Source: Paraburkholderia sp. | Lineage (GTDB): Bacteria > Pseudomonadota > Gammaproteobacteria > Burkholderiales > Burkholderiaceae | DNA: 64,000 nt | Direction: 5' to 3' | NCBI RefSeq assembly: GCF_024281035.1 | Contig: NZ_JAMXLH010000022.1 | Location: 62,001-126,000, forward strand | In this document: positions 1 to 64,000 of the stretch, one piece after another | Layout of the letters: each line of letters starts with the position of its first letter | How positions within the stretch are numbered: the stretch's first letter is position 1 | Notes under the pieces: model-generated | Database searches by the model: none | Seen by the model: the letters and a program-made list of their open reading frames with translations, nothing else | What the model was told of the DNA's origin: nothing | Position numbers and translations under genes: made by a program

Positions 1-1172
1 CCAACCGCCTCGGCGTGCTCGACGAGCAGACGCTCGTCAAACGCGCGATGGACGAATTGCAGCGGCTGGGCGAGCGTATCGATCCGCGCACGCCTGTGAA
101 GAATCTCTCCATTGGCCAGCGTCAGATGATCGAGATCGGCAAGGCGCTGATGCGCGACGCGCGCGTGATCGCCTTCGACGAACCGACGAGCTCGCTTTCG
201 GCACGCGAGACCGAGAACCTCTTTCGCATCATCAACGCACTGCGCGCCGATGGTCGCGCAATCATTTACGTCACGCATCGCATGGACGAAGTCTATGAGC
301 TTTGCGACCGCGTGACGGTGTTCCGCGACGGCAAGCGTATCGAAACCTTCGATTCGGTGGCCGACCTCGACCGCAACCGCCTGATTGCAGCGATGGTGGG
401 TCGCTCGATCGAGGACGTGTACGGCTATCGCGTGCGCGAAGCCGGTTCCGTGCTGCTCGAAGCAAAAGGGCTGCTCGGGCCGGGCCTCGCCGAACCCGTG
501 TCGTTCCGGGCGCGGCGCGGCGAGATCGTCGGCTTCTTCGGGCTGGTGGGCGCGGGTCGGTCGGAACTCATGAAGCTGATTTACGGCGCGACGCGCTCAA
601 GTGCAGGTTATGTCGAACTGGACGGCAAGCGCGTGAATTTCGCGAGCCCGCGCGACGCCGTGCGCGCGGGTCTCGCGCTATGCCCCGAGGACCGCAAGCA
701 GGAAGGCATCGTGGCAATCGCCTCGGTGGCCGACAACCTCAATATCAGCGCGCGCCGCCATTTCAGTCCCGCGCGTTTCCTGCTGGACGCGAAGCGCGAA
801 CGCTCGCTTACACAGGACTACATCAGGAAACTCGCGATCAAGACGCGCAACGGCGACACTGCCATCGGCACGCTCTCGGGAGGCAACCAGCAGAAGGTGA
901 TTCTTTCGCGCTGGCTCGCCGAACGCATCGAAGTGTTCCTGATGGACGAGCCCACGCGCGGCATCGACGTGGGGGCGCGCGCCGAGATCTACAACCTGCT
1001 GTACGACCTCGCGGAAGCGGGCAAGACCGTGATCATGGTGTCGAGCGATCTCGCCGAAGTTATCGGCGTGTCGGACCGCATCATCGTCATGCGCGAAGGC
1101 CGCATTGCCGGCAGTGTACCGAAAGCCGAAGCCTCGCCTGACGAACTGATCAGGATGGCGCTGCCACGATAA
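1..1172 (+). CDS. araG: Sugar ABC transporter ATP-binding protein, AraG-like, 5' end outside window
   Basis: Two ABC domains: [15 protein letters not shown] / DEPTSSLS and [15 protein letters not shown] / [11 protein letters not shown]; frame open from the window start; followed by an AraH-like permease. Confidence 0.85.
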
Positions 1173-1250
1173 ATGTTTTTACCTTACCGGTCGCGCGCAC
1201 CGTGAGCTCCAGCCCGAAGGGCGCCGCCGATTCGTAACGATGAACCCGAG

Positions 1251-2261
1251 ATGAGTGAAGCCATGCAGCCACAAGGCACCCCTACCGTCAACGAGGCCAC
1301 CGCGCCCATTACGCCCCAGCGCGCGCGCGCGTGGGACATGATCAACAAGTCGGGCATCGTGGTGGTGTTCGTGGTGCTGTTCGCGGTGCTTTCCGCGACG
1401 GTGCCCGACTTCCTCACGACCCGCAACATTCAGGGCCTGCTGCTCTCCGTCACGCTGATCGGCTCGATTGCCGTCACGATGATGTTCGTGCTCGCGCTCG
1501 GCGAGGTCGATCTATCCGTGGCGTCCATCGTGGCATTCTCGGGCGTGGTGGCTTCGACCGTCATCACGCAGTCACATAGCGTGCTGCTCGGCATTGTCGC
1601 GGGCGTGCTCGCGGGCGGCGCGGTGGGGCTCGTGAATGGCGTGCTCATCGCGCGCTTCAGGATCAATTCGCTGATCGCCACGCTCGCGATGATGGAAGCG
1701 GTGCGCGGTCTCGCGTTTCTCACCTCGAACGGCGACGCCGTCATGATCTCGGAAGAGCGCTTCTTCGACCTGGGCGGTGGCTCGTTCCTCGGCATCTCGT
1801 TCCCGATCTGGAGCAACATCATCGGTTTCGTGGTGTTCGGCTTCCTGCTGAAGAAAACCGTGTTCGGCAAGAACGTGCTCGCGGTGGGCGGCAATAGCGA
1901 AGCGGCGCGGCTTGCGGGTCTGCCGGTTACGCGCATCAAGATCACAGTGTTCGTGCTGCAAGGGCTCATTACGGGCTTTGCGGGTGTGATGCTGGCCTCG
2001 CGTATGAGCCTCGGCGACCCGAAGACATCGGTGGGTCTCGAACTCGGCGTGATCTCGGCGTGCGTGCTGGGTGGCGTGTCGCTCACGGGCGGCGTGGCGA
2101 CGATTTCGGGCGTGCTGGTTGGCGTGCTCATCATGGGCGCGGTGCAGGACGCCATGAGCCTCATGAATGTGCCGACGTTCTATCAGTACCTGATTCGCGG
2201 CGGCATCCTGCTGCTTGCGGTGCTGTTCGACCAGTTCCGTCGCAGCAAGCGCGCAGTCTGA
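1251..2261 (+). CDS. araH: Sugar ABC transporter permease, AraH-like
   Basis: Hydrophobic permease with LGEVDLSVASIVAFSGVVAS and AVGGNSEAARLAGLPV motifs of the AraH/RbsC family. Confidence 0.85.
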   Translation: MSEAMQPQGTPTVNEATAPITPQRARAWDMINKSGIVVVFVVLFAVLSATVPDFLTTRNIQGLLLSVTLIGSIAVTMMFVLALGEVDLSVASIVAFSGVVASTVITQSHSVLLGIVAGVLAGGAVGLVNGVLIARFRINSLIATLAMMEAVRGLAFLTSNGDAVMISEERFFDLGGGSFLGISFPIWSNIIGFVVFGFLLKKTVFGKNVLAVGGNSEAARLAGLPVTRIKITVFVLQGLITGFAGVMLASRMSLGDPKTSVGLELGVISACVLGGVSLTGGVATISGVLVGVLIMGAVQDAMSLMNVPTFYQYLIRGGILLLAVLFDQFRRSKRAV

Positions 2262-2447
2262 TCCTGTCTCTGTCTGCTTCAGCGGGTCATCGAGCGGCAT
2301 GCCGGACGCCGTCGTACCGGTGGCGCGGGATTGGGGCCGAAAACCGGGAAGCCGTCGCATGACGGCCAGCGCGGGCAGGACGGGCGCGGCGGTGGTGAAC
2401 TCGTCACGACGACCTGAACCATCCCGGGTTGCCATCCAGACTGTCTG

Positions 2448-3458
2448 ATGGAGGAGAGGGACGTGCTCGATACACGGGAAGCGGATTCACGAAAGCTGGT
2501 CTTCGCGAAGGCGCGTCGACCTGGCGAGCCTGAATGTGGCGAAGCAGAGAGCGCGCTTCGCCAAACGACGTTGACGCTGTCCAATGCGCATCTGAGGCTC
2601 GGTGTCAAGGCCGGAACGCATGGCGGAATTGTACAGATGGACTGGAATGACCGCGGTATGTGGACGCCCGTCTTTCGGCGGCCAGATAAGCGGAGCCATC
2701 TTCCGGTTTCCCGTGAGCTCTCGTGTGAACCCGTGATCCGGATTCCAGATGTGGCGCAGGTCGTCCAGAGTCGGGCAATGTCATCCGGAGTGTGGGCAAC
2801 TGGTGCAGGTAGACCGCTTCCGGTGTCCAGTGCGGCACTCGTGGATGACTGGGAAGTCGACTTTGCCGAAGAGACATCACTTCGCCTGCGGACCGGCGTT
2901 GCGGAATGCTGTCGGGCGGTCCAGACCTACGAGCTTGACGGTCCCACGCTCGAAATAACCGTCGAGCTCGAGAATAGCGGCTGTACGCCGTTACGGTGCG
3001 GAATCGATATTGAGGCTGTCCTGGTGCGGGACCCGCATGCACGCATCAGTGCACCCGCTGGTGGCATCTGGATTGCAGGAGGGGCCGGCAGCGCTCCACG
3101 ACTCGTTCCCACGCCATTCGCCTGGCAGTTTGGGGTGACCCACCGTCTGTCAGCGACGAAAATCGACCATGCCTTCACTCGCTGGGGCGGAAAGGCGCTG
3201 GTCGAATGGCCAGCGCGGCAGTTTTCCCTCGCGATTGTGGGAAATACCGACTGCTACAGACTCTGCGCTCATCGCGAAGACGACTCGTTTTCGTTTCAGG
3301 TAGTGAATGAGCAATCGGAGCAAAGCTATATCGGGCAGGGAGAGGATGTGCATGGGCTGACGGTTCTCGCCGCAGGAAAGACACTCGGTCGCCGCGTCAG
3401 TTTCACAGTCGAACGGCTTGCGTCTTTGACCAGGACCACACGTCAGCCATCGGAGTAG
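2448..3458 (+). CDS. Aldose 1-epimerase / galactose mutarotase-like protein
   Basis: 336 aa, LTLSNAHLRLGVKAGTHGGIVQMDW start and mutarotase-like beta-sandwich pattern; follows sugar transporter genes. Confidence 0.55.
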   Translation: MEERDVLDTREADSRKLVFAKARRPGEPECGEAESALRQTTLTLSNAHLRLGVKAGTHGGIVQMDWNDRGMWTPVFRRPDKRSHLPVSRELSCEPVIRIPDVAQVVQSRAMSSGVWATGAGRPLPVSSAALVDDWEVDFAEETSLRLRTGVAECCRAVQTYELDGPTLEITVELENSGCTPLRCGIDIEAVLVRDPHARISAPAGGIWIAGGAGSAPRLVPTPFAWQFGVTHRLSATKIDHAFTRWGGKALVEWPARQFSLAIVGNTDCYRLCAHREDDSFSFQVVNEQSEQSYIGQGEDVHGLTVLAAGKTLGRRVSFTVERLASLTRTTRQPSE

Positions 3459-3548
3459 GGGCCTGGTTCTATTGCGCGGGGCAGCCGCTGCAAAGTGCCC
3501 GGTCGATGCCGCCTCGCGTGACCGGAGACCAGGCCTGCGGAGCCCGGC

Positions 3549-3917
3549 ATGCAGACCGGGCCGCGCCTGATCGTCTATCGCTTCGGCGCCGACCTGTTCT
3601 ATGCGAACGACCACCTGTTCGTCGATGAGGTGCGCCGCCTGATCGACGGTGCGCCGACACCGGTGCACTGCGTGGTCGTCGCTTCGGCGGCGATCGCCGA
3701 TCTCGACTATTCGGCTGGCCGCTCGATCGAAACGTTGTGCGGGATGCTCGCCCAGCGCGGCGTGAGGCTCGTGTTCGGCCGTGTGAATCGCTATCTGCGC
3801 TCGGATATGGACCGGCACGGCATCACGCCGGTCATCGGCACGGAAAACATCTACATGACACTGCACGCGGCGCTGGCCGCCGTGCGGCCCGATCTCCCGA
3901 TGCCGGGAGAAAGCTGA
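3549..3917 (+). pseudogene. Orphan STAS domain, likely C-terminal remnant of a SulP-type transporter
   Basis: YRFGADLFYANDHLFVDEVRRLID...VVVASAAIADLDYSAGRSIETL resembles the SulP STAS domain; no transmembrane part in frame upstream. Confidence 0.5.
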
Positions 3918-4250
3918 GCGGGCCGCGCGGTGCCGTGTCTTTGCGCGAGTGACCGTGCCAGGCTCTTGCAGGCGTGCTCGCGGGCGTTTGCCCGCCATCG
4001 CAATCCGGGTAGCGCGTAGTGCTCCGTGACCGCGCGTCGACCGCGGTAGCCGGGCGAATCATCACAGCCGCCGAATCCCACATATTGGGGAAACTCCTGG
4101 ACAACACAGACTAATAGCGAGGATTTAACAAAGTTAGAATGATGCCTCTAGATTGATCGGCGGGCCTGGCACAGATTCGCTGGTGCCAGCATGTCGACGA
4201 TCGGCCGCAGTGGCGGCGGCCATGCCTGTTGGTGACTACCTGGAGCCATC

Positions 4251-4781
4251 GTGACCGGTTCTGACCAGAGAACATTTGCCACGACCGCAGCCTGTGCGGC
4301 TGCGTTCCCCTTCCTGGCCGGCCATATGGTTGCCGGCTTCAGTGAACTCGCGCGGTTGAACCTCTCGATGTACGCAGCGGTCCTCGTTGGCGTGCAGAAC
4401 AACCGGGAGAGCCTGCTGCCGTTGCAGACGCCGGTGCCGCATGCCTGGAGCCAGACCGGCGGGTTGCCGCCGTTTGCTGCGCAGTTCGCCGTGCCCACCA
4501 GCACCGTAATCGAGATGACGTTGCAGACTTCGGCGGCGCTGAACCGGTTCGCCCTCGATGGTTATGTCGAAACGGTCCGGCACGCGACAGCGGCAATCGC
4601 TGCGATGGCCAGGAGCGTCAGGATCGTCGACGTCATGATGAAGTCCGCCATTCCGGTTTCCGATGATTCGGATTGCGCCGTCGCTGCGATACCCCCTGCG
4701 ACCTTGCAGGACAGTGCACGCAAGGATGTGGATTCTGTCGCCGGCGCGGCGCCGACTGCGCGCAGGCGACGAAGGCCGTAG
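4251..4781 (+). CDS. Phasin-like protein
   Basis: 176 aa with FSELARLNLSMYAAVL and FALDGYVETVRHATAA helices resembling phasins. Confidence 0.35.
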   Translation: MTGSDQRTFATTAACAAAFPFLAGHMVAGFSELARLNLSMYAAVLVGVQNNRESLLPLQTPVPHAWSQTGGLPPFAAQFAVPTSTVIEMTLQTSAALNRFALDGYVETVRHATAAIAAMARSVRIVDVMMKSAIPVSDDSDCAVAAIPPATLQDSARKDVDSVAGAAPTARRRRRP

Positions 4782-4856
4782 TGCTAGCGTTGCACGCCAT
4801 CCGGATCGCCGCTCGATACCGGTTTTTTTCCCAACGCCCCGACGCCAGGGAATGCC

Positions 4857-5054
4857 ATGCTGAGTCCCCACGAACTTGCCACGTTGATGCTGGTGAAGGA
4901 TGCGCCTGAGTGGATGGAGGCGGACCGCCTGGAGCTTGGCGTGCTTCGTGAGCTCGATCTGATTGCGATCGAGCCGCCCGAAGCGGGTCTGCCTATACCT
5001 CGCTTGACCCCGCGAGGCGACGCAGTCCTGCGTGCGATTGCCCGCGCGCGCTGA
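4857..5054 (+). CDS. Small hypothetical protein
   Basis: 65 aa ORF MLSPHELATLMLVKDAPEWMEADRLELGVL, protein-like composition. Confidence 0.4.
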   Translation: MLSPHELATLMLVKDAPEWMEADRLELGVLRELDLIAIEPPEAGLPIPRLTPRGDAVLRAIARAR

Positions 5055-5477
5055 ACGGTGGCACATGGCCGATTGCCTGTTACCGGGGAGGGCTATATTC
5101 CCGATGCGAACTGTCGGCATCACGAGGCGATGATCCGGGGTGTAACCGGGGAGACGGATTTGGCACAAACCTGGCTGGGTATGGCTGTTGGCACGATCGT
5201 GCTTGTTATCGCTATGGCCGGTGTGACTGCGCACTACCTCCGTGAGCGGCGTCGTGCTGATCTTCTGCGCAATCTTGATCACCATGAATGGTGGCAACGG
5301 ACCCGCTCAAGACGTTGAGTGCCGGCGGCAGCCGCGCGGTGCGTGCCTGCCGTTCACGCGGCTCCGATTCCGGAAGCAGGGTCGTGCAAACAAGAACGAG
5401 GCGGACATAAAGAACGGGGAATCAATCGTGACACCTTTTCGAAGCATCACTCCCATTGCGTGAATAACATCGTGAAA

Positions 5478-6836
5478 ATGCCGACCCCGGAATACCTGGA
5501 TCATCCGCTACGCGCCACGCTGGCCGCAGAACTGCATGCACGTCCGTTTCTTAAACTGACGGAATCCGTCTCGCTCGTACACTATGCAGTCTTTGCTGAA
5601 CAAAAACCATGGTTACATGAAGCTCTATTGCAGACGTTGTGCTGTGACGCAGGAATCCCGATGCCAGCGCAAGGTGCCACACACTATTCCGTTCAATCTC
5701 CGTACGGGTGGCGTCTCAAATGGGAGCGTCACACTGAATTTTCGACGTTTACGTTCGTCCAGTCTCGCTGCGATAAAGACTTTTTCAACGATGTCGCCAT
5801 CCAGGGTGTTCCAGCCAACTGGTTTGCGCAGCTCGCCGGTAGCCGTCTCGTCGCGTCACGCATGGAACTTCTCACGGGTGAAGAGGCGCGCGCGGCACGG
5901 GGCGCGGTACGGCAATGGATCGATGGGCCGATACTCGTTGGTAGTAACGTGCTCGGCGGAGGTCAGGTGTTTTGTGACTGGTGTGTGCGGCCCGATGGCT
6001 TCACGCGATTTCTTGTCATCGACGACGGTTTTCGAGACGAGCAAGGTGGCCGGCTGCTGCAGCGACTGTACGAAATTGAAACGTACCGGATGATGGCGCT
6101 CCTGGCGCTGCCTGGCGCGCGTCAAATGAGCCGTGACCTGGATGAGATTCACGCCTTGCTTCATGCGTTGATGCAACGCATGGAGGCGGATGGTGCGGAG
6201 GGGGACGACTCACAGCTGCTTGTCAAGCTGACGCACCTTGCGGTTCGCGTCGAGTCACTTTCAGGCTTGGGCGGACGCTTTAGCGCATCATGCGCCTACG
6301 AGAAACTGGTGCTGGGGCGAATTCAGGAGCTGCGTGAAGAGCGCATCGAAGGTATGCCGACGCTTCAGGAGTTTATGGAACGCCGCTTCGCGCCTGCTAT
6401 GGAGACTTGTCGCAGTGTCTGGGCGCGGCACGAACTGCTCGCTTCCCGTATTGCGCGCGCCGTCGATTTGTTACGCACGCGAGTCAATCTCGCGCAGGAA
6501 AAGGACGTCACCCATTTGCTCGCTGGCATGGAGCGCACGGCACGGAACCAGTTGCATTTGCAACATGCTGTCGAAGGCCTGTCGGTTGCCGCGATATCCT
6601 ACTACGTACTTTCGTTGGCGGCGGCTGCATTCAAGGCTTTGCACGTGCTCAGTCTGCCCATCCAGCCAGAGCTGGCTGAAGGCCTGGCAGTTGCGCCAGT
6701 CGTTCTGGCAGTGATCGCAATCACGAGACGCACTCGAAACCGGTCATTGGCGCAAAGCGGCGATCACGATGTAAATGGACATTCATCGGTCGGGGAAATC
6801 GGTTTTAACTCAGTTCCCATTCAGGAAAAGCATTAG
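5478..6836 (+). CDS. DUF3422-family protein
   Basis: MPTPEYLDHPLRATLAAELHARPFLKL start, two C-terminal hydrophobic segments; upstream ORF extension looks spurious. Confidence 0.65.
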   Translation: MPTPEYLDHPLRATLAAELHARPFLKLTESVSLVHYAVFAEQKPWLHEALLQTLCCDAGIPMPAQGATHYSVQSPYGWRLKWERHTEFSTFTFVQSRCDKDFFNDVAIQGVPANWFAQLAGSRLVASRMELLTGEEARAARGAVRQWIDGPILVGSNVLGGGQVFCDWCVRPDGFTRFLVIDDGFRDEQGGRLLQRLYEIETYRMMALLALPGARQMSRDLDEIHALLHALMQRMEADGAEGDDSQLLVKLTHLAVRVESLSGLGGRFSASCAYEKLVLGRIQELREERIEGMPTLQEFMERRFAPAMETCRSVWARHELLASRIARAVDLLRTRVNLAQEKDVTHLLAGMERTARNQLHLQHAVEGLSVAAISYYVLSLAAAAFKALHVLSLPIQPELAEGLAVAPVVLAVIAITRRTRNRSLAQSGDHDVNGHSSVGEIGFNSVPIQEKH

Positions 6837-6910
6837 GAGGTAACCCAGCTGTCCGATGGTCGCGGTGAAGTCGCCTTCCGCAAAAAGTCGTTGAAGCTTG
6901 GCGAGGAACG

Positions 6911-7516
6911 CTAGCCGAACGGTCTGATCTGCGACCCTGGCACGTCGATGCGCAGGTCCTCCATCAGCACCGTTTCGATCGGCTTACGTGACGCACCCTC
7001 GCTCGCGACCTTGACGGGCAGCCCATGGCTCACATCGAACCACAACTCATAGCGGAACACGCCGGTCACTACGTGTCCGGGCCTGCCTGTCACGATCAAA
7101 CGCGACGCTCGGCGCACGCCGATAGTCTCAGCGCCGACGACCTGCGTGTCGCCATGCTGTTGGAGTTCACGGACATTGACGAGCAATGCGCCGATGTCGG
7201 ACCGGTCGACGCGATGACCCTGCGGGCTCTGGATGATGCGACTGTCGGGGCTCAGCATGAGGAGCGGAAACGTGTCGAAACCGAATGGCCAAAGCTTGAC
7301 CTTCCCCGTCTCAGGGTTGTAGGTGAGTGTCGCGCCGGCATGCGGACGAATGAAGTCAATCCGAACGAAGCCCGGCTTGCGGTAGCAATAGCGTACCTCC
7401 ACCGGTTCTGCTCCCGCCGATGTCGATTTCAGCGTGACCTGATAGTTTGAGAGCGCATCGAAGCGTGCCTGCGCATCGGAAACGAAATCCCGGTCCGGAA
7501 GCGGCGTGTCCGTCAT
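6911..7516 (-). CDS. DUF1571-like / outer-membrane lipoprotein-sorting-like protein
   Basis: FDALSNYQVTLKST...VRYCYRKPGFVRIDFIRPHAGATLTYNPETGKVKLWPFG; internal ATG at 7516 chosen. Confidence 0.5.
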   Translation of the reverse strand: MTDTPLPDRDFVSDAQARFDALSNYQVTLKSTSAGAEPVEVRYCYRKPGFVRIDFIRPHAGATLTYNPETGKVKLWPFGFDTFPLLMLSPDSRIIQSPQGHRVDRSDIGALLVNVRELQQHGDTQVVGAETIGVRRASRLIVTGRPGHVVTGVFRYELWFDVSHGLPVKVASEGASRKPIETVLMEDLRIDVPGSQIRPFG

Positions 7517-7530
7517 CGCACAGGTTTGCG

Positions 7531-8136
7531 CTACTGCGGACTCAACGCGGCCGACACTACCTGGCCGGTGATGTCTTCCACCACGCACTTCCGGTACGCC
7601 TGCGCGACGACGGCGGCCGGCACCCCTTCATCCGGATCACGTCCCATCGCCTGCAAGGTCTCGGATACCCAGCCTGGGCTCACCGCATTCACGCGGAGTT
7701 TGCCGGCAAGTTCGAGCGCCGCGGCGCGCACGAACGCGTCGATGCCGGCATTGACGGCGCTCACCGCCGCGCTGCCCGGAATCGGATGCTGCGCGAGCAC
7801 ACCGCTCGTCAGCGTGATAGAGCCGCCCGGCTTGACGGCCAGGGGCGCGCAGCGCACCAGGTTGATCTGCCCCATTAACTTGTTGGCCAGGCTGAATGCG
7901 AAGTCCTCGTCCGCCAGCACGTCGAGCGGCGCGAATTTCGCGGTGCCGGCCACGCAGATCACCGCATCGGGTGCGCCGGCCTGACGGTACATCGCGACGA
8001 TCGACGCCTTATCGGAAATGTCCACCGTGAGCGCAGGCCCCTTCCGGCTCGCGCCGATTACCTCGTGGTCGCGGGACAGGAGCCGCACGATTTCCGTGCC
8101 CAGAAGCCCTGTGGCCCCGATTACCAGTATGCGCAT
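7531..8136 (-). CDS. Short-chain dehydrogenase/reductase
   Basis: N-terminal ILVIGATGLLGTEIVRLL nucleotide-binding motif; SAAVSAVNAGIDAFVRAAALELAGKLRVNAVSPGWV. Confidence 0.75.
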   Translation of the reverse strand: MRILVIGATGLLGTEIVRLLSRDHEVIGASRKGPALTVDISDKASIVAMYRQAGAPDAVICVAGTAKFAPLDVLADEDFAFSLANKLMGQINLVRCAPLAVKPGGSITLTSGVLAQHPIPGSAAVSAVNAGIDAFVRAAALELAGKLRVNAVSPGWVSETLQAMGRDPDEGVPAAVVAQAYRKCVVEDITGQVVSAALSPQ

Positions 8137-8281
8137 CGCCGCCTCCTATACTCGGACGTGGATGATGGGTGATTCTGGAGCACTACTTTGCACCTTGCAA
8201 TGCTCGCGCAAATACACGTGAATGCGCGGAGCCGGCCTGTATGCATGCGTAGCCGTATCGCAAACAAGGAGGAAGAGAACG

Positions 8282-8761
8282 ATGGCGGAATTCCGTTTGA
8301 CCACCTTGTGGTGCATCGAGGCGCCAGTGCAGCCGGTTTGGGACGCGATCCACGATTCACCTGATTGGCCGAGGTGGTGGAGGAATGTCGAGGCGGTGCG
8401 CGAACTGCAGGCGGGCGGGACCGACGGTTTGGGCGCCGTGCATCGTTACACGTGGAAGGGTGCGTTGCCCTATCGTGTGATCATCGACGTGCGCGTCACG
8501 CGCGTCGCGCCGCTCGTTGCGCTGGAGGGAGAGGCAAGCGGCGCGCTGGAGGGCGTGGGACGCTGGCATTTCACAGCCGACGGCAGCCGCACTGTAGTGC
8601 GCTACGACTGGCACGTCAGGACTGCCAGTACCTGGATGAACGCGGTCGCGCTCGCGCCGCTCGCGCGGCTGGCGTTCCGCTGGAATCACGATTCAATCAT
8701 GCGAGAAGGCGGCCTGGCGCTCGCGCGCCTGCTTGAGGCACGTCTTATCGATATCGAGTAG
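8282..8761 (+). CDS. SRPBCC-family (polyketide cyclase/dehydrase-like) protein
   Basis: FRLTTLWCIEAPVQPVWDAIHDSPDWPRWWRNVEAV. Confidence 0.7.
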   Translation: MAEFRLTTLWCIEAPVQPVWDAIHDSPDWPRWWRNVEAVRELQAGGTDGLGAVHRYTWKGALPYRVIIDVRVTRVAPLVALEGEASGALEGVGRWHFTADGSRTVVRYDWHVRTASTWMNAVALAPLARLAFRWNHDSIMREGGLALARLLEARLIDIE

Positions 8762-9147
8762 CGGTCCTGTCGAGCGTTATCGCCCTGCCATGTCGTTGAC
8801 CGGGATTTCCCGGCCGGCCGGCACGGACTGATCGATGGCGGGTACGGCGATACAGCCATCGTATCGCCTCGAAATCGCGATCCAGGGACACATTCCGGAG
8901 TTCATCGGGGCAGGCGACGTTATCGCGAAGGGCCGTTCTGTGTGCTGCTGGTCGACAGCGTCAGGGCCGCTCGCGGTCGCTGCCCGCAATCGCGTAGTCG
9001 CCGGGCGGCCGCGGAGAGCAGGATGAACAGCGGCAAACCGTGATAAGTGCAACAATCGAACTCGTCAGCGCGCTTGCAAGCGCTTTCTGCGAGACGGAGG
9101 GGTTATGAACTACCGCCACCGCTCACTTGCCTTGCATTGGAGGCAAC

Positions 9148-9345
9148 ATGACTGAGATCGAGAAGGAGCCGGTCGTTGCAGTGCTGAACAAGATCCTCGA
9201 ATCCGATCTGGCCGGCGTGGTGCGGTACACGCATTATCCGTTTCTGGTGTTCGGATTCGGCCGCATTCCGAGGCGCACGCGCAGCAGACACCACTTTTCG
9301 ACAGCTTCAAGCTGGCGCACCAGCACGCGAACGTGCGCCAGATGA
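9148..9345 (+). pseudogene. Degenerate bacterioferritin-like fragment
   Basis: MTEIEKEPVVAVLNKILESDLAGVVRYTHYPFLVFGFGRIPR then out-of-frame sequence; LFDSFKLAHQHANVRQMMGCPGEG continues in another frame. Confidence 0.5.
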
Positions 9346-9451
9346 TGGGCTGCCCGGGCGAAGGCTGACTTACTGAATCGGGCACCGATCATCTGCTGCG
9401 CTACCGGTCCGGCGCAGCGAATCAGAACGGCGATTGAGGGGTTGACGACCC

Positions 9452-10141
9452 ATGATGCTGACGCTCGCCAACGTGTCGAAGCACTACAACGGCACCACGC
9501 CGCGCAACGTGCTGCGCGGCGTGAATCTCGAACTGCGGGCAGGTGAACGCGTCGCGATCATGGGCGAATCGGGTGTCGGCAAATCGACGCTGCTCAATCT
9601 CGCGGCCGGACTCGACCGGCCGGATGCGGGACAAATCGTCTTCGACGGACAGGATCTCGCCACGCTCGACGACGACGCTACCACCCTGCAGCGCCGCCAG
9701 AAAATGGGTTTCGTGTTCCAGGCGTTCCATGTGCTGCCGAACCTCTCCGCCGCGCAGAACATCGCGCTGCCGCTGCTCTTGAACGGCATGCGCGCGAAAG
9801 ACGTGCCGGTGCGCGTGTCGTTCGTGCTGCTCGCGGTCGGGCTCGGCGGGCGCGAACACGCGTTGCCGCGCGAATTGTCGGGCGGCGAATTGCAGCGCGT
9901 AGCGATCGCGCGTGCGCTCGTGCATCAGCCGCGTCTTGTGCTGGCCGACGAGCCCACCGGCAATCTCGATCACGACACGACGATGCGCATCCTCGCGCTG
10001 CTGCGCGAGCTGGCGCAAAAGAACGGCGCGGGCGTGCTGCTCGCGACGCACTCGGCGGCAGTGGCGGCTAGCGCCGACCGCGTGCTGCGGCTCACGCCCG
10101 ACGGGCTCGAGCCGTACGCGCCGGGCGCAGGCCGAGTGTAG
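9452..10141 (+). CDS. ABC transporter ATP-binding protein, LolD/MacB-type
   Basis: GESGVGKSTLLNLAAGLDRPDAG, ELSGGELQRVAIARALVHQPRLVLADEPTGNLD. Confidence 0.85.
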   Translation: MMLTLANVSKHYNGTTPRNVLRGVNLELRAGERVAIMGESGVGKSTLLNLAAGLDRPDAGQIVFDGQDLATLDDDATTLQRRQKMGFVFQAFHVLPNLSAAQNIALPLLLNGMRAKDVPVRVSFVLLAVGLGGREHALPRELSGGELQRVAIARALVHQPRLVLADEPTGNLDHDTTMRILALLRELAQKNGAGVLLATHSAAVAASADRVLRLTPDGLEPYAPGAGRV

Positions 10142-10147
10142 TCGGCG

Positions 10148-12781
10148 ATGCGCTGGCCCGGCGCCGTGCGGCCATCGCGCGACTGCGCTTCATCGCGGTC
10201 ATCGCGCCGCCCGGGCAATTGCATGCCCGCTGGCGGGGTCGGCGCGGCGCTCATCGCCGGCGAAATGCGCGGGCATCCGCTGCGCACGTTGATCGGCATT
10301 CTCGCGATCGCAGCGGGCGTCGCGATGGGCTATGCCGTGCAGTTGATCAATCGCGCGGCGCTGGGTGAGCTGTCGGCCACCGTCAACTCGCTGATGGGTA
10401 ATGCCGATATCGAGCTGCGCGGCCCGCGCGCGGGCTTCGACGAAGCGCTGTACCCGCGCATTGCCCGCCTGGCTGACGTCGCGGCGGCAAGCCCGGTGGT
10501 CGAGGTCGATGCGCGCGTCGTGGGACGCGACGAGTCATTGAAGCTGCTCGGCGTCGATGTGTTTCGCGCGGGCTACGTCACGCCGAATCTCGTCGGACGC
10601 GTGGAGCAAACGGATCGCACGAATGGCACGAATGGCACAAAAGGCACCGGCCTCGATCTGCTCGACCCCGACACCGTGCTTCTCTCGCCGGCCGCGCTGA
10701 CGTGGCTCGCGCTCAAGCCCGGCGACTCGCTGACGGTGCAGGTTGGGCTCGCTTCGGTCGCGCTGCGCGTGGCGGGCGTGCTGCCTGCATCAGGCGATGC
10801 GGTGCGCGTTGGCGTAATGGACATCGGCGCCGCGCAATGGCGCTTGCAGCGCCTCGGCACGCTTGAGCGCATCGACGTCAAGCTCAAGCCGGGCGTCGAC
10901 GCTGAAGTGTTCGCGCGTTCGATCGCGTCGCTCTTGCCTGCGGGCGTCACCGCCGTCACGCCGGGCGACAACGCACACCGCACGTCAATGCTGTCGCGTG
11001 CGTATCGCGCGAATCTAAACGTGCTCGCGCTCGTCGCGCTGTTCACGGGTGCGTTCCTCGTCTTCACGATGCAGGCCCTCGCCGTGCTGCGGCGCCGCGC
11101 GCAGTTTGCGCTGCTGCGCGCGATAGGCGTGACGCGCCGTGGCGTGCTGCGGCTCGTCGTCTCGGAGGGCGCAATCCTCGGGGTGCTCGGCGCCGCCACG
11201 GGTCTCGCCGTCGGCTTCGCGCTCGCGGCCGCCGTGCTCCGTTATGCGGGCGGCGATCTGGGCAGCGGCTATTTCGAAGGGGTTCAACCACATGTGCATT
11301 TCGATGCGATGCCCGCGGCGACATTTTTTGCGCTGGGGGTGGCCGCGTCGGTGCTCGGCAGTCTCGCGCCGGCGCTCGAAGCGGCGCGGGCACGACCCGC
11401 ACGGGCGCTGAAAGCGGGCGACGAGGAAGCGCCGACTGCACTGCTCACGACGAAGCGGACCGTTACGGCGGCGCTGCTCGCGATCGGCGCCGGGCTCGTA
11501 GCAGCGCTACTACCGCCCGTGGCCGGCTTGCCGGTGTTCGGCTATCTCGCCATCGCGCTGTTGCTCCTGGGCGGCGTGCTCGCGATGCCGGCCGTCGCGC
11601 GCGCCGTGTTCGCCGTGCTGCCCCGCTCGAGCCATGTGTTGCCGCAGCTCGTGCTGTCGCAGCTCGCCAATGCCCCCGGCCGCGCGACGATCGGCCTGGC
11701 GGGCATCGTCACGAGCTTCAGCCTGATGACGGCAATGGCGATCATGGTGTCGAGCTTTCGCGTCGCGGTCGACGACTGGCTGCAGCTGTTGCTGCCCGCG
11801 CCGCTCTATCTGCGCGCTTCGCCTGGTGGCGACAGCGCATTCCTGTCGCCAGGCGACCAGGCGGCCATTGCCGCCACGCCAGGTGTTGCACGCGCCGAGT
11901 TTCTTCGCGCGACGCAAATCTCGCTCGACGCTCGTCTGCCGCCCGTCAGCCTGCTCGCGCGCCCCATCGATCCACGCCATCCCGCCGCGCGCCTGCCGCT
12001 GACGACTGCGCCGCTTGTGCCGCAAACCGGCGACCCGCCTCCGGTGTGGATCAGCGAGGCGGTCGCCGATCTGTATGGGATGCGCCCCGGCCAGCGCATC
12101 ACGCTGCCGCTGGCGGGACAGCGCTTTCCGTTCACGGTGGCAGGTGTTTGGCGCGACTATGCACGCCAGTTCGGCGCCATCGTGATCGACGCGAGCGACT
12201 ATCGCCGGCTGACTCGCGACACCCGGGTGACCGATGCCGCCTTATGGCTCGACGTGGGCGTGGCGCCGGCGCAGGCGATCGCACGCTTGCGCGCCAGCCT
12301 GCCCGGTGGGCAGCATCTCGAGTTCGCGCAGCCTCGCGAGATCCGCGCTGCGAGCCTGCGAATCTTTGACCGCAGCTTTGCCGTGACGTATCTGCTGGAA
12401 GCGGTGGCGGTGATCATCGGACTGTTCGGCATCGGCGCGAGCTTCGGCGCGCAAGCGCTCGCCCGCACGCGCGAGTTCGGCATGCTGCGGCACATCGGCG
12501 TAATGCGTCGCCAGATCGCGGTCATGCTCGCGATGGAAGGCGCGCTCGTTGCGCTGCTCGGCGTGCTCGTCGGCCTGACGCTGGGCTCGAGTCTCGCGAT
12601 GGTGCTCGTGCATGTCGTCAACCCGCAATCGTTTCATTGGACGATGAGCGTGCACATGCCGTGGGGGTTGCTGGCCGCTCTGGCGTCGGCGGTCGTCGTT
12701 GCCGCTGCGCTCACGGCGCTCTTGAGTTCGCGCGCGGCGATGTCGTTCGATGCGGTGCGCGCCGTGCGCGACGACTGGTGA
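10148..12781 (+). CDS. FtsX-family ABC transporter permease
   Basis: 877 aa with two FtsX-like permease regions; adjoins the ATPase gene. Confidence 0.8.
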   Translation: MRWPGAVRPSRDCASSRSSRRPGNCMPAGGVGAALIAGEMRGHPLRTLIGILAIAAGVAMGYAVQLINRAALGELSATVNSLMGNADIELRGPRAGFDEALYPRIARLADVAAASPVVEVDARVVGRDESLKLLGVDVFRAGYVTPNLVGRVEQTDRTNGTNGTKGTGLDLLDPDTVLLSPAALTWLALKPGDSLTVQVGLASVALRVAGVLPASGDAVRVGVMDIGAAQWRLQRLGTLERIDVKLKPGVDAEVFARSIASLLPAGVTAVTPGDNAHRTSMLSRAYRANLNVLALVALFTGAFLVFTMQALAVLRRRAQFALLRAIGVTRRGVLRLVVSEGAILGVLGAATGLAVGFALAAAVLRYAGGDLGSGYFEGVQPHVHFDAMPAATFFALGVAASVLGSLAPALEAARARPARALKAGDEEAPTALLTTKRTVTAALLAIGAGLVAALLPPVAGLPVFGYLAIALLLLGGVLAMPAVARAVFAVLPRSSHVLPQLVLSQLANAPGRATIGLAGIVTSFSLMTAMAIMVSSFRVAVDDWLQLLLPAPLYLRASPGGDSAFLSPGDQAAIAATPGVARAEFLRATQISLDARLPPVSLLARPIDPRHPAARLPLTTAPLVPQTGDPPPVWISEAVADLYGMRPGQRITLPLAGQRFPFTVAGVWRDYARQFGAIVIDASDYRRLTRDTRVTDAALWLDVGVAPAQAIARLRASLPGGQHLEFAQPREIRAASLRIFDRSFAVTYLLEAVAVIIGLFGIGASFGAQALARTREFGMLRHIGVMRRQIAVMLAMEGALVALLGVLVGLTLGSSLAMVLVHVVNPQSFHWTMSVHMPWGLLAALASAVVVAAALTALLSSRAAMSFDAVRAVRDDW

Positions 12782-12785
12782 CGCG

Positions 12786-13964
12786 ATGAGACGACGCACG
12801 TTCCTGCGCAGTTTTCTGTTATGGCCGCTAGCCGCCCAGGCGCCAAGTGCTGCGTGGGCGCGCATGCCGGAATTTCCAGCGGTGGCGAGCGGACAGCCGC
12901 TTGTGTTCCCGCGCGACTATGGCGCGCATTCGAGCTTTCGCAACGAATGGTGGTACGTGACCGGCTGGCTGCAAACGCATGCCAACGCGGCAACGGATGC
13001 CTCGCCGAGCGCCGCTGCCGATGCATCACTGGGCTTCGAAGCGACGTTCTTCCGCTCGCGCCCGGCCCTCGACGACGCGAATCCGAGCCGCTTCGCGCCG
13101 AATCAATTGCTGCTCGCCAACATGGCGCTGAGCGATCCACACGTGGGCAGCCTGCAGTACGACCAGCGCGTTGCGCGCCGCGGCTTCGGCCTGGCCGACG
13201 CGAGGGAGACGGACACTGCCGTACACATTGACGAGTGGTCGCTCGAGCGCCACATGGACGGCCGCTACCACCTGAACGTCGCCACGCCCGGCTTTGCATT
13301 TGCCTTCACTTTGGAGCCGACGCAGCCGGTGCTCGTGAACGGCGCAAGCGGGTATAGCCGCAAAGGTCCGCTTCCGGACGAGGCCAGCTACTACTACAGC
13401 GAGCCGTGGCTGCGCGTCGACGGCGTGCTCAAGCGCAGCGGTCATTCGCCCGGCAGTGGTGAGCGCGTGCGCGGGCAGGCATGGCTCGATCACGAATGGT
13501 CGTCGGCGCCGCTCGCGGACGGCGCGGTCGGCTGGGACTGGATCGGCATCGATCTCGATGACGGCGGCGCGCTGATGGCCATTCAGATCCGCGACAAGGC
13601 AGGCCGCAAGTTCTGGGCAGGCGGCACGCTGCGCGCCGCCGATGGAAGCACGCATGCGCTATCCCCCGGGAGCGTGAGCTTCACGCCGCTGCGCCGGTGG
13701 CGTTCACCGCATACCGGCGCACATTATCCGGTAGCGATGCGCGTCGACGCGCAGGACCTGCATCTGACGCTCGTGCCGCTAATGGACGATCAGGAATTCG
13801 ACAGCCGCGCGAGCACCGGCGCGGTGTATTGGGAGGGAGCGGTGACGGCGTTTCAGGCTGGTGCGGCAACCGGCAGGCCGGTTTCGGAGAGCACAAGCGC
13901 CGCAAAACCGATAGGACGCGGCTATCTCGAACTCACGGGATATGTTCAGCGGCTTGAGCTTTAG
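12786..13964 (+). CDS. AttH/carotenoid 1,2-hydratase-like lipocalin-type secreted protein
   Basis: FPRDYGAHSSFRNEWWYVTGWL and GQAWLDHEWSS...GWDWIGIDLDDGGALMAIQIRD. Confidence 0.75.
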   Translation: MRRRTFLRSFLLWPLAAQAPSAAWARMPEFPAVASGQPLVFPRDYGAHSSFRNEWWYVTGWLQTHANAATDASPSAAADASLGFEATFFRSRPALDDANPSRFAPNQLLLANMALSDPHVGSLQYDQRVARRGFGLADARETDTAVHIDEWSLERHMDGRYHLNVATPGFAFAFTLEPTQPVLVNGASGYSRKGPLPDEASYYYSEPWLRVDGVLKRSGHSPGSGERVRGQAWLDHEWSSAPLADGAVGWDWIGIDLDDGGALMAIQIRDKAGRKFWAGGTLRAADGSTHALSPGSVSFTPLRRWRSPHTGAHYPVAMRVDAQDLHLTLVPLMDDQEFDSRASTGAVYWEGAVTAFQAGAATGRPVSESTSAAKPIGRGYLELTGYVQRLEL

Positions 13965-13999
13965 AAGCTGACCGGTAACGCCCAGACCCGTCCGCCCCA

Positions 14000-14824
14000 T
14001 CACCCCAGCTCAAACGACGTCACCCCAAACACGCAATCGATCGCAATTGCGGGCGCGTTTTCCGTGTACATCCGCGCGGTTTCGAAGACGCTCGCTGTGC
14101 TGTGCTGTGCTGTGCTGTGCTGTGCTGTGCTGTGCTGTGCTGTGCTGTGCTGTGCCGTGCCGCGCCGTGCCGCCAGCGCGACGGCCGCAGGATTCGTTTC
14201 CGGCACGTCGAGCACGATGGCCTTGCCGGGCATGCTCGCCGCCAGCGCGCGAAACAGCCCAGTGGCGACGCCCGCGTCGTCGGCGAAGAGCGGGCCGATC
14301 TTGCGGCCCACCTTGCAGCGGCGCACGACGCCGTATCCGGGGTCACGGCCCGAGTCGACTGTCGCGAGCGCAACCGCATCCGGCTGCGCGATCCAGGCGG
14401 AGACGAAACGCTCGTGCGCGGCGGGAAAGCACCGGCGATCGTAGGCGAGCAACTGCTCGAACGGCACGTCGGCCGCTGCCGCCACGTGTGCGCACCCGAC
14501 TCTGTCCACGCGCCCCTGATAGCGGATGTTGCGGTACGCGAGCCGGAACCCGGACTTCCTGTAGTTCGCCTGCCGGGCAATGACGCCATCGAGACGGACG
14601 TTGCGTTCTCCAAGGTAACGCAGGCCGTACTGCCAGATTCGCATGCCGAAGCCTTTGCCGCGAAACCCGGGTTTCACGATGAAGAGACCGACAAAGCCAA
14701 AGCGTTCGTCATAGGCAACGGCGGCGAGGCACGCGACCGGCTCGCCGCGCCAAACGCCGACGAAGAAACTTTGCGTCTGCGTTCGCGCATGAATTTGCGT
14801 ACGAAATGCTCCCGCCCCGCACAA
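14000..14824 (-). CDS. GNAT-family N-acetyltransferase, containing a pentanucleotide repeat tract
   Basis: FGFVGLFIVKPGFRGKGFGMRIWQYGLRYL acetyl-CoA-binding motif; C-terminal VFETARMYTENAPAIAIDCVFGVTSFELG in frame after TAQHS repeats. Confidence 0.7.
   Translation of the reverse strand: MCGAGAFRTQIHARTQTQSFFVGVWRGEPVACLAAVAYDERFGFVGLFIVKPGFRGKGFGMRIWQYGLRYLGERNVRLDGVIARQANYRKSGFRLAYRNIRYQGRVDRVGCAHVAAAADVPFEQLLAYDRRCFPAAHERFVSAWIAQPDAVALATVDSGRDPGYGVVRRCKVGRKIGPLFADDAGVATGLFRALAASMPGKAIVLDVPETNPAAVALAARRGTAQHSTAQHSTAQHSTAQHSTASVFETARMYTENAPAIAIDCVFGVTSFELG
14094..14155. repeat. Perfect pentanucleotide tract, 12 x TGTGC (plus leading GC)
   Basis: 12 consecutive TGTGC units at 14096-14155, read directly. 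Confidence 0.95.
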
Positions 14825-14829
14825 AAAAT

Positions 14830-15915
14830 TCAGGGGCTGGCGTTTTCGACGATGCGGCCTTCCGCACGCCAGCGCAGCATTCCGCCCGCCAGATTGGCGA
14901 CGGCCGGAAAACCGGCCTTGCGCAAGATCGTCGTTGCCTGTGCCGAACGGCCTCCCGCGCGGCAGACGGTCACGACCGGGCGATCAAGCTGAATTTCTCC
15001 GGCACGTTGCGCAAGATCGCCCAGCGGAATCAGCGTCGCATGGGGAATGCGCCCCAGCGGGCCTTCATATTCGTCGGGCTCGCGGACATCGATGATCTGC
15101 ACGGCCGCGAGCTGCTCTTCGAGCGACTGCGGGCTGATTTCCCATATGCCTGCGAAGGTGTAGGTCAGCACGGCCCAATCGGGTTCCGCGATCTGGGTCG
15201 GGTCGCACGCCGCAGCGCCGCATTTCAGGTTTGCAGGCACGGCGACGGCAATCTGCCGTGGATGCGGCAGATTCAGATTGTGCATAAAACCCGTGAAATC
15301 GTCCTCGCACAGATCGCCGCCAAGGCGCGGATTGAAGCGCTGCTCTTCGCCGACGCTCGTCACCGTCAACCCGCGGTAGTCGTGACCGGGGAACAGCAGG
15401 GTGGACGCAGGCAGCGTGAACAGCTGTTTATGGATTGATCTGAACATCACGCGGGAATCGCCTTGCTGAAAGTCGGTTCGGCCCGTTCCCCTGATGAGCA
15501 GGCAATCGCCCGTAAAGGCCATGCTTTCGCTATCGAGCACGAGACTGATGCAGCCGCGCGTATGCCCCGGCGTCGCGCGCACGGCGAGGTGGCGTGCGCC
15601 GAAATGGCAGCGATCGCCATGGTCCAGGTAGCGGTCGGCGCCTTGTGCGCCGCTCGCGGCGGAAACGGCGATCTGGCTGCCCGTAAGCCGCTTGAGCAAC
15701 CACGCGCCGGTGACGTGATCGGCATGAACGTGCGTATCGATCGTGTAGAGCAGGTGCACGCCGAGTTCCTCGATCAGGGCGGCGTCGCGTCGCGCTTGCT
15801 CGAACACCGGGTCGATCAGCACCGCCTCGGCCGATTCGCTGTCGGCAAGCAGATAGGTATACGTGGACGACTGCGGGTCGATCAACTGTCGAAAAATCAG
15901 CATGGTTGAGTGCAT
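14830..15915 (-). CDS. MBL-fold hydrolase fused to rhodanese domain (persulfide dioxygenase-like)
   Basis: YTIDTHVHADHVTGAWLL metal-binding motif and C-terminal IIDVREPDEYEGPLGRIPHA...VTVCRAGGRSAQA rhodanese; native start probably the ATG at 15903 inside the att core (MLIFRQLIDPQSSTYTYLLAD). Confidence 0.85.
   Translation of the reverse strand: MHSTMLIFRQLIDPQSSTYTYLLADSESAEAVLIDPVFEQARRDAALIEELGVHLLYTIDTHVHADHVTGAWLLKRLTGSQIAVSAASGAQGADRYLDHGDRCHFGARHLAVRATPGHTRGCISLVLDSESMAFTGDCLLIRGTGRTDFQQGDSRVMFRSIHKQLFTLPASTLLFPGHDYRGLTVTSVGEEQRFNPRLGGDLCEDDFTGFMHNLNLPHPRQIAVAVPANLKCGAAACDPTQIAEPDWAVLTYTFAGIWEISPQSLEEQLAAVQIIDVREPDEYEGPLGRIPHATLIPLGDLAQRAGEIQLDRPVVTVCRAGGRSAQATTILRKAGFPAVANLAGGMLRWRAEGRIVENASP
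15886..15904. repeat. attL core CTGTCGAAAAATCAGCATG
   Basis: Identical to 56415-56433, flanking bases differ on both sides. Confidence 0.9.
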
Positions 15916-15971
15916 TTCGGCGCCTTTTTCTTCAAGCGTTGACAGCCATTTAAGCGTATCAGTATGCGCAC

Positions 15972-16002
15972 TGTCTAATGCAAAGTCTAACGGCTGTCTA
16001 AT
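15972..16002. promoter_or_regulatory. Putative integrase arm-type sites, left: TGTCTAAT 15972-15979, AGTCTAAC 15984-15991, TGTCTAAT 15995-16002
   Basis: Repeated octamers at about one helical turn next to attL and int; same octamer near attR. Confidence 0.6.
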
Positions 16003-16024
16003 AAATATCTGGCGTGACGGCGCG

Positions 16025-17122
16025 CTAGGCTGACTTCATGACCGGGATTGACAGCCGCACATCAGCAACCGGAACGTCTTTTTGCTTGAGGTAAATCTCG
16101 GTCGTCTTTGTATCAGTATGCGCTGCAGCCTCCTTCAGCGCCTCGATGCCGTAGCCAGCACGCGCGGCGTCAGTGAGCGCCTTCGCCCGGATAGTCTTGA
16201 CGGTATAACCCAAACCGTCCAGGTCGGCGCGTTCGGTTGCGCGCTTCCACGCGGAGCGCATCGCCGTGTTGTCGTACTGGCCACCGTCGAGCGCGTGTAT
16301 CACGTTCGCGTCGCCGATGCGCTGCATGCCGCCATCGATCTCGCGCACACGATCGAGCACCGCGGCAATCTCTGGCGAAATCACAAAGTCGACTGCGGCG
16401 CCGCTTGAGTCTTCGGTCTTTGTCGGCAGAAAGTGAATCACACCGCGCTCTTGGTCGACATCCTTCCATTTCAGCAGTCGGATTTCCGTCGAGCGCTGCG
16501 CAGTCAGGTAGCACAGATCCACGAAACACTGCATCATCGGGCCGGTGGAAACTGGCGAGACGATACTCCGTCCATCCTTCGTGGTGTAGCTGTACGACAG
16601 CATCATCGAGCGAATCTTTGCGAAATGTTCGTCGGTGATGTAAACCGTGCTCGCCTTGGGCTTCTTGATTTTCACCTCCCGGCATGGGTTAGAGTCGATC
16701 TTTCCCGCATCGACGCACCACTGAAAGAATCCAGAGAGAAACGCGCGCATCGTGCGTTGCATGTGGAGCTTTCCCTCATATTTCACTTTCAGCCAGCTCG
16801 ACACATGCGTCGGCCTAATGTCGGCCAAATTGGCATTCCGAAAGCCGTTACCGGCGTACTTACCATACCTCGGCCACGCCTTTTCCTTGTGCAGCGCTGT
16901 GTGCTTTCTCACATACTCATCGATCAGCGGTCGCATGTCGCCAGTACCATCCGGCCTCTCGAATCGCTTGCGCTCAACAGCGAGACGCTCGACAAGCAGT
17001 GTCTCGCTGTCAGTTTGCGCGCACAGTCTGATCCATTTTCCGGTGCGTGGCTCGACCCAATACCAGGCGCCATGCTTCGGATAAACGCGTGGATACTTCG
17101 CTTTCTTGCGCTCGGTTGCCAT
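16025..17122 (-). CDS. Phage integrase, tyrosine recombinase family
   Basis: CYLTAQRSTEIRLLKWKDV and AHTDTKTTEIYLKQ motifs; adjoins attL. Confidence 0.85.
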   Translation of the reverse strand: MATERKKAKYPRVYPKHGAWYWVEPRTGKWIRLCAQTDSETLLVERLAVERKRFERPDGTGDMRPLIDEYVRKHTALHKEKAWPRYGKYAGNGFRNANLADIRPTHVSSWLKVKYEGKLHMQRTMRAFLSGFFQWCVDAGKIDSNPCREVKIKKPKASTVYITDEHFAKIRSMMLSYSYTTKDGRSIVSPVSTGPMMQCFVDLCYLTAQRSTEIRLLKWKDVDQERGVIHFLPTKTEDSSGAAVDFVISPEIAAVLDRVREIDGGMQRIGDANVIHALDGGQYDNTAMRSAWKRATERADLDGLGYTVKTIRAKALTDAARAGYGIEALKEAAAHTDTKTTEIYLKQKDVPVADVRLSIPVMKSA

Positions 17123-17352
17123 CAGTCGAAACACAACTCAACGGGTGCGGGCCCATGGGAAGAGGTGGGCATGATGCCAACGCGCCTCGCGCTTAGCGAC
17201 TCGTAAGTCGCCCACGTCATCACGATACTACCGTCGTCGCGACGCACCACATCCACACTGAACATGCGCTTGAACCATTCGACCTGTTTCGAGTAGCGCT
17301 TTTTGCCGGTGATGTGCACAAGGTCCACCTGTTTCATCAGTTGTTCGCTCAT
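17122..17352 (-). CDS. Small excisionase-like / DUF4224-like protein
   Basis: 76 aa RYSKQVEWFKRMFSVDVVRRDDGSIVMTWATYESL, ATGA overlap with int. Confidence 0.5.
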   Translation of the reverse strand: MSEQLMKQVDLVHITGKKRYSKQVEWFKRMFSVDVVRRDDGSIVMTWATYESLSARRVGIMPTSSHGPAPVELCFD

Positions 17353-17478
17353 GCAGCACCTCCTTTCTGGTTACCATCTATGGGAGAGCGGTTACCTCTC
17401 GTGCACGCTAACGTAATGAATGCCCACGTTGACTGGAAAACGGACATTGCAGAGAACCACGAGGTAACGAGCATGAGA

Positions 17479-18759
17479 TCAGCGAACATCGGCGGCTCCG
17501 TCGCGGGCGGCACTCAGTGCGTGCAGCGTGTCATGGATGCCGAGGCTGGAGAAGAACGCCGCAGTAGCGGCGACCATCGCGTCGGTCAGCGGCTTGTGTC
17601 CAAACTCGACGGCCGAGAGCGTTGCCGGTGTACTGGATAGGCTCTTCGCCATGTCGAGCAACGTTGTGTTCGCGACGATACGGAGTGCCCGCACGAGCAT
17701 CCCGTAAGGCGCAAGGGGATTCGTCAGGCCCGGCTCATCCAGCATCGCCCCAGTTTGCGGTGCTGTCGCGCCGAACGCTTCGCGGAAGGCGATCACGGAG
17801 ATACCGATATGGCCACCATCGATCTTCGTTGCGGCCGCAATGGCGTTGAACGTCTGTTGATACGGGAACGCCTCCTGATCGTCGCCCTTCGTGGCTTGCG
17901 ATACTGCCGCGCGAGCCTCATCCAAAGCGGCCTGCAACCCGCGAACGATCGAGAGAGTTGCTGACGGGTTATTGCGAATGGCCCGCTCTGCCTTTACTAC
18001 GGCCTTGCGATCTTCCGTCACGGCGCGCATATCCGTCTCGCTGCCATTCACCGTGGATTGCGATACTGCCGATCTGCAAATCTCGATAGCTGCGTCAGCG
18101 ATTCTTCGGTACGTTCCCTCGCTTACAAGCCCTTCCAGAAAATAAAACTTGTCGTAGATTTGCTGGTCAGTCAACGCCGCGCGCTCGTCGTGCCGCGCCG
18201 CCTCTGCCTGACAAACGCCAGCCGGGCACGCGCAGCACTCGCATCCCGGATGCGTGAAACGGGTGTCACGCGTCGCGCGCTGTTCATCCGACAGTGCTAC
18301 GACTTGCGGCGTCGCGTCGGTGCAGCGCTGTTGAGACAGGTTTCGCTCGATCTCCGCAAGGCAATCGTTCCAGCCATGCGCATATTGACTGGTTATAGTT
18401 TGGCTGGCGGTGAGGCGCCCCGGGATAAATCCTTGCGTATCACCCTTCACTGTGGCTCGCGCCGCCGCGGAAGCGAACGCCTCGTGCAAGCGATCGGCCG
18501 TCTCGTGCTCCCAGTTCTCGCACAGCACGCGCTCGGCGTCGGCGATGACCTCACTCTGCTCCTTTGTCAGTGGCGCTACCGCAGCAGGAGCGACGGGAGC
18601 GGCGAGAAGCGCGCGCAGCGCGTCGCGTGCGGCCTTCAAGTCACGGCGAAGGCCTGCATCGCTCAGTTCGTCGCCGTCGTCGCCGCCGGCGCACAGAACG
18701 CGATGCGCTGTGTCTGCGGCCTGCTGAATCGTGCCGCGCTGTTCGTCGGTCAGCTTCAT
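17479..18759 (-). CDS. Modular early phage protein with C-terminal XRE-like HTH
   Basis: N-terminal LTDEQRGTIQQAADTAHRVLCAGGDDGDELSDAGLRRDLKAARDALRAL shared with 19298-19924; C-terminal LVRALRIVANTTLLDMAKSLSSTPATLSAVEFGHKPLTDAM looks like an HTH. Confidence 0.55.
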   Translation of the reverse strand: MKLTDEQRGTIQQAADTAHRVLCAGGDDGDELSDAGLRRDLKAARDALRALLAAPVAPAAVAPLTKEQSEVIADAERVLCENWEHETADRLHEAFASAAARATVKGDTQGFIPGRLTASQTITSQYAHGWNDCLAEIERNLSQQRCTDATPQVVALSDEQRATRDTRFTHPGCECCACPAGVCQAEAARHDERAALTDQQIYDKFYFLEGLVSEGTYRRIADAAIEICRSAVSQSTVNGSETDMRAVTEDRKAVVKAERAIRNNPSATLSIVRGLQAALDEARAAVSQATKGDDQEAFPYQQTFNAIAAATKIDGGHIGISVIAFREAFGATAPQTGAMLDEPGLTNPLAPYGMLVRALRIVANTTLLDMAKSLSSTPATLSAVEFGHKPLTDAMVAATAAFFSSLGIHDTLHALSAARDGAADVR

Positions 18760-19301
18760 TGATTCTCTCCTTCGGAATGGGATTGCAGGGCGGCGTCGGT
18801 TCGCTTCATAAACACGAGCCAATGTGTGAGGCCACGACGGCCGGATACATGCCCGAACAAGGGTTTCTCGGGCGTCAGCGCGAGGACTTCTGCGACCTTC
18901 ACCTGCGTCTCGTTCCATTTGAAAACGAGCGTCCCGTGCTCCGCTAAGACACGGAAGCACTCTGCGAAGCCCTTGCGAATGTCTTCGCGCCAGTCCTCGC
19001 CGAGCTTTCCGTACTTCGCCGCGAGCCAGCTTTTCGGGCCAGCACGCACCAGATGAGGCGGATCGAACGAAACCAGCTTGAACGAACCATCCGGATAAGG
19101 CAGATCGCGAAAGTCCATCAGGACATCAGGCTCGATATGCAGCGTGCGAGTGCCGTCGTCGCGGTGTGATCGGTCCGTCACCGTTATCGTCTCGCGACGC
19201 TGATCCCCGAAAATCACGCTGGGGTGCTGACGATCAAACCAGAACATGCGGCTTCCGCAGCACGGGTCGAGCACAAGTTTTTGTTCAACCACGTCGCTCA
19301 C
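18756..19301 (-). CDS. SAM-dependent methyltransferase-like phage protein
   Basis: VLDPCCGSRMFWFD, VLMDFRDLPYPDGSFKLVSFDPPHLV; GTG start at 19301 assumed. Confidence 0.6.
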   Translation of the reverse strand: MSDVVEQKLVLDPCCGSRMFWFDRQHPSVIFGDQRRETITVTDRSHRDDGTRTLHIEPDVLMDFRDLPYPDGSFKLVSFDPPHLVRAGPKSWLAAKYGKLGEDWREDIRKGFAECFRVLAEHGTLVFKWNETQVKVAEVLALTPEKPLFGHVSGRRGLTHWLVFMKRTDAALQSHSEGENQ

Positions 19302-19924
19302 TGGGTGCCTCCCTGTGCCAATGCAAAGGCTTCCACCGCGGCATCCCATCCATGAACAAACGTCTGCTGCGCGTCCATGTCGAGCCATTCGCTCGATTCG
19401 AGGTCGTAACCTGCCGTGAAGTCTTCAAACGCCTGTTCGCGCGCAGCGTCCGGCAGCGTTACCGCCTGCTGCGCGGGAGCGGCGGCGAGCGCACGCAGCG
19501 CATCACGTGCGGCCTTCAAGTCACGGCGAAGTCCAGCGTCGCTCAGTTCGTCACCGTAGTCGCCGCCTGCGCACAGAACGCGATGCGCCGTATCGGCTGC
19601 GGTCTGGATTGTGGTGCGCTGCTCGTTGGTAAGCAGCGCTTGCGCTGCTACGGGAGCTGCGTAGAGCGGCTCCGGAACAGCACGGAAATTCTCGGCCTCG
19701 CCGAGCGCTTCTCCTTCATCCGCGAACAGATCGAATTGACCATTGGGCCAGCGGACAAGCCACGCTACCGGCGCTTGCGCTACATCGGAAGGGAGAGCAG
19801 CGCTCAGCTTGCGTAGCAGGCGGAATGCGTCGAAGCGGTCATCGGTGGCCACCCAGCGGTCAGAGTCAGCTTCGAGTCGTGCGGCGAGCTTTTCAGCGTC
19901 TGCGATCAGTTGTTTCGTATCCAT
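19298..19924 (-). CDS. Early phage protein sharing a domain with 17479-18759
   Basis: LTNEQRTTIQTAADTAHRVLCAGGDYGDELSDAGLRRDLKAARDALRAL. Confidence 0.55.
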   Translation of the reverse strand: MDTKQLIADAEKLAARLEADSDRWVATDDRFDAFRLLRKLSAALPSDVAQAPVAWLVRWPNGQFDLFADEGEALGEAENFRAVPEPLYAAPVAAQALLTNEQRTTIQTAADTAHRVLCAGGDYGDELSDAGLRRDLKAARDALRALAAAPAQQAVTLPDAAREQAFEDFTAGYDLESSEWLDMDAQQTFVHGWDAAVEAFALAQGGTQ

Positions 19925-19947
19925 CGTTTCCTCGATTCGTTATGCGT

Positions 19948-20385
19948 TCAAAGAGCGGACTTCGCATGCTCGCGAACTTCGTCGCGGCGGTCATTACGTT
20001 CGCGTCGCACCTCGTCGTCCGTTTTCGGCGCCTCGGCCGGCTTCGGCTGCGCCGCTTCGTATCGTCGAAGCAGCCATTGCCGGTTTTCTTCAAGCTGTGC
20101 ACGCTGCTCGTCGGTGGGCTCATCGGACGCCTCGGGAATCAGGCGCACGATCCCGCGCTGCTGCATATCGCGAAGCTTCGCCTCGACGCGAACGAGGTCT
20201 TCTTTTGCAAATCCAATCGCGCCGTAATAGCGCTGTTCGGGTGTCTTGTCGGTGGGGTCAAGCAACTCTCGATTGATGGCGCGCGTTACCCGGTCCATGT
20301 ACGTCCAGTGCGGATCGTTGTGCGTGGAGCAGTTGCAGTCCTTCGGCAGGGTGACGATCTCGCCCGTGGTCAGTTCGGCTTTCAT
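19948..20385 (-). CDS. Hypothetical early phage protein
   Basis: 145 aa charged protein in compact minus-strand operon. Confidence 0.5.
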   Translation of the reverse strand: MKAELTTGEIVTLPKDCNCSTHNDPHWTYMDRVTRAINRELLDPTDKTPEQRYYGAIGFAKEDLVRVEAKLRDMQQRGIVRLIPEASDEPTDEQRAQLEENRQWLLRRYEAAQPKPAEAPKTDDEVRRERNDRRDEVREHAKSAL

Positions 20386-20397
20386 CGTTTCCTCGTT

Positions 20398-20994
20398 TCA
20401 GGCGGTCATTGCTTCGGTGACTCGGCAGCGCAGCGCCAACTCGACGAGCCATTTCGCCAACTCGATAGGCGTGTGCTCGCGCTCGTCTTTTTTTATTTCG
20501 GGGCGCCGGTGACTGCGCGACCCGTCAGCGCGTCGGCCGGACGTACTCACGACCATCGGAGCTTCGCCGAGGGTCATAGGCATCTCCGGCACTTCCGCCG
20601 GCGGGCAGCCGACGATATAGAGCAGCGTCGATTTTTCGGCGTTATGGCCGAACCAATGCTGATGAATTGGCAGCGTCCAACCGCCCCACGCGTCGGGCTG
20701 GGCGACTGTGCCGAGCTGCTGGTCTACCCACAGGCGAGACGCCGACGGGTGTTCGAGCACGCCGCCGTATTTTCGAATCATGGCCACCGCGAAGCGTGCG
20801 AGGTCCTTTTCATCGGGCCGGGGCTTTGCCATATGTGCGAGCCGTCCCCATGCGCGGCATGGAGGGTGCGCTACCACAGGCGATCCACCGGGCCAGTTGC
20901 GCGCGTCGCGGTCGATGTCCCACACATCGCAGTTGGGCAGCGTCTTGTAGATGCTGTCGGGGCGCGCAAATAGGACGGCGATGGTTTGGCTCAT
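20398..20994 (-). CDS. Phage protein with PPC motif, possibly DNA methyltransferase-related
   Basis: VVAHPPCRAWGRLAHMAKPRPDEKDLARFAVAMIRKYGGVLEHPSASRLW. Confidence 0.45.
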   Translation of the reverse strand: MSQTIAVLFARPDSIYKTLPNCDVWDIDRDARNWPGGSPVVAHPPCRAWGRLAHMAKPRPDEKDLARFAVAMIRKYGGVLEHPSASRLWVDQQLGTVAQPDAWGGWTLPIHQHWFGHNAEKSTLLYIVGCPPAEVPEMPMTLGEAPMVVSTSGRRADGSRSHRRPEIKKDEREHTPIELAKWLVELALRCRVTEAMTA

Positions 20995-21020
20995 ATCTCT
21001 CTGCCGTTACGTGGTGGGGA

Positions 21021-21407
21021 TCACTTGATGGAGATGTCCGGCACGATCACGGACGGCTTGAACACCACCTTGTAGTGGTAGGTGCTCGCGGCGGCGGGAT
21101 CGAGCTGCTCGATGAAGTACGTCACGTTGTTCGACAGCCCGAGGAAATGCTTCTTGTATTCGTTGGGCCCGGTCTTGCAGATGATCGCCAGCTTCGTGTC
21201 CGTGCTGGAGTTGTCCTTCGAACACAAGCCCTCGATGGTCAGCATGTATTCGCCGGTGAAGCCGTTGTAGAACACGATGCGGCGGTTGATCTGGAAGTTG
21301 TCGGCGGCCGTCGACAGGTTCTGCGATGCCACATCGGCATCGTTGTTGCAGCCAGAGAGGCCGACGATAGCGATGAGAACGGCGGCGATGATTGCGGTCT
21401 TTTTCAT
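21021..21407 (-). CDS. Small phage lipoprotein
   Basis: Signal and lipobox MKKTAIIAAVLIAIVGLSGCNND, then beta-rich sequence. Confidence 0.65.
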   Translation of the reverse strand: MKKTAIIAAVLIAIVGLSGCNNDADVASQNLSTAADNFQINRRIVFYNGFTGEYMLTIEGLCSKDNSSTDTKLAIICKTGPNEYKKHFLGLSNNVTYFIEQLDPAAASTYHYKVVFKPSVIVPDISIK

Positions 21408-21419
21408 GATTCAGCCCAT

Positions 21420-22397
21420 TCAGATGGTTGAGGGTTCGATCTGCTTGCGGACTGCTGCGGCGCGTGCCTGAGAGCAGCCCAGGAATTTCCGGATCTCGGT
21501 CACCGTCGCGCGCAGCTGGCCGGCTGCTACTGCGGTAATGACTCGGGTCACGTCGTCTGCCTGCTCGACTACTGGCAGGCGAAGCACCGGGGCGGCCTCG
21601 ACTGCGACCGGCTCCGCGACCGGCGCAACGGCGTTACTCGCGGACGTGACTGCCGTTACTGACTCGGCGTGACTGCCTTTAGTGGCGGGCGTTACCGCGA
21701 TTTCAGTCAGGTCAGTAGGGCGAAGTGCGAGCAGCCAGCAGAAGCACGCGACGGCTTCCAGTACGGCGGCGAAGGCGAGGCCGGTCACGAGTTCGGCGCG
21801 CGGCGCGGCCACGCCAAATTCGGTCAGGGCGCCGGTAACCGGATCAGCCAGGGCGGAGGCTCGGGCTGCGGTGGCGCGGTCCTGTGCGGCCTCAGCGCGG
21901 CGCGCTTCGGCTTGCTCGATGTTCAGTGCGCCGACGCGAGCAGCAGCAGCGGTGCGCTCGGCGGTCAGGCTTGGGCATGGCTCGACGCAGCGACGCGCAT
22001 TGGTGCGGGCCAGTCGCGTTACTGCGTCTGCACGGTCACGTGCGATCTCGGCCAGACCGCGTCCCTGTGCCGTGACTACCAGCACCGCGGCGGCGCGCAG
22101 TTCACCCGCATGCTTCTGCGCCATAAGGAAAAAGACGGCATGTCCGTAGCAGGTAGCGGCCATGCAGCTGACCCACAGCACCGCGCCGATCACCCGAACG
22201 GACCAGCCGTGCGGCCGGCAGAGGGCGGGCAGCAGGTGAGCCGCGACGACGAGCACGACGCCTACGGCGACCCACAGAGCGCGCTCAGCCAAAAAGCCGC
22301 CACGCTGCCAGCCAGCCATGATTGAGAGGCACGCCGCGGTCACGGTAGCCGCGACTGCGAGTAATGCTGGGTAAGCGCGCATGGGCATGGCGGTCAC
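21420..22397 (-). CDS. Multi-TM membrane protein with C-terminal winged-helix-like domain
   Basis: Several hydrophobic segments; C-terminal VITAVAAGQLRATVTEIRKFLGCSQARAAAVRKQIE. Confidence 0.5.
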   Translation of the reverse strand: MTAMPMRAYPALLAVAATVTAACLSIMAGWQRGGFLAERALWVAVGVVLVVAAHLLPALCRPHGWSVRVIGAVLWVSCMAATCYGHAVFFLMAQKHAGELRAAAVLVVTAQGRGLAEIARDRADAVTRLARTNARRCVEPCPSLTAERTAAAARVGALNIEQAEARRAEAAQDRATAARASALADPVTGALTEFGVAAPRAELVTGLAFAAVLEAVACFCWLLALRPTDLTEIAVTPATKGSHAESVTAVTSASNAVAPVAEPVAVEAAPVLRLPVVEQADDVTRVITAVAAGQLRATVTEIRKFLGCSQARAAAVRKQIEPSTI

Positions 22398-23185
22398 GCT
22401 GCGTCGGCCAGCTCTCCAGTCTCAACCTCCTCGAAAACGCCAGACTCGGTAACGCGATACCAGGTATCGGCTTTGATGTTCTCGCCGACGTACCCGACCG
22501 CGAAGCGGGCGCGCTCATTGGAGTCGAGATAGGCGACTGATACGGATGCATTGGGGCCGACCTTGAATTGCGCGCCAAACCCAGCAACCGCGATGACGGC
22601 GTTTTCGCCAGCGGCCACGATCTGCGCGTAGTTGCCGCTGGAGCCGATCCGCGCGTAGTAGCCGCTGGAGCCGATCTGCGCGTAGTCGCCGCTGGAGCCG
22701 ATCCGCGCGTAGTCGCCGCTGGAGCCGATCTGCGCGGAGTTGCCGCTGGAGCCGATCTGCGCGTAGTCGCCGCTGGAGCCGATCTGCGCGTAGTTGCCGC
22801 TGGAGCCGATCTGCGCGTAGTTGCCGCTGGAGCCGATCTGCGCGGAGTAGCCGCTGGAGCCGATCCGCGCGTAGTCGCCGCTGTTATCGCTCTCGGCCGG
22901 TACGCCCACCTTCTCGACCTCAACCTTGAGCGCCGTCGTGTCGGCGATGAGCTTGTCGCTCGCGGCCTTCGCGTCGGCAGTGATGTCTCCTACAGCCGCC
23001 GGCTCGACCAGTAGATGACCGAAGGCGTGATCGGTGAGCCACGACGAATCGTCGAATCGGCTGTCATCGCGCAGCGCCTGCTGCACGACGCCGTAATCGG
23101 CACCCTGCGGAAACTTACGGATGAACCAGCCATAGCCATCCGTACAGGCTTCCCATTGGCGCAGCAGGTCGGTGGTGATCTTCAT
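22394..23185 (-). CDS. Phage protein with nonapeptide solenoid repeats (G-[NDY]-[YS]-A-[QR]-I-G-S-S)
   Basis: Nine tandem 9-aa repeats; conserved flanks (LRQWEACTDGYGWFIRKFP... and ...RARFAVGYVGENIKADTWYRV). Confidence 0.7.
   Translation of the reverse strand: MKITTDLLRQWEACTDGYGWFIRKFPQGADYGVVQQALRDDSRFDDSSWLTDHAFGHLLVEPAAVGDITADAKAASDKLIADTTALKVEVEKVGVPAESDNSGDYARIGSSGYSAQIGSSGNYAQIGSSGNYAQIGSSGDYAQIGSSGNSAQIGSSGDYARIGSSGDYAQIGSSGYYARIGSSGNYAQIVAAGENAVIAVAGFGAQFKVGPNASVSVAYLDSNERARFAVGYVGENIKADTWYRVTESGVFEEVETGELADAA
22629..22871. repeat. Tandem 27-bp repeat, 9 units
   Basis: Units TAGT[T/C/A]GCCGCTGGAGCCGATC[T/C]GCGCG read directly, plus 12-bp partial unit. Confidence 0.95.
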
Positions 23186-23216
23186 TTGGTATCCTTATCG
23201 AGAATTGCGTTTCGCT

Positions 23217-23519
23217 CTATTCCGCGTGATGTTCAACTTGAGATCTGAGGAGGTCCGAAACATCCTTGAGACGGTCTACAGACACGCGCATCAACTCTGC
23301 GACGCCAGTGGCCTTGTCGAGAGCGGCTTTCCACGCGTGAACTGTCTGCACCCCCCCCTGACGCACGTGTTCGGGGATGTGGCTGGCGAGCGAGGTAATC
23401 TGTTCTCGCAACGCAGCCTTAGCGGCTTCGCGCTCAGCGACCCTCTTTTCGGCCCGAGCGCGCTGCTTCGCGGCGCGCGCTTCGTCACTCATCTTCGTTC
23501 GGGGCATGATTTCCTCCAA
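23217..23519 (-). CDS. Hypothetical early phage protein, coiled-coil-like
   Basis: 100 aa RAAKQRARAEKRVAEREAAKAALREQI. Confidence 0.45.
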   Translation of the reverse strand: MEEIMPRTKMSDEARAAKQRARAEKRVAEREAAKAALREQITSLASHIPEHVRQGGVQTVHAWKAALDKATGVAELMRVSVDRLKDVSDLLRSQVEHHAE

Positions 23520-23524
23520 TTGGA

Positions 23525-23692
23525 TTATTCGTACCGGCGCGGGTATTGCTCATCGTCACGCGTGCTGAGCGGCTCATCGAACGGGTGCGATTCGCGCTCG
23601 ATCCTCGGGCGCTTTCCAACGAAAACGCCGGCCGCTGCGCCTACAGCCAATCCGATAAGAACTGCGATGCAAACAACTTCGACTATGTCCAT
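23525..23692 (-). CDS. Small single-TM phage protein
   Basis: 55 aa MDIVEVVCIAVLIGLAVGAAAGVFVGKRPRIERESHPFDEPL, below ORF-track cutoff. Confidence 0.4.
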   Translation of the reverse strand: MDIVEVVCIAVLIGLAVGAAAGVFVGKRPRIERESHPFDEPLSTRDDEQYPRRYE

Positions 23693-23710
23693 TGGTGAGC
23701 CTCTACGGGG

Positions 23711-23833
23711 TCAGGTGCAACGAGCTGCGGTGCAGACCGTGAAAATGGCGGCGCTGGAGTCGAAATGCGAATTGCTGAACAACCAAATCGCGACCGCGAC
23801 GCCAGCGCCGATCCAGACGCGATAGTTAGTCAT
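23711..23833 (-). CDS. Very small TM phage protein
   Basis: 40 aa MTNYRVWIGAGVAVAIWLFSNSHFDSSAAIFTVCTAARCT. Confidence 0.25.
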   Translation of the reverse strand: MTNYRVWIGAGVAVAIWLFSNSHFDSSAAIFTVCTAARCT

Positions 23834-23969
23834 TGCGCGGCCTCTTCGCATCACGGAAGCCCTGCAGATAGAAAAATGAGAACGATTCGGGACGACCGCC
23901 GCGCATTGCGCAATTCCATCCAGCGCGATAGAGGCCGATGTCCCCCTGAGCTACCGTTTTGCGTGCCAT
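23826..23969 (-). CDS. Small early phage protein
   Basis: 47 aa MARKTVAQGDIGLYRAGWNCAMRGGRPESFSFFYLQGFRDAKRPRND. Confidence 0.4.
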   Translation of the reverse strand: MARKTVAQGDIGLYRAGWNCAMRGGRPESFSFFYLQGFRDAKRPRND

Positions 23970-23970
23970 C

Positions 23971-24159
23971 TCAACTCTCCAGTCCTCTCGGCGCGACGAG
24001 CTTGCCGCCCGAGAAGGCCAAATGGATACGTGCCGTTGGGTAACGAGCCAGATCACTGAGAGTGAGGACAACTACATAGCAGCCGACATGAGCAACGAAT
24101 CGGCAATGTCCATCGAGAGACTTTGTAGCTGCACGGCGAAGGGCTTTGCGGGCATTCAT
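23971..24159 (-). CDS. Small early phage protein
   Basis: 62 aa MNARKALRRAATKSLDGHCRFVAHVGCYVVVLTLSDL. Confidence 0.35.
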   Translation of the reverse strand: MNARKALRRAATKSLDGHCRFVAHVGCYVVVLTLSDLARYPTARIHLAFSGGKLVAPRGLES

Positions 24160-24283
24160 CTCTCACTCCAGCGATCTGGCGGGGTGGTGAGAGGTGGGCT
24201 AAGTACAGAGCACTGTGCGGCAATGCTCTCCGCTTAGCCCACTTCTGACGCTGGGCGCTCTTGGGGAGCGCTTGAGATGAATT

Positions 24284-24301
24284 CTACAAATACGTTTGTA
24301 G
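24284..24301. promoter_or_regulatory. CI-type operator, left: CTACAAATACGTTTGTAG
   Basis: Perfect CTACAA-N6-TTGTAG dyad, same as the site upstream of cro. Confidence 0.8.
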
Positions 24302-24316
24302 ATTGGCAAGAGGTTT

Positions 24317-24334
24317 CTACAATTTAATTTGTAG
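24317..24334. promoter_or_regulatory. CI-type operator, left: CTACAATTTAATTTGTAG
   Basis: Perfect CTACAA-N6-TTGTAG dyad, start 33 bp from the previous operator. Confidence 0.8.
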
Positions 24335-24387
24335 ATGCCAGCGTAGCGCGAAGCGGAGGCCGTACGCGAGATGAGGAAAGGGGAGGA

Positions 24388-24407
24388 AGCGCCCCGACCG
24401 GGGCGCT
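24388..24407 (-). terminator. Hairpin AGCGCCCC-GACC-GGGGCGCT downstream of 24422-25054
   Basis: 8-bp perfect stem; pyrimidine-rich but weak T tract on minus strand. Confidence 0.45.
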
Positions 24408-24421
24408 TGAGGAATGGGTGC

Positions 24422-25054
24422 TTAGAAGGCGGTGATGTTCTTAATCTTCACGCTGTCCGCGCCCTCCTGGATGATGGGTGTCTCGAATTTCCAGCGCGCA
24501 TGCGGCTCAAGGTTGTTGACGTTTGCCAGATCGCTACCGAGCTGCGTGCCGTCCTTGTCGTAGACATTAAGTTCAATCTGAACATAAGAGTATTCCTTGC
24601 CAGTATTGTTCTGCAGAACACCTCCGACGCTTACGCCACCATATTCATTCCGATGCAGGGTGAAACTTGAGACGGTAAAGCGTGAAGCATCATCATCAGC
24701 AGCAACTGCAGGCGTGGGTGCGGCAGCCACCGGAGCTGGTGTGTTGGATGCGGTTGCTTCAACTTGCCGGGAAGGCGATGTCGACCGCTCTCCAAGGTCA
24801 CTTCCCGCGATGATGACGAAGAAAATGACGGTGAGCGCAATGCCAGCTCCAAGTAGATCTTTACTGGACTTAGGCGGCTGATCGGCAGCCGCGCCGCTTG
24901 GCTTGAGGAAGAATAAGATGAGTGCTGCCACGAAGGGGCTGATTAAGATGGAGATGATAAACCAAACAAATTTATTCTTTCCTTTTCGGCCCGAATAAGC
25001 GGATACAACAAAATTCAGTGCAAGAATCGCTAAATATCCCCAGATATTCATCAT
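24422..25054 (-). CDS. Membrane protein with C-terminal FxLYD-like domain, in rexAB-like position
   Basis: Three hydrophobic segments, Ala/Pro linker, then FTLHRNEYGGVSVGGVLQNNTGKEYSYVQIELNVYDKDGTQLGSDLANVNNLEPHARWKFETPI. Confidence 0.6.
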   Translation of the reverse strand: MMNIWGYLAILALNFVVSAYSGRKGKNKFVWFIISILISPFVAALILFFLKPSGAAADQPPKSSKDLLGAGIALTVIFFVIIAGSDLGERSTSPSRQVEATASNTPAPVAAAPTPAVAADDDASRFTVSSFTLHRNEYGGVSVGGVLQNNTGKEYSYVQIELNVYDKDGTQLGSDLANVNNLEPHARWKFETPIIQEGADSVKIKNITAF

Positions 25055-25133
25055 TACCTCGGTTAATGAGTTTTAATTCACTTCGCATAATTTTTCTTCG
25101 AACGCGCGATGACAGAAGCGGACTCAGGAGCGC

Positions 25134-25913
25134 TCAGAGACGATTATCATTCCAAACGGCGCGGCCCGCTATCATCGTTCGATCATCTGGCGGTAAAACC
25201 TTGTCTGGATGCGATATTTTGTCGGGATTGTCGCTGCGCATAATCCACGCTTGACCACCCAACGCTGGGTGGTAGTCACGGATCAGCCGCTTAAGCACAA
25301 GGCCGCCATCCGGCTTGCATATCAGGTACACCTTTCCCTCAACCGGGCTGGTGTCCGCCGTATTGATCAACACAACGCAGCCGTCCTGAATCGTAGGCAT
25401 CATGCTCCCACCGGACGCGTAAATAATGCGCGCTGCATTTTCTGGGACGCCGAAATCCCTGAGACTAGAACGTTTGAAGGCCAAGCCACCCTTAACAACA
25501 ATATGGTCTTGGAACCGGCCTTCACCGCATGCGGCTGATACGTCAAGTTGAGGCACGTACGCAAACTCTTCTTCGGTTGGTCTTTGTAGTTCGCTTGCGA
25601 GCCTACCTGAATTCGCTTTTTCATGCGATCCCGTCACCAGGCCTTCTTGATTGCCAGTCAGTGATTTGGTTGACGGAAGAGTTGGGGTTGGCCCGCGATT
25701 GTAAGCGAGCCAGTTCACGTCGACTCGGAGCACTTCTGCGAGGCGGGGCGTGTATTTGCTCGATTTGGCGTTCTTGTTTCGATCTAGCAAGTATTGGATG
25801 TTCTGCGGCTGGCAGCCATCCCCAACCCGCCGCGCGAGTTCACTCTGATCAGATTGTGGGTCAAGCCCAGCCAATTTCATCGCCCATTCCAGGCGGTCTG
25901 CGAAGGTATTCAT
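25134..25913 (-). CDS. CI-type repressor, N-terminal HTH and C-terminal S24 (LexA-like) peptidase
   Basis: FADRLEWAMKLAGLDPQSDQSELARRVGDGCQPQNIQYLLDRNKN and ASGGSMMPTIQDGCVVLINTADTSPVEGKVYLICKPDGGLVLKRL. Confidence 0.9.
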   Translation of the reverse strand: MNTFADRLEWAMKLAGLDPQSDQSELARRVGDGCQPQNIQYLLDRNKNAKSSKYTPRLAEVLRVDVNWLAYNRGPTPTLPSTKSLTGNQEGLVTGSHEKANSGRLASELQRPTEEEFAYVPQLDVSAACGEGRFQDHIVVKGGLAFKRSSLRDFGVPENAARIIYASGGSMMPTIQDGCVVLINTADTSPVEGKVYLICKPDGGLVLKRLIRDYHPALGGQAWIMRSDNPDKISHPDKVLPPDDRTMIAGRAVWNDNRL

Positions 25914-25929
25914 ACAAAGGATTTTGTAT
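25912..25929. promoter_or_regulatory. Operator ATACAAAGGATTTTGTAT overlapping the cI start
   Basis: 6-bp palindromic arms, one mismatch per half to CTACAA/TTGTAG. Confidence 0.6.
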
Positions 25930-25936
25930 AAGTATG

Positions 25937-25954
25937 TTGCAAAAGTGTTTGTAA
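25937..25954. promoter_or_regulatory. Degenerate operator TTGCAAAAGTGTTTGTAA
   Basis: Right arm 5/6 and left arm 3-4/6 match to consensus, same 18-bp layout. Confidence 0.45.
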
Positions 25955-25958
25955 CGTG

Positions 25959-25976
25959 CTACAAATTCGCTTGTAG
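25959..25976. promoter_or_regulatory. Operator CTACAAATTCGCTTGTAG upstream of cro
   Basis: Perfect CTACAA-N6-TTGTAG dyad. Confidence 0.8.
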
Positions 25977-25993
25977 AAACAGGCCTGCAAAAA

Positions 25994-26332
25994 ATGAGCG
26001 AACCCACGAACCCCACAACGACTGGAATCGACGACGCAATAAGCCGCGCCGGGTCCCAGAAGGCGCTCGCCGCGCTTATCGGCTCCACCCAGCAGATGGT
26101 CTCCTACTGGAAGAGATCGGGCGTTGTAACTGACGCGAGCATGTGCGCAGCCATCGAGAGTGCGACAGGGGTTGCGTGCGAACGCCTCAATCCGAATGAG
26201 AATTGGGCAAGCCTTCGTTCCGTTTTGTGCGTCCCCAATCGCGAGGGGTTGGACGCCTCCGATGACGTTCAGCCTCCTGTTGGCGGAATCAACAAAGGTT
26301 CGAAGTTGGCGGCGGTTGCGCGAGCTTCGTGA
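25994..26332 (+). CDS. Cro/YdaS-like HTH regulator
   Basis: IDDAISRAGSQKALAALIGSTQQMVSYWKRSGVVTDASMCAAIESATGVACERLNP, divergent from cI. Confidence 0.8.
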   Translation: MSEPTNPTTTGIDDAISRAGSQKALAALIGSTQQMVSYWKRSGVVTDASMCAAIESATGVACERLNPNENWASLRSVLCVPNREGLDASDDVQPPVGGINKGSKLAAVARAS

Positions 26333-26393
26333 CGTGTCGCGATAACAGGCTCGCACCAGATCAGTAGTTTCAATTGGAGAAATGGAGGGAGTT

Positions 26394-26618
26394 ATGTCAC
26401 GTCGCACGGAATACCGCAATGAGGTGAAGACGCGGTTGTCTGACCGCGCGTACGAGGGAATGCAGGCGTTCAAGGCATTGCATGGGATCGAAAGCGATTC
26501 GGCGGCGCTGGCTCGCATCACAGACCTTTTGTTGTTTGGCACGGTTGGCAATTTGCCAGCGAATCTTCTCGACCGCAGTGCCGAAGCGGCCCACTTTGGG
26601 ACGCGGGTGGCCGTATGA
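26394..26618 (+). CDS. Small early phage protein, possibly ribbon-helix-helix
   Basis: MSRRTEYRNEVKTRLSDRAYEGMQAFKALHGIES. Confidence 0.45.
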   Translation: MSRRTEYRNEVKTRLSDRAYEGMQAFKALHGIESDSAALARITDLLLFGTVGNLPANLLDRSAEAAHFGTRVAV

Positions 26619-26815
26619 CACATTGCAAGACCAGCTTGACGGTGGAGCTTCCGGAACCGGAGGCGGCTGATCTGGCAGTGCGAGCGGCAGCAAAGGGTGT
26701 CTCGACGCCCGAATTGCTCGGAAATTACGTACTGAGGGGCGCGTACGGGGCGCTTCACCCCCTCGTGGTTGCCTTTGATTCACGGCCTAAACAGGGACAG
26801 ATAGGGGAGGAGTAG
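26615..26815 (+). CDS. Small early phage protein, possibly ribbon-helix-helix
   Basis: SLTVELPEPEAADLAVRAAAKGVSTPELLGNYVLRGAY, ATGA overlap. Confidence 0.4.
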   Translation: MTHCKTSLTVELPEPEAADLAVRAAAKGVSTPELLGNYVLRGAYGALHPLVVAFDSRPKQGQIGEE

Positions 26816-26866
26816 GCCGCCACGGCGGCCCGACAAGCTGGAATCAAAGCTGATCCGTAACAAGAG

Positions 26867-27631
26867 GTGGTTGGCAATCCAGCCGCCTCCTGCCTCAGAT
26901 TAGCAGTCCTATGCGGCACCGCGCCGCGGGAGATCTCCAGATTGAACACCCACGTTCTGAATGCTGGCGCGATCACCATGTCGAGCCGGGAGATTGCTGA
27001 GCTTGTCGAATCCCGGCACGACACGGTCAAGCTCACGATGGATCGCCTGCGTGACCGCGCCCTGATCACTTTTACGTCATTGGCGGAAAAGTCCAATGGC
27101 GGCCGCCCGGGCATCGTCTATTGCGTCGGCAAGCGCGACAGCTACGTAATCGTCGCGCAGCTCTCGCCCGAATTCACTGCGCGCCTGGTGGATCGCTGGC
27201 AGGAACTCGAATCGCAGGCGGCAGGCGCCGCGCCGGCCGTACCCCAGACGTTCGCCGACGCGCTACGCCTTGCGGCGGATCAGGCGGAGCAGATCGAGGT
27301 CCAGCGCCTTCAGCTTGAGCATCAGCAGCCGGCTGTTGATTTCGCGCGAGCGGTGCGCAACACGTCTGACGCTATCAGCGTCGGCGATATGGCGCGCGTG
27401 CTCGGCATTGGCCAGAACCGGCTCTTCCGGCAACTGCGCGCCGATCACATCCTGATGGCCGAAAACCAGCCTTACCAGAACTACATCGACCGGGGCTATT
27501 TCCGCCTGGTCGAGAACGTCTGGCTCGACGCGGCCAAGGAGCCGCATCCCACCTTCAAAACGCTGGTTACTGGACGCGGGCAGGTCTATCTGCAGCGCAA
27601 GTATGGCCGGCAAACGGAGCAAGCAGCATGA
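26867..27631 (+). CDS. Rha-like N-terminus plus antirepressor C-terminal domain
   Basis: MSSREIAELVESRHDTVKLTMDRL and DAISVGDMARVLGIGQNRLFRQLRADHILMAENQPYQNYIDRGYF. Confidence 0.75.
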   Translation: MVGNPAASCLRLAVLCGTAPREISRLNTHVLNAGAITMSSREIAELVESRHDTVKLTMDRLRDRALITFTSLAEKSNGGRPGIVYCVGKRDSYVIVAQLSPEFTARLVDRWQELESQAAGAAPAVPQTFADALRLAADQAEQIEVQRLQLEHQQPAVDFARAVRNTSDAISVGDMARVLGIGQNRLFRQLRADHILMAENQPYQNYIDRGYFRLVENVWLDAAKEPHPTFKTLVTGRGQVYLQRKYGRQTEQAA

Positions 27632-27783
27632 GCAACGAAGCCTTCCTGACCGCGGGCACCGATGCGGCGGATAACCGCATTGAACACGAAATCGAGTGGG
27701 CGGCACTCGATTGTGAGCGGAAGACGTGCCTGTCATGTGGCGCGCAGCAGCACGACGACGGTTCCATTCCCTGCGGCCACTAA
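27628..27783 (+). CDS. Small zinc-ribbon-like protein
   Basis: 51 aa MSNEAFLTAGTDAADNRIEHEIEWAALDCERKTCLSCGAQQHDDGSIPCGH. Confidence 0.4.
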   Translation: MSNEAFLTAGTDAADNRIEHEIEWAALDCERKTCLSCGAQQHDDGSIPCGH

Positions 27784-27790
27784 GGAAGAC

Positions 27791-28813
27791 ATGAGCCTCG
27801 ATGCAACCACATGGGCGCGCCATCAGAAGGTCGGCAAGGGGCCGGCGAAGTCAATTCTCATGGCCCTGTGCGACTACGCCAATGAGCAATTCATCGCCTA
27901 TCCGAGCGTTGACCGCCTGGTCGAATGGACGGAGCAGGACCGTAAAACTGTGCTGGCGAACCTCGATCGCCTGAAGGCTGACGGCTGGATCAGCGACACG
28001 GGCGAGCGCACTGGCCGCACGCGACAGGTCATCGTGTACCAGATCAACCTTGCTCGCGGCGTTGAGGTGCGCATCGGCGCGATGGAATCGACAACAGTGC
28101 CGAAAACGGGACAGTTCCAAAAGCGGAACAGTTCCAAAAGCGGAACAGTTCCGAATTTAACCGGAAAGAGTCCCAATTCCGACGCCAAACAGTCCCAAAT
28201 TCCACCTGAAACAGTCCCAAAAACGGGACACGGAACGATTAGTAACAATGAGGAACAGGAAGGGAACAATCAACCTGCGCGGCGTGCGCCGCGAGTTGCG
28301 TTGAATGCCGAACTGCGATCGATCGAACTTCCCGACTGGCTCACCGCGGACGAATGGTCGATGTGGTGCGAGCACCGCGAGGCGAAAGCGAAGGATGCGC
28401 CGTGGACACGCGTCGCAGCTCTAGTCTCCATCCGCAAGCTGACGAAGCTGCGCGAGCAGGGCCACAACCCAAGGGCATGCATCGAAGAAGCGGTACTGCG
28501 CGGCTGGACGGGTCTGTTCCCCGTGAAGGATGAGCAGCAGGCTGGCGCGAGCGGAGCGATGGCGGCGCCGTCCGACTGGTGGAAAACGGAAAGCGGCTAT
28601 CTCGCTCGCGGTGCTCAGCTCGGCGTCGACCGCTCGAAATTCCAGTTCTTTGAGCAGTTCAAGGCGAAGGTCTGCAAGCTGGCTGGCCCGGGCGAATGGA
28701 TGGAAGAGCTTCTGCGCGCGGTGAGCCGCGAGAGCGAAGAGCGCTACGAAGCCCTGTACGCCTACTTCAACGACATTCCGCGCGAGAAGCCCGCGCTTGC
28801 GGAGGCGGCATGA
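27791..28813 (+). CDS. Phage replication protein with N-terminal HTH (O-like)
   Basis: LDATTWARHQKVGKGPAKSILMALCDYANEQFIAYPSVDRLVEWTEQDRKTVLANLDRLKADGWI; internal iteron-like repeats. Confidence 0.65.
   Translation: MSLDATTWARHQKVGKGPAKSILMALCDYANEQFIAYPSVDRLVEWTEQDRKTVLANLDRLKADGWISDTGERTGRTRQVIVYQINLARGVEVRIGAMESTTVPKTGQFQKRNSSKSGTVPNLTGKSPNSDAKQSQIPPETVPKTGHGTISNNEEQEGNNQPARRAPRVALNAELRSIELPDWLTADEWSMWCEHREAKAKDAPWTRVAALVSIRKLTKLREQGHNPRACIEEAVLRGWTGLFPVKDEQQAGASGAMAAPSDWWKTESGYLARGAQLGVDRSKFQFFEQFKAKVCKLAGPGEWMEELLRAVSRESEERYEALYAYFNDIPREKPALAEAA
28094..28226. repeat. Seven iteron-like repeats, consensus ACAGTtCCaAAA, candidate origin
   Basis: Unit starts 28094, 28111, 28128, 28145, 28167, 28189, 28211. 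Confidence 0.75.
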
Positions 28814-28971
28814 ATGCCTGCCACGACTGCAAGCACGCGACCACGGCGCCCGGCTACGAAAAGATGTACCGCCTTGGCTACCGCAATTGCGAGCACAAGC
28901 CGGAATACGTGTTCGTGCCAGGGCACCAGCAATGCACCCTCAACCCGCCGAAATGGAGCCAAAGGCAATGA
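28810..28971 (+). CDS. Small Cys-rich phage protein
   Basis: MNACHDCKHATTAPGYEKMYRLGYRNCEHKPEYVFVPGHQQCTLNPPKWSQRQ. Confidence 0.5.
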   Translation: MNACHDCKHATTAPGYEKMYRLGYRNCEHKPEYVFVPGHQQCTLNPPKWSQRQ

Positions 28972-29183
28972 GCATCGACAACGCAACGCCGGAAGAGTGG
29001 AACGCGGCGGCGCGCGAGGCGCGTGACGAGCCGATCGAGTGCAGCAAGACGCGCAAATGCGGCTGGAAGGGTATGCATTCGGATCTCGTCAGCGCGCCAC
29101 ACAAGCGCTTTGCTAACGCGCAGCAGCACGTCTGCCCGTGCTGTGGCTGCGACTCGTACTACCGGCGCGAGGCGAGGAAATGA
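28968..29183 (+). CDS. Small Cys-rich (zinc-ribbon-like) phage protein
   Basis: MSIDNATPEEWNAAAREARDEPIECSKTRKCGWKGMHSDLV...CPCCGCDSYY. Confidence 0.5.
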   Translation: MSIDNATPEEWNAAAREARDEPIECSKTRKCGWKGMHSDLVSAPHKRFANAQQHVCPCCGCDSYYRREARK

Positions 29184-29767
29184 CGAGGCGCGCTACATCG
29201 TGGCCGATGGTTGTCCCGGCCGGCACAAAGATGGTTGGCACTGCGCGCGTGCGCGACGACGCGCCGAGCACGGGCTACGCGCAGAAGAAGCTGGCCGAGA
29301 AGTTCGGCGTGCAGCCCGCGCACGGCTTTGACGAGATCGCTGATGGGGATGGCGCGGGCCACGCGCTGACGCCCGCGTATCGCCGCGACGCCGCGCCGAC
29401 TCTCGGCATGTCGAAGCCGAGGAGAGCGCTGAAGTACGGCAATCGGAAGTGTGAGCACGAGGGCATCAAGTTCGACAGCGAGAAAGAGCGCTCGCACTGG
29501 TTCCACCTGATCCAGTTGCAGGCGGCGGGCAAGATCCGCGATCTGCAGCTGCAGGTGGCGTTTGAACTCACGCCGCGCAAGCGCCGAGACGACGGCACGT
29601 GGGAGCGCGCATCGAAGTACGTCGCCGACTTCGTCTACGTCGACGCGGAGACGGGCAGGCGGGTTGTCGAGGATGTGAAATCGATCGCCACGCGCAAGAA
29701 CCGGACATACGTGCAAAAGCGTAAGCAAATGCTGGCCGTGCACGACATCACGATCAAGGAAATCTGA
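29180..29767 (+). CDS. DUF1064-like phage nuclease
   Basis: KYGNRKCEHEGIKFDSEKERSHWFHLIQLQAAGKIRDLQLQVAFEL...YVADFVYVDAETGRRVVEDVKS. Confidence 0.7.
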   Translation: MTRRATSWPMVVPAGTKMVGTARVRDDAPSTGYAQKKLAEKFGVQPAHGFDEIADGDGAGHALTPAYRRDAAPTLGMSKPRRALKYGNRKCEHEGIKFDSEKERSHWFHLIQLQAAGKIRDLQLQVAFELTPRKRRDDGTWERASKYVADFVYVDAETGRRVVEDVKSIATRKNRTYVQKRKQMLAVHDITIKEI

Positions 29768-30459
29768 TGGCAAGGAACGACACGCCGCGCAAGGTGCGCA
29801 CGCCGAGCTGGACTGACGAGGAAGTTGCGGCGTTACGCCTGATAGGCGCGAGCGAAAAGCCGCTCGCCACCCAGATGCATCTCCTTCCGGGGCGCACATT
29901 CTCGGCGGCGAAGACCAAGGCATCGAATCTCGGCATTTCGCTTTCCGCTCACTGCGACTGGACTGAGATGGAGCGCGCCACGCTGCGCAAGATCTACCGC
30001 AGCAAGGAATCCGTGAAAGCGGCTGTCGACCGGTTGCTTCCGCATCGCGGCTACATCGCGGCCCGCGCCGAGGCGTTTCGTCTCGGGATCACGGGCAAAG
30101 CCCGGTGCGGCACGAAGGGGCGTACTGGCTACTCGTGGATCCTGCGCGCCATCGAAGTGTGCCTTGGTCGCGATGTGCCGATGACGGTGCAGCAGCTTGC
30201 GGAGGAGATCGGCGCCGATGAGTCATCTGTCGGCGACGCCATTAGGAAATACCACGGCAAGAAGTTCCGCATAGCGGGCTGGGCACGCGGATACCACCGC
30301 TGGGTAATGCGCTGGGATATGGCGGATCTACCGGACGTCTCGAAGCCAGCGCCCAGGACCAAAACTGAGGCGTCTCGTGCGTGGCGTGCCCGGAAGAGTA
30401 TTCGCGCAGGCGCCGCGCAGAACCCTTTTGCAACCCTCATTCAGCAAGTGGCCGTATGA
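29767..30459 (+). CDS. Myb/SANT-like HTH phage protein
   Basis: SWTDEEVAALRLIGASEKPLATQMHLLPGRTFSAAKTKASNLGI. Confidence 0.5.
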   Translation: MARNDTPRKVRTPSWTDEEVAALRLIGASEKPLATQMHLLPGRTFSAAKTKASNLGISLSAHCDWTEMERATLRKIYRSKESVKAAVDRLLPHRGYIAARAEAFRLGITGKARCGTKGRTGYSWILRAIEVCLGRDVPMTVQQLAEEIGADESSVGDAIRKYHGKKFRIAGWARGYHRWVMRWDMADLPDVSKPAPRTKTEASRAWRARKSIRAGAAQNPFATLIQQVAV

Positions 30460-30626
30460 CCGAGCGCGAAGAGTACGACGCGTGGTTCGCGCGTGAGTTT
30501 GCTGGTGCTGACGTGTCCGACGCGCTGTGCGCAGTCGGGTTTCTCTTCTGGCGCGCTGGTCGGCAATCGCTCATTGCGGCGAGCGGTGCGCCGGTCGAGC
30601 TGCGCGTACTTCCGGAGGATCAATGA
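30456..30626 (+). CDS. Small phage protein
   Basis: MTEREEYDAWFAREFAGADVSDALCAVGFLFWRAGRQSLI. Confidence 0.4.
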   Translation: MTEREEYDAWFAREFAGADVSDALCAVGFLFWRAGRQSLIAASGAPVELRVLPEDQ

Positions 30627-31027
30627 AGCGGAGTGGCTTCGCGCGTAAGGCGAGCTCGTCGTTCAGCAGCTTTGCGAATCGCGCCACAGTGCTGCGGCGC
30701 AAGGCGATGAAACGTCGAGTGAATAAGCCGACCGTGGCGGACGGCGCGAAGTATCTGGCGGCGTGCCGCGGTGAGCCGTGCTATCTGCGCGTTCCCGGTG
30801 TATGCCTGCATTCGACGGCGACGGTTGTGCCGTGTCACTCAAATCAATCGAGACACGGTAAGGGCATGGGGATAAAGGCGAAGCACGAATACACCGTGCC
30901 GGGCTGTGCGTCATGTCACCAATGGATCGATCAGGGCCCGGCGACCCGCGCGGCGAAATTTGCCGTATGGGATCAAGGTTACGAGCAGTGGTTTCCGGTA
31001 CGTGCCGAAAAGATGAGGGTGGATTGA
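30623..31027 (+). CDS. DUF1364/NinG-like HNH-type phage nuclease
   Basis: KYLAACRGEPCYLRVPGVCLHSTATVVPCHSNQSRHGKGMGIKAKHEYTVPGCASCHQWID. Confidence 0.7.
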   Translation: MKRSGFARKASSSFSSFANRATVLRRKAMKRRVNKPTVADGAKYLAACRGEPCYLRVPGVCLHSTATVVPCHSNQSRHGKGMGIKAKHEYTVPGCASCHQWIDQGPATRAAKFAVWDQGYEQWFPVRAEKMRVD

Positions 31028-31056
31028 TCGAACGACGAATCAATGGAATTCGCCTG

Positions 31057-31407
31057 ATGGAGCCGGTGCGCGTCGAGGTTATGTGGCCCGGATCTCGGGC
31101 CACGGTGCATCTAGTCGGGCTGCGTTCGGAAACTGTGCGGGTCGCGCGAAGCACTGTTCTGCTCGCACTCGGGCTCCAGAGGTGCAAAGCGCGCGACTCT
31201 CGTGGCGACGTACAGGAGGTCGCCGCGCTGGTTGAGGTTCCTGGTATGTACAAGTGCGACGTAAGGCCGAATCAGTGGGCGACGGAAAAACTGGCATGGA
31301 TGCCGATCAGCACGCACCTATCGAGGAATAACGAGGCGACGCGTGAGTTTAGGCAATCGGGCGAATGGCGATGGCTGTCGGAATCGCTCAAGGGGGAATC
31401 CGCATGA
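31057..31407 (+). CDS. Hypothetical phage protein
   Basis: VRVEVMWPGSRATVHLVGLRSETVRVARSTVLLALGLQRCKARDSRGDVQEV; start uncertain. Confidence 0.4.
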   Translation: MEPVRVEVMWPGSRATVHLVGLRSETVRVARSTVLLALGLQRCKARDSRGDVQEVAALVEVPGMYKCDVRPNQWATEKLAWMPISTHLSRNNEATREFRQSGEWRWLSESLKGESA

Positions 31408-31724
31408 AGCCAATTTCCTTGTTGGTTCAGATGCCGGCAATCGGTGTGTTCAGCATCGGCCGCCGTTCGGGAATCGGAGAGATTGAGCAGCCGACGCAGA
31501 CGTTGGTTCACGGCTTGCGGCGCCACGAATTCAAGGGCGTCCTTAGCGAGAGCTGCGTTTGGGCAAAAGCGTTCGTGAAGGAAGAATTTAGGCAGCACCT
31601 TCGCGCAACCGGAAAGCTGATCGATGGCGAATACGTCTGGTGTCTGGCGTTGCTCAAGGACAACAGGAAGTCGTTGGCGGCTTTCTTTGCTAGCAGCGAT
31701 CGTGAATGGACGGCCAACGAGTGA
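31404..31724 (+). CDS. Hypothetical phage protein
   Basis: 106 aa, ATGA overlap with upstream gene. Confidence 0.4.
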   Translation: MKPISLLVQMPAIGVFSIGRRSGIGEIEQPTQTLVHGLRRHEFKGVLSESCVWAKAFVKEEFRQHLRATGKLIDGEYVWCLALLKDNRKSLAAFFASSDREWTANE

Positions 31725-31969
31725 GTGCACACGCTTACATCCAATACGCCGACGTGCCGGAATCTCTGCTTGAAACGGCGCGCCGAACGGTCGACGGGGA
31801 ATCGAGTGCAGCGCTGATCCAGTTTGACGGCTATCCGCACTCGGGTGAGATTGTCGATGGCACGGGCGATTTGCAGATTGAGTTTGTATGGCCGCGCGAT
31901 CCTGCCTTGCGCCATGCGCTCGGTGACTGGCTCACGCATCACGGCATCTCGTTTGTCGTTATCCAATGA
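31721..31969 (+). CDS. Hypothetical phage protein
   Basis: VSAHAYIQYADVPESLLETARRTVDGESSAALIQFDGYPHSGEIVDGTGDLQIEFVWP; GTG start assumed. Confidence 0.4.
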   Translation: MSAHAYIQYADVPESLLETARRTVDGESSAALIQFDGYPHSGEIVDGTGDLQIEFVWPRDPALRHALGDWLTHHGISFVVIQ

Positions 31970-32046
31970 CGGCATCAATTCTTGGTGCCATCGACCCCAA
32001 AAGAACAGCCCCGCCCACGAACCGCCTTTCATGATTGGACCGACGA

Positions 32047-32451
32047 GTGAGTAAATCCGAACGAGTGACCACGGGCGAATTGCCCAAAAGCGTACAAGAA
32101 ATCGCGGACGTGATCGGCGCTGAAAAGGCGCTGTATCTGGTGCGCAATCTGCCCACGTGTTATTCGGGCAATCCCGGCAAGAAAGCGCATCGGCCAATGC
32201 TCTACGTGCCGAAGCGAATCACGCATGACCATCTGCTGGTGCATCTTTTGGGCTTCGAAGATGCCGCGAAGATGGTCCATCACTTCGGCGGCGAATGCCT
32301 CCAGCCTGCGGGGTGTTCGGGCAACAAAGGTGGTCGACCGAAGAAAAACCCTGCAGTGGAAACACGGGAATGCGAAGCACAAAATCCTGACGTGATCCAC
32401 GACGGGGTTTCTACTATGCAAAAAACGACGCACGGGGCTGCCTGTGCTTGA
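32047..32451 (+). CDS. Mor-family-like transcription activator, candidate late gene regulator
   Basis: ELPKSVQEIADVIGAEKALYLVRNLPTC...RPMLYVPKRITHDHLLVHLLGFEDAAKMVHHFGGECLQPAGC; GTG start assumed. Confidence 0.6.
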   Translation: MSKSERVTTGELPKSVQEIADVIGAEKALYLVRNLPTCYSGNPGKKAHRPMLYVPKRITHDHLLVHLLGFEDAAKMVHHFGGECLQPAGCSGNKGGRPKKNPAVETRECEAQNPDVIHDGVSTMQKTTHGAACA

Positions 32452-32767
32452 GTTCATCCACAAGTATTTCCCAGGTGCGGAGTGGGCGATTGCGGCACTG
32501 TTCGGTGCGGTAGTCGCGGTGCCATTCCACGACGACCTGAAAACGAAGCGCGGCTTTGCCATGTTCGTTTTCACGGGCGTCACGTGCGGCTACTTCCTCA
32601 CAGTGCCCGTGATGCGCTACTTCCATATCAATCCCGAATCCGCTGGTGGCGTTGGCTTTCTCGTCGGCGCGTTCGGCGGTTCGATGCTGTCCGCTGTGAT
32701 TCGAGCCATCAAGGAAGCCGACCTGTGGCAACTGGTGCGCAGCCGGTTCGGGGGTGGTGGCCAATGA
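32444..32767 (+). CDS. Putative holin
   Basis: Hydrophobic segments, directly upstream of endolysin. Confidence 0.55.
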   Translation: MLEFIHKYFPGAEWAIAALFGAVVAVPFHDDLKTKRGFAMFVFTGVTCGYFLTVPVMRYFHINPESAGGVGFLVGAFGGSMLSAVIRAIKEADLWQLVRSRFGGGGQ

Positions 32768-33036
32768 ACACGCTAACCGTGATAGCCGCTTTCACTTTGA
32801 TCGTGTGGGCGTGCTGGTGTGGTTTTTCGCGAAGCGTGAACGACGGCATCGTGGGCAAGCTGGTGTATGCAGCTATCGCGGTGCTGTCGCTTGCCATCGT
32901 CGTACATAGCGCAACGATGTGGACGTATCAGGCGCTGGTGGTGTGTTTCGCGGCGCTGGGCGTCCGGCATTACTACCTGCGCACGTTGAAAAAGCGTGTG
33001 CTTGATTTCATCGCATTCGCAAGGAACCCGAGGTAA
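32764..33036 (+). CDS. Small membrane protein, lysis cassette (second holin or antiholin candidate)
   Basis: 90 aa with three hydrophobic stretches, ATGA overlap. Confidence 0.5.
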   Translation: MNTLTVIAAFTLIVWACWCGFSRSVNDGIVGKLVYAAIAVLSLAIVVHSATMWTYQALVVCFAALGVRHYYLRTLKKRVLDFIAFARNPR

Positions 33037-33545
33037 TGGCACGAATCTGTATTCAACAGGCCGGCGGCGCAAACCGTGTGGCGTTTCTCGACATGATCGC
33101 AGTGAGCGAAATCGACGCGTGGACGCTCGCGAATAGCGATGACGGTTACAACGTGCTGGTGGGTTCGCATGGTCCGATCCCGAGTAAGGGCATTGCCGCA
33201 TCGCTACTTACGTTCCCGAGCTACGCGACGCATCCGAATATCTATAACGCTGCGCTGAATTCGACGGCTGCGGGGCGTTATCAGGATTTGTACAAGTTCG
33301 CCACGGCGTACATCGCGCAATTGAATCTGCCCGACTTCGGGCCTGTATCGCAGGATTTGATCGCGCTGCAGATGATCCGTGAATGCAGGGCGCTGCCGTT
33401 GATCGACGCGGGGAAGTTTGCTGATGCGGTTTATGCGTGTACGTCGCGCTGGGCGTCGCTTCCGGGGAATAACTACGGCCAGCGGCAGAACACGATGGCC
33501 GCGCTGACGATGGCGTATCAGCAAGCGGGCGGGGTGCTGGCATGA
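33036..33545 (+). CDS. Endolysin (lysozyme-like)
   Basis: AFLDMIAVSEIDAWTLANSDDGYNVLVGS...YASLPGNNYG-type layout (RWASLPGNNYGQRQ). Confidence 0.75.
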   Translation: MARICIQQAGGANRVAFLDMIAVSEIDAWTLANSDDGYNVLVGSHGPIPSKGIAASLLTFPSYATHPNIYNAALNSTAAGRYQDLYKFATAYIAQLNLPDFGPVSQDLIALQMIRECRALPLIDAGKFADAVYACTSRWASLPGNNYGQRQNTMAALTMAYQQAGGVLA

Positions 33546-33667
33546 ACACCTTCGGGCTGTGGCTGATTTGCATTTCCGCGTTCATTGGCGGTTACGTGTG
33601 CGGCCATCTGGACGCTAATCAGTCGGCGTGTACGCCGGCGCATTTCATGAGGGTGGAGCAGGTATGA
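33542..33667 (+). CDS. Small membrane protein in lysis cassette
   Basis: 41 aa MNTFGLWLICISAFIGGYVCGHLDANQSACTPAHFMRVEQV. Confidence 0.35.
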   Translation: MNTFGLWLICISAFIGGYVCGHLDANQSACTPAHFMRVEQV

Positions 33668-34206
33668 GCCTCTTGGGCGATGTTGAGGAAGTGAGCGCAG
33701 CCAATCCGTTCAGCCTGTACTTGAAGCTGGCGATTGTGGCCATTGTTGTGCTGGCGATAGCCGCTTTCGCTGGCTTCATCTACAGCAAAGGCCATACGGC
33801 TGGCATGGCCGAAGTGCAGGACAAGTGGGACAAGCAAACGGCAGCGGTGAGCCAAGCGCAAACCGCGACCATTGCAGCAGCGGCCAGCGATGCGCTGGCG
33901 AACTATCACGCGGCAGGGGTGGTATCAGCAGCCGCAGACCAGCACCAGGCCGATGTTGCCACGGTGCACGATCAATTGACCAAGCGAGTTCAAGACTATG
34001 CGAAGAATGCCCCTGTATCGGTTCAGCGCAACGGCGATGCTGACGTGGCTGGCAGTGGCAGTGCTGCTGATGCTGTCCTGTCTGCTGATGGGCTGCGCAT
34101 CTGGAACGACGCAAACGCAGGCATCGGTAATTCCGGTGGACAAACACCCGACGATTCGCCAGTCGCTGCTGGTGGAGTGCCCGGCAACACTTCCGGCGGC
34201 AAGTGA
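33664..34206 (+). CDS. Rz-like i-spanin
   Basis: N-terminal TM then coiled-coil-like region; overlaps Rz1-like ORF in another frame. Confidence 0.65.
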   Translation: MSLLGDVEEVSAANPFSLYLKLAIVAIVVLAIAAFAGFIYSKGHTAGMAEVQDKWDKQTAAVSQAQTATIAAAASDALANYHAAGVVSAAADQHQADVATVHDQLTKRVQDYAKNAPVSVQRNGDADVAGSGSAADAVLSADGLRIWNDANAGIGNSGGQTPDDSPVAAGGVPGNTSGGK

Positions 34207-34333
34207 CGCGAGGCTGGTGACGCTACTGCAGAACCATGTGGACAGCGCTACTCAATACCATTCGTGCCAGAAGCGTGACGCGGATTTGATTGATGCAATC
34301 AAATCGCAGAATGGTATTGACATTGTTCCGTAA
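33998..34333 (+). CDS. Rz1-like o-spanin lipoprotein, nested out of frame in Rz
   Basis: LAVAVLLMLSCLLMGCASG lipobox; downstream of and overlapping Rz. Confidence 0.65.
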   Translation: MRRMPLYRFSATAMLTWLAVAVLLMLSCLLMGCASGTTQTQASVIPVDKHPTIRQSLLVECPATLPAASDARLVTLLQNHVDSATQYHSCQKRDADLIDAIKSQNGIDIVP

Positions 34334-34351
34334 CCATGGTTCGCACTGCGT

Positions 34352-34406
34352 AGTTATCCACAGGTGAGGATGGTGGGGCTGTGGATAAGTGGGCCTGTGG
34401 ATAACT
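34352..34406. promoter_or_regulatory. Three perfect DnaA boxes in a 13-bp inverted repeat
   Basis: TTATCCACA 34354-34362; TGTGGATAA 34380-34388 and 34396-34404; AGTTATCCACAGG/CCTGTGGATAACT arms. Confidence 0.75.
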
Positions 34407-34559
34407 GTGGGTCCTTCCTGGGCCGGCATGGGTGCGGGGCCCAAGACACCGCGAGATTAAATTTCTGAGAGGATTTTTTGATCGCGGACTACAACTATAT
34501 CGCGACGCGTAGGTTTTTGAGTGTAAACGCGAAAGTGATTTTCGAGAAGTAGTAAACAT

Positions 34560-35084
34560 ATGGCGCCAAAGGGGCGAGGGAAAGTCGTGAATCGCAGCGA
34601 GCTTGCCGAGATTCACGGCGTTGCGCTGACGACCATCGACACCTGGGTGCGGGGTAATTGCCCCGTCCTGCAGCGCGGCGCGCGGGGCATCGAATGGTCA
34701 TTCAACACCGCCGACGTGGCCCGTTGGCGCGAGGATGAACGCGCACGCCAAGCCGCAGCCACCACGCCGACCACGCGCGAAGAACTGGACCTACGTCGCG
34801 CCACCGCCGACACCGTGCGCGCCGAGCTGGAGCTATCGAAGGCGAAAGACGAAGTGGCGCCCGTGGCCGAATTCGAGAAAGCCACCGCGCGCCTTATGGC
34901 CGCCATCCGCACAAACATGCTGAACATTCCCCAGCGCGCCGTCCTGCGGCTGCTGGGCGAAACGAACGAAACCGCCTTCAAAAAAGTGCTGCGCGAGGAA
35001 ATAGCGTTGGCGCTTGAAACGTCTGCGGACGTGGAAGCGATCCTGGAAGCCGACGAACAAGAACCGGACGACGACGAAGAATGA
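34560..35084 (+). CDS. Terminase small subunit, Nu1-like
   Basis: NRSELAEIHGVALTTIDTWVRGNCPVLQRGARGIEWSFNTADVARW. Confidence 0.8.
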   Translation: MAPKGRGKVVNRSELAEIHGVALTTIDTWVRGNCPVLQRGARGIEWSFNTADVARWREDERARQAAATTPTTREELDLRRATADTVRAELELSKAKDEVAPVAEFEKATARLMAAIRTNMLNIPQRAVLRLLGETNETAFKKVLREEIALALETSADVEAILEADEQEPDDDEE

Positions 35085-35374
35085 AAACGTGGCTGAAAGC
35101 ATACCGGCGTTACCTAGAGAAATCGGCCAAGGCCATTCCTGTCTGCCTTTTCACGTGGGAGGGGTGGCGCGACTTGCTGGACGAAGCGCACGCGCTGCTT
35201 GGTAGCTTGCTGTGCGTCGTGTTTTGCCTGTTCATTACGATCACGTTTCCCGTGTCCGTGTTCGTCGTTGCCGCTTGGGCATGCGAGGCAGACCGGCGCC
35301 TCACGAAACGCCACGATGCACGCATGCGCGCCGCTTCGCGCAATGAATGCATTAACTGGAGCGACGACGAATGA
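35081..35374 (+). CDS. Small membrane protein
   Basis: 97 aa, SLLCVVFCLFITITFPVSVFVVAAWAC. Confidence 0.45.
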   Translation: MKTWLKAYRRYLEKSAKAIPVCLFTWEGWRDLLDEAHALLGSLLCVVFCLFITITFPVSVFVVAAWACEADRRLTKRHDARMRAASRNECINWSDDE

Positions 35375-35607
35375 CGACGAAGAAAAAGGTTTTCAATTTT
35401 TTCCGGTGGCGCCTTAGCGTGTCATTCTCGAATGAGCTTTGGTACAACACATTCGCGGACGGGAACCGCTACACGTATTTTTTCGGCATTGGGAAATACG
35501 ATATTCGCGATGGCGATTTTATCGGCACCGTATACACGCTGCACCTGCCATGCGTGGCTATTCGAACCGTCGCACGCGTGAAGCGCGCCCAAGCCCCCAG
35601 CGTCTGA
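35371..35607 (+). CDS. Hypothetical phage protein
   Basis: 78 aa, ATGA overlap. Confidence 0.4.
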   Translation: MTTKKKVFNFFRWRLSVSFSNELWYNTFADGNRYTYFFGIGKYDIRDGDFIGTVYTLHLPCVAIRTVARVKRAQAPSV

Positions 35608-35617
35608 TTGCCATTTC

Positions 35618-37675
35618 GTGTGCCACCAGTTCAGCAACATTCCAGCCATCGCGCGCGCCATGCGTCGCGCCGCGCGCAACCTTGTGCCGGCGCCCCCCAT
35701 GCTGCCGTCGCAGTGGGGCGAAGCTAACCTGAAAATCCCCGCCGGTAATGCCGTGCCGGGGTTTATCCGCTTCGACAATGCGCCGTACCAGCGCGGCATG
35801 CTGGACGTGATTGTGGAGCCGGGGATTCAGCGCGTGTCATACATGACGGGCGCGCAGCTTGGGAAAACCACCGTCCAGCAGGTGATTAGCGGCTTTTTCA
35901 TCGAACACGATCCGCGCTCGCAGATTTTCATCCAGCCGACGCAGGGCGACGTGCAGACGTTCCAGGAAACGAAGCTGCGCCCGATGCTGGACGCGAACCC
36001 TAAGATTACCGCCCGCATGGCGAAGGCGCGAGGGCGCGAGGGCGCGAACAACAGCCGCATCATTTCGTATATCGGCGGCTGGCTTATGTTCGGCTGGGCG
36101 GGCTCGCCACGCACGCTGCGCGGCCGCTCTGCGCCAGTCACCCAGGCGGACGAAGTGGACGGCATGCTGGCCGACACGGGCGAAGGCGATCCGCTCGAAC
36201 TGCTAGCCCAGCGCGCGGCCACGTTCGGTGATTTGCAGCTGCGCACCGAGAGCAGCACGCCGACCATCAAAGGCGCTTCGCGTATCGAGACTTCCTATCT
36301 CGCTGGCGACCAGCGACGCTATTACGTGCCGTGCCCGCACTGCGGCGAACAGCAATACCTGAAGTGGCCGCAGGTTATCTGGAATGGCCGCGACAATCTG
36401 GAAGGCGAGCAGGAACCGGAAACCGCGCGCTACACGTGCGAGCATTGCGGCAGCCTGTGGGACGATGGCCAGCGCGTCGCAGCGATCCGCGCGGCAGAGC
36501 AGAACGGCGGCGGCTGGAAGGCGTCGAAGCCGTTCAAGGGCCATGCATCGTTCCACGCTCCCGAAATGCTTTCAACGTTCCGCCGGCTGCGCGATATCGT
36601 CCAGTCCTACCTGAACAAGCTGGCCGCAGGCGACTTGCAATCGTTCGTCAACGTGTCGTTGGCCGAAACATTCGAAGAAACCGCCGAGAAGGCCGACCCG
36701 GATTCGCTCTACAACCGGCGCGAAGTGTACGCGGCAGCCGTGCCGATGCATGCCCTTTACCTGACTGCCGGGGTTGACATGCAAACCGATCGCCTGGAAG
36801 TCGAAATCGTGGCGTGGGGGCTGTTTGAACGTTCGTGGTCTGTAGCGTATCGCGTGCTGTGGGGCGATCCGCTGGCGAACGACGTATGGAACGACCTGGA
36901 CGACCTTCTGGCCGAAGAATGGCAGCACGAAAGCGGCGTAGCGCTTACGGTGCAGGCCACATGCGTGGACACGGGCGGCACGACGGGTTACACGCAGGCC
37001 GCATACGACTACATTCGCGCCCGAAAGGGGCGCCGCATCTTCGCAGTGAAGGGCATCCCCGGCTGGGGCCGCGCGGTGGTCGAGAAGCCGCAGCGCAAGC
37101 AATCCGGCAAACGCAGCCGCAAGGTTGACCTGTTCAATGTGGGCGTGGACGAAGGGAAGCTGGTAGTAATGCGCCGCCTCGCGCTGCAGAAGGACGGCCC
37201 CGGCTTCTGCCGTTTCCCTGTGGATGAAGACCACGAAAGCGACTATTTCAAGCAACTTACCGCCGAAAAGCTGGTAACGAATTTCGTGCGCGGCTTTCCT
37301 GTCCGCACGTGGCAGAAGCCCGACAAGGCGCGCAATGAAGCACTGGACTGCCGCGTGTACGCGTTCGCTGCGCTACGCATCATGAACCCCAGCATGAAAT
37401 CGCTGGCAAAGCGGCTGATTTTGGACTCCGAAACAGGGGTTTTTGCGCCAGAAACGGCGAAAACGGCTGAAAACACCGAAAAAGAGCCGATTACAGCCGG
37501 TGAAGTCGCAGTGAAGCTGGCCAAGCTGCTTACCGACGCGCGCGACGCAACGCAGGCGAAAGCGCGAAACCCTCATGTGGAACCGGACAAGCCGCAAGGG
37601 GAAACTAAGCCCATTAAACGGGCGAAATCGCTTACCGCTGGCCGACGCCGTGGAGGGTTCGCCACAAACTGGTAA
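35618..37675 (+). CDS. Terminase large subunit, GpA family
   Basis: VSYMTGAQLGKTTVQQVISGFFIEHDPRSQIFIQPTQGDVQTFQETKLRPML; YYVPCPHCGEQQYLKW. Confidence 0.95.
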   Translation: MCHQFSNIPAIARAMRRAARNLVPAPPMLPSQWGEANLKIPAGNAVPGFIRFDNAPYQRGMLDVIVEPGIQRVSYMTGAQLGKTTVQQVISGFFIEHDPRSQIFIQPTQGDVQTFQETKLRPMLDANPKITARMAKARGREGANNSRIISYIGGWLMFGWAGSPRTLRGRSAPVTQADEVDGMLADTGEGDPLELLAQRAATFGDLQLRTESSTPTIKGASRIETSYLAGDQRRYYVPCPHCGEQQYLKWPQVIWNGRDNLEGEQEPETARYTCEHCGSLWDDGQRVAAIRAAEQNGGGWKASKPFKGHASFHAPEMLSTFRRLRDIVQSYLNKLAAGDLQSFVNVSLAETFEETAEKADPDSLYNRREVYAAAVPMHALYLTAGVDMQTDRLEVEIVAWGLFERSWSVAYRVLWGDPLANDVWNDLDDLLAEEWQHESGVALTVQATCVDTGGTTGYTQAAYDYIRARKGRRIFAVKGIPGWGRAVVEKPQRKQSGKRSRKVDLFNVGVDEGKLVVMRRLALQKDGPGFCRFPVDEDHESDYFKQLTAEKLVTNFVRGFPVRTWQKPDKARNEALDCRVYAFAALRIMNPSMKSLAKRLILDSETGVFAPETAKTAENTEKEPITAGEVAVKLAKLLTDARDATQAKARNPHVEPDKPQGETKPIKRAKSLTAGRRRGGFATNW
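37566..37583 (+). repeat. 18-bp dispersed repeat GAAACCCTCATGTGGAAC, copy 1
   Basis: Exact match to three other sites. Confidence 0.9.
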
Positions 37676-37678
37676 GAC

Positions 37679-38209
37679 ATGAGCGGCCAATTCCCCGGAA
37701 CCATTCGAGCGGGCGTCACGTTCGATTTGACCGTAAAGCTGGACCTGTACCAAGCCCCCACGTGGCAGGTGCAGGCGCTGTTGTGTGGGCCGAAGGCGAT
37801 TGGCTTCAGCAGCACGGACAGCGGCAGCCAGCACCAGTTACTGGTGGACGCCGCAACCACCGCCGCGTGGCCCGCAGGCCAGTATCTGTTCTCCCTTCGC
37901 GCCGTGTCGAGCGGCACCGTGCTGGAAATCGAAAGCGGGATGGTTACGGTCGAGGCTGACCTGTCCACGATGGCAGACGGAACCGACGCCCGCGTGCACG
38001 CCCAGCGCGTCCTGGCTGCCATTGAAGCTGTGATCGAGAAGCGCGCCACGATGGACCAGGAGCGCTACACGATCAACAATCGCGAGCTTCACCGAACGCC
38101 GATTGGCGATCTTCTCAAGCTGCGCAGCTACTATCGCGCAGAGCTGCAGCGCCTTAAGGCCGCGCAACGTGGCGCACTGTTCGGGCGCCAGGTGAAGGTG
38201 ACCTTCTGA
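37679..38209 (+). CDS. Head-tail joining protein, gpW-like C-terminus
   Basis: Position between terminase and portal; YTINNRELHRTPIGDLLKLRSYYRAELQRLKAAQRG. Confidence 0.55.
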   Translation: MSGQFPGTIRAGVTFDLTVKLDLYQAPTWQVQALLCGPKAIGFSSTDSGSQHQLLVDAATTAAWPAGQYLFSLRAVSSGTVLEIESGMVTVEADLSTMADGTDARVHAQRVLAAIEAVIEKRATMDQERYTINNRELHRTPIGDLLKLRSYYRAELQRLKAAQRGALFGRQVKVTF

Positions 38210-39780
38210 TGGCGATATTCGATTTCATCCGCTCGCGTGGGCTGTTGCCCGCCACGCCGCTGCCTGCAGCGTCGCCCAATACGACCTTGCGCAGCAGCAT
38301 GCGCGTCGCGCAGCGCGCTATCCGTTCGGCGTTCTCGTTTCAGGCTGCGGACAATGATCGCCTGAACGGAAGCTGGGCGGCATTCTCCGTTCCGGCGGAT
38401 TGGATCATCACGCGCAACCTGCGCACGCTCGTCGCACGCTCGCGCGAGCAGTGCATGAACAACGACTACGCCAAGGCGTTTTTGAGGCTGTGTCGCCAGA
38501 ACGTCGTGGGGCCGAATGGCGTTGTTCTCAAGGTATCCGTAAAAAAGCCCCGTGGCGGTGCGGATGCAGACACAAGCGCTGCGCTGAAGGCCGCATGGGA
38601 AGAGTGGGGCCACAAGAAAAACGCGAGTGTTACGGGTAAGCGTTCGTGGAACGCGATCCAGCGCCAATGCGTGCAAAGCGCTGCGCAGGACGGCGAATTT
38701 TTCGTGCGCATCGTCATGGGCGCCGAGGCTGGCCCGTGGGGTTTCGCGCTGCAGGTTATCGACCCGCTGCGCATCCCTATCGACTACAACGTGGACAAAT
38801 ACAACGGCAAGAATTTCATTCGCCACGGTATCGAGTTCACGCAGTACGGGCGCCCCGTCGCGTACCACCTGACGACGGTTGACGACGGCGAGGCCGAATA
38901 TCAATACGGCGGTGTCGGGCACGTCCGCATCCCCGCCGAGGAAATGATTCACGGCTATCTAGAAGATTTGGTGGGGCAAAAGCGCGGGCTGCCGTGGATG
39001 GCCACAGCCCTGTTCCGCATGCGCCACATGAAGGGCTTCGAAGATGCCGCCGTTATCAATGCGCGCGTGGGCGCATCGAAAATGGGTTTCGTCCAGTGGA
39101 AGGACGGCGAAGCGCCTGCGTGGGAAGAAGGCGAAGAACCCACGCTGGAGATTGACGCAGAACCCGGCACGTTTCCCGTGCTTCCGGATGGCGCCGAATT
39201 GCAGGAATGGCTTCCGCAATACCCGGTTGGCGAATTCCTGCCCACATACAAAACCCTTCTGCGCGGCGCGACCGCCGGTATGGGCGTGGCGTACAACAAT
39301 CTCGCGAACGACCTGGAAGGCGTCAATTTCTCCAGCATTCGGCAGGGGACGCTTGACGAGCGCGAACACTGGAAGGAACTGCAGGAGTGGTTGATTGAAG
39401 ACCTGGTGCAGCCGGTGTTCGAAGCGTGGCTGAAATACAGCCTGCTGAAAGGCCGCATCGTATCGGGCACCGGCGTTCCCCTCGCTGCCTCGCTGTACGC
39501 GAAGCTGCTGAAGGCTTGCGGCTGGCAGCCGCGCCGCTGGCAGTGGATCGACCCGACCGCCGACGTTGACGCGGCAGTGAATTCGAAAAACGCACTGCTG
39601 AAAAGCCCCGGAGAAATCATCCGCGAATGGGGCGGTGACCCGGTGGAAGTGTGGGCCGAGTTCGCGGCGGATATCGAAGCCATGAAGGCGGCCGGCATTC
39701 CAGAAATCTTCATCATGGCAACCCTTGGCCAAAAGCTGGCGACCCCGACCGACAGCGAAGGCGCAAAACCGAACAGCTAA
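38209..39780 (+). CDS. Portal protein, lambda family
   Basis: LRTLVARSREQCMNNDYAKAFLRLCRQNVVGPNGVVLK. Confidence 0.95.
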   Translation: MAIFDFIRSRGLLPATPLPAASPNTTLRSSMRVAQRAIRSAFSFQAADNDRLNGSWAAFSVPADWIITRNLRTLVARSREQCMNNDYAKAFLRLCRQNVVGPNGVVLKVSVKKPRGGADADTSAALKAAWEEWGHKKNASVTGKRSWNAIQRQCVQSAAQDGEFFVRIVMGAEAGPWGFALQVIDPLRIPIDYNVDKYNGKNFIRHGIEFTQYGRPVAYHLTTVDDGEAEYQYGGVGHVRIPAEEMIHGYLEDLVGQKRGLPWMATALFRMRHMKGFEDAAVINARVGASKMGFVQWKDGEAPAWEEGEEPTLEIDAEPGTFPVLPDGAELQEWLPQYPVGEFLPTYKTLLRGATAGMGVAYNNLANDLEGVNFSSIRQGTLDEREHWKELQEWLIEDLVQPVFEAWLKYSLLKGRIVSGTGVPLAASLYAKLLKACGWQPRRWQWIDPTADVDAAVNSKNALLKSPGEIIREWGGDPVEVWAEFAADIEAMKAAGIPEIFIMATLGQKLATPTDSEGAKPNS

Positions 39781-39785
39781 CGACG

Positions 39786-41705
39786 ATGGCACAAACGATC
39801 AAACAAGCCCTGTCCGTCCGCGAAATCAATGGCCGCGGTGACTTCGTGCGCCAGATGGAAGTGGGCGCAATCGACGCGGAGGCGCGCACCGTGCAGGTGG
39901 CGTTTTCGTCGGAAACGCCTGTGCGCCAGTGGTACGGGATGGAAATCCTGTCTCACGCTGACGGCGCGGTGGATATGTCGCGCCTGAACAACTTCGGTGC
40001 CAATCTGATGGACCACGATTGGACCGATCAAGTCGGCGTGATCGAGTCGGCCACCATCGACGCAGACGGCATGGGCCGCGCCCTGATCCGCTTCAGCCGC
40101 AGCGCGCGTGCGCAGGAAATTTTCCAGGACGTTATCGACGGCATCCGAAAGCATGTTTCGGTGGGATACCGCGTGCTGGAAATCGTGCTGACGGAGCAAA
40201 GCGAAGATGGCCCCGACGTGTACACCGTCACGTCTTGGCTGCCTTACGAAATTAGTTGGGTCGCCGTTCCCGCCGATACCACCGTTGGCGTTGGCCGCTC
40301 CCTCGCGCCCGGAAACCCTCATGTGGAACCCGTGCAAGCACAACCGCAAAATCCGCAGCAACACACTCCAACTGAAGGCAGCCGCCACATGGACCCGAAC
40401 ACGCAGAACCAGCCGGCGCACGCAGCGCCGCAGCAAATCGACACCAGCGCGGTGCGCCGTGAGGGAGGCGACGCTGAGCGCACCCGCGTAAGCGAAATCC
40501 TCACGATGGGCGAAACCTACGGCGCGCATGACCTCGCGCGCTCGTTCATCAAGGATGGCAAGAGCGTGGCCGAATTCCAGCGCGCGCTGCTGGATCACGT
40601 CGAAAAGCGCCAGTCGCGCCCCGTCACCGAGCAGACGCGCGACGCGTCGGTGGGCCTCACCGATGACGAAATCCGCAGTTACAGCTTCATGCGGGCGCTG
40701 CGCTCGCTGGCGAATCCGGGCGATGCGAAGCTGCGCAATGAGGCTGCTTTCGAGTTCGACGCGAGCCGCGCCGCAGCGGATCGGCTGGGCAAACAGGCGC
40801 AGGGCATCATGGTGCCGCCGGAAGTGCTGGCGCGCTCGCTGCGCTCCCTGAACATGGGTTCGAACGGCCAAGTGGGCGCTGGCAACACGGGTGCCGCATC
40901 GGTGGCAACGAACCTGATGGCGTCGGCGTTCATCGACATGCTTATCAATGCCACGACCATCATGAGGCTGGGCCGCACGCTGGGCGGCCTGGTCGGCAAC
41001 GTGGACATTCCGAAGAAAACGGCGCGCTCGCAGGGCTATTGGGTGGGCGAAGAAGCGGACGCCACTGCGCAGGAACCGGACCTGGGCCAGATTTCGCTGT
41101 CGCCCAAGACCGTTGCGGCGTACACCGATATTTCGCGCAAGCTGATGCAGCAATCGAGTCTGGACGTGGAAGCGCTGGTGCGCGCCGACCTCGCGGAAGC
41201 GATTGGCCTGGCGATCGACTACGCCGGTTACTACGGCACGGGAAACAACTTCCAGCCGCTGGGCATCGCGAACACGGCAGGAATCAGTGCTGTGCCGTTC
41301 GTCGGCGAGTTCCCGGCATACGCCGAAATCGTGGCGATGGAAACGGCCATCGCCAGCAAAAACGCGGCAATCGGCAATCTGTCGTATGTCCTGGACGCGG
41401 CGACCAAGGGCGCAGCCAAAACTACGCAGAAATTCCCCGGCACGCCGACCGGCGCCACGCTGTGGGAGCCGGGCGACACGATGAACGGCTACCGCACGGA
41501 AGTCACGAACCAGCTCGCGGCCGGTGATGTGTTCTTCGGCAACTTCGCCGACCTCATCATCGCCATGTGGGGCGGTCTGGACCTGATGGTTGACCCGTAC
41601 AGTCTCTCGAAGTCGGGCGGCGTGCGTGTCGTGGTCCACCAGGACGTGGATTTCGCGGTGCGCCGCGTCGAATCGTTCGCGCTGGGCCGCAAACCGGCGG
41701 TGTAA
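39786..41705 (+). CDS. Prohead protease-major capsid protein fusion
   Basis: N-terminal protease-like region, linker near 40312-40450, C-terminal HK97-type capsid region. Confidence 0.85.
   Translation: MAQTIKQALSVREINGRGDFVRQMEVGAIDAEARTVQVAFSSETPVRQWYGMEILSHADGAVDMSRLNNFGANLMDHDWTDQVGVIESATIDADGMGRALIRFSRSARAQEIFQDVIDGIRKHVSVGYRVLEIVLTEQSEDGPDVYTVTSWLPYEISWVAVPADTTVGVGRSLAPGNPHVEPVQAQPQNPQQHTPTEGSRHMDPNTQNQPAHAAPQQIDTSAVRREGGDAERTRVSEILTMGETYGAHDLARSFIKDGKSVAEFQRALLDHVEKRQSRPVTEQTRDASVGLTDDEIRSYSFMRALRSLANPGDAKLRNEAAFEFDASRAAADRLGKQAQGIMVPPEVLARSLRSLNMGSNGQVGAGNTGAASVATNLMASAFIDMLINATTIMRLGRTLGGLVGNVDIPKKTARSQGYWVGEEADATAQEPDLGQISLSPKTVAAYTDISRKLMQQSSLDVEALVRADLAEAIGLAIDYAGYYGTGNNFQPLGIANTAGISAVPFVGEFPAYAEIVAMETAIASKNAAIGNLSYVLDAATKGAAKTTQKFPGTPTGATLWEPGDTMNGYRTEVTNQLAAGDVFFGNFADLIIAMWGGLDLMVDPYSLSKSGGVRVVVHQDVDFAVRRVESFALGRKPAV
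40312..40329 (+). repeat. 18-bp dispersed repeat GAAACCCTCATGTGGAAC, copy 2
   Basis: Exact match. Confidence 0.9.
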
Positions 41706-41743
41706 CGAGAGCGCTACCGATACGGCAGCAGTAGATTGAAACG

Positions 41744-41765
41744 ACAGGCCGCGAAAGCGGCCTGT
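41744..41765 (+). terminator. Hairpin ACAGGCCGC-GAAA-GCGGCCTGT after capsid gene, attenuator-like
   Basis: 9-bp perfect stem, GNRA-type loop, short T run. Confidence 0.5.
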
Positions 41766-41785
41766 TTCACAGGTGAGCAAGGAAA

Positions 41786-41971
41786 ATGGCTTTCGAGCGT
41801 AGCGAAGTGGTGGAAATCCTTCGCCCTGTATGGGTGGGCGGCGAACTGATGGAAACCGGCGACCGCCTGGAACTGCCCGAGCGTGAGGCGCGCGACCTGA
41901 AGGCGTGCAAGGCCGCGCGTACGCTCACGGACAAGCCCGCGCGCCCCGTGTCGAAGGGTAAGGGCGCCTGA
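41786..41971 (+). CDS. Small head/connector-region protein
   Basis: 61 aa, between capsid and connector genes. Confidence 0.5.
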   Translation: MAFERSEVVEILRPVWVGGELMETGDRLELPEREARDLKACKAARTLTDKPARPVSKGKGA

Positions 41972-42291
41972 TGCCTGCGCAGCCGTCCTGGGACGATTTA
42001 AACGCGTTCCTGAACCCCGATGAATTCGCGAGTCTCGGAACCTTCACGCTGGCCGATGGCACGGTGCTGGAGGACATCGCGGGCGTGTTCGAGGAACCGG
42101 GCGAGTCTGCCGCGCTGGGCACGTTCGAACAGGACACCACGCGCCCCACGTTCACGTGCAAATGGTCGGACGTGTCGCGCGTTCGGCGCGGCGACGCGCT
42201 GGTGGTCGAGGGTGGCAACTACGAGGCGCACAAGACGCCGAGGCGTACCGGCGACGGTTTCGCCGTGGTGATTCTGGAGCCGTCTCTGTGA
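41971..42291 (+). CDS. Head-tail connector-type protein
   Basis: 106 aa, ATGA overlap, conserved position. Confidence 0.55.
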   Translation: MPAQPSWDDLNAFLNPDEFASLGTFTLADGTVLEDIAGVFEEPGESAALGTFEQDTTRPTFTCKWSDVSRVRRGDALVVEGGNYEAHKTPRRTGDGFAVVILEPSL

Positions 42292-42842
42292 TTGATATCG
42301 CCGTCAACGAAAGCGGTCTGGAGAATATCGAAGCGTTTCTGGCGGCGACGCCCAAGCAGGTGGACGCGGCGCTGGCGTCCACGTGTGTGAAGGTTGCGCG
42401 TTGGCTTACCACGCGATCCGTCCGCGGACTGGCGCAGCACCTGATGCTGCCGCAGAAGGAAGTACGGCGCCGCCTTCGAACGTTCCGGCTGGCCCGCGTG
42501 GCGGGCGGCAAGGGCGTACGCGTGTGGTACGGACTGGACCCCATGGGAATGATCCACCTGAACGCGAGGCAAACAAGGCAGGGCGTAACGGCCTATGGCG
42601 GCCGCTTCGTGAAAAGCGCCTTCATCGCGAACGGGCGAGCGGGCGTCAACGGCCCCGCGTCGAGCAATCGGCAGGTGTTCATCCGAAAGGGCAAGTCACG
42701 CTTGCCAATCAAGAAAGTCACGGTCGAGCTTGGCGACCCCGCGCAGACCTATATCGAAGATCACCTGCTGGGTGGCTCCGACTTCACGACGCAGCTTTAC
42801 AAGACATTCGAACACGAACTGGCATGGCGACAGAAACGGTAG
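42288..42842 (+). CDS. Prophage minor tail Z-like protein
   Basis: GTG start; LPIKKVTVELGDPAQTYIEDHLLGGSDFTTQLYKTFEHELAW. Confidence 0.65.
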   Translation: MIDIAVNESGLENIEAFLAATPKQVDAALASTCVKVARWLTTRSVRGLAQHLMLPQKEVRRRLRTFRLARVAGGKGVRVWYGLDPMGMIHLNARQTRQGVTAYGGRFVKSAFIANGRAGVNGPASSNRQVFIRKGKSRLPIKKVTVELGDPAQTYIEDHLLGGSDFTTQLYKTFEHELAWRQKR

Positions 42843-43402
42843 TGGACATTTCGGCCTATCAGGACGCCGTGGTGGCACAGATACAGGCTACGTTCCCTGA
42901 CTTCAAGACGGTTGAATTCGACCGCGAGGAAACCGACCGCGACGAGCTGGAGGGCGTCGATCTTCCGGCGATCCTTCTTGACCTGACTGAATTCGAAAAC
43001 GAAGGCGTGGAAGATCGTGGCACGGGGCAGCTTTCGATGCGCGGCAGGCTGGAGGCTCGCGTAATCATCGGCTACCGCACGACGAAGGCAAAGACCGCCG
43101 CGCGCACGGCAGCCGGTGCGCTCGCCGCGTGGCTTCGCTTGAAGCGATTCACGGGCGCCAATGTGTGGACTGAGGCGGCGCAGGTGATCGGCGCTTACCG
43201 TGACGACTTCGCGCCGGGGTGCGACCGCTATGTGGTTTGGCGTGTGGAGTGGACGCAGGTGCTACAACTTGGGCAGGACATATGGGCTGCGGACTTCGAC
43301 GGCACGACGCCAGCCAATCCCACGTATAGCTTTTCGCCCGATATCGGCGCCGGCAACGAATCGGCCTATCAGCCCGTCATGCCGCCGGGTGCGCCATCAT
43401 GA
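42824..43402 (+). CDS. Tail completion/terminator-like protein
   Basis: Start ATG 42824, position and length. Confidence 0.5.
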   Translation: MATETVVDISAYQDAVVAQIQATFPDFKTVEFDREETDRDELEGVDLPAILLDLTEFENEGVEDRGTGQLSMRGRLEARVIIGYRTTKAKTAARTAAGALAAWLRLKRFTGANVWTEAAQVIGAYRDDFAPGCDRYVVWRVEWTQVLQLGQDIWAADFDGTTPANPTYSFSPDIGAGNESAYQPVMPPGAPS

Positions 43403-44073
43403 TGCAGGACATTGGCGAGCTGCAGCGCCAGATATCGCAGCTTCTGCGCATCGGCACCGTGGTGCAGCTCGTGGCGGGAACAGATACGGCCGTCGTAGAG
43501 ATAGGCGGCGTGCAGTCGGACCCGATGCAATGGGCCACGATTCGCGCCGGCACTGATGCGGACTGGTGGGCACCCTCTCCGGGCGAACAGGTGCTGGTAT
43601 TCGCGCCGTATGGCGACATGGCGCAGGCCATCATCCTGTTTTCACTGTATCAGGACGCCTACGCCGCACCGACGACGGACCCGAACGTAAGGCGTCGCAC
43701 GTACAGCGACGGGGCGGTGGAGCAGTACGACAAGAGCGCGCACGCGTATCTGTTGCAGATACCCAGCGGCGGCAGCTTCACGGTGGAGGTGGGCGGCTCG
43801 TCCATGACGCTTACGGACGGCAAACTGGCGCTCAAGGTTTCGCAGATCGAGCATGACGGCGACCAGGCCACATTCATGGGCGCGGCGACCGTCACCAAGC
43901 TGCTTACCTGGATGGCTGGTGTTTCGGGGGCAGCGGGCAACAGCGGGGGCGCCAATGCTATTGTGGGCGGTGTCAACGTGACCGGCGGCGACGTGAACGT
44001 GGACGGTATCGGCGTGAAGTCGCACCACCACACTGAACACGACGGGCCGCCGACAAGCGCCGCCGAGGCGTAA
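43399..44073 (+). CDS. Baseplate assembly protein V (spike)
   Basis: P2 gpV-like: MWAPSPGEQVLVFAPYGDMAQAIIL-type segment (DWWAPSPGEQVLVFAPYGDMAQAIILFSLYQ). Confidence 0.85.
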   Translation: MMQDIGELQRQISQLLRIGTVVQLVAGTDTAVVEIGGVQSDPMQWATIRAGTDADWWAPSPGEQVLVFAPYGDMAQAIILFSLYQDAYAAPTTDPNVRRRTYSDGAVEQYDKSAHAYLLQIPSGGSFTVEVGGSSMTLTDGKLALKVSQIEHDGDQATFMGAATVTKLLTWMAGVSGAAGNSGGANAIVGGVNVTGGDVNVDGIGVKSHHHTEHDGPPTSAAEA

Positions 44074-44076
44074 AGC

Positions 44077-44094
44077 GAAACCCTCATGTGGAAC
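44077..44094 (+). repeat. 18-bp dispersed repeat GAAACCCTCATGTGGAAC, copy 3
   Basis: Exact match; at gpV/gpW boundary. Confidence 0.9.
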
Positions 44095-44463
44095 GGGATG
44101 CTGGCGAAAGCCAGAATTCCGCCCATGAACGGGACCAGCGCGACCACGGGAAAGCCGCTTTCAGGTATCGAACACCTGAGGCAGTCTATTACCGATATCC
44201 TCAATACTCCGAAAGGTAGCCGCGTGATGCGTCGCGACTACGGCAGCGACTTGCCCGAGCTTGTGGATGCGCCCATGAATCTGGCCGTGCTTTCGCGCAT
44301 CTATGCAGCGACGGCAGACGCGATCCGCAAGTGGGAGCCGCGTTTTCAGGTAAAGCAGGTTGTCGCCAGTAGCGCGCAGCCTGGGCAAGTTGTGCTGGAC
44401 CTGTACGGCATTTATAAGCCGGATGGCCAGGCCATCACGCTCGACGGAATCAGGGTGTCGTAA
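44086..44463 (+). CDS. Baseplate assembly protein W
   Basis: GKPLSGIEHLRQSITDILNTPKGSRVMRRDYGSDLPELVD; start may be 44126. Confidence 0.85.
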   Translation: MWNGMLAKARIPPMNGTSATTGKPLSGIEHLRQSITDILNTPKGSRVMRRDYGSDLPELVDAPMNLAVLSRIYAATADAIRKWEPRFQVKQVVASSAQPGQVVLDLYGIYKPDGQAITLDGIRVS

Positions 44464-45374
44464 TGTCGGGCGCCTACATTGCCGTTGATCTTTCGACGCT
44501 GCCGCCGCCGCAGATCATTGATCCGCTGGATTTCGACACGATTTTCGCAGACATGCTGACTGATCTCATGTCGCGCGACACCACGTTTTCCGCGCTGGTG
44601 GAGTCCGATCCGACATACAAAGTTCTGCAGGTGGCCGCGTATCGCGAAACGCTGCTGCGCCAGCGCGTGAACGAAGCCGCGCAGGCGCTGTTGCTCGCCT
44701 ACGCGCAGGACGGCGACCTGGACCAGCTTGCGGCTGGGTTCGACGTGGAGCGCCTGACGGTTACGTCGGCAGACAACACCACTGTTCCGCCCACGGCTGC
44801 CGTCATGGAATCGAACGACGCTCTGCGCTCGCGCACGCAGCAATCGTTCGAAGGCTTCACCAGTGCTGGCCCCGTGGGCGCATACGAGTTCTATGCGCTG
44901 TCGGCGTCCGGTTTGGTGCTGGACGTGAGCGTGACAAGCCCGACGCCTGGCACGGTGCTGGTAACGATCCTGCATGCGAACGGCGACGGTGGCGCGGACA
45001 ACGATCCGAACGAAACGCTGCTGGCCGCAGTCACTGCGGCACTGAGCGCTGAGAACGTGCGCCCGCTGTGCGATACGGTAATTGTGCAATTCGCCACGAT
45101 CCTGCCGTATACGATCAATGCGACGCTGGACATTTACGCGAACGTCGACCAGGCAGCGGTGCTGGCACTCGCGCAGCAGAACGCGCAGGCCTACGCAGAC
45201 AGCGTGCATAAGTGCGGTGGTGCGCCGACGCTTGCGGGCGTGTATGCAGCGCTGTGGGCCACGGGCGTGCAAAATGTCGTGTTGAATGCCGGAGGCATTC
45301 AGGCCGACATGGCAGCGGACAAAACGCATGCATCGTATTGCACTGGCATAACGGTTAGCGGGGCTGCAGTCTGA
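44463..45374 (+). CDS. Baseplate assembly protein J
   Basis: P2 gpJ-like sequence, position. Confidence 0.85.
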   Translation: MSGAYIAVDLSTLPPPQIIDPLDFDTIFADMLTDLMSRDTTFSALVESDPTYKVLQVAAYRETLLRQRVNEAAQALLLAYAQDGDLDQLAAGFDVERLTVTSADNTTVPPTAAVMESNDALRSRTQQSFEGFTSAGPVGAYEFYALSASGLVLDVSVTSPTPGTVLVTILHANGDGGADNDPNETLLAAVTAALSAENVRPLCDTVIVQFATILPYTINATLDIYANVDQAAVLALAQQNAQAYADSVHKCGGAPTLAGVYAALWATGVQNVVLNAGGIQADMAADKTHASYCTGITVSGAAV

Positions 45375-45949
45375 TGGCCGATCCTAGCCTTCTGCCGCCG
45401 AGTGCGACGAATCAAGAGCGCGCGATTGCGAACAGCCTCGCACGCCTGTCTGACGTGCCGGTGCCAATTCGATCCCTCTACAACGCGGAAACGTGCCCCG
45501 TAGAACTGCTGCCGTGGCTCGCATGGGCCTATTCGGTTGGCGAGTGGGACAGCAACTGGCCCGAGTCGACTAAGCGCGCCGTGATCGCGTCCAGCGTTGC
45601 CGTGCATCGAATCAAGGGCACGCCAGCGTCCATAAAGATGGCGCTGGCCGCTGCAGGTTATCCGAACGCGGAAGTGGTCGAAGGCGCTGGCGCGTGGATG
45701 CTGGACGGCTCGCGCAATCTCGACGGCACCAGTTACCTGGGCGACTCGGACGGCACGAAGTGGGCGTGGTATCGCGTGAAGCTTGCCAATCCGATTGCGA
45801 ATAGCCAGGTGGAGCAGGTGAAGCGGATTCTAGCGAACACCGCGCCAGCGCGCTGCTATCTCGAAGCGCTGGATTTCACGGAAGCGGCTTTCATCTTAAA
45901 CGGGACCGTGAAGCTGGACGGAACCTATAACCTTGGCACTGTTGACTAA
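45374..45949 (+). CDS. Tail protein I
   Basis: [46 protein letters not shown]. Confidence 0.85.
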
Positions 45950-47514
45950 TGGCGAACCTGCCCGAAGTAGACCAATTCGACACTGGCGTCTACCAGTGGG
46001 AAACCAACGATAACGCGCTGGGTGGCGTAAACGGCGTTATGAACACGCCGCCCAAATCGCTGGCGAATCGCACGCGCTTCCTGCTGAATCGCATTCTGGA
46101 CGGCGTGCTGAATTTCATTGGCGACAGCGGCGCGAAAAACGCTATCACGCTTGTCTACCCGCTGCCCGTTCCAGCGCTGAAAGACGGGATGGAAATCAAT
46201 TTCCGCGTGGCCGTCACGAACGACAACGCGGTAAATGTCGCGCTGACGAACGCGGGCGGCAATGCGTTGGCCACGCTGCCGCTGTACGGCGGCGACCATG
46301 CGGCGCTGTCGGGCGGCGAGCTGCCTGCAGGTGCGGGCGTGCGTGCGCGTCTGAATACCGCGCTGAACGCTGCGAATGGCGGTGCGTGGGTAATCATGGC
46401 AGTGTCGGGCGGCTATGCTCGCGTGCCGACTGCGCCCACTGGCGATATGTCCACGAAGGTGGCCAATATGGCCGCGCTGTTTCAGGCGTTCAACGGCCTC
46501 AAAAACGTGGACGTGTCGGCGGCCGGCGATACCGCCCTGACAGCGGCGCAGTATGGCGTGGGCATGCTGAAGCTTACCGGCGCGCTGCCAGCTTCGAAAA
46601 ATCTGCTGTTCCCGGCGCAGACGGGGCAGTGGATTATCGACAACGAAGCCACGGGCAATTACAACATCACGGCAGAAGTAACCGGCGGCGTCGGCGCAGG
46701 CGTCGTGCTGCCGGTTGGCTCGCCGGTTATTGTCCAGTCGGACGGAACGAATATCAAATTCGCCAGCGCAGGCGGGCAGGCGGGTTTCCGTGCCGTGCCG
46801 ATTAGTGGCCAGGCAGGTCCGTCCATCACGATCACGGGCGGCTACACGCCAGGCGCTCTCATGATCGAGAAGAACGGTTCCATGCTGGAGCCGGGCACCG
46901 CGGCTGCGCCCGACTTCACGGCGACGGACGGTAAGACGATCAATTTCACGCAGGCGCTGGTGGCAGCGGACACGCTGACAATCTATCTGTTCTCGACGTT
47001 CAACGTGGCCAACGCCGTGCAGAAGTCGGGCGACACGATGGGCGGCCCCCTTGCCCTGTATGCCGGTTCTACGGTGTCGGCGCCAGCGGCGGGCGACAAC
47101 AGCCAGAACGTTCCCAGCACGTCGTGGTTCAAGGGCGAGGCGGCGACGGAAACGAATGTGGGCACGCTGAAGGTGGCCACGCAGGCATTGACGAATGCAG
47201 GCGCCGACGATGCCACGGCGGTTACGCCGAAGAAGCTGCGCGCGGGGTTTTCGATTTCGTTGGCGGCAAACGGCTATGTGGCTTTCCCGTCATGGCTGGG
47301 CGCCCTGATTATCCAGTGGGGGATTACAGGGGCATCCCCTGGGGGAACTGGCGTTGCCTTCCCCACTACTTTCCCGACTGCCGTTCGGGCTGTCGCCATT
47401 GGCGGTATCGGCGGGGTGGTGGCGGCTGTCTCCGCGAGCAGTAATTCCGCGTTCATATGCACCTCCAGCGCCGCTACGGGCGGACAAACGTGGTGGATGG
47501 CGATAGGTAACTAA
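45949..47514 (+). CDS. Tail fibre protein
   Basis: [33 protein letters not shown] start; C-terminal tip module. Confidence 0.8.
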
Positions 47515-47529
47515 GGGAGGGAAAACAAT

Positions 47530-48063
47530 ATGTCACTCGCATCCAATCTCGCTGCGCTTGCGCGGCTGCTGACGGCGGCCGCCAACGGCATCATTAACGG
47601 CACCACGCCCGCGTCGGGCGACAACAGCACGGCGCTGGCCACCACGGCGTGGATGAAGGCCGAGCAGGCCCAGGAAACCGTGCAGGGCACATCGAAGGTG
47701 GCTACGCAGGCGATCACGAACGCAGGCACCGACGACACCACTATCGTCACGCCGAAGAAACTGCGCGCGGGGTTTTCGATTTCGCTGGGCGCGAATGGCT
47801 ATATCGCGTTCCCGACGTGGTTAGGCGGTCTGATTATCCAGTGGATGACGCTCGGGTCGATCGGAGCGCAGGGGAGCGTGTCGGTTACGCTGCCAATAGC
47901 GTTCCCTACGATGGGATTTGTTGCGTTTGCAAACTCCGTGGACGGCGGCTTTACGGCTACGTATCGGGTGAACCCGACCACCCCATCCAAGACTGCCGTC
48001 ACTGTGGGTAACACATACAACGCTGCAATTCCCGGCGCAATGCTTCTCGTACTCGGATATTAA
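47530..48063 (+). CDS. Second short tail fibre tip protein
   Basis: TPASGDNSTALATTAWMK...[32 protein letters not shown], paralogous to end of upstream fibre. Confidence 0.7.
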   Translation: MSLASNLAALARLLTAAANGIINGTTPASGDNSTALATTAWMKAEQAQETVQGTSKVATQAITNAGTDDTTIVTPKKLRAGFSISLGANGYIAFPTWLGGLIIQWMTLGSIGAQGSVSVTLPIAFPTMGFVAFANSVDGGFTATYRVNPTTPSKTAVTVGNTYNAAIPGAMLLVLGY

Positions 48064-48065
48064 TC

Positions 48066-48638
48066 ATGAGCCAGAAATACGCATCCTATGACGCTACCGG
48101 GGCAATCACCGGCTTCTACGATGACGCCATCGGCATGCCGCCCGCTGGCACGCTGAAATTGGCGATCACGAACGACCAGTGGCAGGCATGCCTGGCCAGC
48201 CCTGGTGCGTACGTCGTGGACACTGTGGCAATTGCCGTTATGGCTGCGCCGCCGGTTGATCCGACCGTGGTTCTCGCAAGCGCGAAGGCCGTCAAGATTT
48301 CGGCGCTGCAGGCCGCGTGCGGTGCGGCGCTTGTCGCGGGCTTCGCGTCGTCGGCGCTGGGCGCCCCGCACACTTACCCGTCGCAGAAGAACGACCAGGA
48401 CAACCTGCAAAGCGCGGTGGCCGCGTCGGGAGGGCAGGCGGGCGCATGGGCCACGCCGCTGTGGTGCGAGGATCAAACCGGCACCTGGGCGTACACCGCG
48501 CACACGGCGGCACAGGTGGCGCAGGTGAATGTGGATTGGGTGGCGTTCCGCACGGCGGCACAGTCGAAGTACGCGGCAGCCGTCGCGCAGGTGAATGCAG
48601 CGACCACGGCGGACGCCGTCGCGGCGGTGTCTGCATAA
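48066..48638 (+). CDS. Tail fibre assembly-like protein (DUF4376-like)
   Basis: Follows fibre genes; AAQVAQVNVDWVAFRTAAQSKYAAAVAQVNAATT. Confidence 0.65.
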   Translation: MSQKYASYDATGAITGFYDDAIGMPPAGTLKLAITNDQWQACLASPGAYVVDTVAIAVMAAPPVDPTVVLASAKAVKISALQAACGAALVAGFASSALGAPHTYPSQKNDQDNLQSAVAASGGQAGAWATPLWCEDQTGTWAYTAHTAAQVAQVNVDWVAFRTAAQSKYAAAVAQVNAATTADAVAAVSA

Positions 48639-48660
48639 CATTCAGGCGGGAGCAGCCACT

Positions 48661-48686
48661 GGGCGCCTTCGGGCGCCCTTTTTTAT
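48661..48686 (+). terminator. Rho-independent terminator GGGCGCC-TTCG-GGCGCCC-TTTTTTAT
   Basis: 7-bp GC stem, TTCG tetraloop, T6 tract. Confidence 0.85.
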
Positions 48687-48689
48687 GCC

Positions 48690-48707
48690 GAAACCCTCAT
48701 GTGGAAC
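48690..48707 (+). repeat. 18-bp dispersed repeat GAAACCCTCATGTGGAAC, copy 4
   Basis: Exact match; intergenic, directly after a terminator. Confidence 0.9.
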
Positions 48708-48767
48708 GTGTGCGGCCGCAAAGCGATCATGGCGCCAATCTGAAACCAGACCGCCACAAAAGGCCAT

Positions 48768-50225
48768 ATGTCCACTGACTTTCTGCATGGTGTCGAAGTT
48801 CTCGACATTGACGACGGCTCGCGAAGCATTAGCATCGCGTCCAGTTCGGTGATCGGCATTATCGGCACTGCGCCGAATGCGGACCCGACCGCCTTCCCCC
48901 TCAATACGCCCGTCCTGATTGCAGGCTCGCGCAGCGACGCAGCGAAGCTTGTCGCGCTCACCACGTCCGCCGATAACGGCACGCTGCCGGATGCAATCGA
49001 CAGCATTCTGAACCAGGCGAAAGCCGTTATCGTCGTGATCCGCGTAGACGTGGCCCAGGACGTGAACGCGCAGCGCGCGCTGGTGATCGGCGGCACCGAC
49101 GTGAACGGCAACTATACGGGCCTGCAGGCTCTCATGGCTGCCGAGCACGTCCTGGGCTTCAAGCCGCGCATTATCGTTGCGCCTGGCTTCACGCACCAGC
49201 GCGTTGCCGATGGCGTATCCACGCTGTCCATCGAAGAAGGGGGCGCCGGCTACACGGACGGCACCTATGCACTGGTTCCGTCCGGGGGCGGTGGTGGTTC
49301 CGGCGTGGTCGCAACGGCCACTGTCGTGGGCGGCATCGTGAAGTCCACGGAAATCGTCCAGAACGGCTACCAGTTCACGGCGGCGCCCGCGTTCGCAATG
49401 CCCGCATCCGCCGGCGCGCCGACCCAGGCGGCAACGTTCGCATCGACCGTGGGCACCGTGGCCAACGCAGTGGTTAGCGTGCTGCAGGGAACCATCCTGA
49501 ATTCGCTGCGCGCCGTCGTGATTGCGGACGGCCCCGGCACGACCGATGCAGACGCCATTGCCTACGCAGGCGACTTCGGCAGCAAGCGCATCTTCCTGGT
49601 TGATCCGCCGATTACGAAAACCGATTCGAGCGGCAACAACGTGGTTTCCTACGTCAGCTCGTGCGTTGCGGGCCTTATTGCGCAGGTGGACAACGCGCTG
49701 GGCTTCTGGTGGTCGCCGTCCAACCAGACTATCAGCGGCATTACCGGCACCGCTCGCCCGATCGATTTCGTGCTGGGGGATACCACCAGCCGCGCGAACC
49801 TGCTGAACAGCAAGAACGTGGCCACGGTGATTCGGCAGAACGGCTTCCGGCTGTGGGGGAACCGCACGCTGTCCAGTGATCCGAAATGGACGTTCCTGTG
49901 TGTCGTGCGTACCGCCGACATTATCGCGGACAGCCTGCAGGCGGCACACTTGTGGGCGGTGGATCGCGGCATCACGAAGAACTACGTCAACGACGTGGTG
50001 GACGGCGTGAAGGCGTTCCTTTCGAGTCTGCAGGCGAAGGGCGCAATCCTGGGCGGTGACTGCTGGGCCGATCCTGACGTGAACAGCGCCGCGCAAGTCG
50101 CAGAAGGCCAGATCGCGTTCGATTTCGACTTCACGCCGGCATACCCGGCAGAGCGCGTGACGTTCCGCAGCCATCTGGTGAATGACTATATCGCCAGCAT
50201 CTTCAGCAACAGCGCAGGGAGCTAA
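48768..50225 (+). CDS. Tail sheath protein (FI-like) with an inserted domain
   Basis: MSTDFLHGVEVLDIDDGSRSISIASSSVIGIIGTAP. Confidence 0.9.
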   Translation: MSTDFLHGVEVLDIDDGSRSISIASSSVIGIIGTAPNADPTAFPLNTPVLIAGSRSDAAKLVALTTSADNGTLPDAIDSILNQAKAVIVVIRVDVAQDVNAQRALVIGGTDVNGNYTGLQALMAAEHVLGFKPRIIVAPGFTHQRVADGVSTLSIEEGGAGYTDGTYALVPSGGGGGSGVVATATVVGGIVKSTEIVQNGYQFTAAPAFAMPASAGAPTQAATFASTVGTVANAVVSVLQGTILNSLRAVVIADGPGTTDADAIAYAGDFGSKRIFLVDPPITKTDSSGNNVVSYVSSCVAGLIAQVDNALGFWWSPSNQTISGITGTARPIDFVLGDTTSRANLLNSKNVATVIRQNGFRLWGNRTLSSDPKWTFLCVVRTADIIADSLQAAHLWAVDRGITKNYVNDVVDGVKAFLSSLQAKGAILGGDCWADPDVNSAAQVAEGQIAFDFDFTPAYPAERVTFRSHLVNDYIASIFSNSAGS

Positions 50226-50230
50226 TCGCC

Positions 50231-50737
50231 ATGGCGATCCAGGACATTCGCAAGTATTTCAATGTCTTCTACAACGGCTACGGCATGGCGGGCAAGTGCG
50301 AGGAATTCAACCCGCCGAAGCTCGTCGCCAAGATGGAAGATTACATCGGCGGCGGCATGTTCGCGCCGGCCGAAATCACGATGGGGCTGGAAAAGCTCGA
50401 AACCGATTTCACGCTGAAGTCCTTCGACAAAAACGTGCTTTCGACGTTCGGCGTGGTGGAGGGCACGCCGCTTACCGCATCCCTGCGTGAAGTGCTGGAG
50501 GACGACGACGGCACGCAAACGGGCGTCGTCCACACGTTGCGCGGCAAGGTGAAGGAAATCGACCAGGGCACCGTCAAGACGGGCGAGGCCGCGAAGCTGA
50601 AAACCACCATGGCGCTGACGTATTACCGGCTGGACCATGGCGGCACGACGGTGTGGGAGATCGACGTGGCCAACATGATCTTCAAGCAGAACGGCACCGA
50701 TGTGCTGGCCAATGTCCGCAACCTGCTGGGCATCTAA
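50231..50737 (+). CDS. Tail tube protein (FII-like)
   Basis: IRKYFNVFYNGYGMAGKCEEFNPPKLVAKMEDYIGGGMFAPAEITMGLEKLETDF. Confidence 0.9.
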   Translation: MAIQDIRKYFNVFYNGYGMAGKCEEFNPPKLVAKMEDYIGGGMFAPAEITMGLEKLETDFTLKSFDKNVLSTFGVVEGTPLTASLREVLEDDDGTQTGVVHTLRGKVKEIDQGTVKTGEAAKLKTTMALTYYRLDHGGTTVWEIDVANMIFKQNGTDVLANVRNLLGI

Positions 50738-50796
50738 GCGGTAGCGGCTGGCGCAATGCCAGCCCGAAATTCACTTTCAACGAAGGAAGCAGCAAC

Positions 50797-51099
50797 GTGA
50801 AAAGCGACAACGAAAGCGCGGAAAAGAAGCCGGAAGATTTCGTGAAATATGGCGACGGCTTCGCGGATATCACGCTGTCCCGCCCGCTGAACATCGGTGG
50901 CCCGGCGCTGACGAAATTGCGCATGCGCGAGCCGACCGTGGGCGACCAGATTACGCACGACGCGCGCAAGGGCAGCGACGCAGAAAAAGAGATGGAGACG
51001 TTCGCGGCGCTTATGGAGATGGCGCCCGAACACGTTCGCAAACTCCCTCTGCGCGACTACAGGCGCCTGACGGCGGCCTACCTGGGTTTTCTCGAATAG
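50797..51099 (+). CDS. Tail assembly chaperone gpE-like
   Basis: GTG start; FADITLSRPLNIGGPALTKLRMREPTVGDQI. Confidence 0.8.
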   Translation: MKSDNESAEKKPEDFVKYGDGFADITLSRPLNIGGPALTKLRMREPTVGDQITHDARKGSDAEKEMETFAALMEMAPEHVRKLPLRDYRRLTAAYLGFLE

Positions 51100-51239
51100 A
51101 GCGCAGCACCATCCGACGCTGCGCTCTGGCCCTGGCCAGTCATACGGGCTGGGGTGAATCGGAAATACTGGCCATGCCCGCTTCGCGGTTTCTGTGGTGG
51201 CTGGATGGGCTGGACGAACTGACGAAACCCACGACGTAA
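51084..51239 (+). CDS. gpE' -1 frameshift extension of the tail chaperone
   Basis: GGGTTTT at 51084-51090 in X-XXY-YYZ phase; -1 frame open to TAA 51237-51239, ALASHTGWGESEILAMPASRFLWWLDGL. Confidence 0.8.
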   Translation, partial: GFSRIERSTIRRCALALASHTGWGESEILAMPASRFLWWLDGLDELTKPTT

Positions 51240-53285
51240 ATGGCAAACAAGCGGCTAAATGCCACCATCGTAATCGGCGGAACGATTACAGGCGCACTCA
51301 AAGGTGCCCTGAAATCTTCCGCCGATGGCGTTAAAAGAATCGGCAGCGAAATGCAGGCGCTTCAAAAGCGCCAGGCTCTGCTGGGGAAGTCCATCCAAAC
51401 GTTCGCCCGTATGGGTAGGGACGTGGATGGCTTGCGCTCCAGCTACGCCCGCACCGTCGAGCAGGTGGACCGCCTGCGCCACGCACAGGAGCGGCTTAAC
51501 AAGGCGCAAAGCCAGTACAAGGCGATGAAGGGCGTAAGCGGCAAGCTGGTGGCTGCTGGTGCCAGCGCGGCCGTGGCAGGAGCGTCAATCGGTGGCGTTC
51601 TTTCGATGGGAGTTCACGCGGCTATCCAGCGTGAAAATGCGGTGGCCGTGATCCGCAATTCTGGCGTATCGAAAGAAGATGCGGACGCCATGATTGGCGC
51701 TGCGAAGAATTCAAGGCAGTTCGGTGTATCGGTTACGAAAGCAACCGACACAGTTAGCGAGCTGCGCACCGCGCTGGGCGACGCGCACCACGCTATCCAG
51801 GCGCTACCTTCGGCGCTTAAAGCTATTTCCGGGCTTCAGCTATACGACCGCCTGCACCACACTGATATGGCATCCGGCGATTCGGCTTATCAGATGGCGA
51901 AGGTATCCGAAGAACGCGGCGGCGCTACCGACCCCAAGGCCATGCGGGAGAAGTACAACTGGGCATTTAAAGCGCTGACGGGGTCGAATGGCAAGGTAAC
52001 AATCGGTGACCTTCTCACGTCGGTGCGTTCGGGTAAGGGCGCCGTGCAGGCCATGTCCGACGAAGCGTTTTTTGGCGACACGTTTTTGCAGCAGAGCATG
52101 GGCGCAGACCGTTATGGCACGTCCAGCAGCTCGCTGGTAAATGCATGGATCGGCGGCCATCAAACGCATAGCGCGTTCGATCACATGCTGCAAATGGGCC
52201 TGCTGAATCGGAAGGGCGTCAGGTTCGATAAAAACGGCCGCGTCAAGACGGTTTCGCCTGACGCGCTGGTGGACGCTCAAACGTTCCTGAAAGACCCGCA
52301 AAAGTGGGTTGATGAACACCTGGTGCCGCTGGCGAAAAAGCAGGGCGTGGATGTTAACGACCCCGCGCAGGTAATGAAATTCGTGGGCGCTATCGCGTCG
52401 AATCCGAATGCGGCAAATATGCTTTTGAGCCGCATTCGTTTCGGTGCGAGCATCTGGAAAGACCGCCATAACGTTATCCAGGCGAATGGTGTGGACGACT
52501 CGGACAACGCCAACAGGAATTCGACGGCGGGCAAGGTAGATAACGCCCGTGCGCGCCTGGATGATGCACAGGCCCGTGTTGGCAATGTACTTATCCCTGC
52601 GTTCGCGACGGCGATGGAGCGCACGGCCACAATCCTGGAGTCGGTAAATCGGTTCGCGGACGAAAACCCCCGCCTGATGAAAGGTGTGGTGATGGGGTTA
52701 GGTGGGCTGGCCGTTGGCCTGACGGTGGCCGCGCCCGTACTGGTGACGGCGGCCGGCGCACTGCATCTCTTTTCCACCATCAAGCTGGCGCGCACTGTCG
52801 CTTCGCTGCGGGAGCTTGAGACGGCATCGAGCGGGGTTAGCAAGGCTGCGAGCAGCGCGGGCGGCGGTGTGATGGGATTCATCGGCAAGCTGGGCATGAT
52901 TGCCGCGCTGGCAGAAGTCGCGCTGGGCGTCGCGAAGGCTGCGGGGCTGCCGGACGTAGACAAGTCGCAGGGCCAAAAGGACGTGGCAAATGGGAATTGG
53001 TGGGCCGCGTCCGCGCACCTGTCGGCTGGCGATTTCATCAAAGCCGGATGGGCGCACCTCACGGGAGGCGACAAGGCACCGGCCGCCGTCACGCCCACGG
53101 TTCCACCGATGGCCACAGCCCCCGCCAAGGCCGCGCCGCAGGTTGCCGACAACCGGCAGTTTCACGTGACAATCCACCAGCAACCTGGGCAGTCCAGTGA
53201 ATCGCTGGCGAATGACGTAACGCGCAAGCTGGGGGCGCCGAAACAGAGCGCCCTTGGCTCCGGCCTGTATGACACTGGATTCTAA
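51240..53285 (+). CDS. Tail tape measure protein (gpT-like)
   Basis: 681 aa, coiled-coil start, central hydrophobic segments, position after E/E'. Confidence 0.9.
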   Translation: MANKRLNATIVIGGTITGALKGALKSSADGVKRIGSEMQALQKRQALLGKSIQTFARMGRDVDGLRSSYARTVEQVDRLRHAQERLNKAQSQYKAMKGVSGKLVAAGASAAVAGASIGGVLSMGVHAAIQRENAVAVIRNSGVSKEDADAMIGAAKNSRQFGVSVTKATDTVSELRTALGDAHHAIQALPSALKAISGLQLYDRLHHTDMASGDSAYQMAKVSEERGGATDPKAMREKYNWAFKALTGSNGKVTIGDLLTSVRSGKGAVQAMSDEAFFGDTFLQQSMGADRYGTSSSSLVNAWIGGHQTHSAFDHMLQMGLLNRKGVRFDKNGRVKTVSPDALVDAQTFLKDPQKWVDEHLVPLAKKQGVDVNDPAQVMKFVGAIASNPNAANMLLSRIRFGASIWKDRHNVIQANGVDDSDNANRNSTAGKVDNARARLDDAQARVGNVLIPAFATAMERTATILESVNRFADENPRLMKGVVMGLGGLAVGLTVAAPVLVTAAGALHLFSTIKLARTVASLRELETASSGVSKAASSAGGGVMGFIGKLGMIAALAEVALGVAKAAGLPDVDKSQGQKDVANGNWWAASAHLSAGDFIKAGWAHLTGGDKAPAAVTPTVPPMATAPAKAAPQVADNRQFHVTIHQQPGQSSESLANDVTRKLGAPKQSALGSGLYDTGF

Positions 53286-54245
53286 ATGGGCGTACTCGAT
53301 AACCTGACTGGCATGGCTGCCGGCGGCAACATGCCAGCATTGATGGTGCTGGGCACGTTCCAGTTTTCCCTTAACACGATCGTTTTCCAGGAATGGGCGC
53401 GAAAGAATAAGTGGAAGTGGGGCGCGCTGGAGCGCGTGGGGCAATTCGATGCCCTGCAATACCTTGGGCCTGAGAACGACACGCTGGACCTTCCTGGCGT
53501 TCTCTATCCGAAGTGGAAGGGCGACATAAACAGCCTGGACACGCTGCGAAGCATGGGGGACGCTGGCCAGCCTTACCAGCTCGTAGACAGCATGGGCTAT
53601 ACGCAGGGGCGGTGGATCATCGAGGGGCTGGACGAAAAGCAGTCATTTCACGACGCGGACGGCACGCCGAAGAAAGTCGAGTTCACGCTATCGCTAAAGC
53701 TGCACGACACAGGCGACGACACCGACGACGGAAGCGCGATCCTGTCTCAAGCGTCCAGCGCCACTGCCGCCGCGTCCAGCGCGGACGCCAGCGCGGTATC
53801 TGGATTCTCCAGCCTGGTTAGCACCGTCCAGAAGAACGCGTCGGCAGCGCTGGGCACGCTAAAAAGCGCAGTGCAGCAAGTCCAGATCGCCGTGGCGCCC
53901 GTGATTAACGAGGCGGCCAGCGTCGTCGGCGCGGTGAACCGCAGCATCGCGATGGTGAACGACGTGCGCAATGCTGCAACAAACATTGAGCAGCAGGTTA
54001 AGGCCGCTGGCAATATCGCGGGCGCCCTGAGCGGCGCAAAAACTCTGCTTGGCAAGGTGTCGGCGCTGGGAGTGCAGGGAACGTCTGCAACCGCTGTAAT
54101 CGGTAACGTGTCGTCTATCGTCGGCGGCATTCCGCAGGCTGCGCAATCGGCCCTGCAGACTGCGAACGCGGCGACGGTCGGCGCCACGGCCATGCTGAAT
54201 AGCACACAATCCGACGTCAAATCATTTATTTCTACGTACACCTGA
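53286..54245 (+). CDS. Tail protein U-like
   Basis: GTFQFSLNTIVFQEWARKNKWKWGALERVGQFDALQYLGPENDTLDLPGVLYP. Confidence 0.8.
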   Translation: MGVLDNLTGMAAGGNMPALMVLGTFQFSLNTIVFQEWARKNKWKWGALERVGQFDALQYLGPENDTLDLPGVLYPKWKGDINSLDTLRSMGDAGQPYQLVDSMGYTQGRWIIEGLDEKQSFHDADGTPKKVEFTLSLKLHDTGDDTDDGSAILSQASSATAAASSADASAVSGFSSLVSTVQKNASAALGTLKSAVQQVQIAVAPVINEAASVVGAVNRSIAMVNDVRNAATNIEQQVKAAGNIAGALSGAKTLLGKVSALGVQGTSATAVIGNVSSIVGGIPQAAQSALQTANAATVGATAMLNSTQSDVKSFISTYT

Positions 54246-54466
54246 TGAGCCAAGTCTATATCGCGCGCGACGGTGACACGCTGGATTATGTCGCATGGGC
54301 GCAATACGGCGCCGTGACGCCCGAGATTCTGAACGCCGTGCTGGCAGTGAATCCCGGCCTGTCTGACCTTGGGCCACTGTTGCCGCTTGGCACCGCGGTG
54401 GTTCTTCCTGCGATCAACGTGGCCGCCGAAACGGCCATAAAAAATGAAGTCTCGCTTTGGTCATGA
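54245..54466 (+). CDS. Tail protein X-like (LysM-like)
   Basis: YIARDGDTLDYVAWAQYGAVTPEILNAVLAVNPGLSDLGPLLPLGT. Confidence 0.85.
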   Translation: MSQVYIARDGDTLDYVAWAQYGAVTPEILNAVLAVNPGLSDLGPLLPLGTAVVLPAINVAAETAIKNEVSLWS

Positions 54467-55731
54467 ACATTGCCCCGTCCTACTCCCTGACGGCGAACGA
54501 TAGCGACATAACTGCAATCATTTCAGATCGCTTTGTGTCGCTGTCGTTGCGCGACGAATCCGGCGAAAACACCGATACGCTGGAAATCACCCTTGCGGAC
54601 AACGACCCTGACGCGCCTATCGCATTTCCACCGACGGGCGCAGAGCTGGCATTGTCGCTTGGCTATGACGGGAAGCTGACGCCCAAAGGCGTGTTCGTGT
54701 GCGATGAAATTACGTGCCGTGGTTGGCCGGCGCAATTGATTATCAGCGCAAAGGCTGCTCCGTGGGACCAAACGCCAAAGGGGAAAATCGACTTCCAATC
54801 GCACAAAACGCGATCATGGAAAGCAGGGACGACAATTGGCGCGATGGTTAGGACTATCGCGAGTGAGCATGGGATGACCTCCGTGGTTGCTCCCAGCCTG
54901 GCTGGTATTGCGTTACCCCATATCGACCAGTCCGAAGAATCCGACATGAATCTGTTGCTGCGCGTCGCGAAAAAATACGACGCAATCGCAAAGCCTGCGG
55001 GCGGAAAGATGATTTTCGCCGCGCGCGGGGCGTCGCAAACGGCGAGCGGTGCGGATCTTCCACGCATTCCGATAACTGCTTCCGATGACTCCACTTTCGA
55101 GATGCGTAGGGCTACGCGCGAATCCGCGGGAACCGTTGTGGCCTACTGGCACGACAAGCGCGCCGCAAAGCGCCAACCGATAACCGCCGGAAGTGGCGAG
55201 CCAGTGAAACGCCTAAAGCAATATTTCCCGACCGCTGACATGGCGATGGCTGCCGCGAAAGCGGAGCTGGCGAAGCGATCACGGCATGAATACAGGATAT
55301 CGCTGAACATTCCCGGTGACCCTCGCATTACAGCGGAGGCAATCCTGGACTTGTCCGGCTTTCGCCAATACGTGAACGGTGCGTGGCTTATTACGCGCGC
55401 GGAGCACTTGCTAGACAAGGGCGCTTATCGGTGCGTTATCGAGGGCGAGCGGCCAAATGATGATGTGGTGATGAAGGTAGTGGCCGCGAGAAAAGCCGCT
55501 TCAGCGGCGCCCAATGGAAACGCCAATGATGCCGTTGCAGGCATCCGAAACCAGGCGGGCGCGCTGATGCAACAGGCGAACGACCTCAAGGCCAAGGGTG
55601 ACGCGGCGGACGCTGCAGGTGATTCGGCGGCCGCCACGGAATACTGGCGGCAATCACTGTCGGCCAGCACGCAATCCGTCAATCTGACTGCGCAAGCCGA
55701 CAAACTGGACGCGACGCAGACGATAGGTTAG
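54463..55731 (+). CDS. Late control protein D / baseplate hub
   Basis: SDITAIISDRFVSLSLRDESGENTDTLEITLADND. Confidence 0.9.
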   Translation: MNIAPSYSLTANDSDITAIISDRFVSLSLRDESGENTDTLEITLADNDPDAPIAFPPTGAELALSLGYDGKLTPKGVFVCDEITCRGWPAQLIISAKAAPWDQTPKGKIDFQSHKTRSWKAGTTIGAMVRTIASEHGMTSVVAPSLAGIALPHIDQSEESDMNLLLRVAKKYDAIAKPAGGKMIFAARGASQTASGADLPRIPITASDDSTFEMRRATRESAGTVVAYWHDKRAAKRQPITAGSGEPVKRLKQYFPTADMAMAAAKAELAKRSRHEYRISLNIPGDPRITAEAILDLSGFRQYVNGAWLITRAEHLLDKGAYRCVIEGERPNDDVVMKVVAARKAASAAPNGNANDAVAGIRNQAGALMQQANDLKAKGDAADAAGDSAAATEYWRQSLSASTQSVNLTAQADKLDATQTIG

Positions 55732-55819
55732 TGCCGGATGAATATAGGGTGATTAATCTTACTGATTCGTAATCCTTAGTTTTGGTAAAATGTCAACTCC
55801 CTACATATAGGGCTTCACG

Positions 55820-56170
55820 ATGGGTATTCTGTCGAAAATCATCGCGCGTCTTTTCGGGCGCGCTACCACGCAAACCGAGGAACCGCATATGGAAAACGCA
55901 CAACCGGCAGCCGCCGCATTCGCGGGTGTCGCGCCCGCGCCCGCTGCCCCCGTTCAAGGCGTCGCCGCCGCAACCGATCCGACGCCCGCAGCACCGGCAG
56001 CCGCCGTAATCGTTGCGCCCGCGACCGCAGTGGCCAGCAACGCGCCCGCACGCCTCTCGCTGGGCATCCGCCTTGCTACGCGCCTGTCGGCGCTCGTCCC
56101 CACGGCCACCGAGGCGCAGGTGGAAGCCGCGGCATCCGCCGCGCTCGACGCGCTTCTGCCGTCCAGCTGA
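55820..56170 (+). CDS. Ala/Pro-rich small protein with amphipathic N-terminus, moron candidate
   Basis: MGILSKIIARLFGRATT...; isolated between gene D and attR. Confidence 0.45.
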   Translation: MGILSKIIARLFGRATTQTEEPHMENAQPAAAAFAGVAPAPAAPVQGVAAATDPTPAAPAAAVIVAPATAVASNAPARLSLGIRLATRLSALVPTATEAQVEAAASAALDALLPSS

Positions 56171-56288
56171 CGTGCGGCTACTGGGCGTGAGTGATCGTCC
56201 GCCGGAGTGATGGCAGCGCCGGGGTGAGTTTGCGGCGCCCTCGGCGCGCACGGAGGCAGCCGAGACGATGCAAATGGGGTGCCGAAAC

Positions 56289-56363
56289 TGTCTAATAATT
56301 GCTTTCCAATAGTCAGGAAACCCGCGTAGATTGATGCCTATTTATTGAGCAACGCATTAGACA
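56289..56363. promoter_or_regulatory. Putative integrase arm-type sites, right: TGTCTAAT 56289-56296 and inverted ATTAGACA 56356-56363
   Basis: Same octamer as the left arm, within 130 bp of attR. Confidence 0.55.
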
Positions 56364-56414
56364 TGAGCAGCGCAGAGCGCTAGTGCGAAGCGTGTTTGAG
56401 TGTTATCAAACCAT

Positions 56415-56433
56415 CTGTCGAAAAATCAGCATG
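56415..56433. repeat. attR core CTGTCGAAAAATCAGCATG
   Basis: Identical to 15886-15904. Confidence 0.9.
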
Positions 56434-56705
56434 ATCCCACTCCCTCGCTGCGGCACGCGGGCCGGATATGAGCACGCGCGGCCAGAAGGCCGCGCGTTCG
56501 ATGTCAGGTGAGGCGAACCAGATTTGGGAAATGCGGTGAAAGCCGTGCGACCGTACCGTTGACGTCCGTCAAAACCGGGCCGAACGCACGGTGGCCGCAC
56601 GGGGAGCGTACTCCCTAACGGAGAAATTGTCGCCCAGGGTCTGCCGTCTTCGCGAGGCGAGCGTGACGCGATAAGGATTGGAGGCCGGTGCCGAGGCTAC
56701 CCGCG

Positions 56706-57356
56706 CTAGTGCCGGTATAGATCGTCCATTTGATTGGTCGAGGCAGCGTGCCTGAAGAAACCATATCGGATTAACGTAGCTCGTAAGGAGTGCTTGTGAA
56801 TATGCCTTGTGTATCGCGCTGGCCGCACGTTGCCGATCGCGCCGGGCCGTGCGTTGTGCGGGTTGCTCGCGAGAACCGGCGCGTTTGGGGCGGGCGGTGC
56901 CGCATTTCCGCCATTCATTGCCTGTTGCAGGAGCGCGAGCGTTTCCGGGGTTGCCCCGCGCAGCGCCATGACGCTGATCGTCGCGTCGAATACGCAATCC
57001 CATTGGCCTGACGACGCGCAGTGATGCGCGCGTGCAAGCATGTGAGCCGGCGACTCGGCTGCCGTGGCGGGTAACGTGGTGGACGATGCGGCGGTTGTGG
57101 CGGTCGGACCGCTTGAACTGTCTGCCGCGCTTGCGGTAAAAGTCTGCACTGCACCACTCGTCTGGCTGCTCAAATGGTTTCCGACGTCGAATTCCGCGTC
57201 GGCTGCCAGGACGAGAACATAGAACGTCACAGTCAGCGCCACGCTCAAGCCGGAGCCCCACGTCAGCGACGCAGGCGTGTTGTCCTGCACGGATTGGCCC
57301 TTACCGTGCCGGGCCATATCCGTGGGACGATGTCGAAATCGCTGGAGTATCGTCAT
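56706..57356 (-). CDS. Hypothetical membrane-anchored protein
   Basis: One N-terminal hydrophobic segment, low-complexity linker; 216 aa. Confidence 0.4.
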   Translation of the reverse strand: MTILQRFRHRPTDMARHGKGQSVQDNTPASLTWGSGLSVALTVTFYVLVLAADAEFDVGNHLSSQTSGAVQTFTASAADSSSGPTATTAASSTTLPATAAESPAHMLARAHHCASSGQWDCVFDATISVMALRGATPETLALLQQAMNGGNAAPPAPNAPVLASNPHNARPGAIGNVRPARYTRHIHKHSLRATLIRYGFFRHAASTNQMDDLYRH

Positions 57357-57461
57357 CGCGCGAACTTCCCTGTATCAGTGGGCGTCACGCCGTGAAAAAA
57401 ACAGCCTGTGAAGCGTCGACGTGACGCCGCGAACCACGCAATCGCCGTACCTGGCTGGCGC

Positions 57462-57974
57462 TTACCATTTGATCTGCGCGTTCATGTTGCCGGTCTGAAC
57501 GATTTCGAATTTCATTTCGCCGCGGTACGTGCCTTCAACCCGGTAGTCGGCTTCCGGGACCGAGAAGAGACAGTACGGGCCAGCCGCGACGAAATCCATC
57601 AGCACGCGGCCATGCCGTCGCAACTTGACAGAGACTTCGTTGAGCGGTGCGCCGGTCGAAGCCGATACGAACGATACGCCAAGGTTGAACGGGTGTTGAG
57701 GGTCCGGTGACGTGACGTGCGTATCGAGCCCGCGGCTGCCGCACACGTAATAAAGCATCTCCTGGGGCAACGCCGGATTTGCGGATGGCCGCGACGGCGC
57801 CTGCGGTGCGGCGGTCTGCAGGTTTTGCGCTGCAACGGGCATAGCGGGTGTTGTGATTGGCGACGGCGTGGTCGATGGTCTTGCGATTTGTGCATGTGCG
57901 GGTAGCGCGCAAGTCCCGGCGATCAGCAGCATGCCTGTGACCATACACAGACCTCGTTTGCTCAAGGTCCCCAT
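57462..57974 (-). CDS. Hypothetical secreted protein
   Basis: Signal peptide MGTLSKRGLCMVTGMLLIAGTCALPAHAQ. Confidence 0.55.
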   Translation of the reverse strand: MGTLSKRGLCMVTGMLLIAGTCALPAHAQIARPSTTPSPITTPAMPVAAQNLQTAAPQAPSRPSANPALPQEMLYYVCGSRGLDTHVTSPDPQHPFNLGVSFVSASTGAPLNEVSVKLRRHGRVLMDFVAAGPYCLFSVPEADYRVEGTYRGEMKFEIVQTGNMNAQIKW

Positions 57975-58881
57975 GATCTTCTCCCTCGCTGGTGTGCAAC
58001 AAGGATAGGAATCGCGATGATGAAATGCAACCTTCAGGAAACAGCCGACGAATGGGCTCCTGAGGGACGGGTTCCATGTAACAAAGTGATACGCACGTTA
58101 AATTCCGATAGCAGCGCATTGATAAATTTATTGCGTGCCTAGAATGATGTATCGGCAAGTAAGCAGGAGTGCCCGGTTCGTCTGATGATGCAAGCGACGC
58201 CGCCGCCCGATATTGACGACGAGCGGTACATGTCGGCGCCTGCTGTCGCAGGCGGGCACGCCGCCCGTGCGCGATAGCTGCTTCGTCTCTACTCGAAGTC
58301 GCGAGTGTTCCTCTCGTGAACGAGCGCCGATTTCATACGATTTGCCCATCGATCGCGTGACGGGTCACGCTTGTAACAGCACTCGCTGTTGATCACGCTC
58401 AGACGCATTCACGCGTCGTATACAGCACTGCAGAACGCAGACCGTGCTCCGGCGCAGCTGCGATCGTACAAAACACGCGCACCTGTGAGCGCGCCTTGAA
58501 TTTTTGTCTGCCGGCGTGGCAACGCCTTCGCGTTCGAGGACGCATTAACGCTTCACGGTGACGGGATTCCGGCCGCGGGTCATGACCGGAACGACGCAAT
58601 GGCGAGGGTGTTTCGTCAAGCACAAGAAAGGGCGGTGTCATTCTCGACCGCTATCCATTGCAGCACGCATCAACACTTGAGGGCGCGGCCCTTTTGTCGG
58701 GAGCGCCAGGAAACAGAAAACCGTTTTATTGGATTCGCAAGCGTTTTACGTCGTGGTTCATTTATTTGATTGCTTACTGTTGTTGAAAAAACAGGAGGAT
58801 TCGTCTGCCATTTCCGGCATGGCGCTTGCGCCAGACGCGTTCACACTCGAATCAACGTTAGGCGAGCAGGGGCATACGACA

Positions 58882-61311
58882 ATGAACAAGAGAAAGCGTT
58901 TGTATATATCGCCTCGCAGACGTCCACTCGGCGCATGCGCGCCTGCGGCCGTGCTGCTGTTGTCCGCTTATGCGGCGCTCGAAAGCAAGGACACCATTGC
59001 GCGGGAAGAGGATGTCGCTAAGCCTGTCATTTTCGTGGTTGCCGTGGTCGACCAGCCCGCGGATGAAACGCCGGTTTCTCGCCCCGTCGTTACGAGCGAC
59101 ATCGGCGCGACGATCTATGCGGTGGACACAGCGCAGTCTGCGCCGGAGCCGGTAACGCGCGATGCGCAGACTCATTCGTCCGCTGCGCCGGACAGCGGCA
59201 GCGCTACACAGGTTGCCGAAAATAGCGCTGATACGGCGACGGCAACGCCGCCCGCGATACCCGTGATACCCGCGACGCCTGAAGTGGCCCAGAACACGCA
59301 ACCCATGACGGAACCCACGACCGGACCCACGCCGCCGAATCCTCCGCCGGATAGCAGCACCACGCCAGGCATGCCGCCTGTGGGCGCGCCCGGACAAACG
59401 CCGCCGGCGCAGACGGCCGAGCAGCCCAATGACACGCTTCGACGCGAAGTGTTCGGACTCGCGACGAGTGGCGGCGCAATCCGCGCGCTTGACGAGGCGA
59501 AGGCGCGACCCGATGTGTTTACGCCTGTCGATATCGCACAGATCGAGGAACTCAGCATCCGGCAGGAGGTGCGCGGCGGTCGCGACAAGGTGCGCGCGAT
59601 GTCGAGCCACGATCGCTTCGACGCGCTCGATTCCGCGATCCATTCGGCACACGACTTTGAAGCGCGTTTGCCCGAAACGCCGGAGTACGCGGAAGTGCGA
59701 GCTTCGCTTGCCGGCGACATGACGGTCGCCTATGCCGCGCGCGGCAGGATGAAGGACGCGGTTGCGGCGTTCGAATCGATTCCGCCTCGGTCGGGTATTT
59801 CAGTCGAAGCGCTCGCCGCCGTGGGCGAAGCGTATAGCTACCTCCAGGAACCCGGTAAGTCGGAACAGGTTTATCGCCGCGCCATCGAGCAGGAGACATC
59901 GTCGACGACCGATGAAGCGACGCGCGGATTCCAGTACGGCACGCACACGCGCCCCATCGATCTGCGCGAGGGCCTCTTCTACGCGCTCACCGACCAGGAC
60001 AAGTACACGCAGGCGAGGCAGGTGCTCGAAGACATCCGCACCGCGCTGCCGCCAGCCGACCAGGTGCACCCGTGGGATCTCGCGAACGATGACTACATGC
60101 GCTATTACCGGCTGTACGCGCAGTACCAGATCTACATCGGACAGACGAGCGCAGGCATGGCGGGACTCGATCGACTGAGGGAGCAGGTGCCGTTCAGCGC
60201 GGAAGTGCGCAACGCGCAGGCTGACGCAACGCTTGGCGCGTCCAGTACGCGCCGCGCGCGCGACATGTACAGCGCAACCTTGACCGATCACCCGGAAAAC
60301 CTCGAGGCGCTCGCGGGTCTCGGCCGCACATCGCTCATGCTGGACGACTATGCGAATGCGCGTCTCATCAACAATGCATTCAACGATACGTTCCCCGAGA
60401 ACGGTTCCGTGCGCAGCTTCAAGCGCGACTATGCGGCCTACCGCGCGCCGGTGCTATCGGTCGAATTCAACGGCGAGCACGGCAACTCCGCGCTGGCGGA
60501 CAATTCGTTCAGTATCGATACGACGCTGTATTCGCCGCCGATCTACGACAACTGGCGTGTATTCGCACACAACTTCTTCGGCCACGCGAATACGGATATC
60601 GGCAACGTGAGCCGCACGCGGACCGGCGTTGGCGGCGATTTCCGCAAGGGACCGCTCTCCGTGACGGCGGAGGCCACCCGCTCGATTGGTCCGGCTGCGC
60701 GCACCGGCGGCAACGGCAGTGTCGCGTATACCTTCAACGACTACGTTTCAGCGAATGTCTCGGTCGACAGCGACGTCAATACGCTGCCGTGGAAGGCCTA
60801 TGTCCAGCACATCTGGGGGAAGAATGCCCAGGTCGCCATCAATTTAACGGACACGGACCGTCGCTCGGCGGAGCTGTCTTATTCGGCTACGCGCTTCAGC
60901 GATTCGAACTTCAACCAGGAAATTTCGGGAAGCGCCACGCAGCGCGTATTTACCGCGGCAAACCAGTTCGTGAATCTCTCGCTGAACCTGAACACCAGCA
61001 GCAACACGCGCGCCAATACGGCGTATTTCGCGCCTGCGCGCGACTACACGGCGGAACTCGTCGCCATGCATCAATGGGCAATCTGGCGCGCGGGCGAAAA
61101 ATCGTTGGTGCAGCGCATCTATCTGAGCGCGGGCGCGTATAACGAACGCGGCTTCGGCACGAGCGCCGAGGGCGGCGTGCGTCTCGAACACGCGTGGACG
61201 TTCAGTCACGACATCAGGCTCACGTATGGCATCGGCGGGCTTAGCCACGCGTACGACGGTGCACGCGAAACGTCCGGCATTGCCTACGCCACGCTCACGG
61301 TTCCATTCTGA
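58882..61311 (+). CDS. pgaA: PgaA-like outer-membrane PNAG export porin
   Basis: TPR-like region then beta-barrel-like C-terminus ending in F; followed by pgaB and pgaC. Confidence 0.75.
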   Translation: MNKRKRLYISPRRRPLGACAPAAVLLLSAYAALESKDTIAREEDVAKPVIFVVAVVDQPADETPVSRPVVTSDIGATIYAVDTAQSAPEPVTRDAQTHSSAAPDSGSATQVAENSADTATATPPAIPVIPATPEVAQNTQPMTEPTTGPTPPNPPPDSSTTPGMPPVGAPGQTPPAQTAEQPNDTLRREVFGLATSGGAIRALDEAKARPDVFTPVDIAQIEELSIRQEVRGGRDKVRAMSSHDRFDALDSAIHSAHDFEARLPETPEYAEVRASLAGDMTVAYAARGRMKDAVAAFESIPPRSGISVEALAAVGEAYSYLQEPGKSEQVYRRAIEQETSSTTDEATRGFQYGTHTRPIDLREGLFYALTDQDKYTQARQVLEDIRTALPPADQVHPWDLANDDYMRYYRLYAQYQIYIGQTSAGMAGLDRLREQVPFSAEVRNAQADATLGASSTRRARDMYSATLTDHPENLEALAGLGRTSLMLDDYANARLINNAFNDTFPENGSVRSFKRDYAAYRAPVLSVEFNGEHGNSALADNSFSIDTTLYSPPIYDNWRVFAHNFFGHANTDIGNVSRTRTGVGGDFRKGPLSVTAEATRSIGPAARTGGNGSVAYTFNDYVSANVSVDSDVNTLPWKAYVQHIWGKNAQVAINLTDTDRRSAELSYSATRFSDSNFNQEISGSATQRVFTAANQFVNLSLNLNTSSNTRANTAYFAPARDYTAELVAMHQWAIWRAGEKSLVQRIYLSAGAYNERGFGTSAEGGVRLEHAWTFSHDIRLTYGIGGLSHAYDGARETSGIAYATLTVPF

Positions 61312-61338
61312 CGACGGCGGCTCGCAAGGAGGCCGGCA

Positions 61339-63426
61339 ATGCATTCTCGTAGACGTTTTATCTGTGGCTGTCTTGGAGCGATGGCAGGTTGCACGATGTT
61401 TTCATCGCTCGTGCCGGCGAAGCTGATCGACATCCTGCCGCCGGCCGATCCTGCCGACGGCAAGACGTTTCGTGTGATCTGCTTTCACGATGTCCGCGAC
61501 CATCTGCGAGCCGAATTCAATACGAACAACGTAATCGACCCGTATGCGATCGATACGGGCACGCTGACATCGATTTTTTCCTGGCTTGAAGCCAATGGCT
61601 ATCACGCGATCACTTTCAGTTCCATTGCGGCCTCGCGCAACGGCGGAAAACCATTGCCGCCGCGCTCGGTGCTGATCACCTTCGACGACGGCTTCATGAG
61701 TCATTACACCAAGGTGCTGCCGCTGCTCAAGCGCTTCAACTATCCGGCCGTGATGGGCATCGTGACGTCATGGATCGACACGCCGGCGGACACCGGCATT
61801 CGCCTTTCCGACACGCTGGTGGTGCCGCGCAATACGTTCATGTCGTGGAACGAGGTGCGCGAAGTGGCGCGTTCCGGCCTCGTCGAACTGGCATCGCATA
61901 CGCACGACATGCACCACGGCGCGGTCGCCAATCCGCAGGGCAACGAGCTGCCGGCAGCGACCTCGCACCTGTATCTGAAGGATGAATCGCGCTACGAAAC
62001 GGATACGGAATTCGAATCGCGCGTGCATGGCGACCTCGGTACGAGCATCCAGCAGCTCAAGGCGCAGACGAGTTTGCCCGTTCGCGCGATGGTGTGGCCA
62101 TACGGTGCGGAAAATCTTCCGGTGCGCCGCATCTCGTCGAAGCTCGGCATGCCGGTGCAGTTCACGCTCGAATCCGGGCCGAATACGAGCGATGTGCCGC
62201 TCGACCGTCTGCGCCGCATCCTCATCATGTACGACATCGACGTCGGCGGCTTCGAGCGTTCGATGCGCGAGCCCGCGGAGAATCGCGGCGAAGTCAATCC
62301 GGTGGAGCGCGTCGTGGTGGTTTCGCTCGACGATGTCTACGATCCGTCGCCTGACATGCAGGAAAAGAAGCTCGGTCAACTGATCGACCGTATCTACCGC
62401 CTGAAGCCGAGCTCGGTGTACCTGCAGGCATTTTCGGATCCCAACAGATCGGGCTTTGCGCAGGCACTGTACTTTCCGAACCGGCATTTACCGGTTCGCT
62501 CGGATCTTTTCTGCCGCGCCGCATGGCAACTGAATACGCGTGCGGATGTTGCGGTGTATGCATGGATGCCGACACTCGCGTTTGCAGTGCCCGCCCAGCT
62601 CGAAGGCCGCCTCGAATTCGTGAGGCCCGCTGCGGGCAGCAAGCTCCCGCCCGGTGCATCGGCGGTGCGGCGGCTCAGTCCGTTCGATCCGGGTGTCCGC
62701 GCGTATGTGCGCGACCTTTATGAAGACCTCGGTAAATACTCGGCGATTACGGGCCTGTTGTTTGGCGAAGACGCGATGCTGACCGATTTCGAGGACGACA
62801 GCCATCAAGGCCACCAGATGCTGGCGCGCTGGAACCTGCCGCCCGACATCGGCCAGATTCGCGCGAATCCCGACTTGATGAAACGATGGGGGGATCTGAA
62901 AACGCGGCATTTGCTCGATTTCACGAAGGAACTCGAGCGGATCGTGCTCGACAGCCAGAACAGTGCGGACGTGCTGAGCGTGCGCACGATTTTCCCGGAT
63001 GTGCTGACCGATCCGGACGCCGGGCAACGCTACGCGCAAAACTACCCGGCATTCGTGCATGCGTATGACTTCGTCGGCCTGCTTGCGATGCCGTCGCGGC
63101 AGGGTATTTCATCGGTGGACAGCTGGCTCGATTCCCTGTCGACGACGGTGCGCACGGTGCCGGATGGCCCGCGCCGAACCGTCTTCCTGCTCGAAGCTAC
63201 CAATTCCAGAACGGGCGACAGCGTGCCGGCGAAACGCCTGACCGATCAGATGCGCCATCTGCGGCAGTCCGGCATGGTGAGTTACGGGTACTACCCCGAC
63301 AACTTCGCGCACGATCTGCCGACCGTGGCCGCGCTGACCGACGTCATGTCGATGCGCTCGCGGCTCGATCCTGCCTCGATCAGTGCGCTGCTCAAGGGCA
63401 ACAGCGAAAGGATGCGACCGCAATGA
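61339..63426 (+). CDS. pgaB: PgaB-like poly-beta-1,6-GlcNAc N-deacetylase
   Basis: Deacetylase motifs RSVLITFDDGFMSHYTKVLPLLKRF and ELASHTHDMHHG; C-terminal glycoside-hydrolase-like region. Confidence 0.9.
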   Translation: MHSRRRFICGCLGAMAGCTMFSSLVPAKLIDILPPADPADGKTFRVICFHDVRDHLRAEFNTNNVIDPYAIDTGTLTSIFSWLEANGYHAITFSSIAASRNGGKPLPPRSVLITFDDGFMSHYTKVLPLLKRFNYPAVMGIVTSWIDTPADTGIRLSDTLVVPRNTFMSWNEVREVARSGLVELASHTHDMHHGAVANPQGNELPAATSHLYLKDESRYETDTEFESRVHGDLGTSIQQLKAQTSLPVRAMVWPYGAENLPVRRISSKLGMPVQFTLESGPNTSDVPLDRLRRILIMYDIDVGGFERSMREPAENRGEVNPVERVVVVSLDDVYDPSPDMQEKKLGQLIDRIYRLKPSSVYLQAFSDPNRSGFAQALYFPNRHLPVRSDLFCRAAWQLNTRADVAVYAWMPTLAFAVPAQLEGRLEFVRPAAGSKLPPGASAVRRLSPFDPGVRAYVRDLYEDLGKYSAITGLLFGEDAMLTDFEDDSHQGHQMLARWNLPPDIGQIRANPDLMKRWGDLKTRHLLDFTKELERIVLDSQNSADVLSVRTIFPDVLTDPDAGQRYAQNYPAFVHAYDFVGLLAMPSRQGISSVDSWLDSLSTTVRTVPDGPRRTVFLLEATNSRTGDSVPAKRLTDQMRHLRQSGMVSYGYYPDNFAHDLPTVAALTDVMSMRSRLDPASISALLKGNSERMRPQ

Positions 63427-64000
63427 TGCACATCGTCATCGACAAGCTGCAGGACTTTATCTTCTTCTATCCGTTCTTCATGTCGTACTTGTGGATGATC
63501 GGTGGAATTGTCCATTTCTTCGCGCTGGAGCACGGACGGACCCGCTCGTCGCTCGCCATCGTGAGGGCCGGGACGCCAAAGGTTGCCATCATCGTGCCGT
63601 GCTACAACGAAGAAATGAATGCGCGCCGCGTGTTGGGCCACCTTGCGAGGCTCGAATATCCGAACTACGAGATCATCGCCGTCAACGACGGCAGCCGCGA
63701 TCACACCGGCGAGATCCTGAATCAGCTGGTGGTCGAAATTCCGGGTCTCACCGTGATTCACCACGCGAAGAACGAAGGCAAGGCGATTGGTCTCACGACG
63801 GCAGCGGCCGTGACCAATGCGCCGTACCTCATGTGCATCGATGGCGATTCGCTGCTTGGCGAGGACGCGATCGAATGGATGCTCGAGCACCTGATTTCCG
63901 ATCCGAACGTGGGTGCGGTGACGGGCAATCCGCGTATTCGCACACGCACGTCGCTGCTTGGGCGAATGCAGGTTGGCGAATTCTCGTCGATCGTCGGGCT
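63423..64000 (+). CDS. pgaC: PgaC-like glycosyltransferase, truncated by window end
   Basis: VAIIVPCYNEEMNARRVLGHLARLEYPNYEIIAVNDGSRDHTGEIL. Confidence 0.9.
   Translation, partial: MMHIVIDKLQDFIFFYPFFMSYLWMIGGIVHFFALEHGRTRSSLAIVRAGTPKVAIIVPCYNEEMNARRVLGHLARLEYPNYEIIAVNDGSRDHTGEILNQLVVEIPGLTVIHHAKNEGKAIGLTTAAAVTNAPYLMCIDGDSLLGEDAIEWMLEHLISDPNVGAVTGNPRIRTRTSLLGRMQVGEFSSIVG

Follow-up and report, generated by a model that had tools for sequence, protein, structure and literature searches.

The window, by which we mean the whole 64-kb stretch of DNA analysed, carries a prophage in which genes for integrase, replication, terminase, portal and capsid can be recognised, and in its lysogeny region a 210-codon ORF lies on the strand of a cI-like repressor gene (Table 1). 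The ORF opens with ATG, and a plausible ribosome site, GAGG, stands 5-6 nt 5' of an ATG-ATG. When the local region was shuffled 500 times with dinucleotides preserved, a stop-free run of at least its length arose 4 times, and sequence homology to the FxLYD family NF038353 and to phrog_14275 confirms it as a real gene. Its G+C content is 51%, against 62% for the window.

Table 1. Features of the lysogeny region (window coordinates)
Feature	Position	Strand	Basis
Membrane-anchored FxLYD protein gene, 210 aa	24422..25054	-	ORF, NCBIfam, PHROG, AlphaFold
N-terminal two-helix hairpin module, residues 1-55	24890..25054	-	Homology to phage hairpin/zinc-ribbon family
Third predicted TM helix, residues 64-86	24797..24865	-	Hydropathy, AF2
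Ser/Ala/Pro-rich linker, residues 87-123	24686..24796	-	Sequence; low pLDDT
FxLYD beta-sandwich, residues 124-210	24425..24685	-	NF038353; pLDDT about 90; Foldseek
cI-like S24 repressor	25134..25913	-	PF00717 E=5e-9; phrog_4 transcriptional repressor E=1.6e-35
YdaS/Cro-like regulator, divergent from cI	25994..26332	+	PF15943 E=1e-12
Rha/KilAC-type antirepressor	26867..27631	+	PF03374 E=1.4e-22; phrog_63 E=1.4e-64
OR-like operator, exact match	25913..25928	+	Pattern scan
OR-like operator, 1 mismatch	25938..25953	+	Pattern scan
OR-like operator, 1 mismatch	25960..25975	+	Pattern scan
OL-like operator, exact match	24285..24300	+	Pattern scan
OL-like operator, 1 mismatch	24318..24333	+	Pattern scan
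pL-like promoter, TTGCCA-17-TAGAAT, overlapping OL-like sites	24281..24309	-	Consensus match only
GC-rich hairpin 3' of stop codon, no clear T-tract	24387..24408	-	-18.1 kcal/mol, z -3.5

The operator pattern TACAAANNNNTTTGTA has five matches in the whole window at up to two mismatches, where 0.30 were expected and 0 of 100 shuffles gave five. Three of them separate cI from the cro-like gene, and the other two lie beyond the FxLYD gene, which is thereby placed, like rexAB, between OL- and OR-like operators, in line with the rexAB position that the first-pass annotation had proposed. The gene begins 79 bp downstream of cI, and a scan of this gap found no terminator-like or promoter-like site; co-expression with cI in the lysogen, by co-transcription, would be consistent with this layout. 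The hairpin said to follow the gene is indeed stable (Table 1), but it has no clear T-tract and was therefore not scored as an intrinsic terminator. The window cI itself is mosaic, since its S24 half is 87% alike to that of one locus (L085, 3686-4483), with which the DNA-binding half is not shared, and its DNA-binding half is 75% alike to that of another (L083, 4779-5597), in which the S24 half is different.

Three TM segments, an Ala/Pro linker and a C-terminal beta domain had been read from the sequence, in agreement with the hydropathy peaks at residues 1-19, 32-50 and 67-85, with the AF2 helices at residues 3-21, 28-49 and 64-86, modelled at low confidence, and with the match to FxLYD NF038353 (E=8.6e-22; 76.8 bits, exceeding the curated cut-off of 23). 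AlphaFold models the C-terminal part as a beta-sandwich with a pLDDT of about 90. The domains have precedents, in phrog_14275 and, for FxLYD, in exported proteins as well.

The protein was not found in the other genomes of the genus sampled, nor did motif-based scanning detect it in viral and genome contigs; in phage records, tblastn and DNA searches gave FxLYD domains in haloviruses but nothing closely related, and a plasmid search only Clostridioides FxLYD proteins. PADLOC gave no match, no solved structure was convincingly matched by sequence, and a literature search gave no paper naming the FxLYD domain. The viral-library fold matches (best E=3.6e-7) were to uncharacterised phage proteins for which no function is given. 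Hairpin matches in Klebsiella phages (E 0.4-0.5) were too weak to be relied on, and phrog_14275 matches in other genomes were discarded, as mostly the zinc-ribbon end was aligned.

The hairpin anchor and its recurrence behind cI genes

The N-terminal module belongs to a phrog_9201-like family defined by a two-helix hairpin and the motif K-G-x-x...W...ISP. A hairpin family HMM scored the window protein at 32.9 bits (E=2e-8), against 8.9 bits for the best of 2000 shuffles of the N-terminus, and further matches were obtained with phrog_9201 (E=1.4e-5) and by BLASTP with P0005 (E=5e-15). When 350 genomes of the family were searched with the hairpin profile, six were positive and four had a cI-like gene directly ahead of the hairpin gene; however, the window and G673, two of these four, had contributed to the profile, so that the independent positives are only G547 and G732, set against the negatives G006 and G662. 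At the G547 locus (L062) only 18 bp separate the hairpin gene from the cI gene ahead of it, a homologue of the window cI (phmmer 1e-35), and the encoded protein is a hairpin joined to a zinc ribbon.

A search with this hairpin/zinc-ribbon protein retrieved 56 viral loci. A cI-like gene on the same strand lies at most 400 bp upstream in 22 of them, or in 16 of the 38 clusters obtained when loci with an alignment score of 0.75 or more are joined (the 16 include the query's own locus, and L119 was assigned by eye), compared with 8 of 562 other predicted genes at the same loci (Fisher p=1.1e-15). Repressors were called by iterative phmmer from five known cI proteins, and Pfam, run on 65 upstream ORFs, agreed in outline (HTH_3 in 15, S24 in 12). 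At 25 of the 56 loci the 2 kb upstream contain no co-directional cI gene, and some of these hairpin genes stand beside tail genes; the family is therefore not exclusive to lysogeny operons. Three hairpin/zinc-ribbon genes with no cI nearby (L118, L127 and L128) have tail-assembly-chaperone families (PF08748, three members) among their upstream ORFs, which suggests that the module may also occur as a moron in the tail region.

The slot behind related cI genes in other phages is filled by lipoproteins or small membrane proteins. The comparison of related prophages that the first-pass annotation had called for thus strengthens its case, with membrane and lipoprotein genes recurring at this position and the anchor itself standing behind unrelated cI genes. 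At L024, L051 and L052 the hairpin anchor follows two tandem cI paralogues and bears another C-terminal domain, and the L051/L052 pair has a dN/dS of about 0.14, that is, purifying selection. The tandem paralogues of L024 occupy 8209-9866, ahead of the membrane gene. Three further loci (L095, L098 and L110) have what looks like an envelope operon behind the repressor, in the order cI, small lipoprotein-like gene, hairpin/zinc-ribbon gene. In other Burkholderiales genomes FxLYD genes mostly lie away from repressors, hence the marker of the slot is the hairpin and not FxLYD alone. Among the slot proteins scanned, none was annotated as defence in PADLOC.

Domain exchange and resemblance to described proteins

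The C-terminal parts carried on the hairpin anchor vary, being FxLYD in the window, a Cys-pair domain in L024, L051 and L052, and a zinc ribbon in most viral relatives. The P0005-type C-terminal domain of those three loci also occurs on another anchor, behind cI in the Acidovorax phage Acica; L022 has FxLYD on a zinc-ribbon anchor behind a divergent cI; and P0006, a full-length phrog_14275 member with the order zinc ribbon-TM-FxLYD, is encoded behind a cI gene. In five relatives (L133, L134, L136, L138 and L142) the zinc ribbon is kept and a superinfection-immunity hairpin of the PF14373 type takes the place of the usual one; PF14373 was matched in four of the five, L134 being assigned through its near identity to L133. 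The L133 protein also matches phrog_1039, 'immunity to superinfection', and the genes of L133, L134 and L136 stand behind an HTH regulator gene. By profile-profile comparison, the window-type and PF14373 (Imm) hairpins have no detectable homology. C-terminal domains are exchanged among the hairpin, zinc-ribbon and FxLYD phage proteins. A protein of the Acica locus (Acica_29c; L047, 3806-4324) has a C-terminal domain resembling the surface attachment protein Sap1 (NF046013, E=1e-10, below the NCBIfam cut-off).

The best PDB neighbours of the window FxLYD domain found by Foldseek are DUF1425, IrmA and Cj0090, which are mostly exported proteins. FxLYD relatives in P2-like phage contigs have signal-peptide-like N-termini, so that the window domain is probably periplasmic, and the Cys pair of the alternative C-terminal domain was also counted toward export. 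The positive charges in the first loop would alone predict the opposite orientation, and charge alone is ambiguous. The P2-like cases (L053-L055), in which signal-peptide-like FxLYD proteins are encoded beside the portal gene, represent a second phage niche.

The closest described family is phrog_14275, to which no function is assigned. Like the window protein, which it matches over residues 66-191 (E=2e-14), it combines a membrane anchor with FxLYD at the C-terminus, but it has a zinc ribbon and one TM segment where the window protein has a two-helix hairpin and three TM helices in all; the match covers 31-157 of the 178 profile positions, the zinc ribbon is missing, and the window protein does not qualify as a full-profile member. 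The phrog_9201/phrog_8436 hairpin/zinc-ribbon family, in turn, has a homologous N-terminal hairpin and a recurrent place behind cI, and differs in having a zinc ribbon instead of TM3, linker and FxLYD. Two superinfection exclusion proteins resemble the window protein in other respects. Ltp of Streptococcus thermophilus phage TP-J34, whose gene belongs to the lysogeny module and lies on the same strand as the repressor gene, consists of a membrane anchor, a Ser-rich spacer and an active domain, and blocks DNA injection (PMC3952083); it is likened here by its place in the lysogeny module and by architecture, with a membrane anchor, a spacer of low complexity and a domain outside the cytoplasm, which for the window protein is predicted, although its anchor is a lipid, its domain a repeat domain and its host Gram-positive. 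SieA of phage P22, a small three-TM inner-membrane protein that is made in the lysogen and blocks DNA injection, is similar by description (PMC10883804), but no FxLYD-like domain is reported for it there.

Two identities were considered and rejected. RexAB shares with the window gene, in lambda and in Pseudomonas putida, the operon position behind cI, co-directional with the repressor gene and bounded by OL, and in a P. putida prophage, where defence genes lie behind the CI gene, it provides a tested precedent for the slot (PMC12894663). However, the window has a single gene with no RexA-like partner, since only one ORF of plausible size lies between cI and OL on that strand, and nothing but position ties it to RexAB. 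Imm_superinfect (PF14373, T4 Imm type) likewise has a short two-helix hairpin, and the same zinc-ribbon C-terminus occurs with it in some relatives, but the window protein has no PF14373 match in a Pfam scan and the hairpins are not detectably homologous.

Possible roles of the membrane protein

Because relatives of its anchor occupy the same slot in many other phages, the window protein is a good candidate for keeping rival phages out. We envisage the gene as the promoter-distal one on the transcript that maintains lysogeny by way of the repressor. Its product would be anchored in the inner membrane by the two-helix hairpin and the third helix, while the flexible Ser/Ala/Pro arm would hold the FxLYD beta-sandwich out into the periplasm; in the lysogen, the protein may obstruct entry of an incoming phage genome at the inner membrane or in the periplasm. 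To this reading, with superinfection exclusion of the Ltp/SieA kind as the most likely role, we give about an even chance.

It is possible, though we hold it with less conviction, that the gene serves lysogenic conversion without exclusion, as an envelope protein that benefits the host by altering the lysogen's surface, adhesion or stress tolerance. The likeness of the FxLYD fold to DUF1425, IrmA and Cj0090, the surface roles that FxLYD and the Sap1-like domain of Acica_29c would fit, and the secreted FxLYD proteins at another site in P2-like phage contigs all speak for it, whereas conflict between phages is indicated by how closely the anchor is tied to cI in phages with divergent repressors, and by the swapping of a PF14373 hairpin onto the zinc ribbon. 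A membrane-tethered sensor or regulator of the lysogeny switch, through which the repressor circuit would learn of envelope stress or of the state of the membrane, seems improbable to us. The gene is co-directional behind cI, many relatives have a zinc ribbon instead of FxLYD, and an effect of lambda RexA on the CI switch has been reported (cited in PMC12894663). Against this, the window protein would have no cytoplasmic interaction domain if FxLYD is exported, and the cI genes adjoining the modules differ so widely that a conserved repressor partner is unlikely. We would be equally surprised by a passenger moron with no selected role here and a rex-like placement by coincidence; the lower G+C content and the lack of the protein in other genomes of the genus do fit a recent arrival, but the enrichment of the anchor family behind cI and the purifying selection in the L051/L052 pair argue otherwise.

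If exclusion is the role of the window protein, it may extend beyond this prophage. Tentatively, and with appreciably more doubt than for the single protein, we suggest that the repressor operons of many temperate phages, in the Burkholderiales and beyond, carry a modular exclusion family with exchangeable hairpins, including the Imm type, and exchangeable C-termini (zinc ribbon, FxLYD, Sap1-like), in which each combination might exclude a different set of phages at genome entry. One odd gene has in any case become a searchable class, a cI-linked slot of domain-shuffled membrane proteins; if these do exclude phages, the family would be a ready source of exclusion-gene candidates whose location and expression can be predicted, and would shed light on how the protection that prophages give their hosts is diversified.

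Elsewhere in the window, the reverse-strand ORF 22394-23185, whose matches to tail-fibre PHROGs are weak, contains 9.9 tandem copies of a 27-bp unit (22618-22883), from which IGSSGxYAQ repeats arise in its product.
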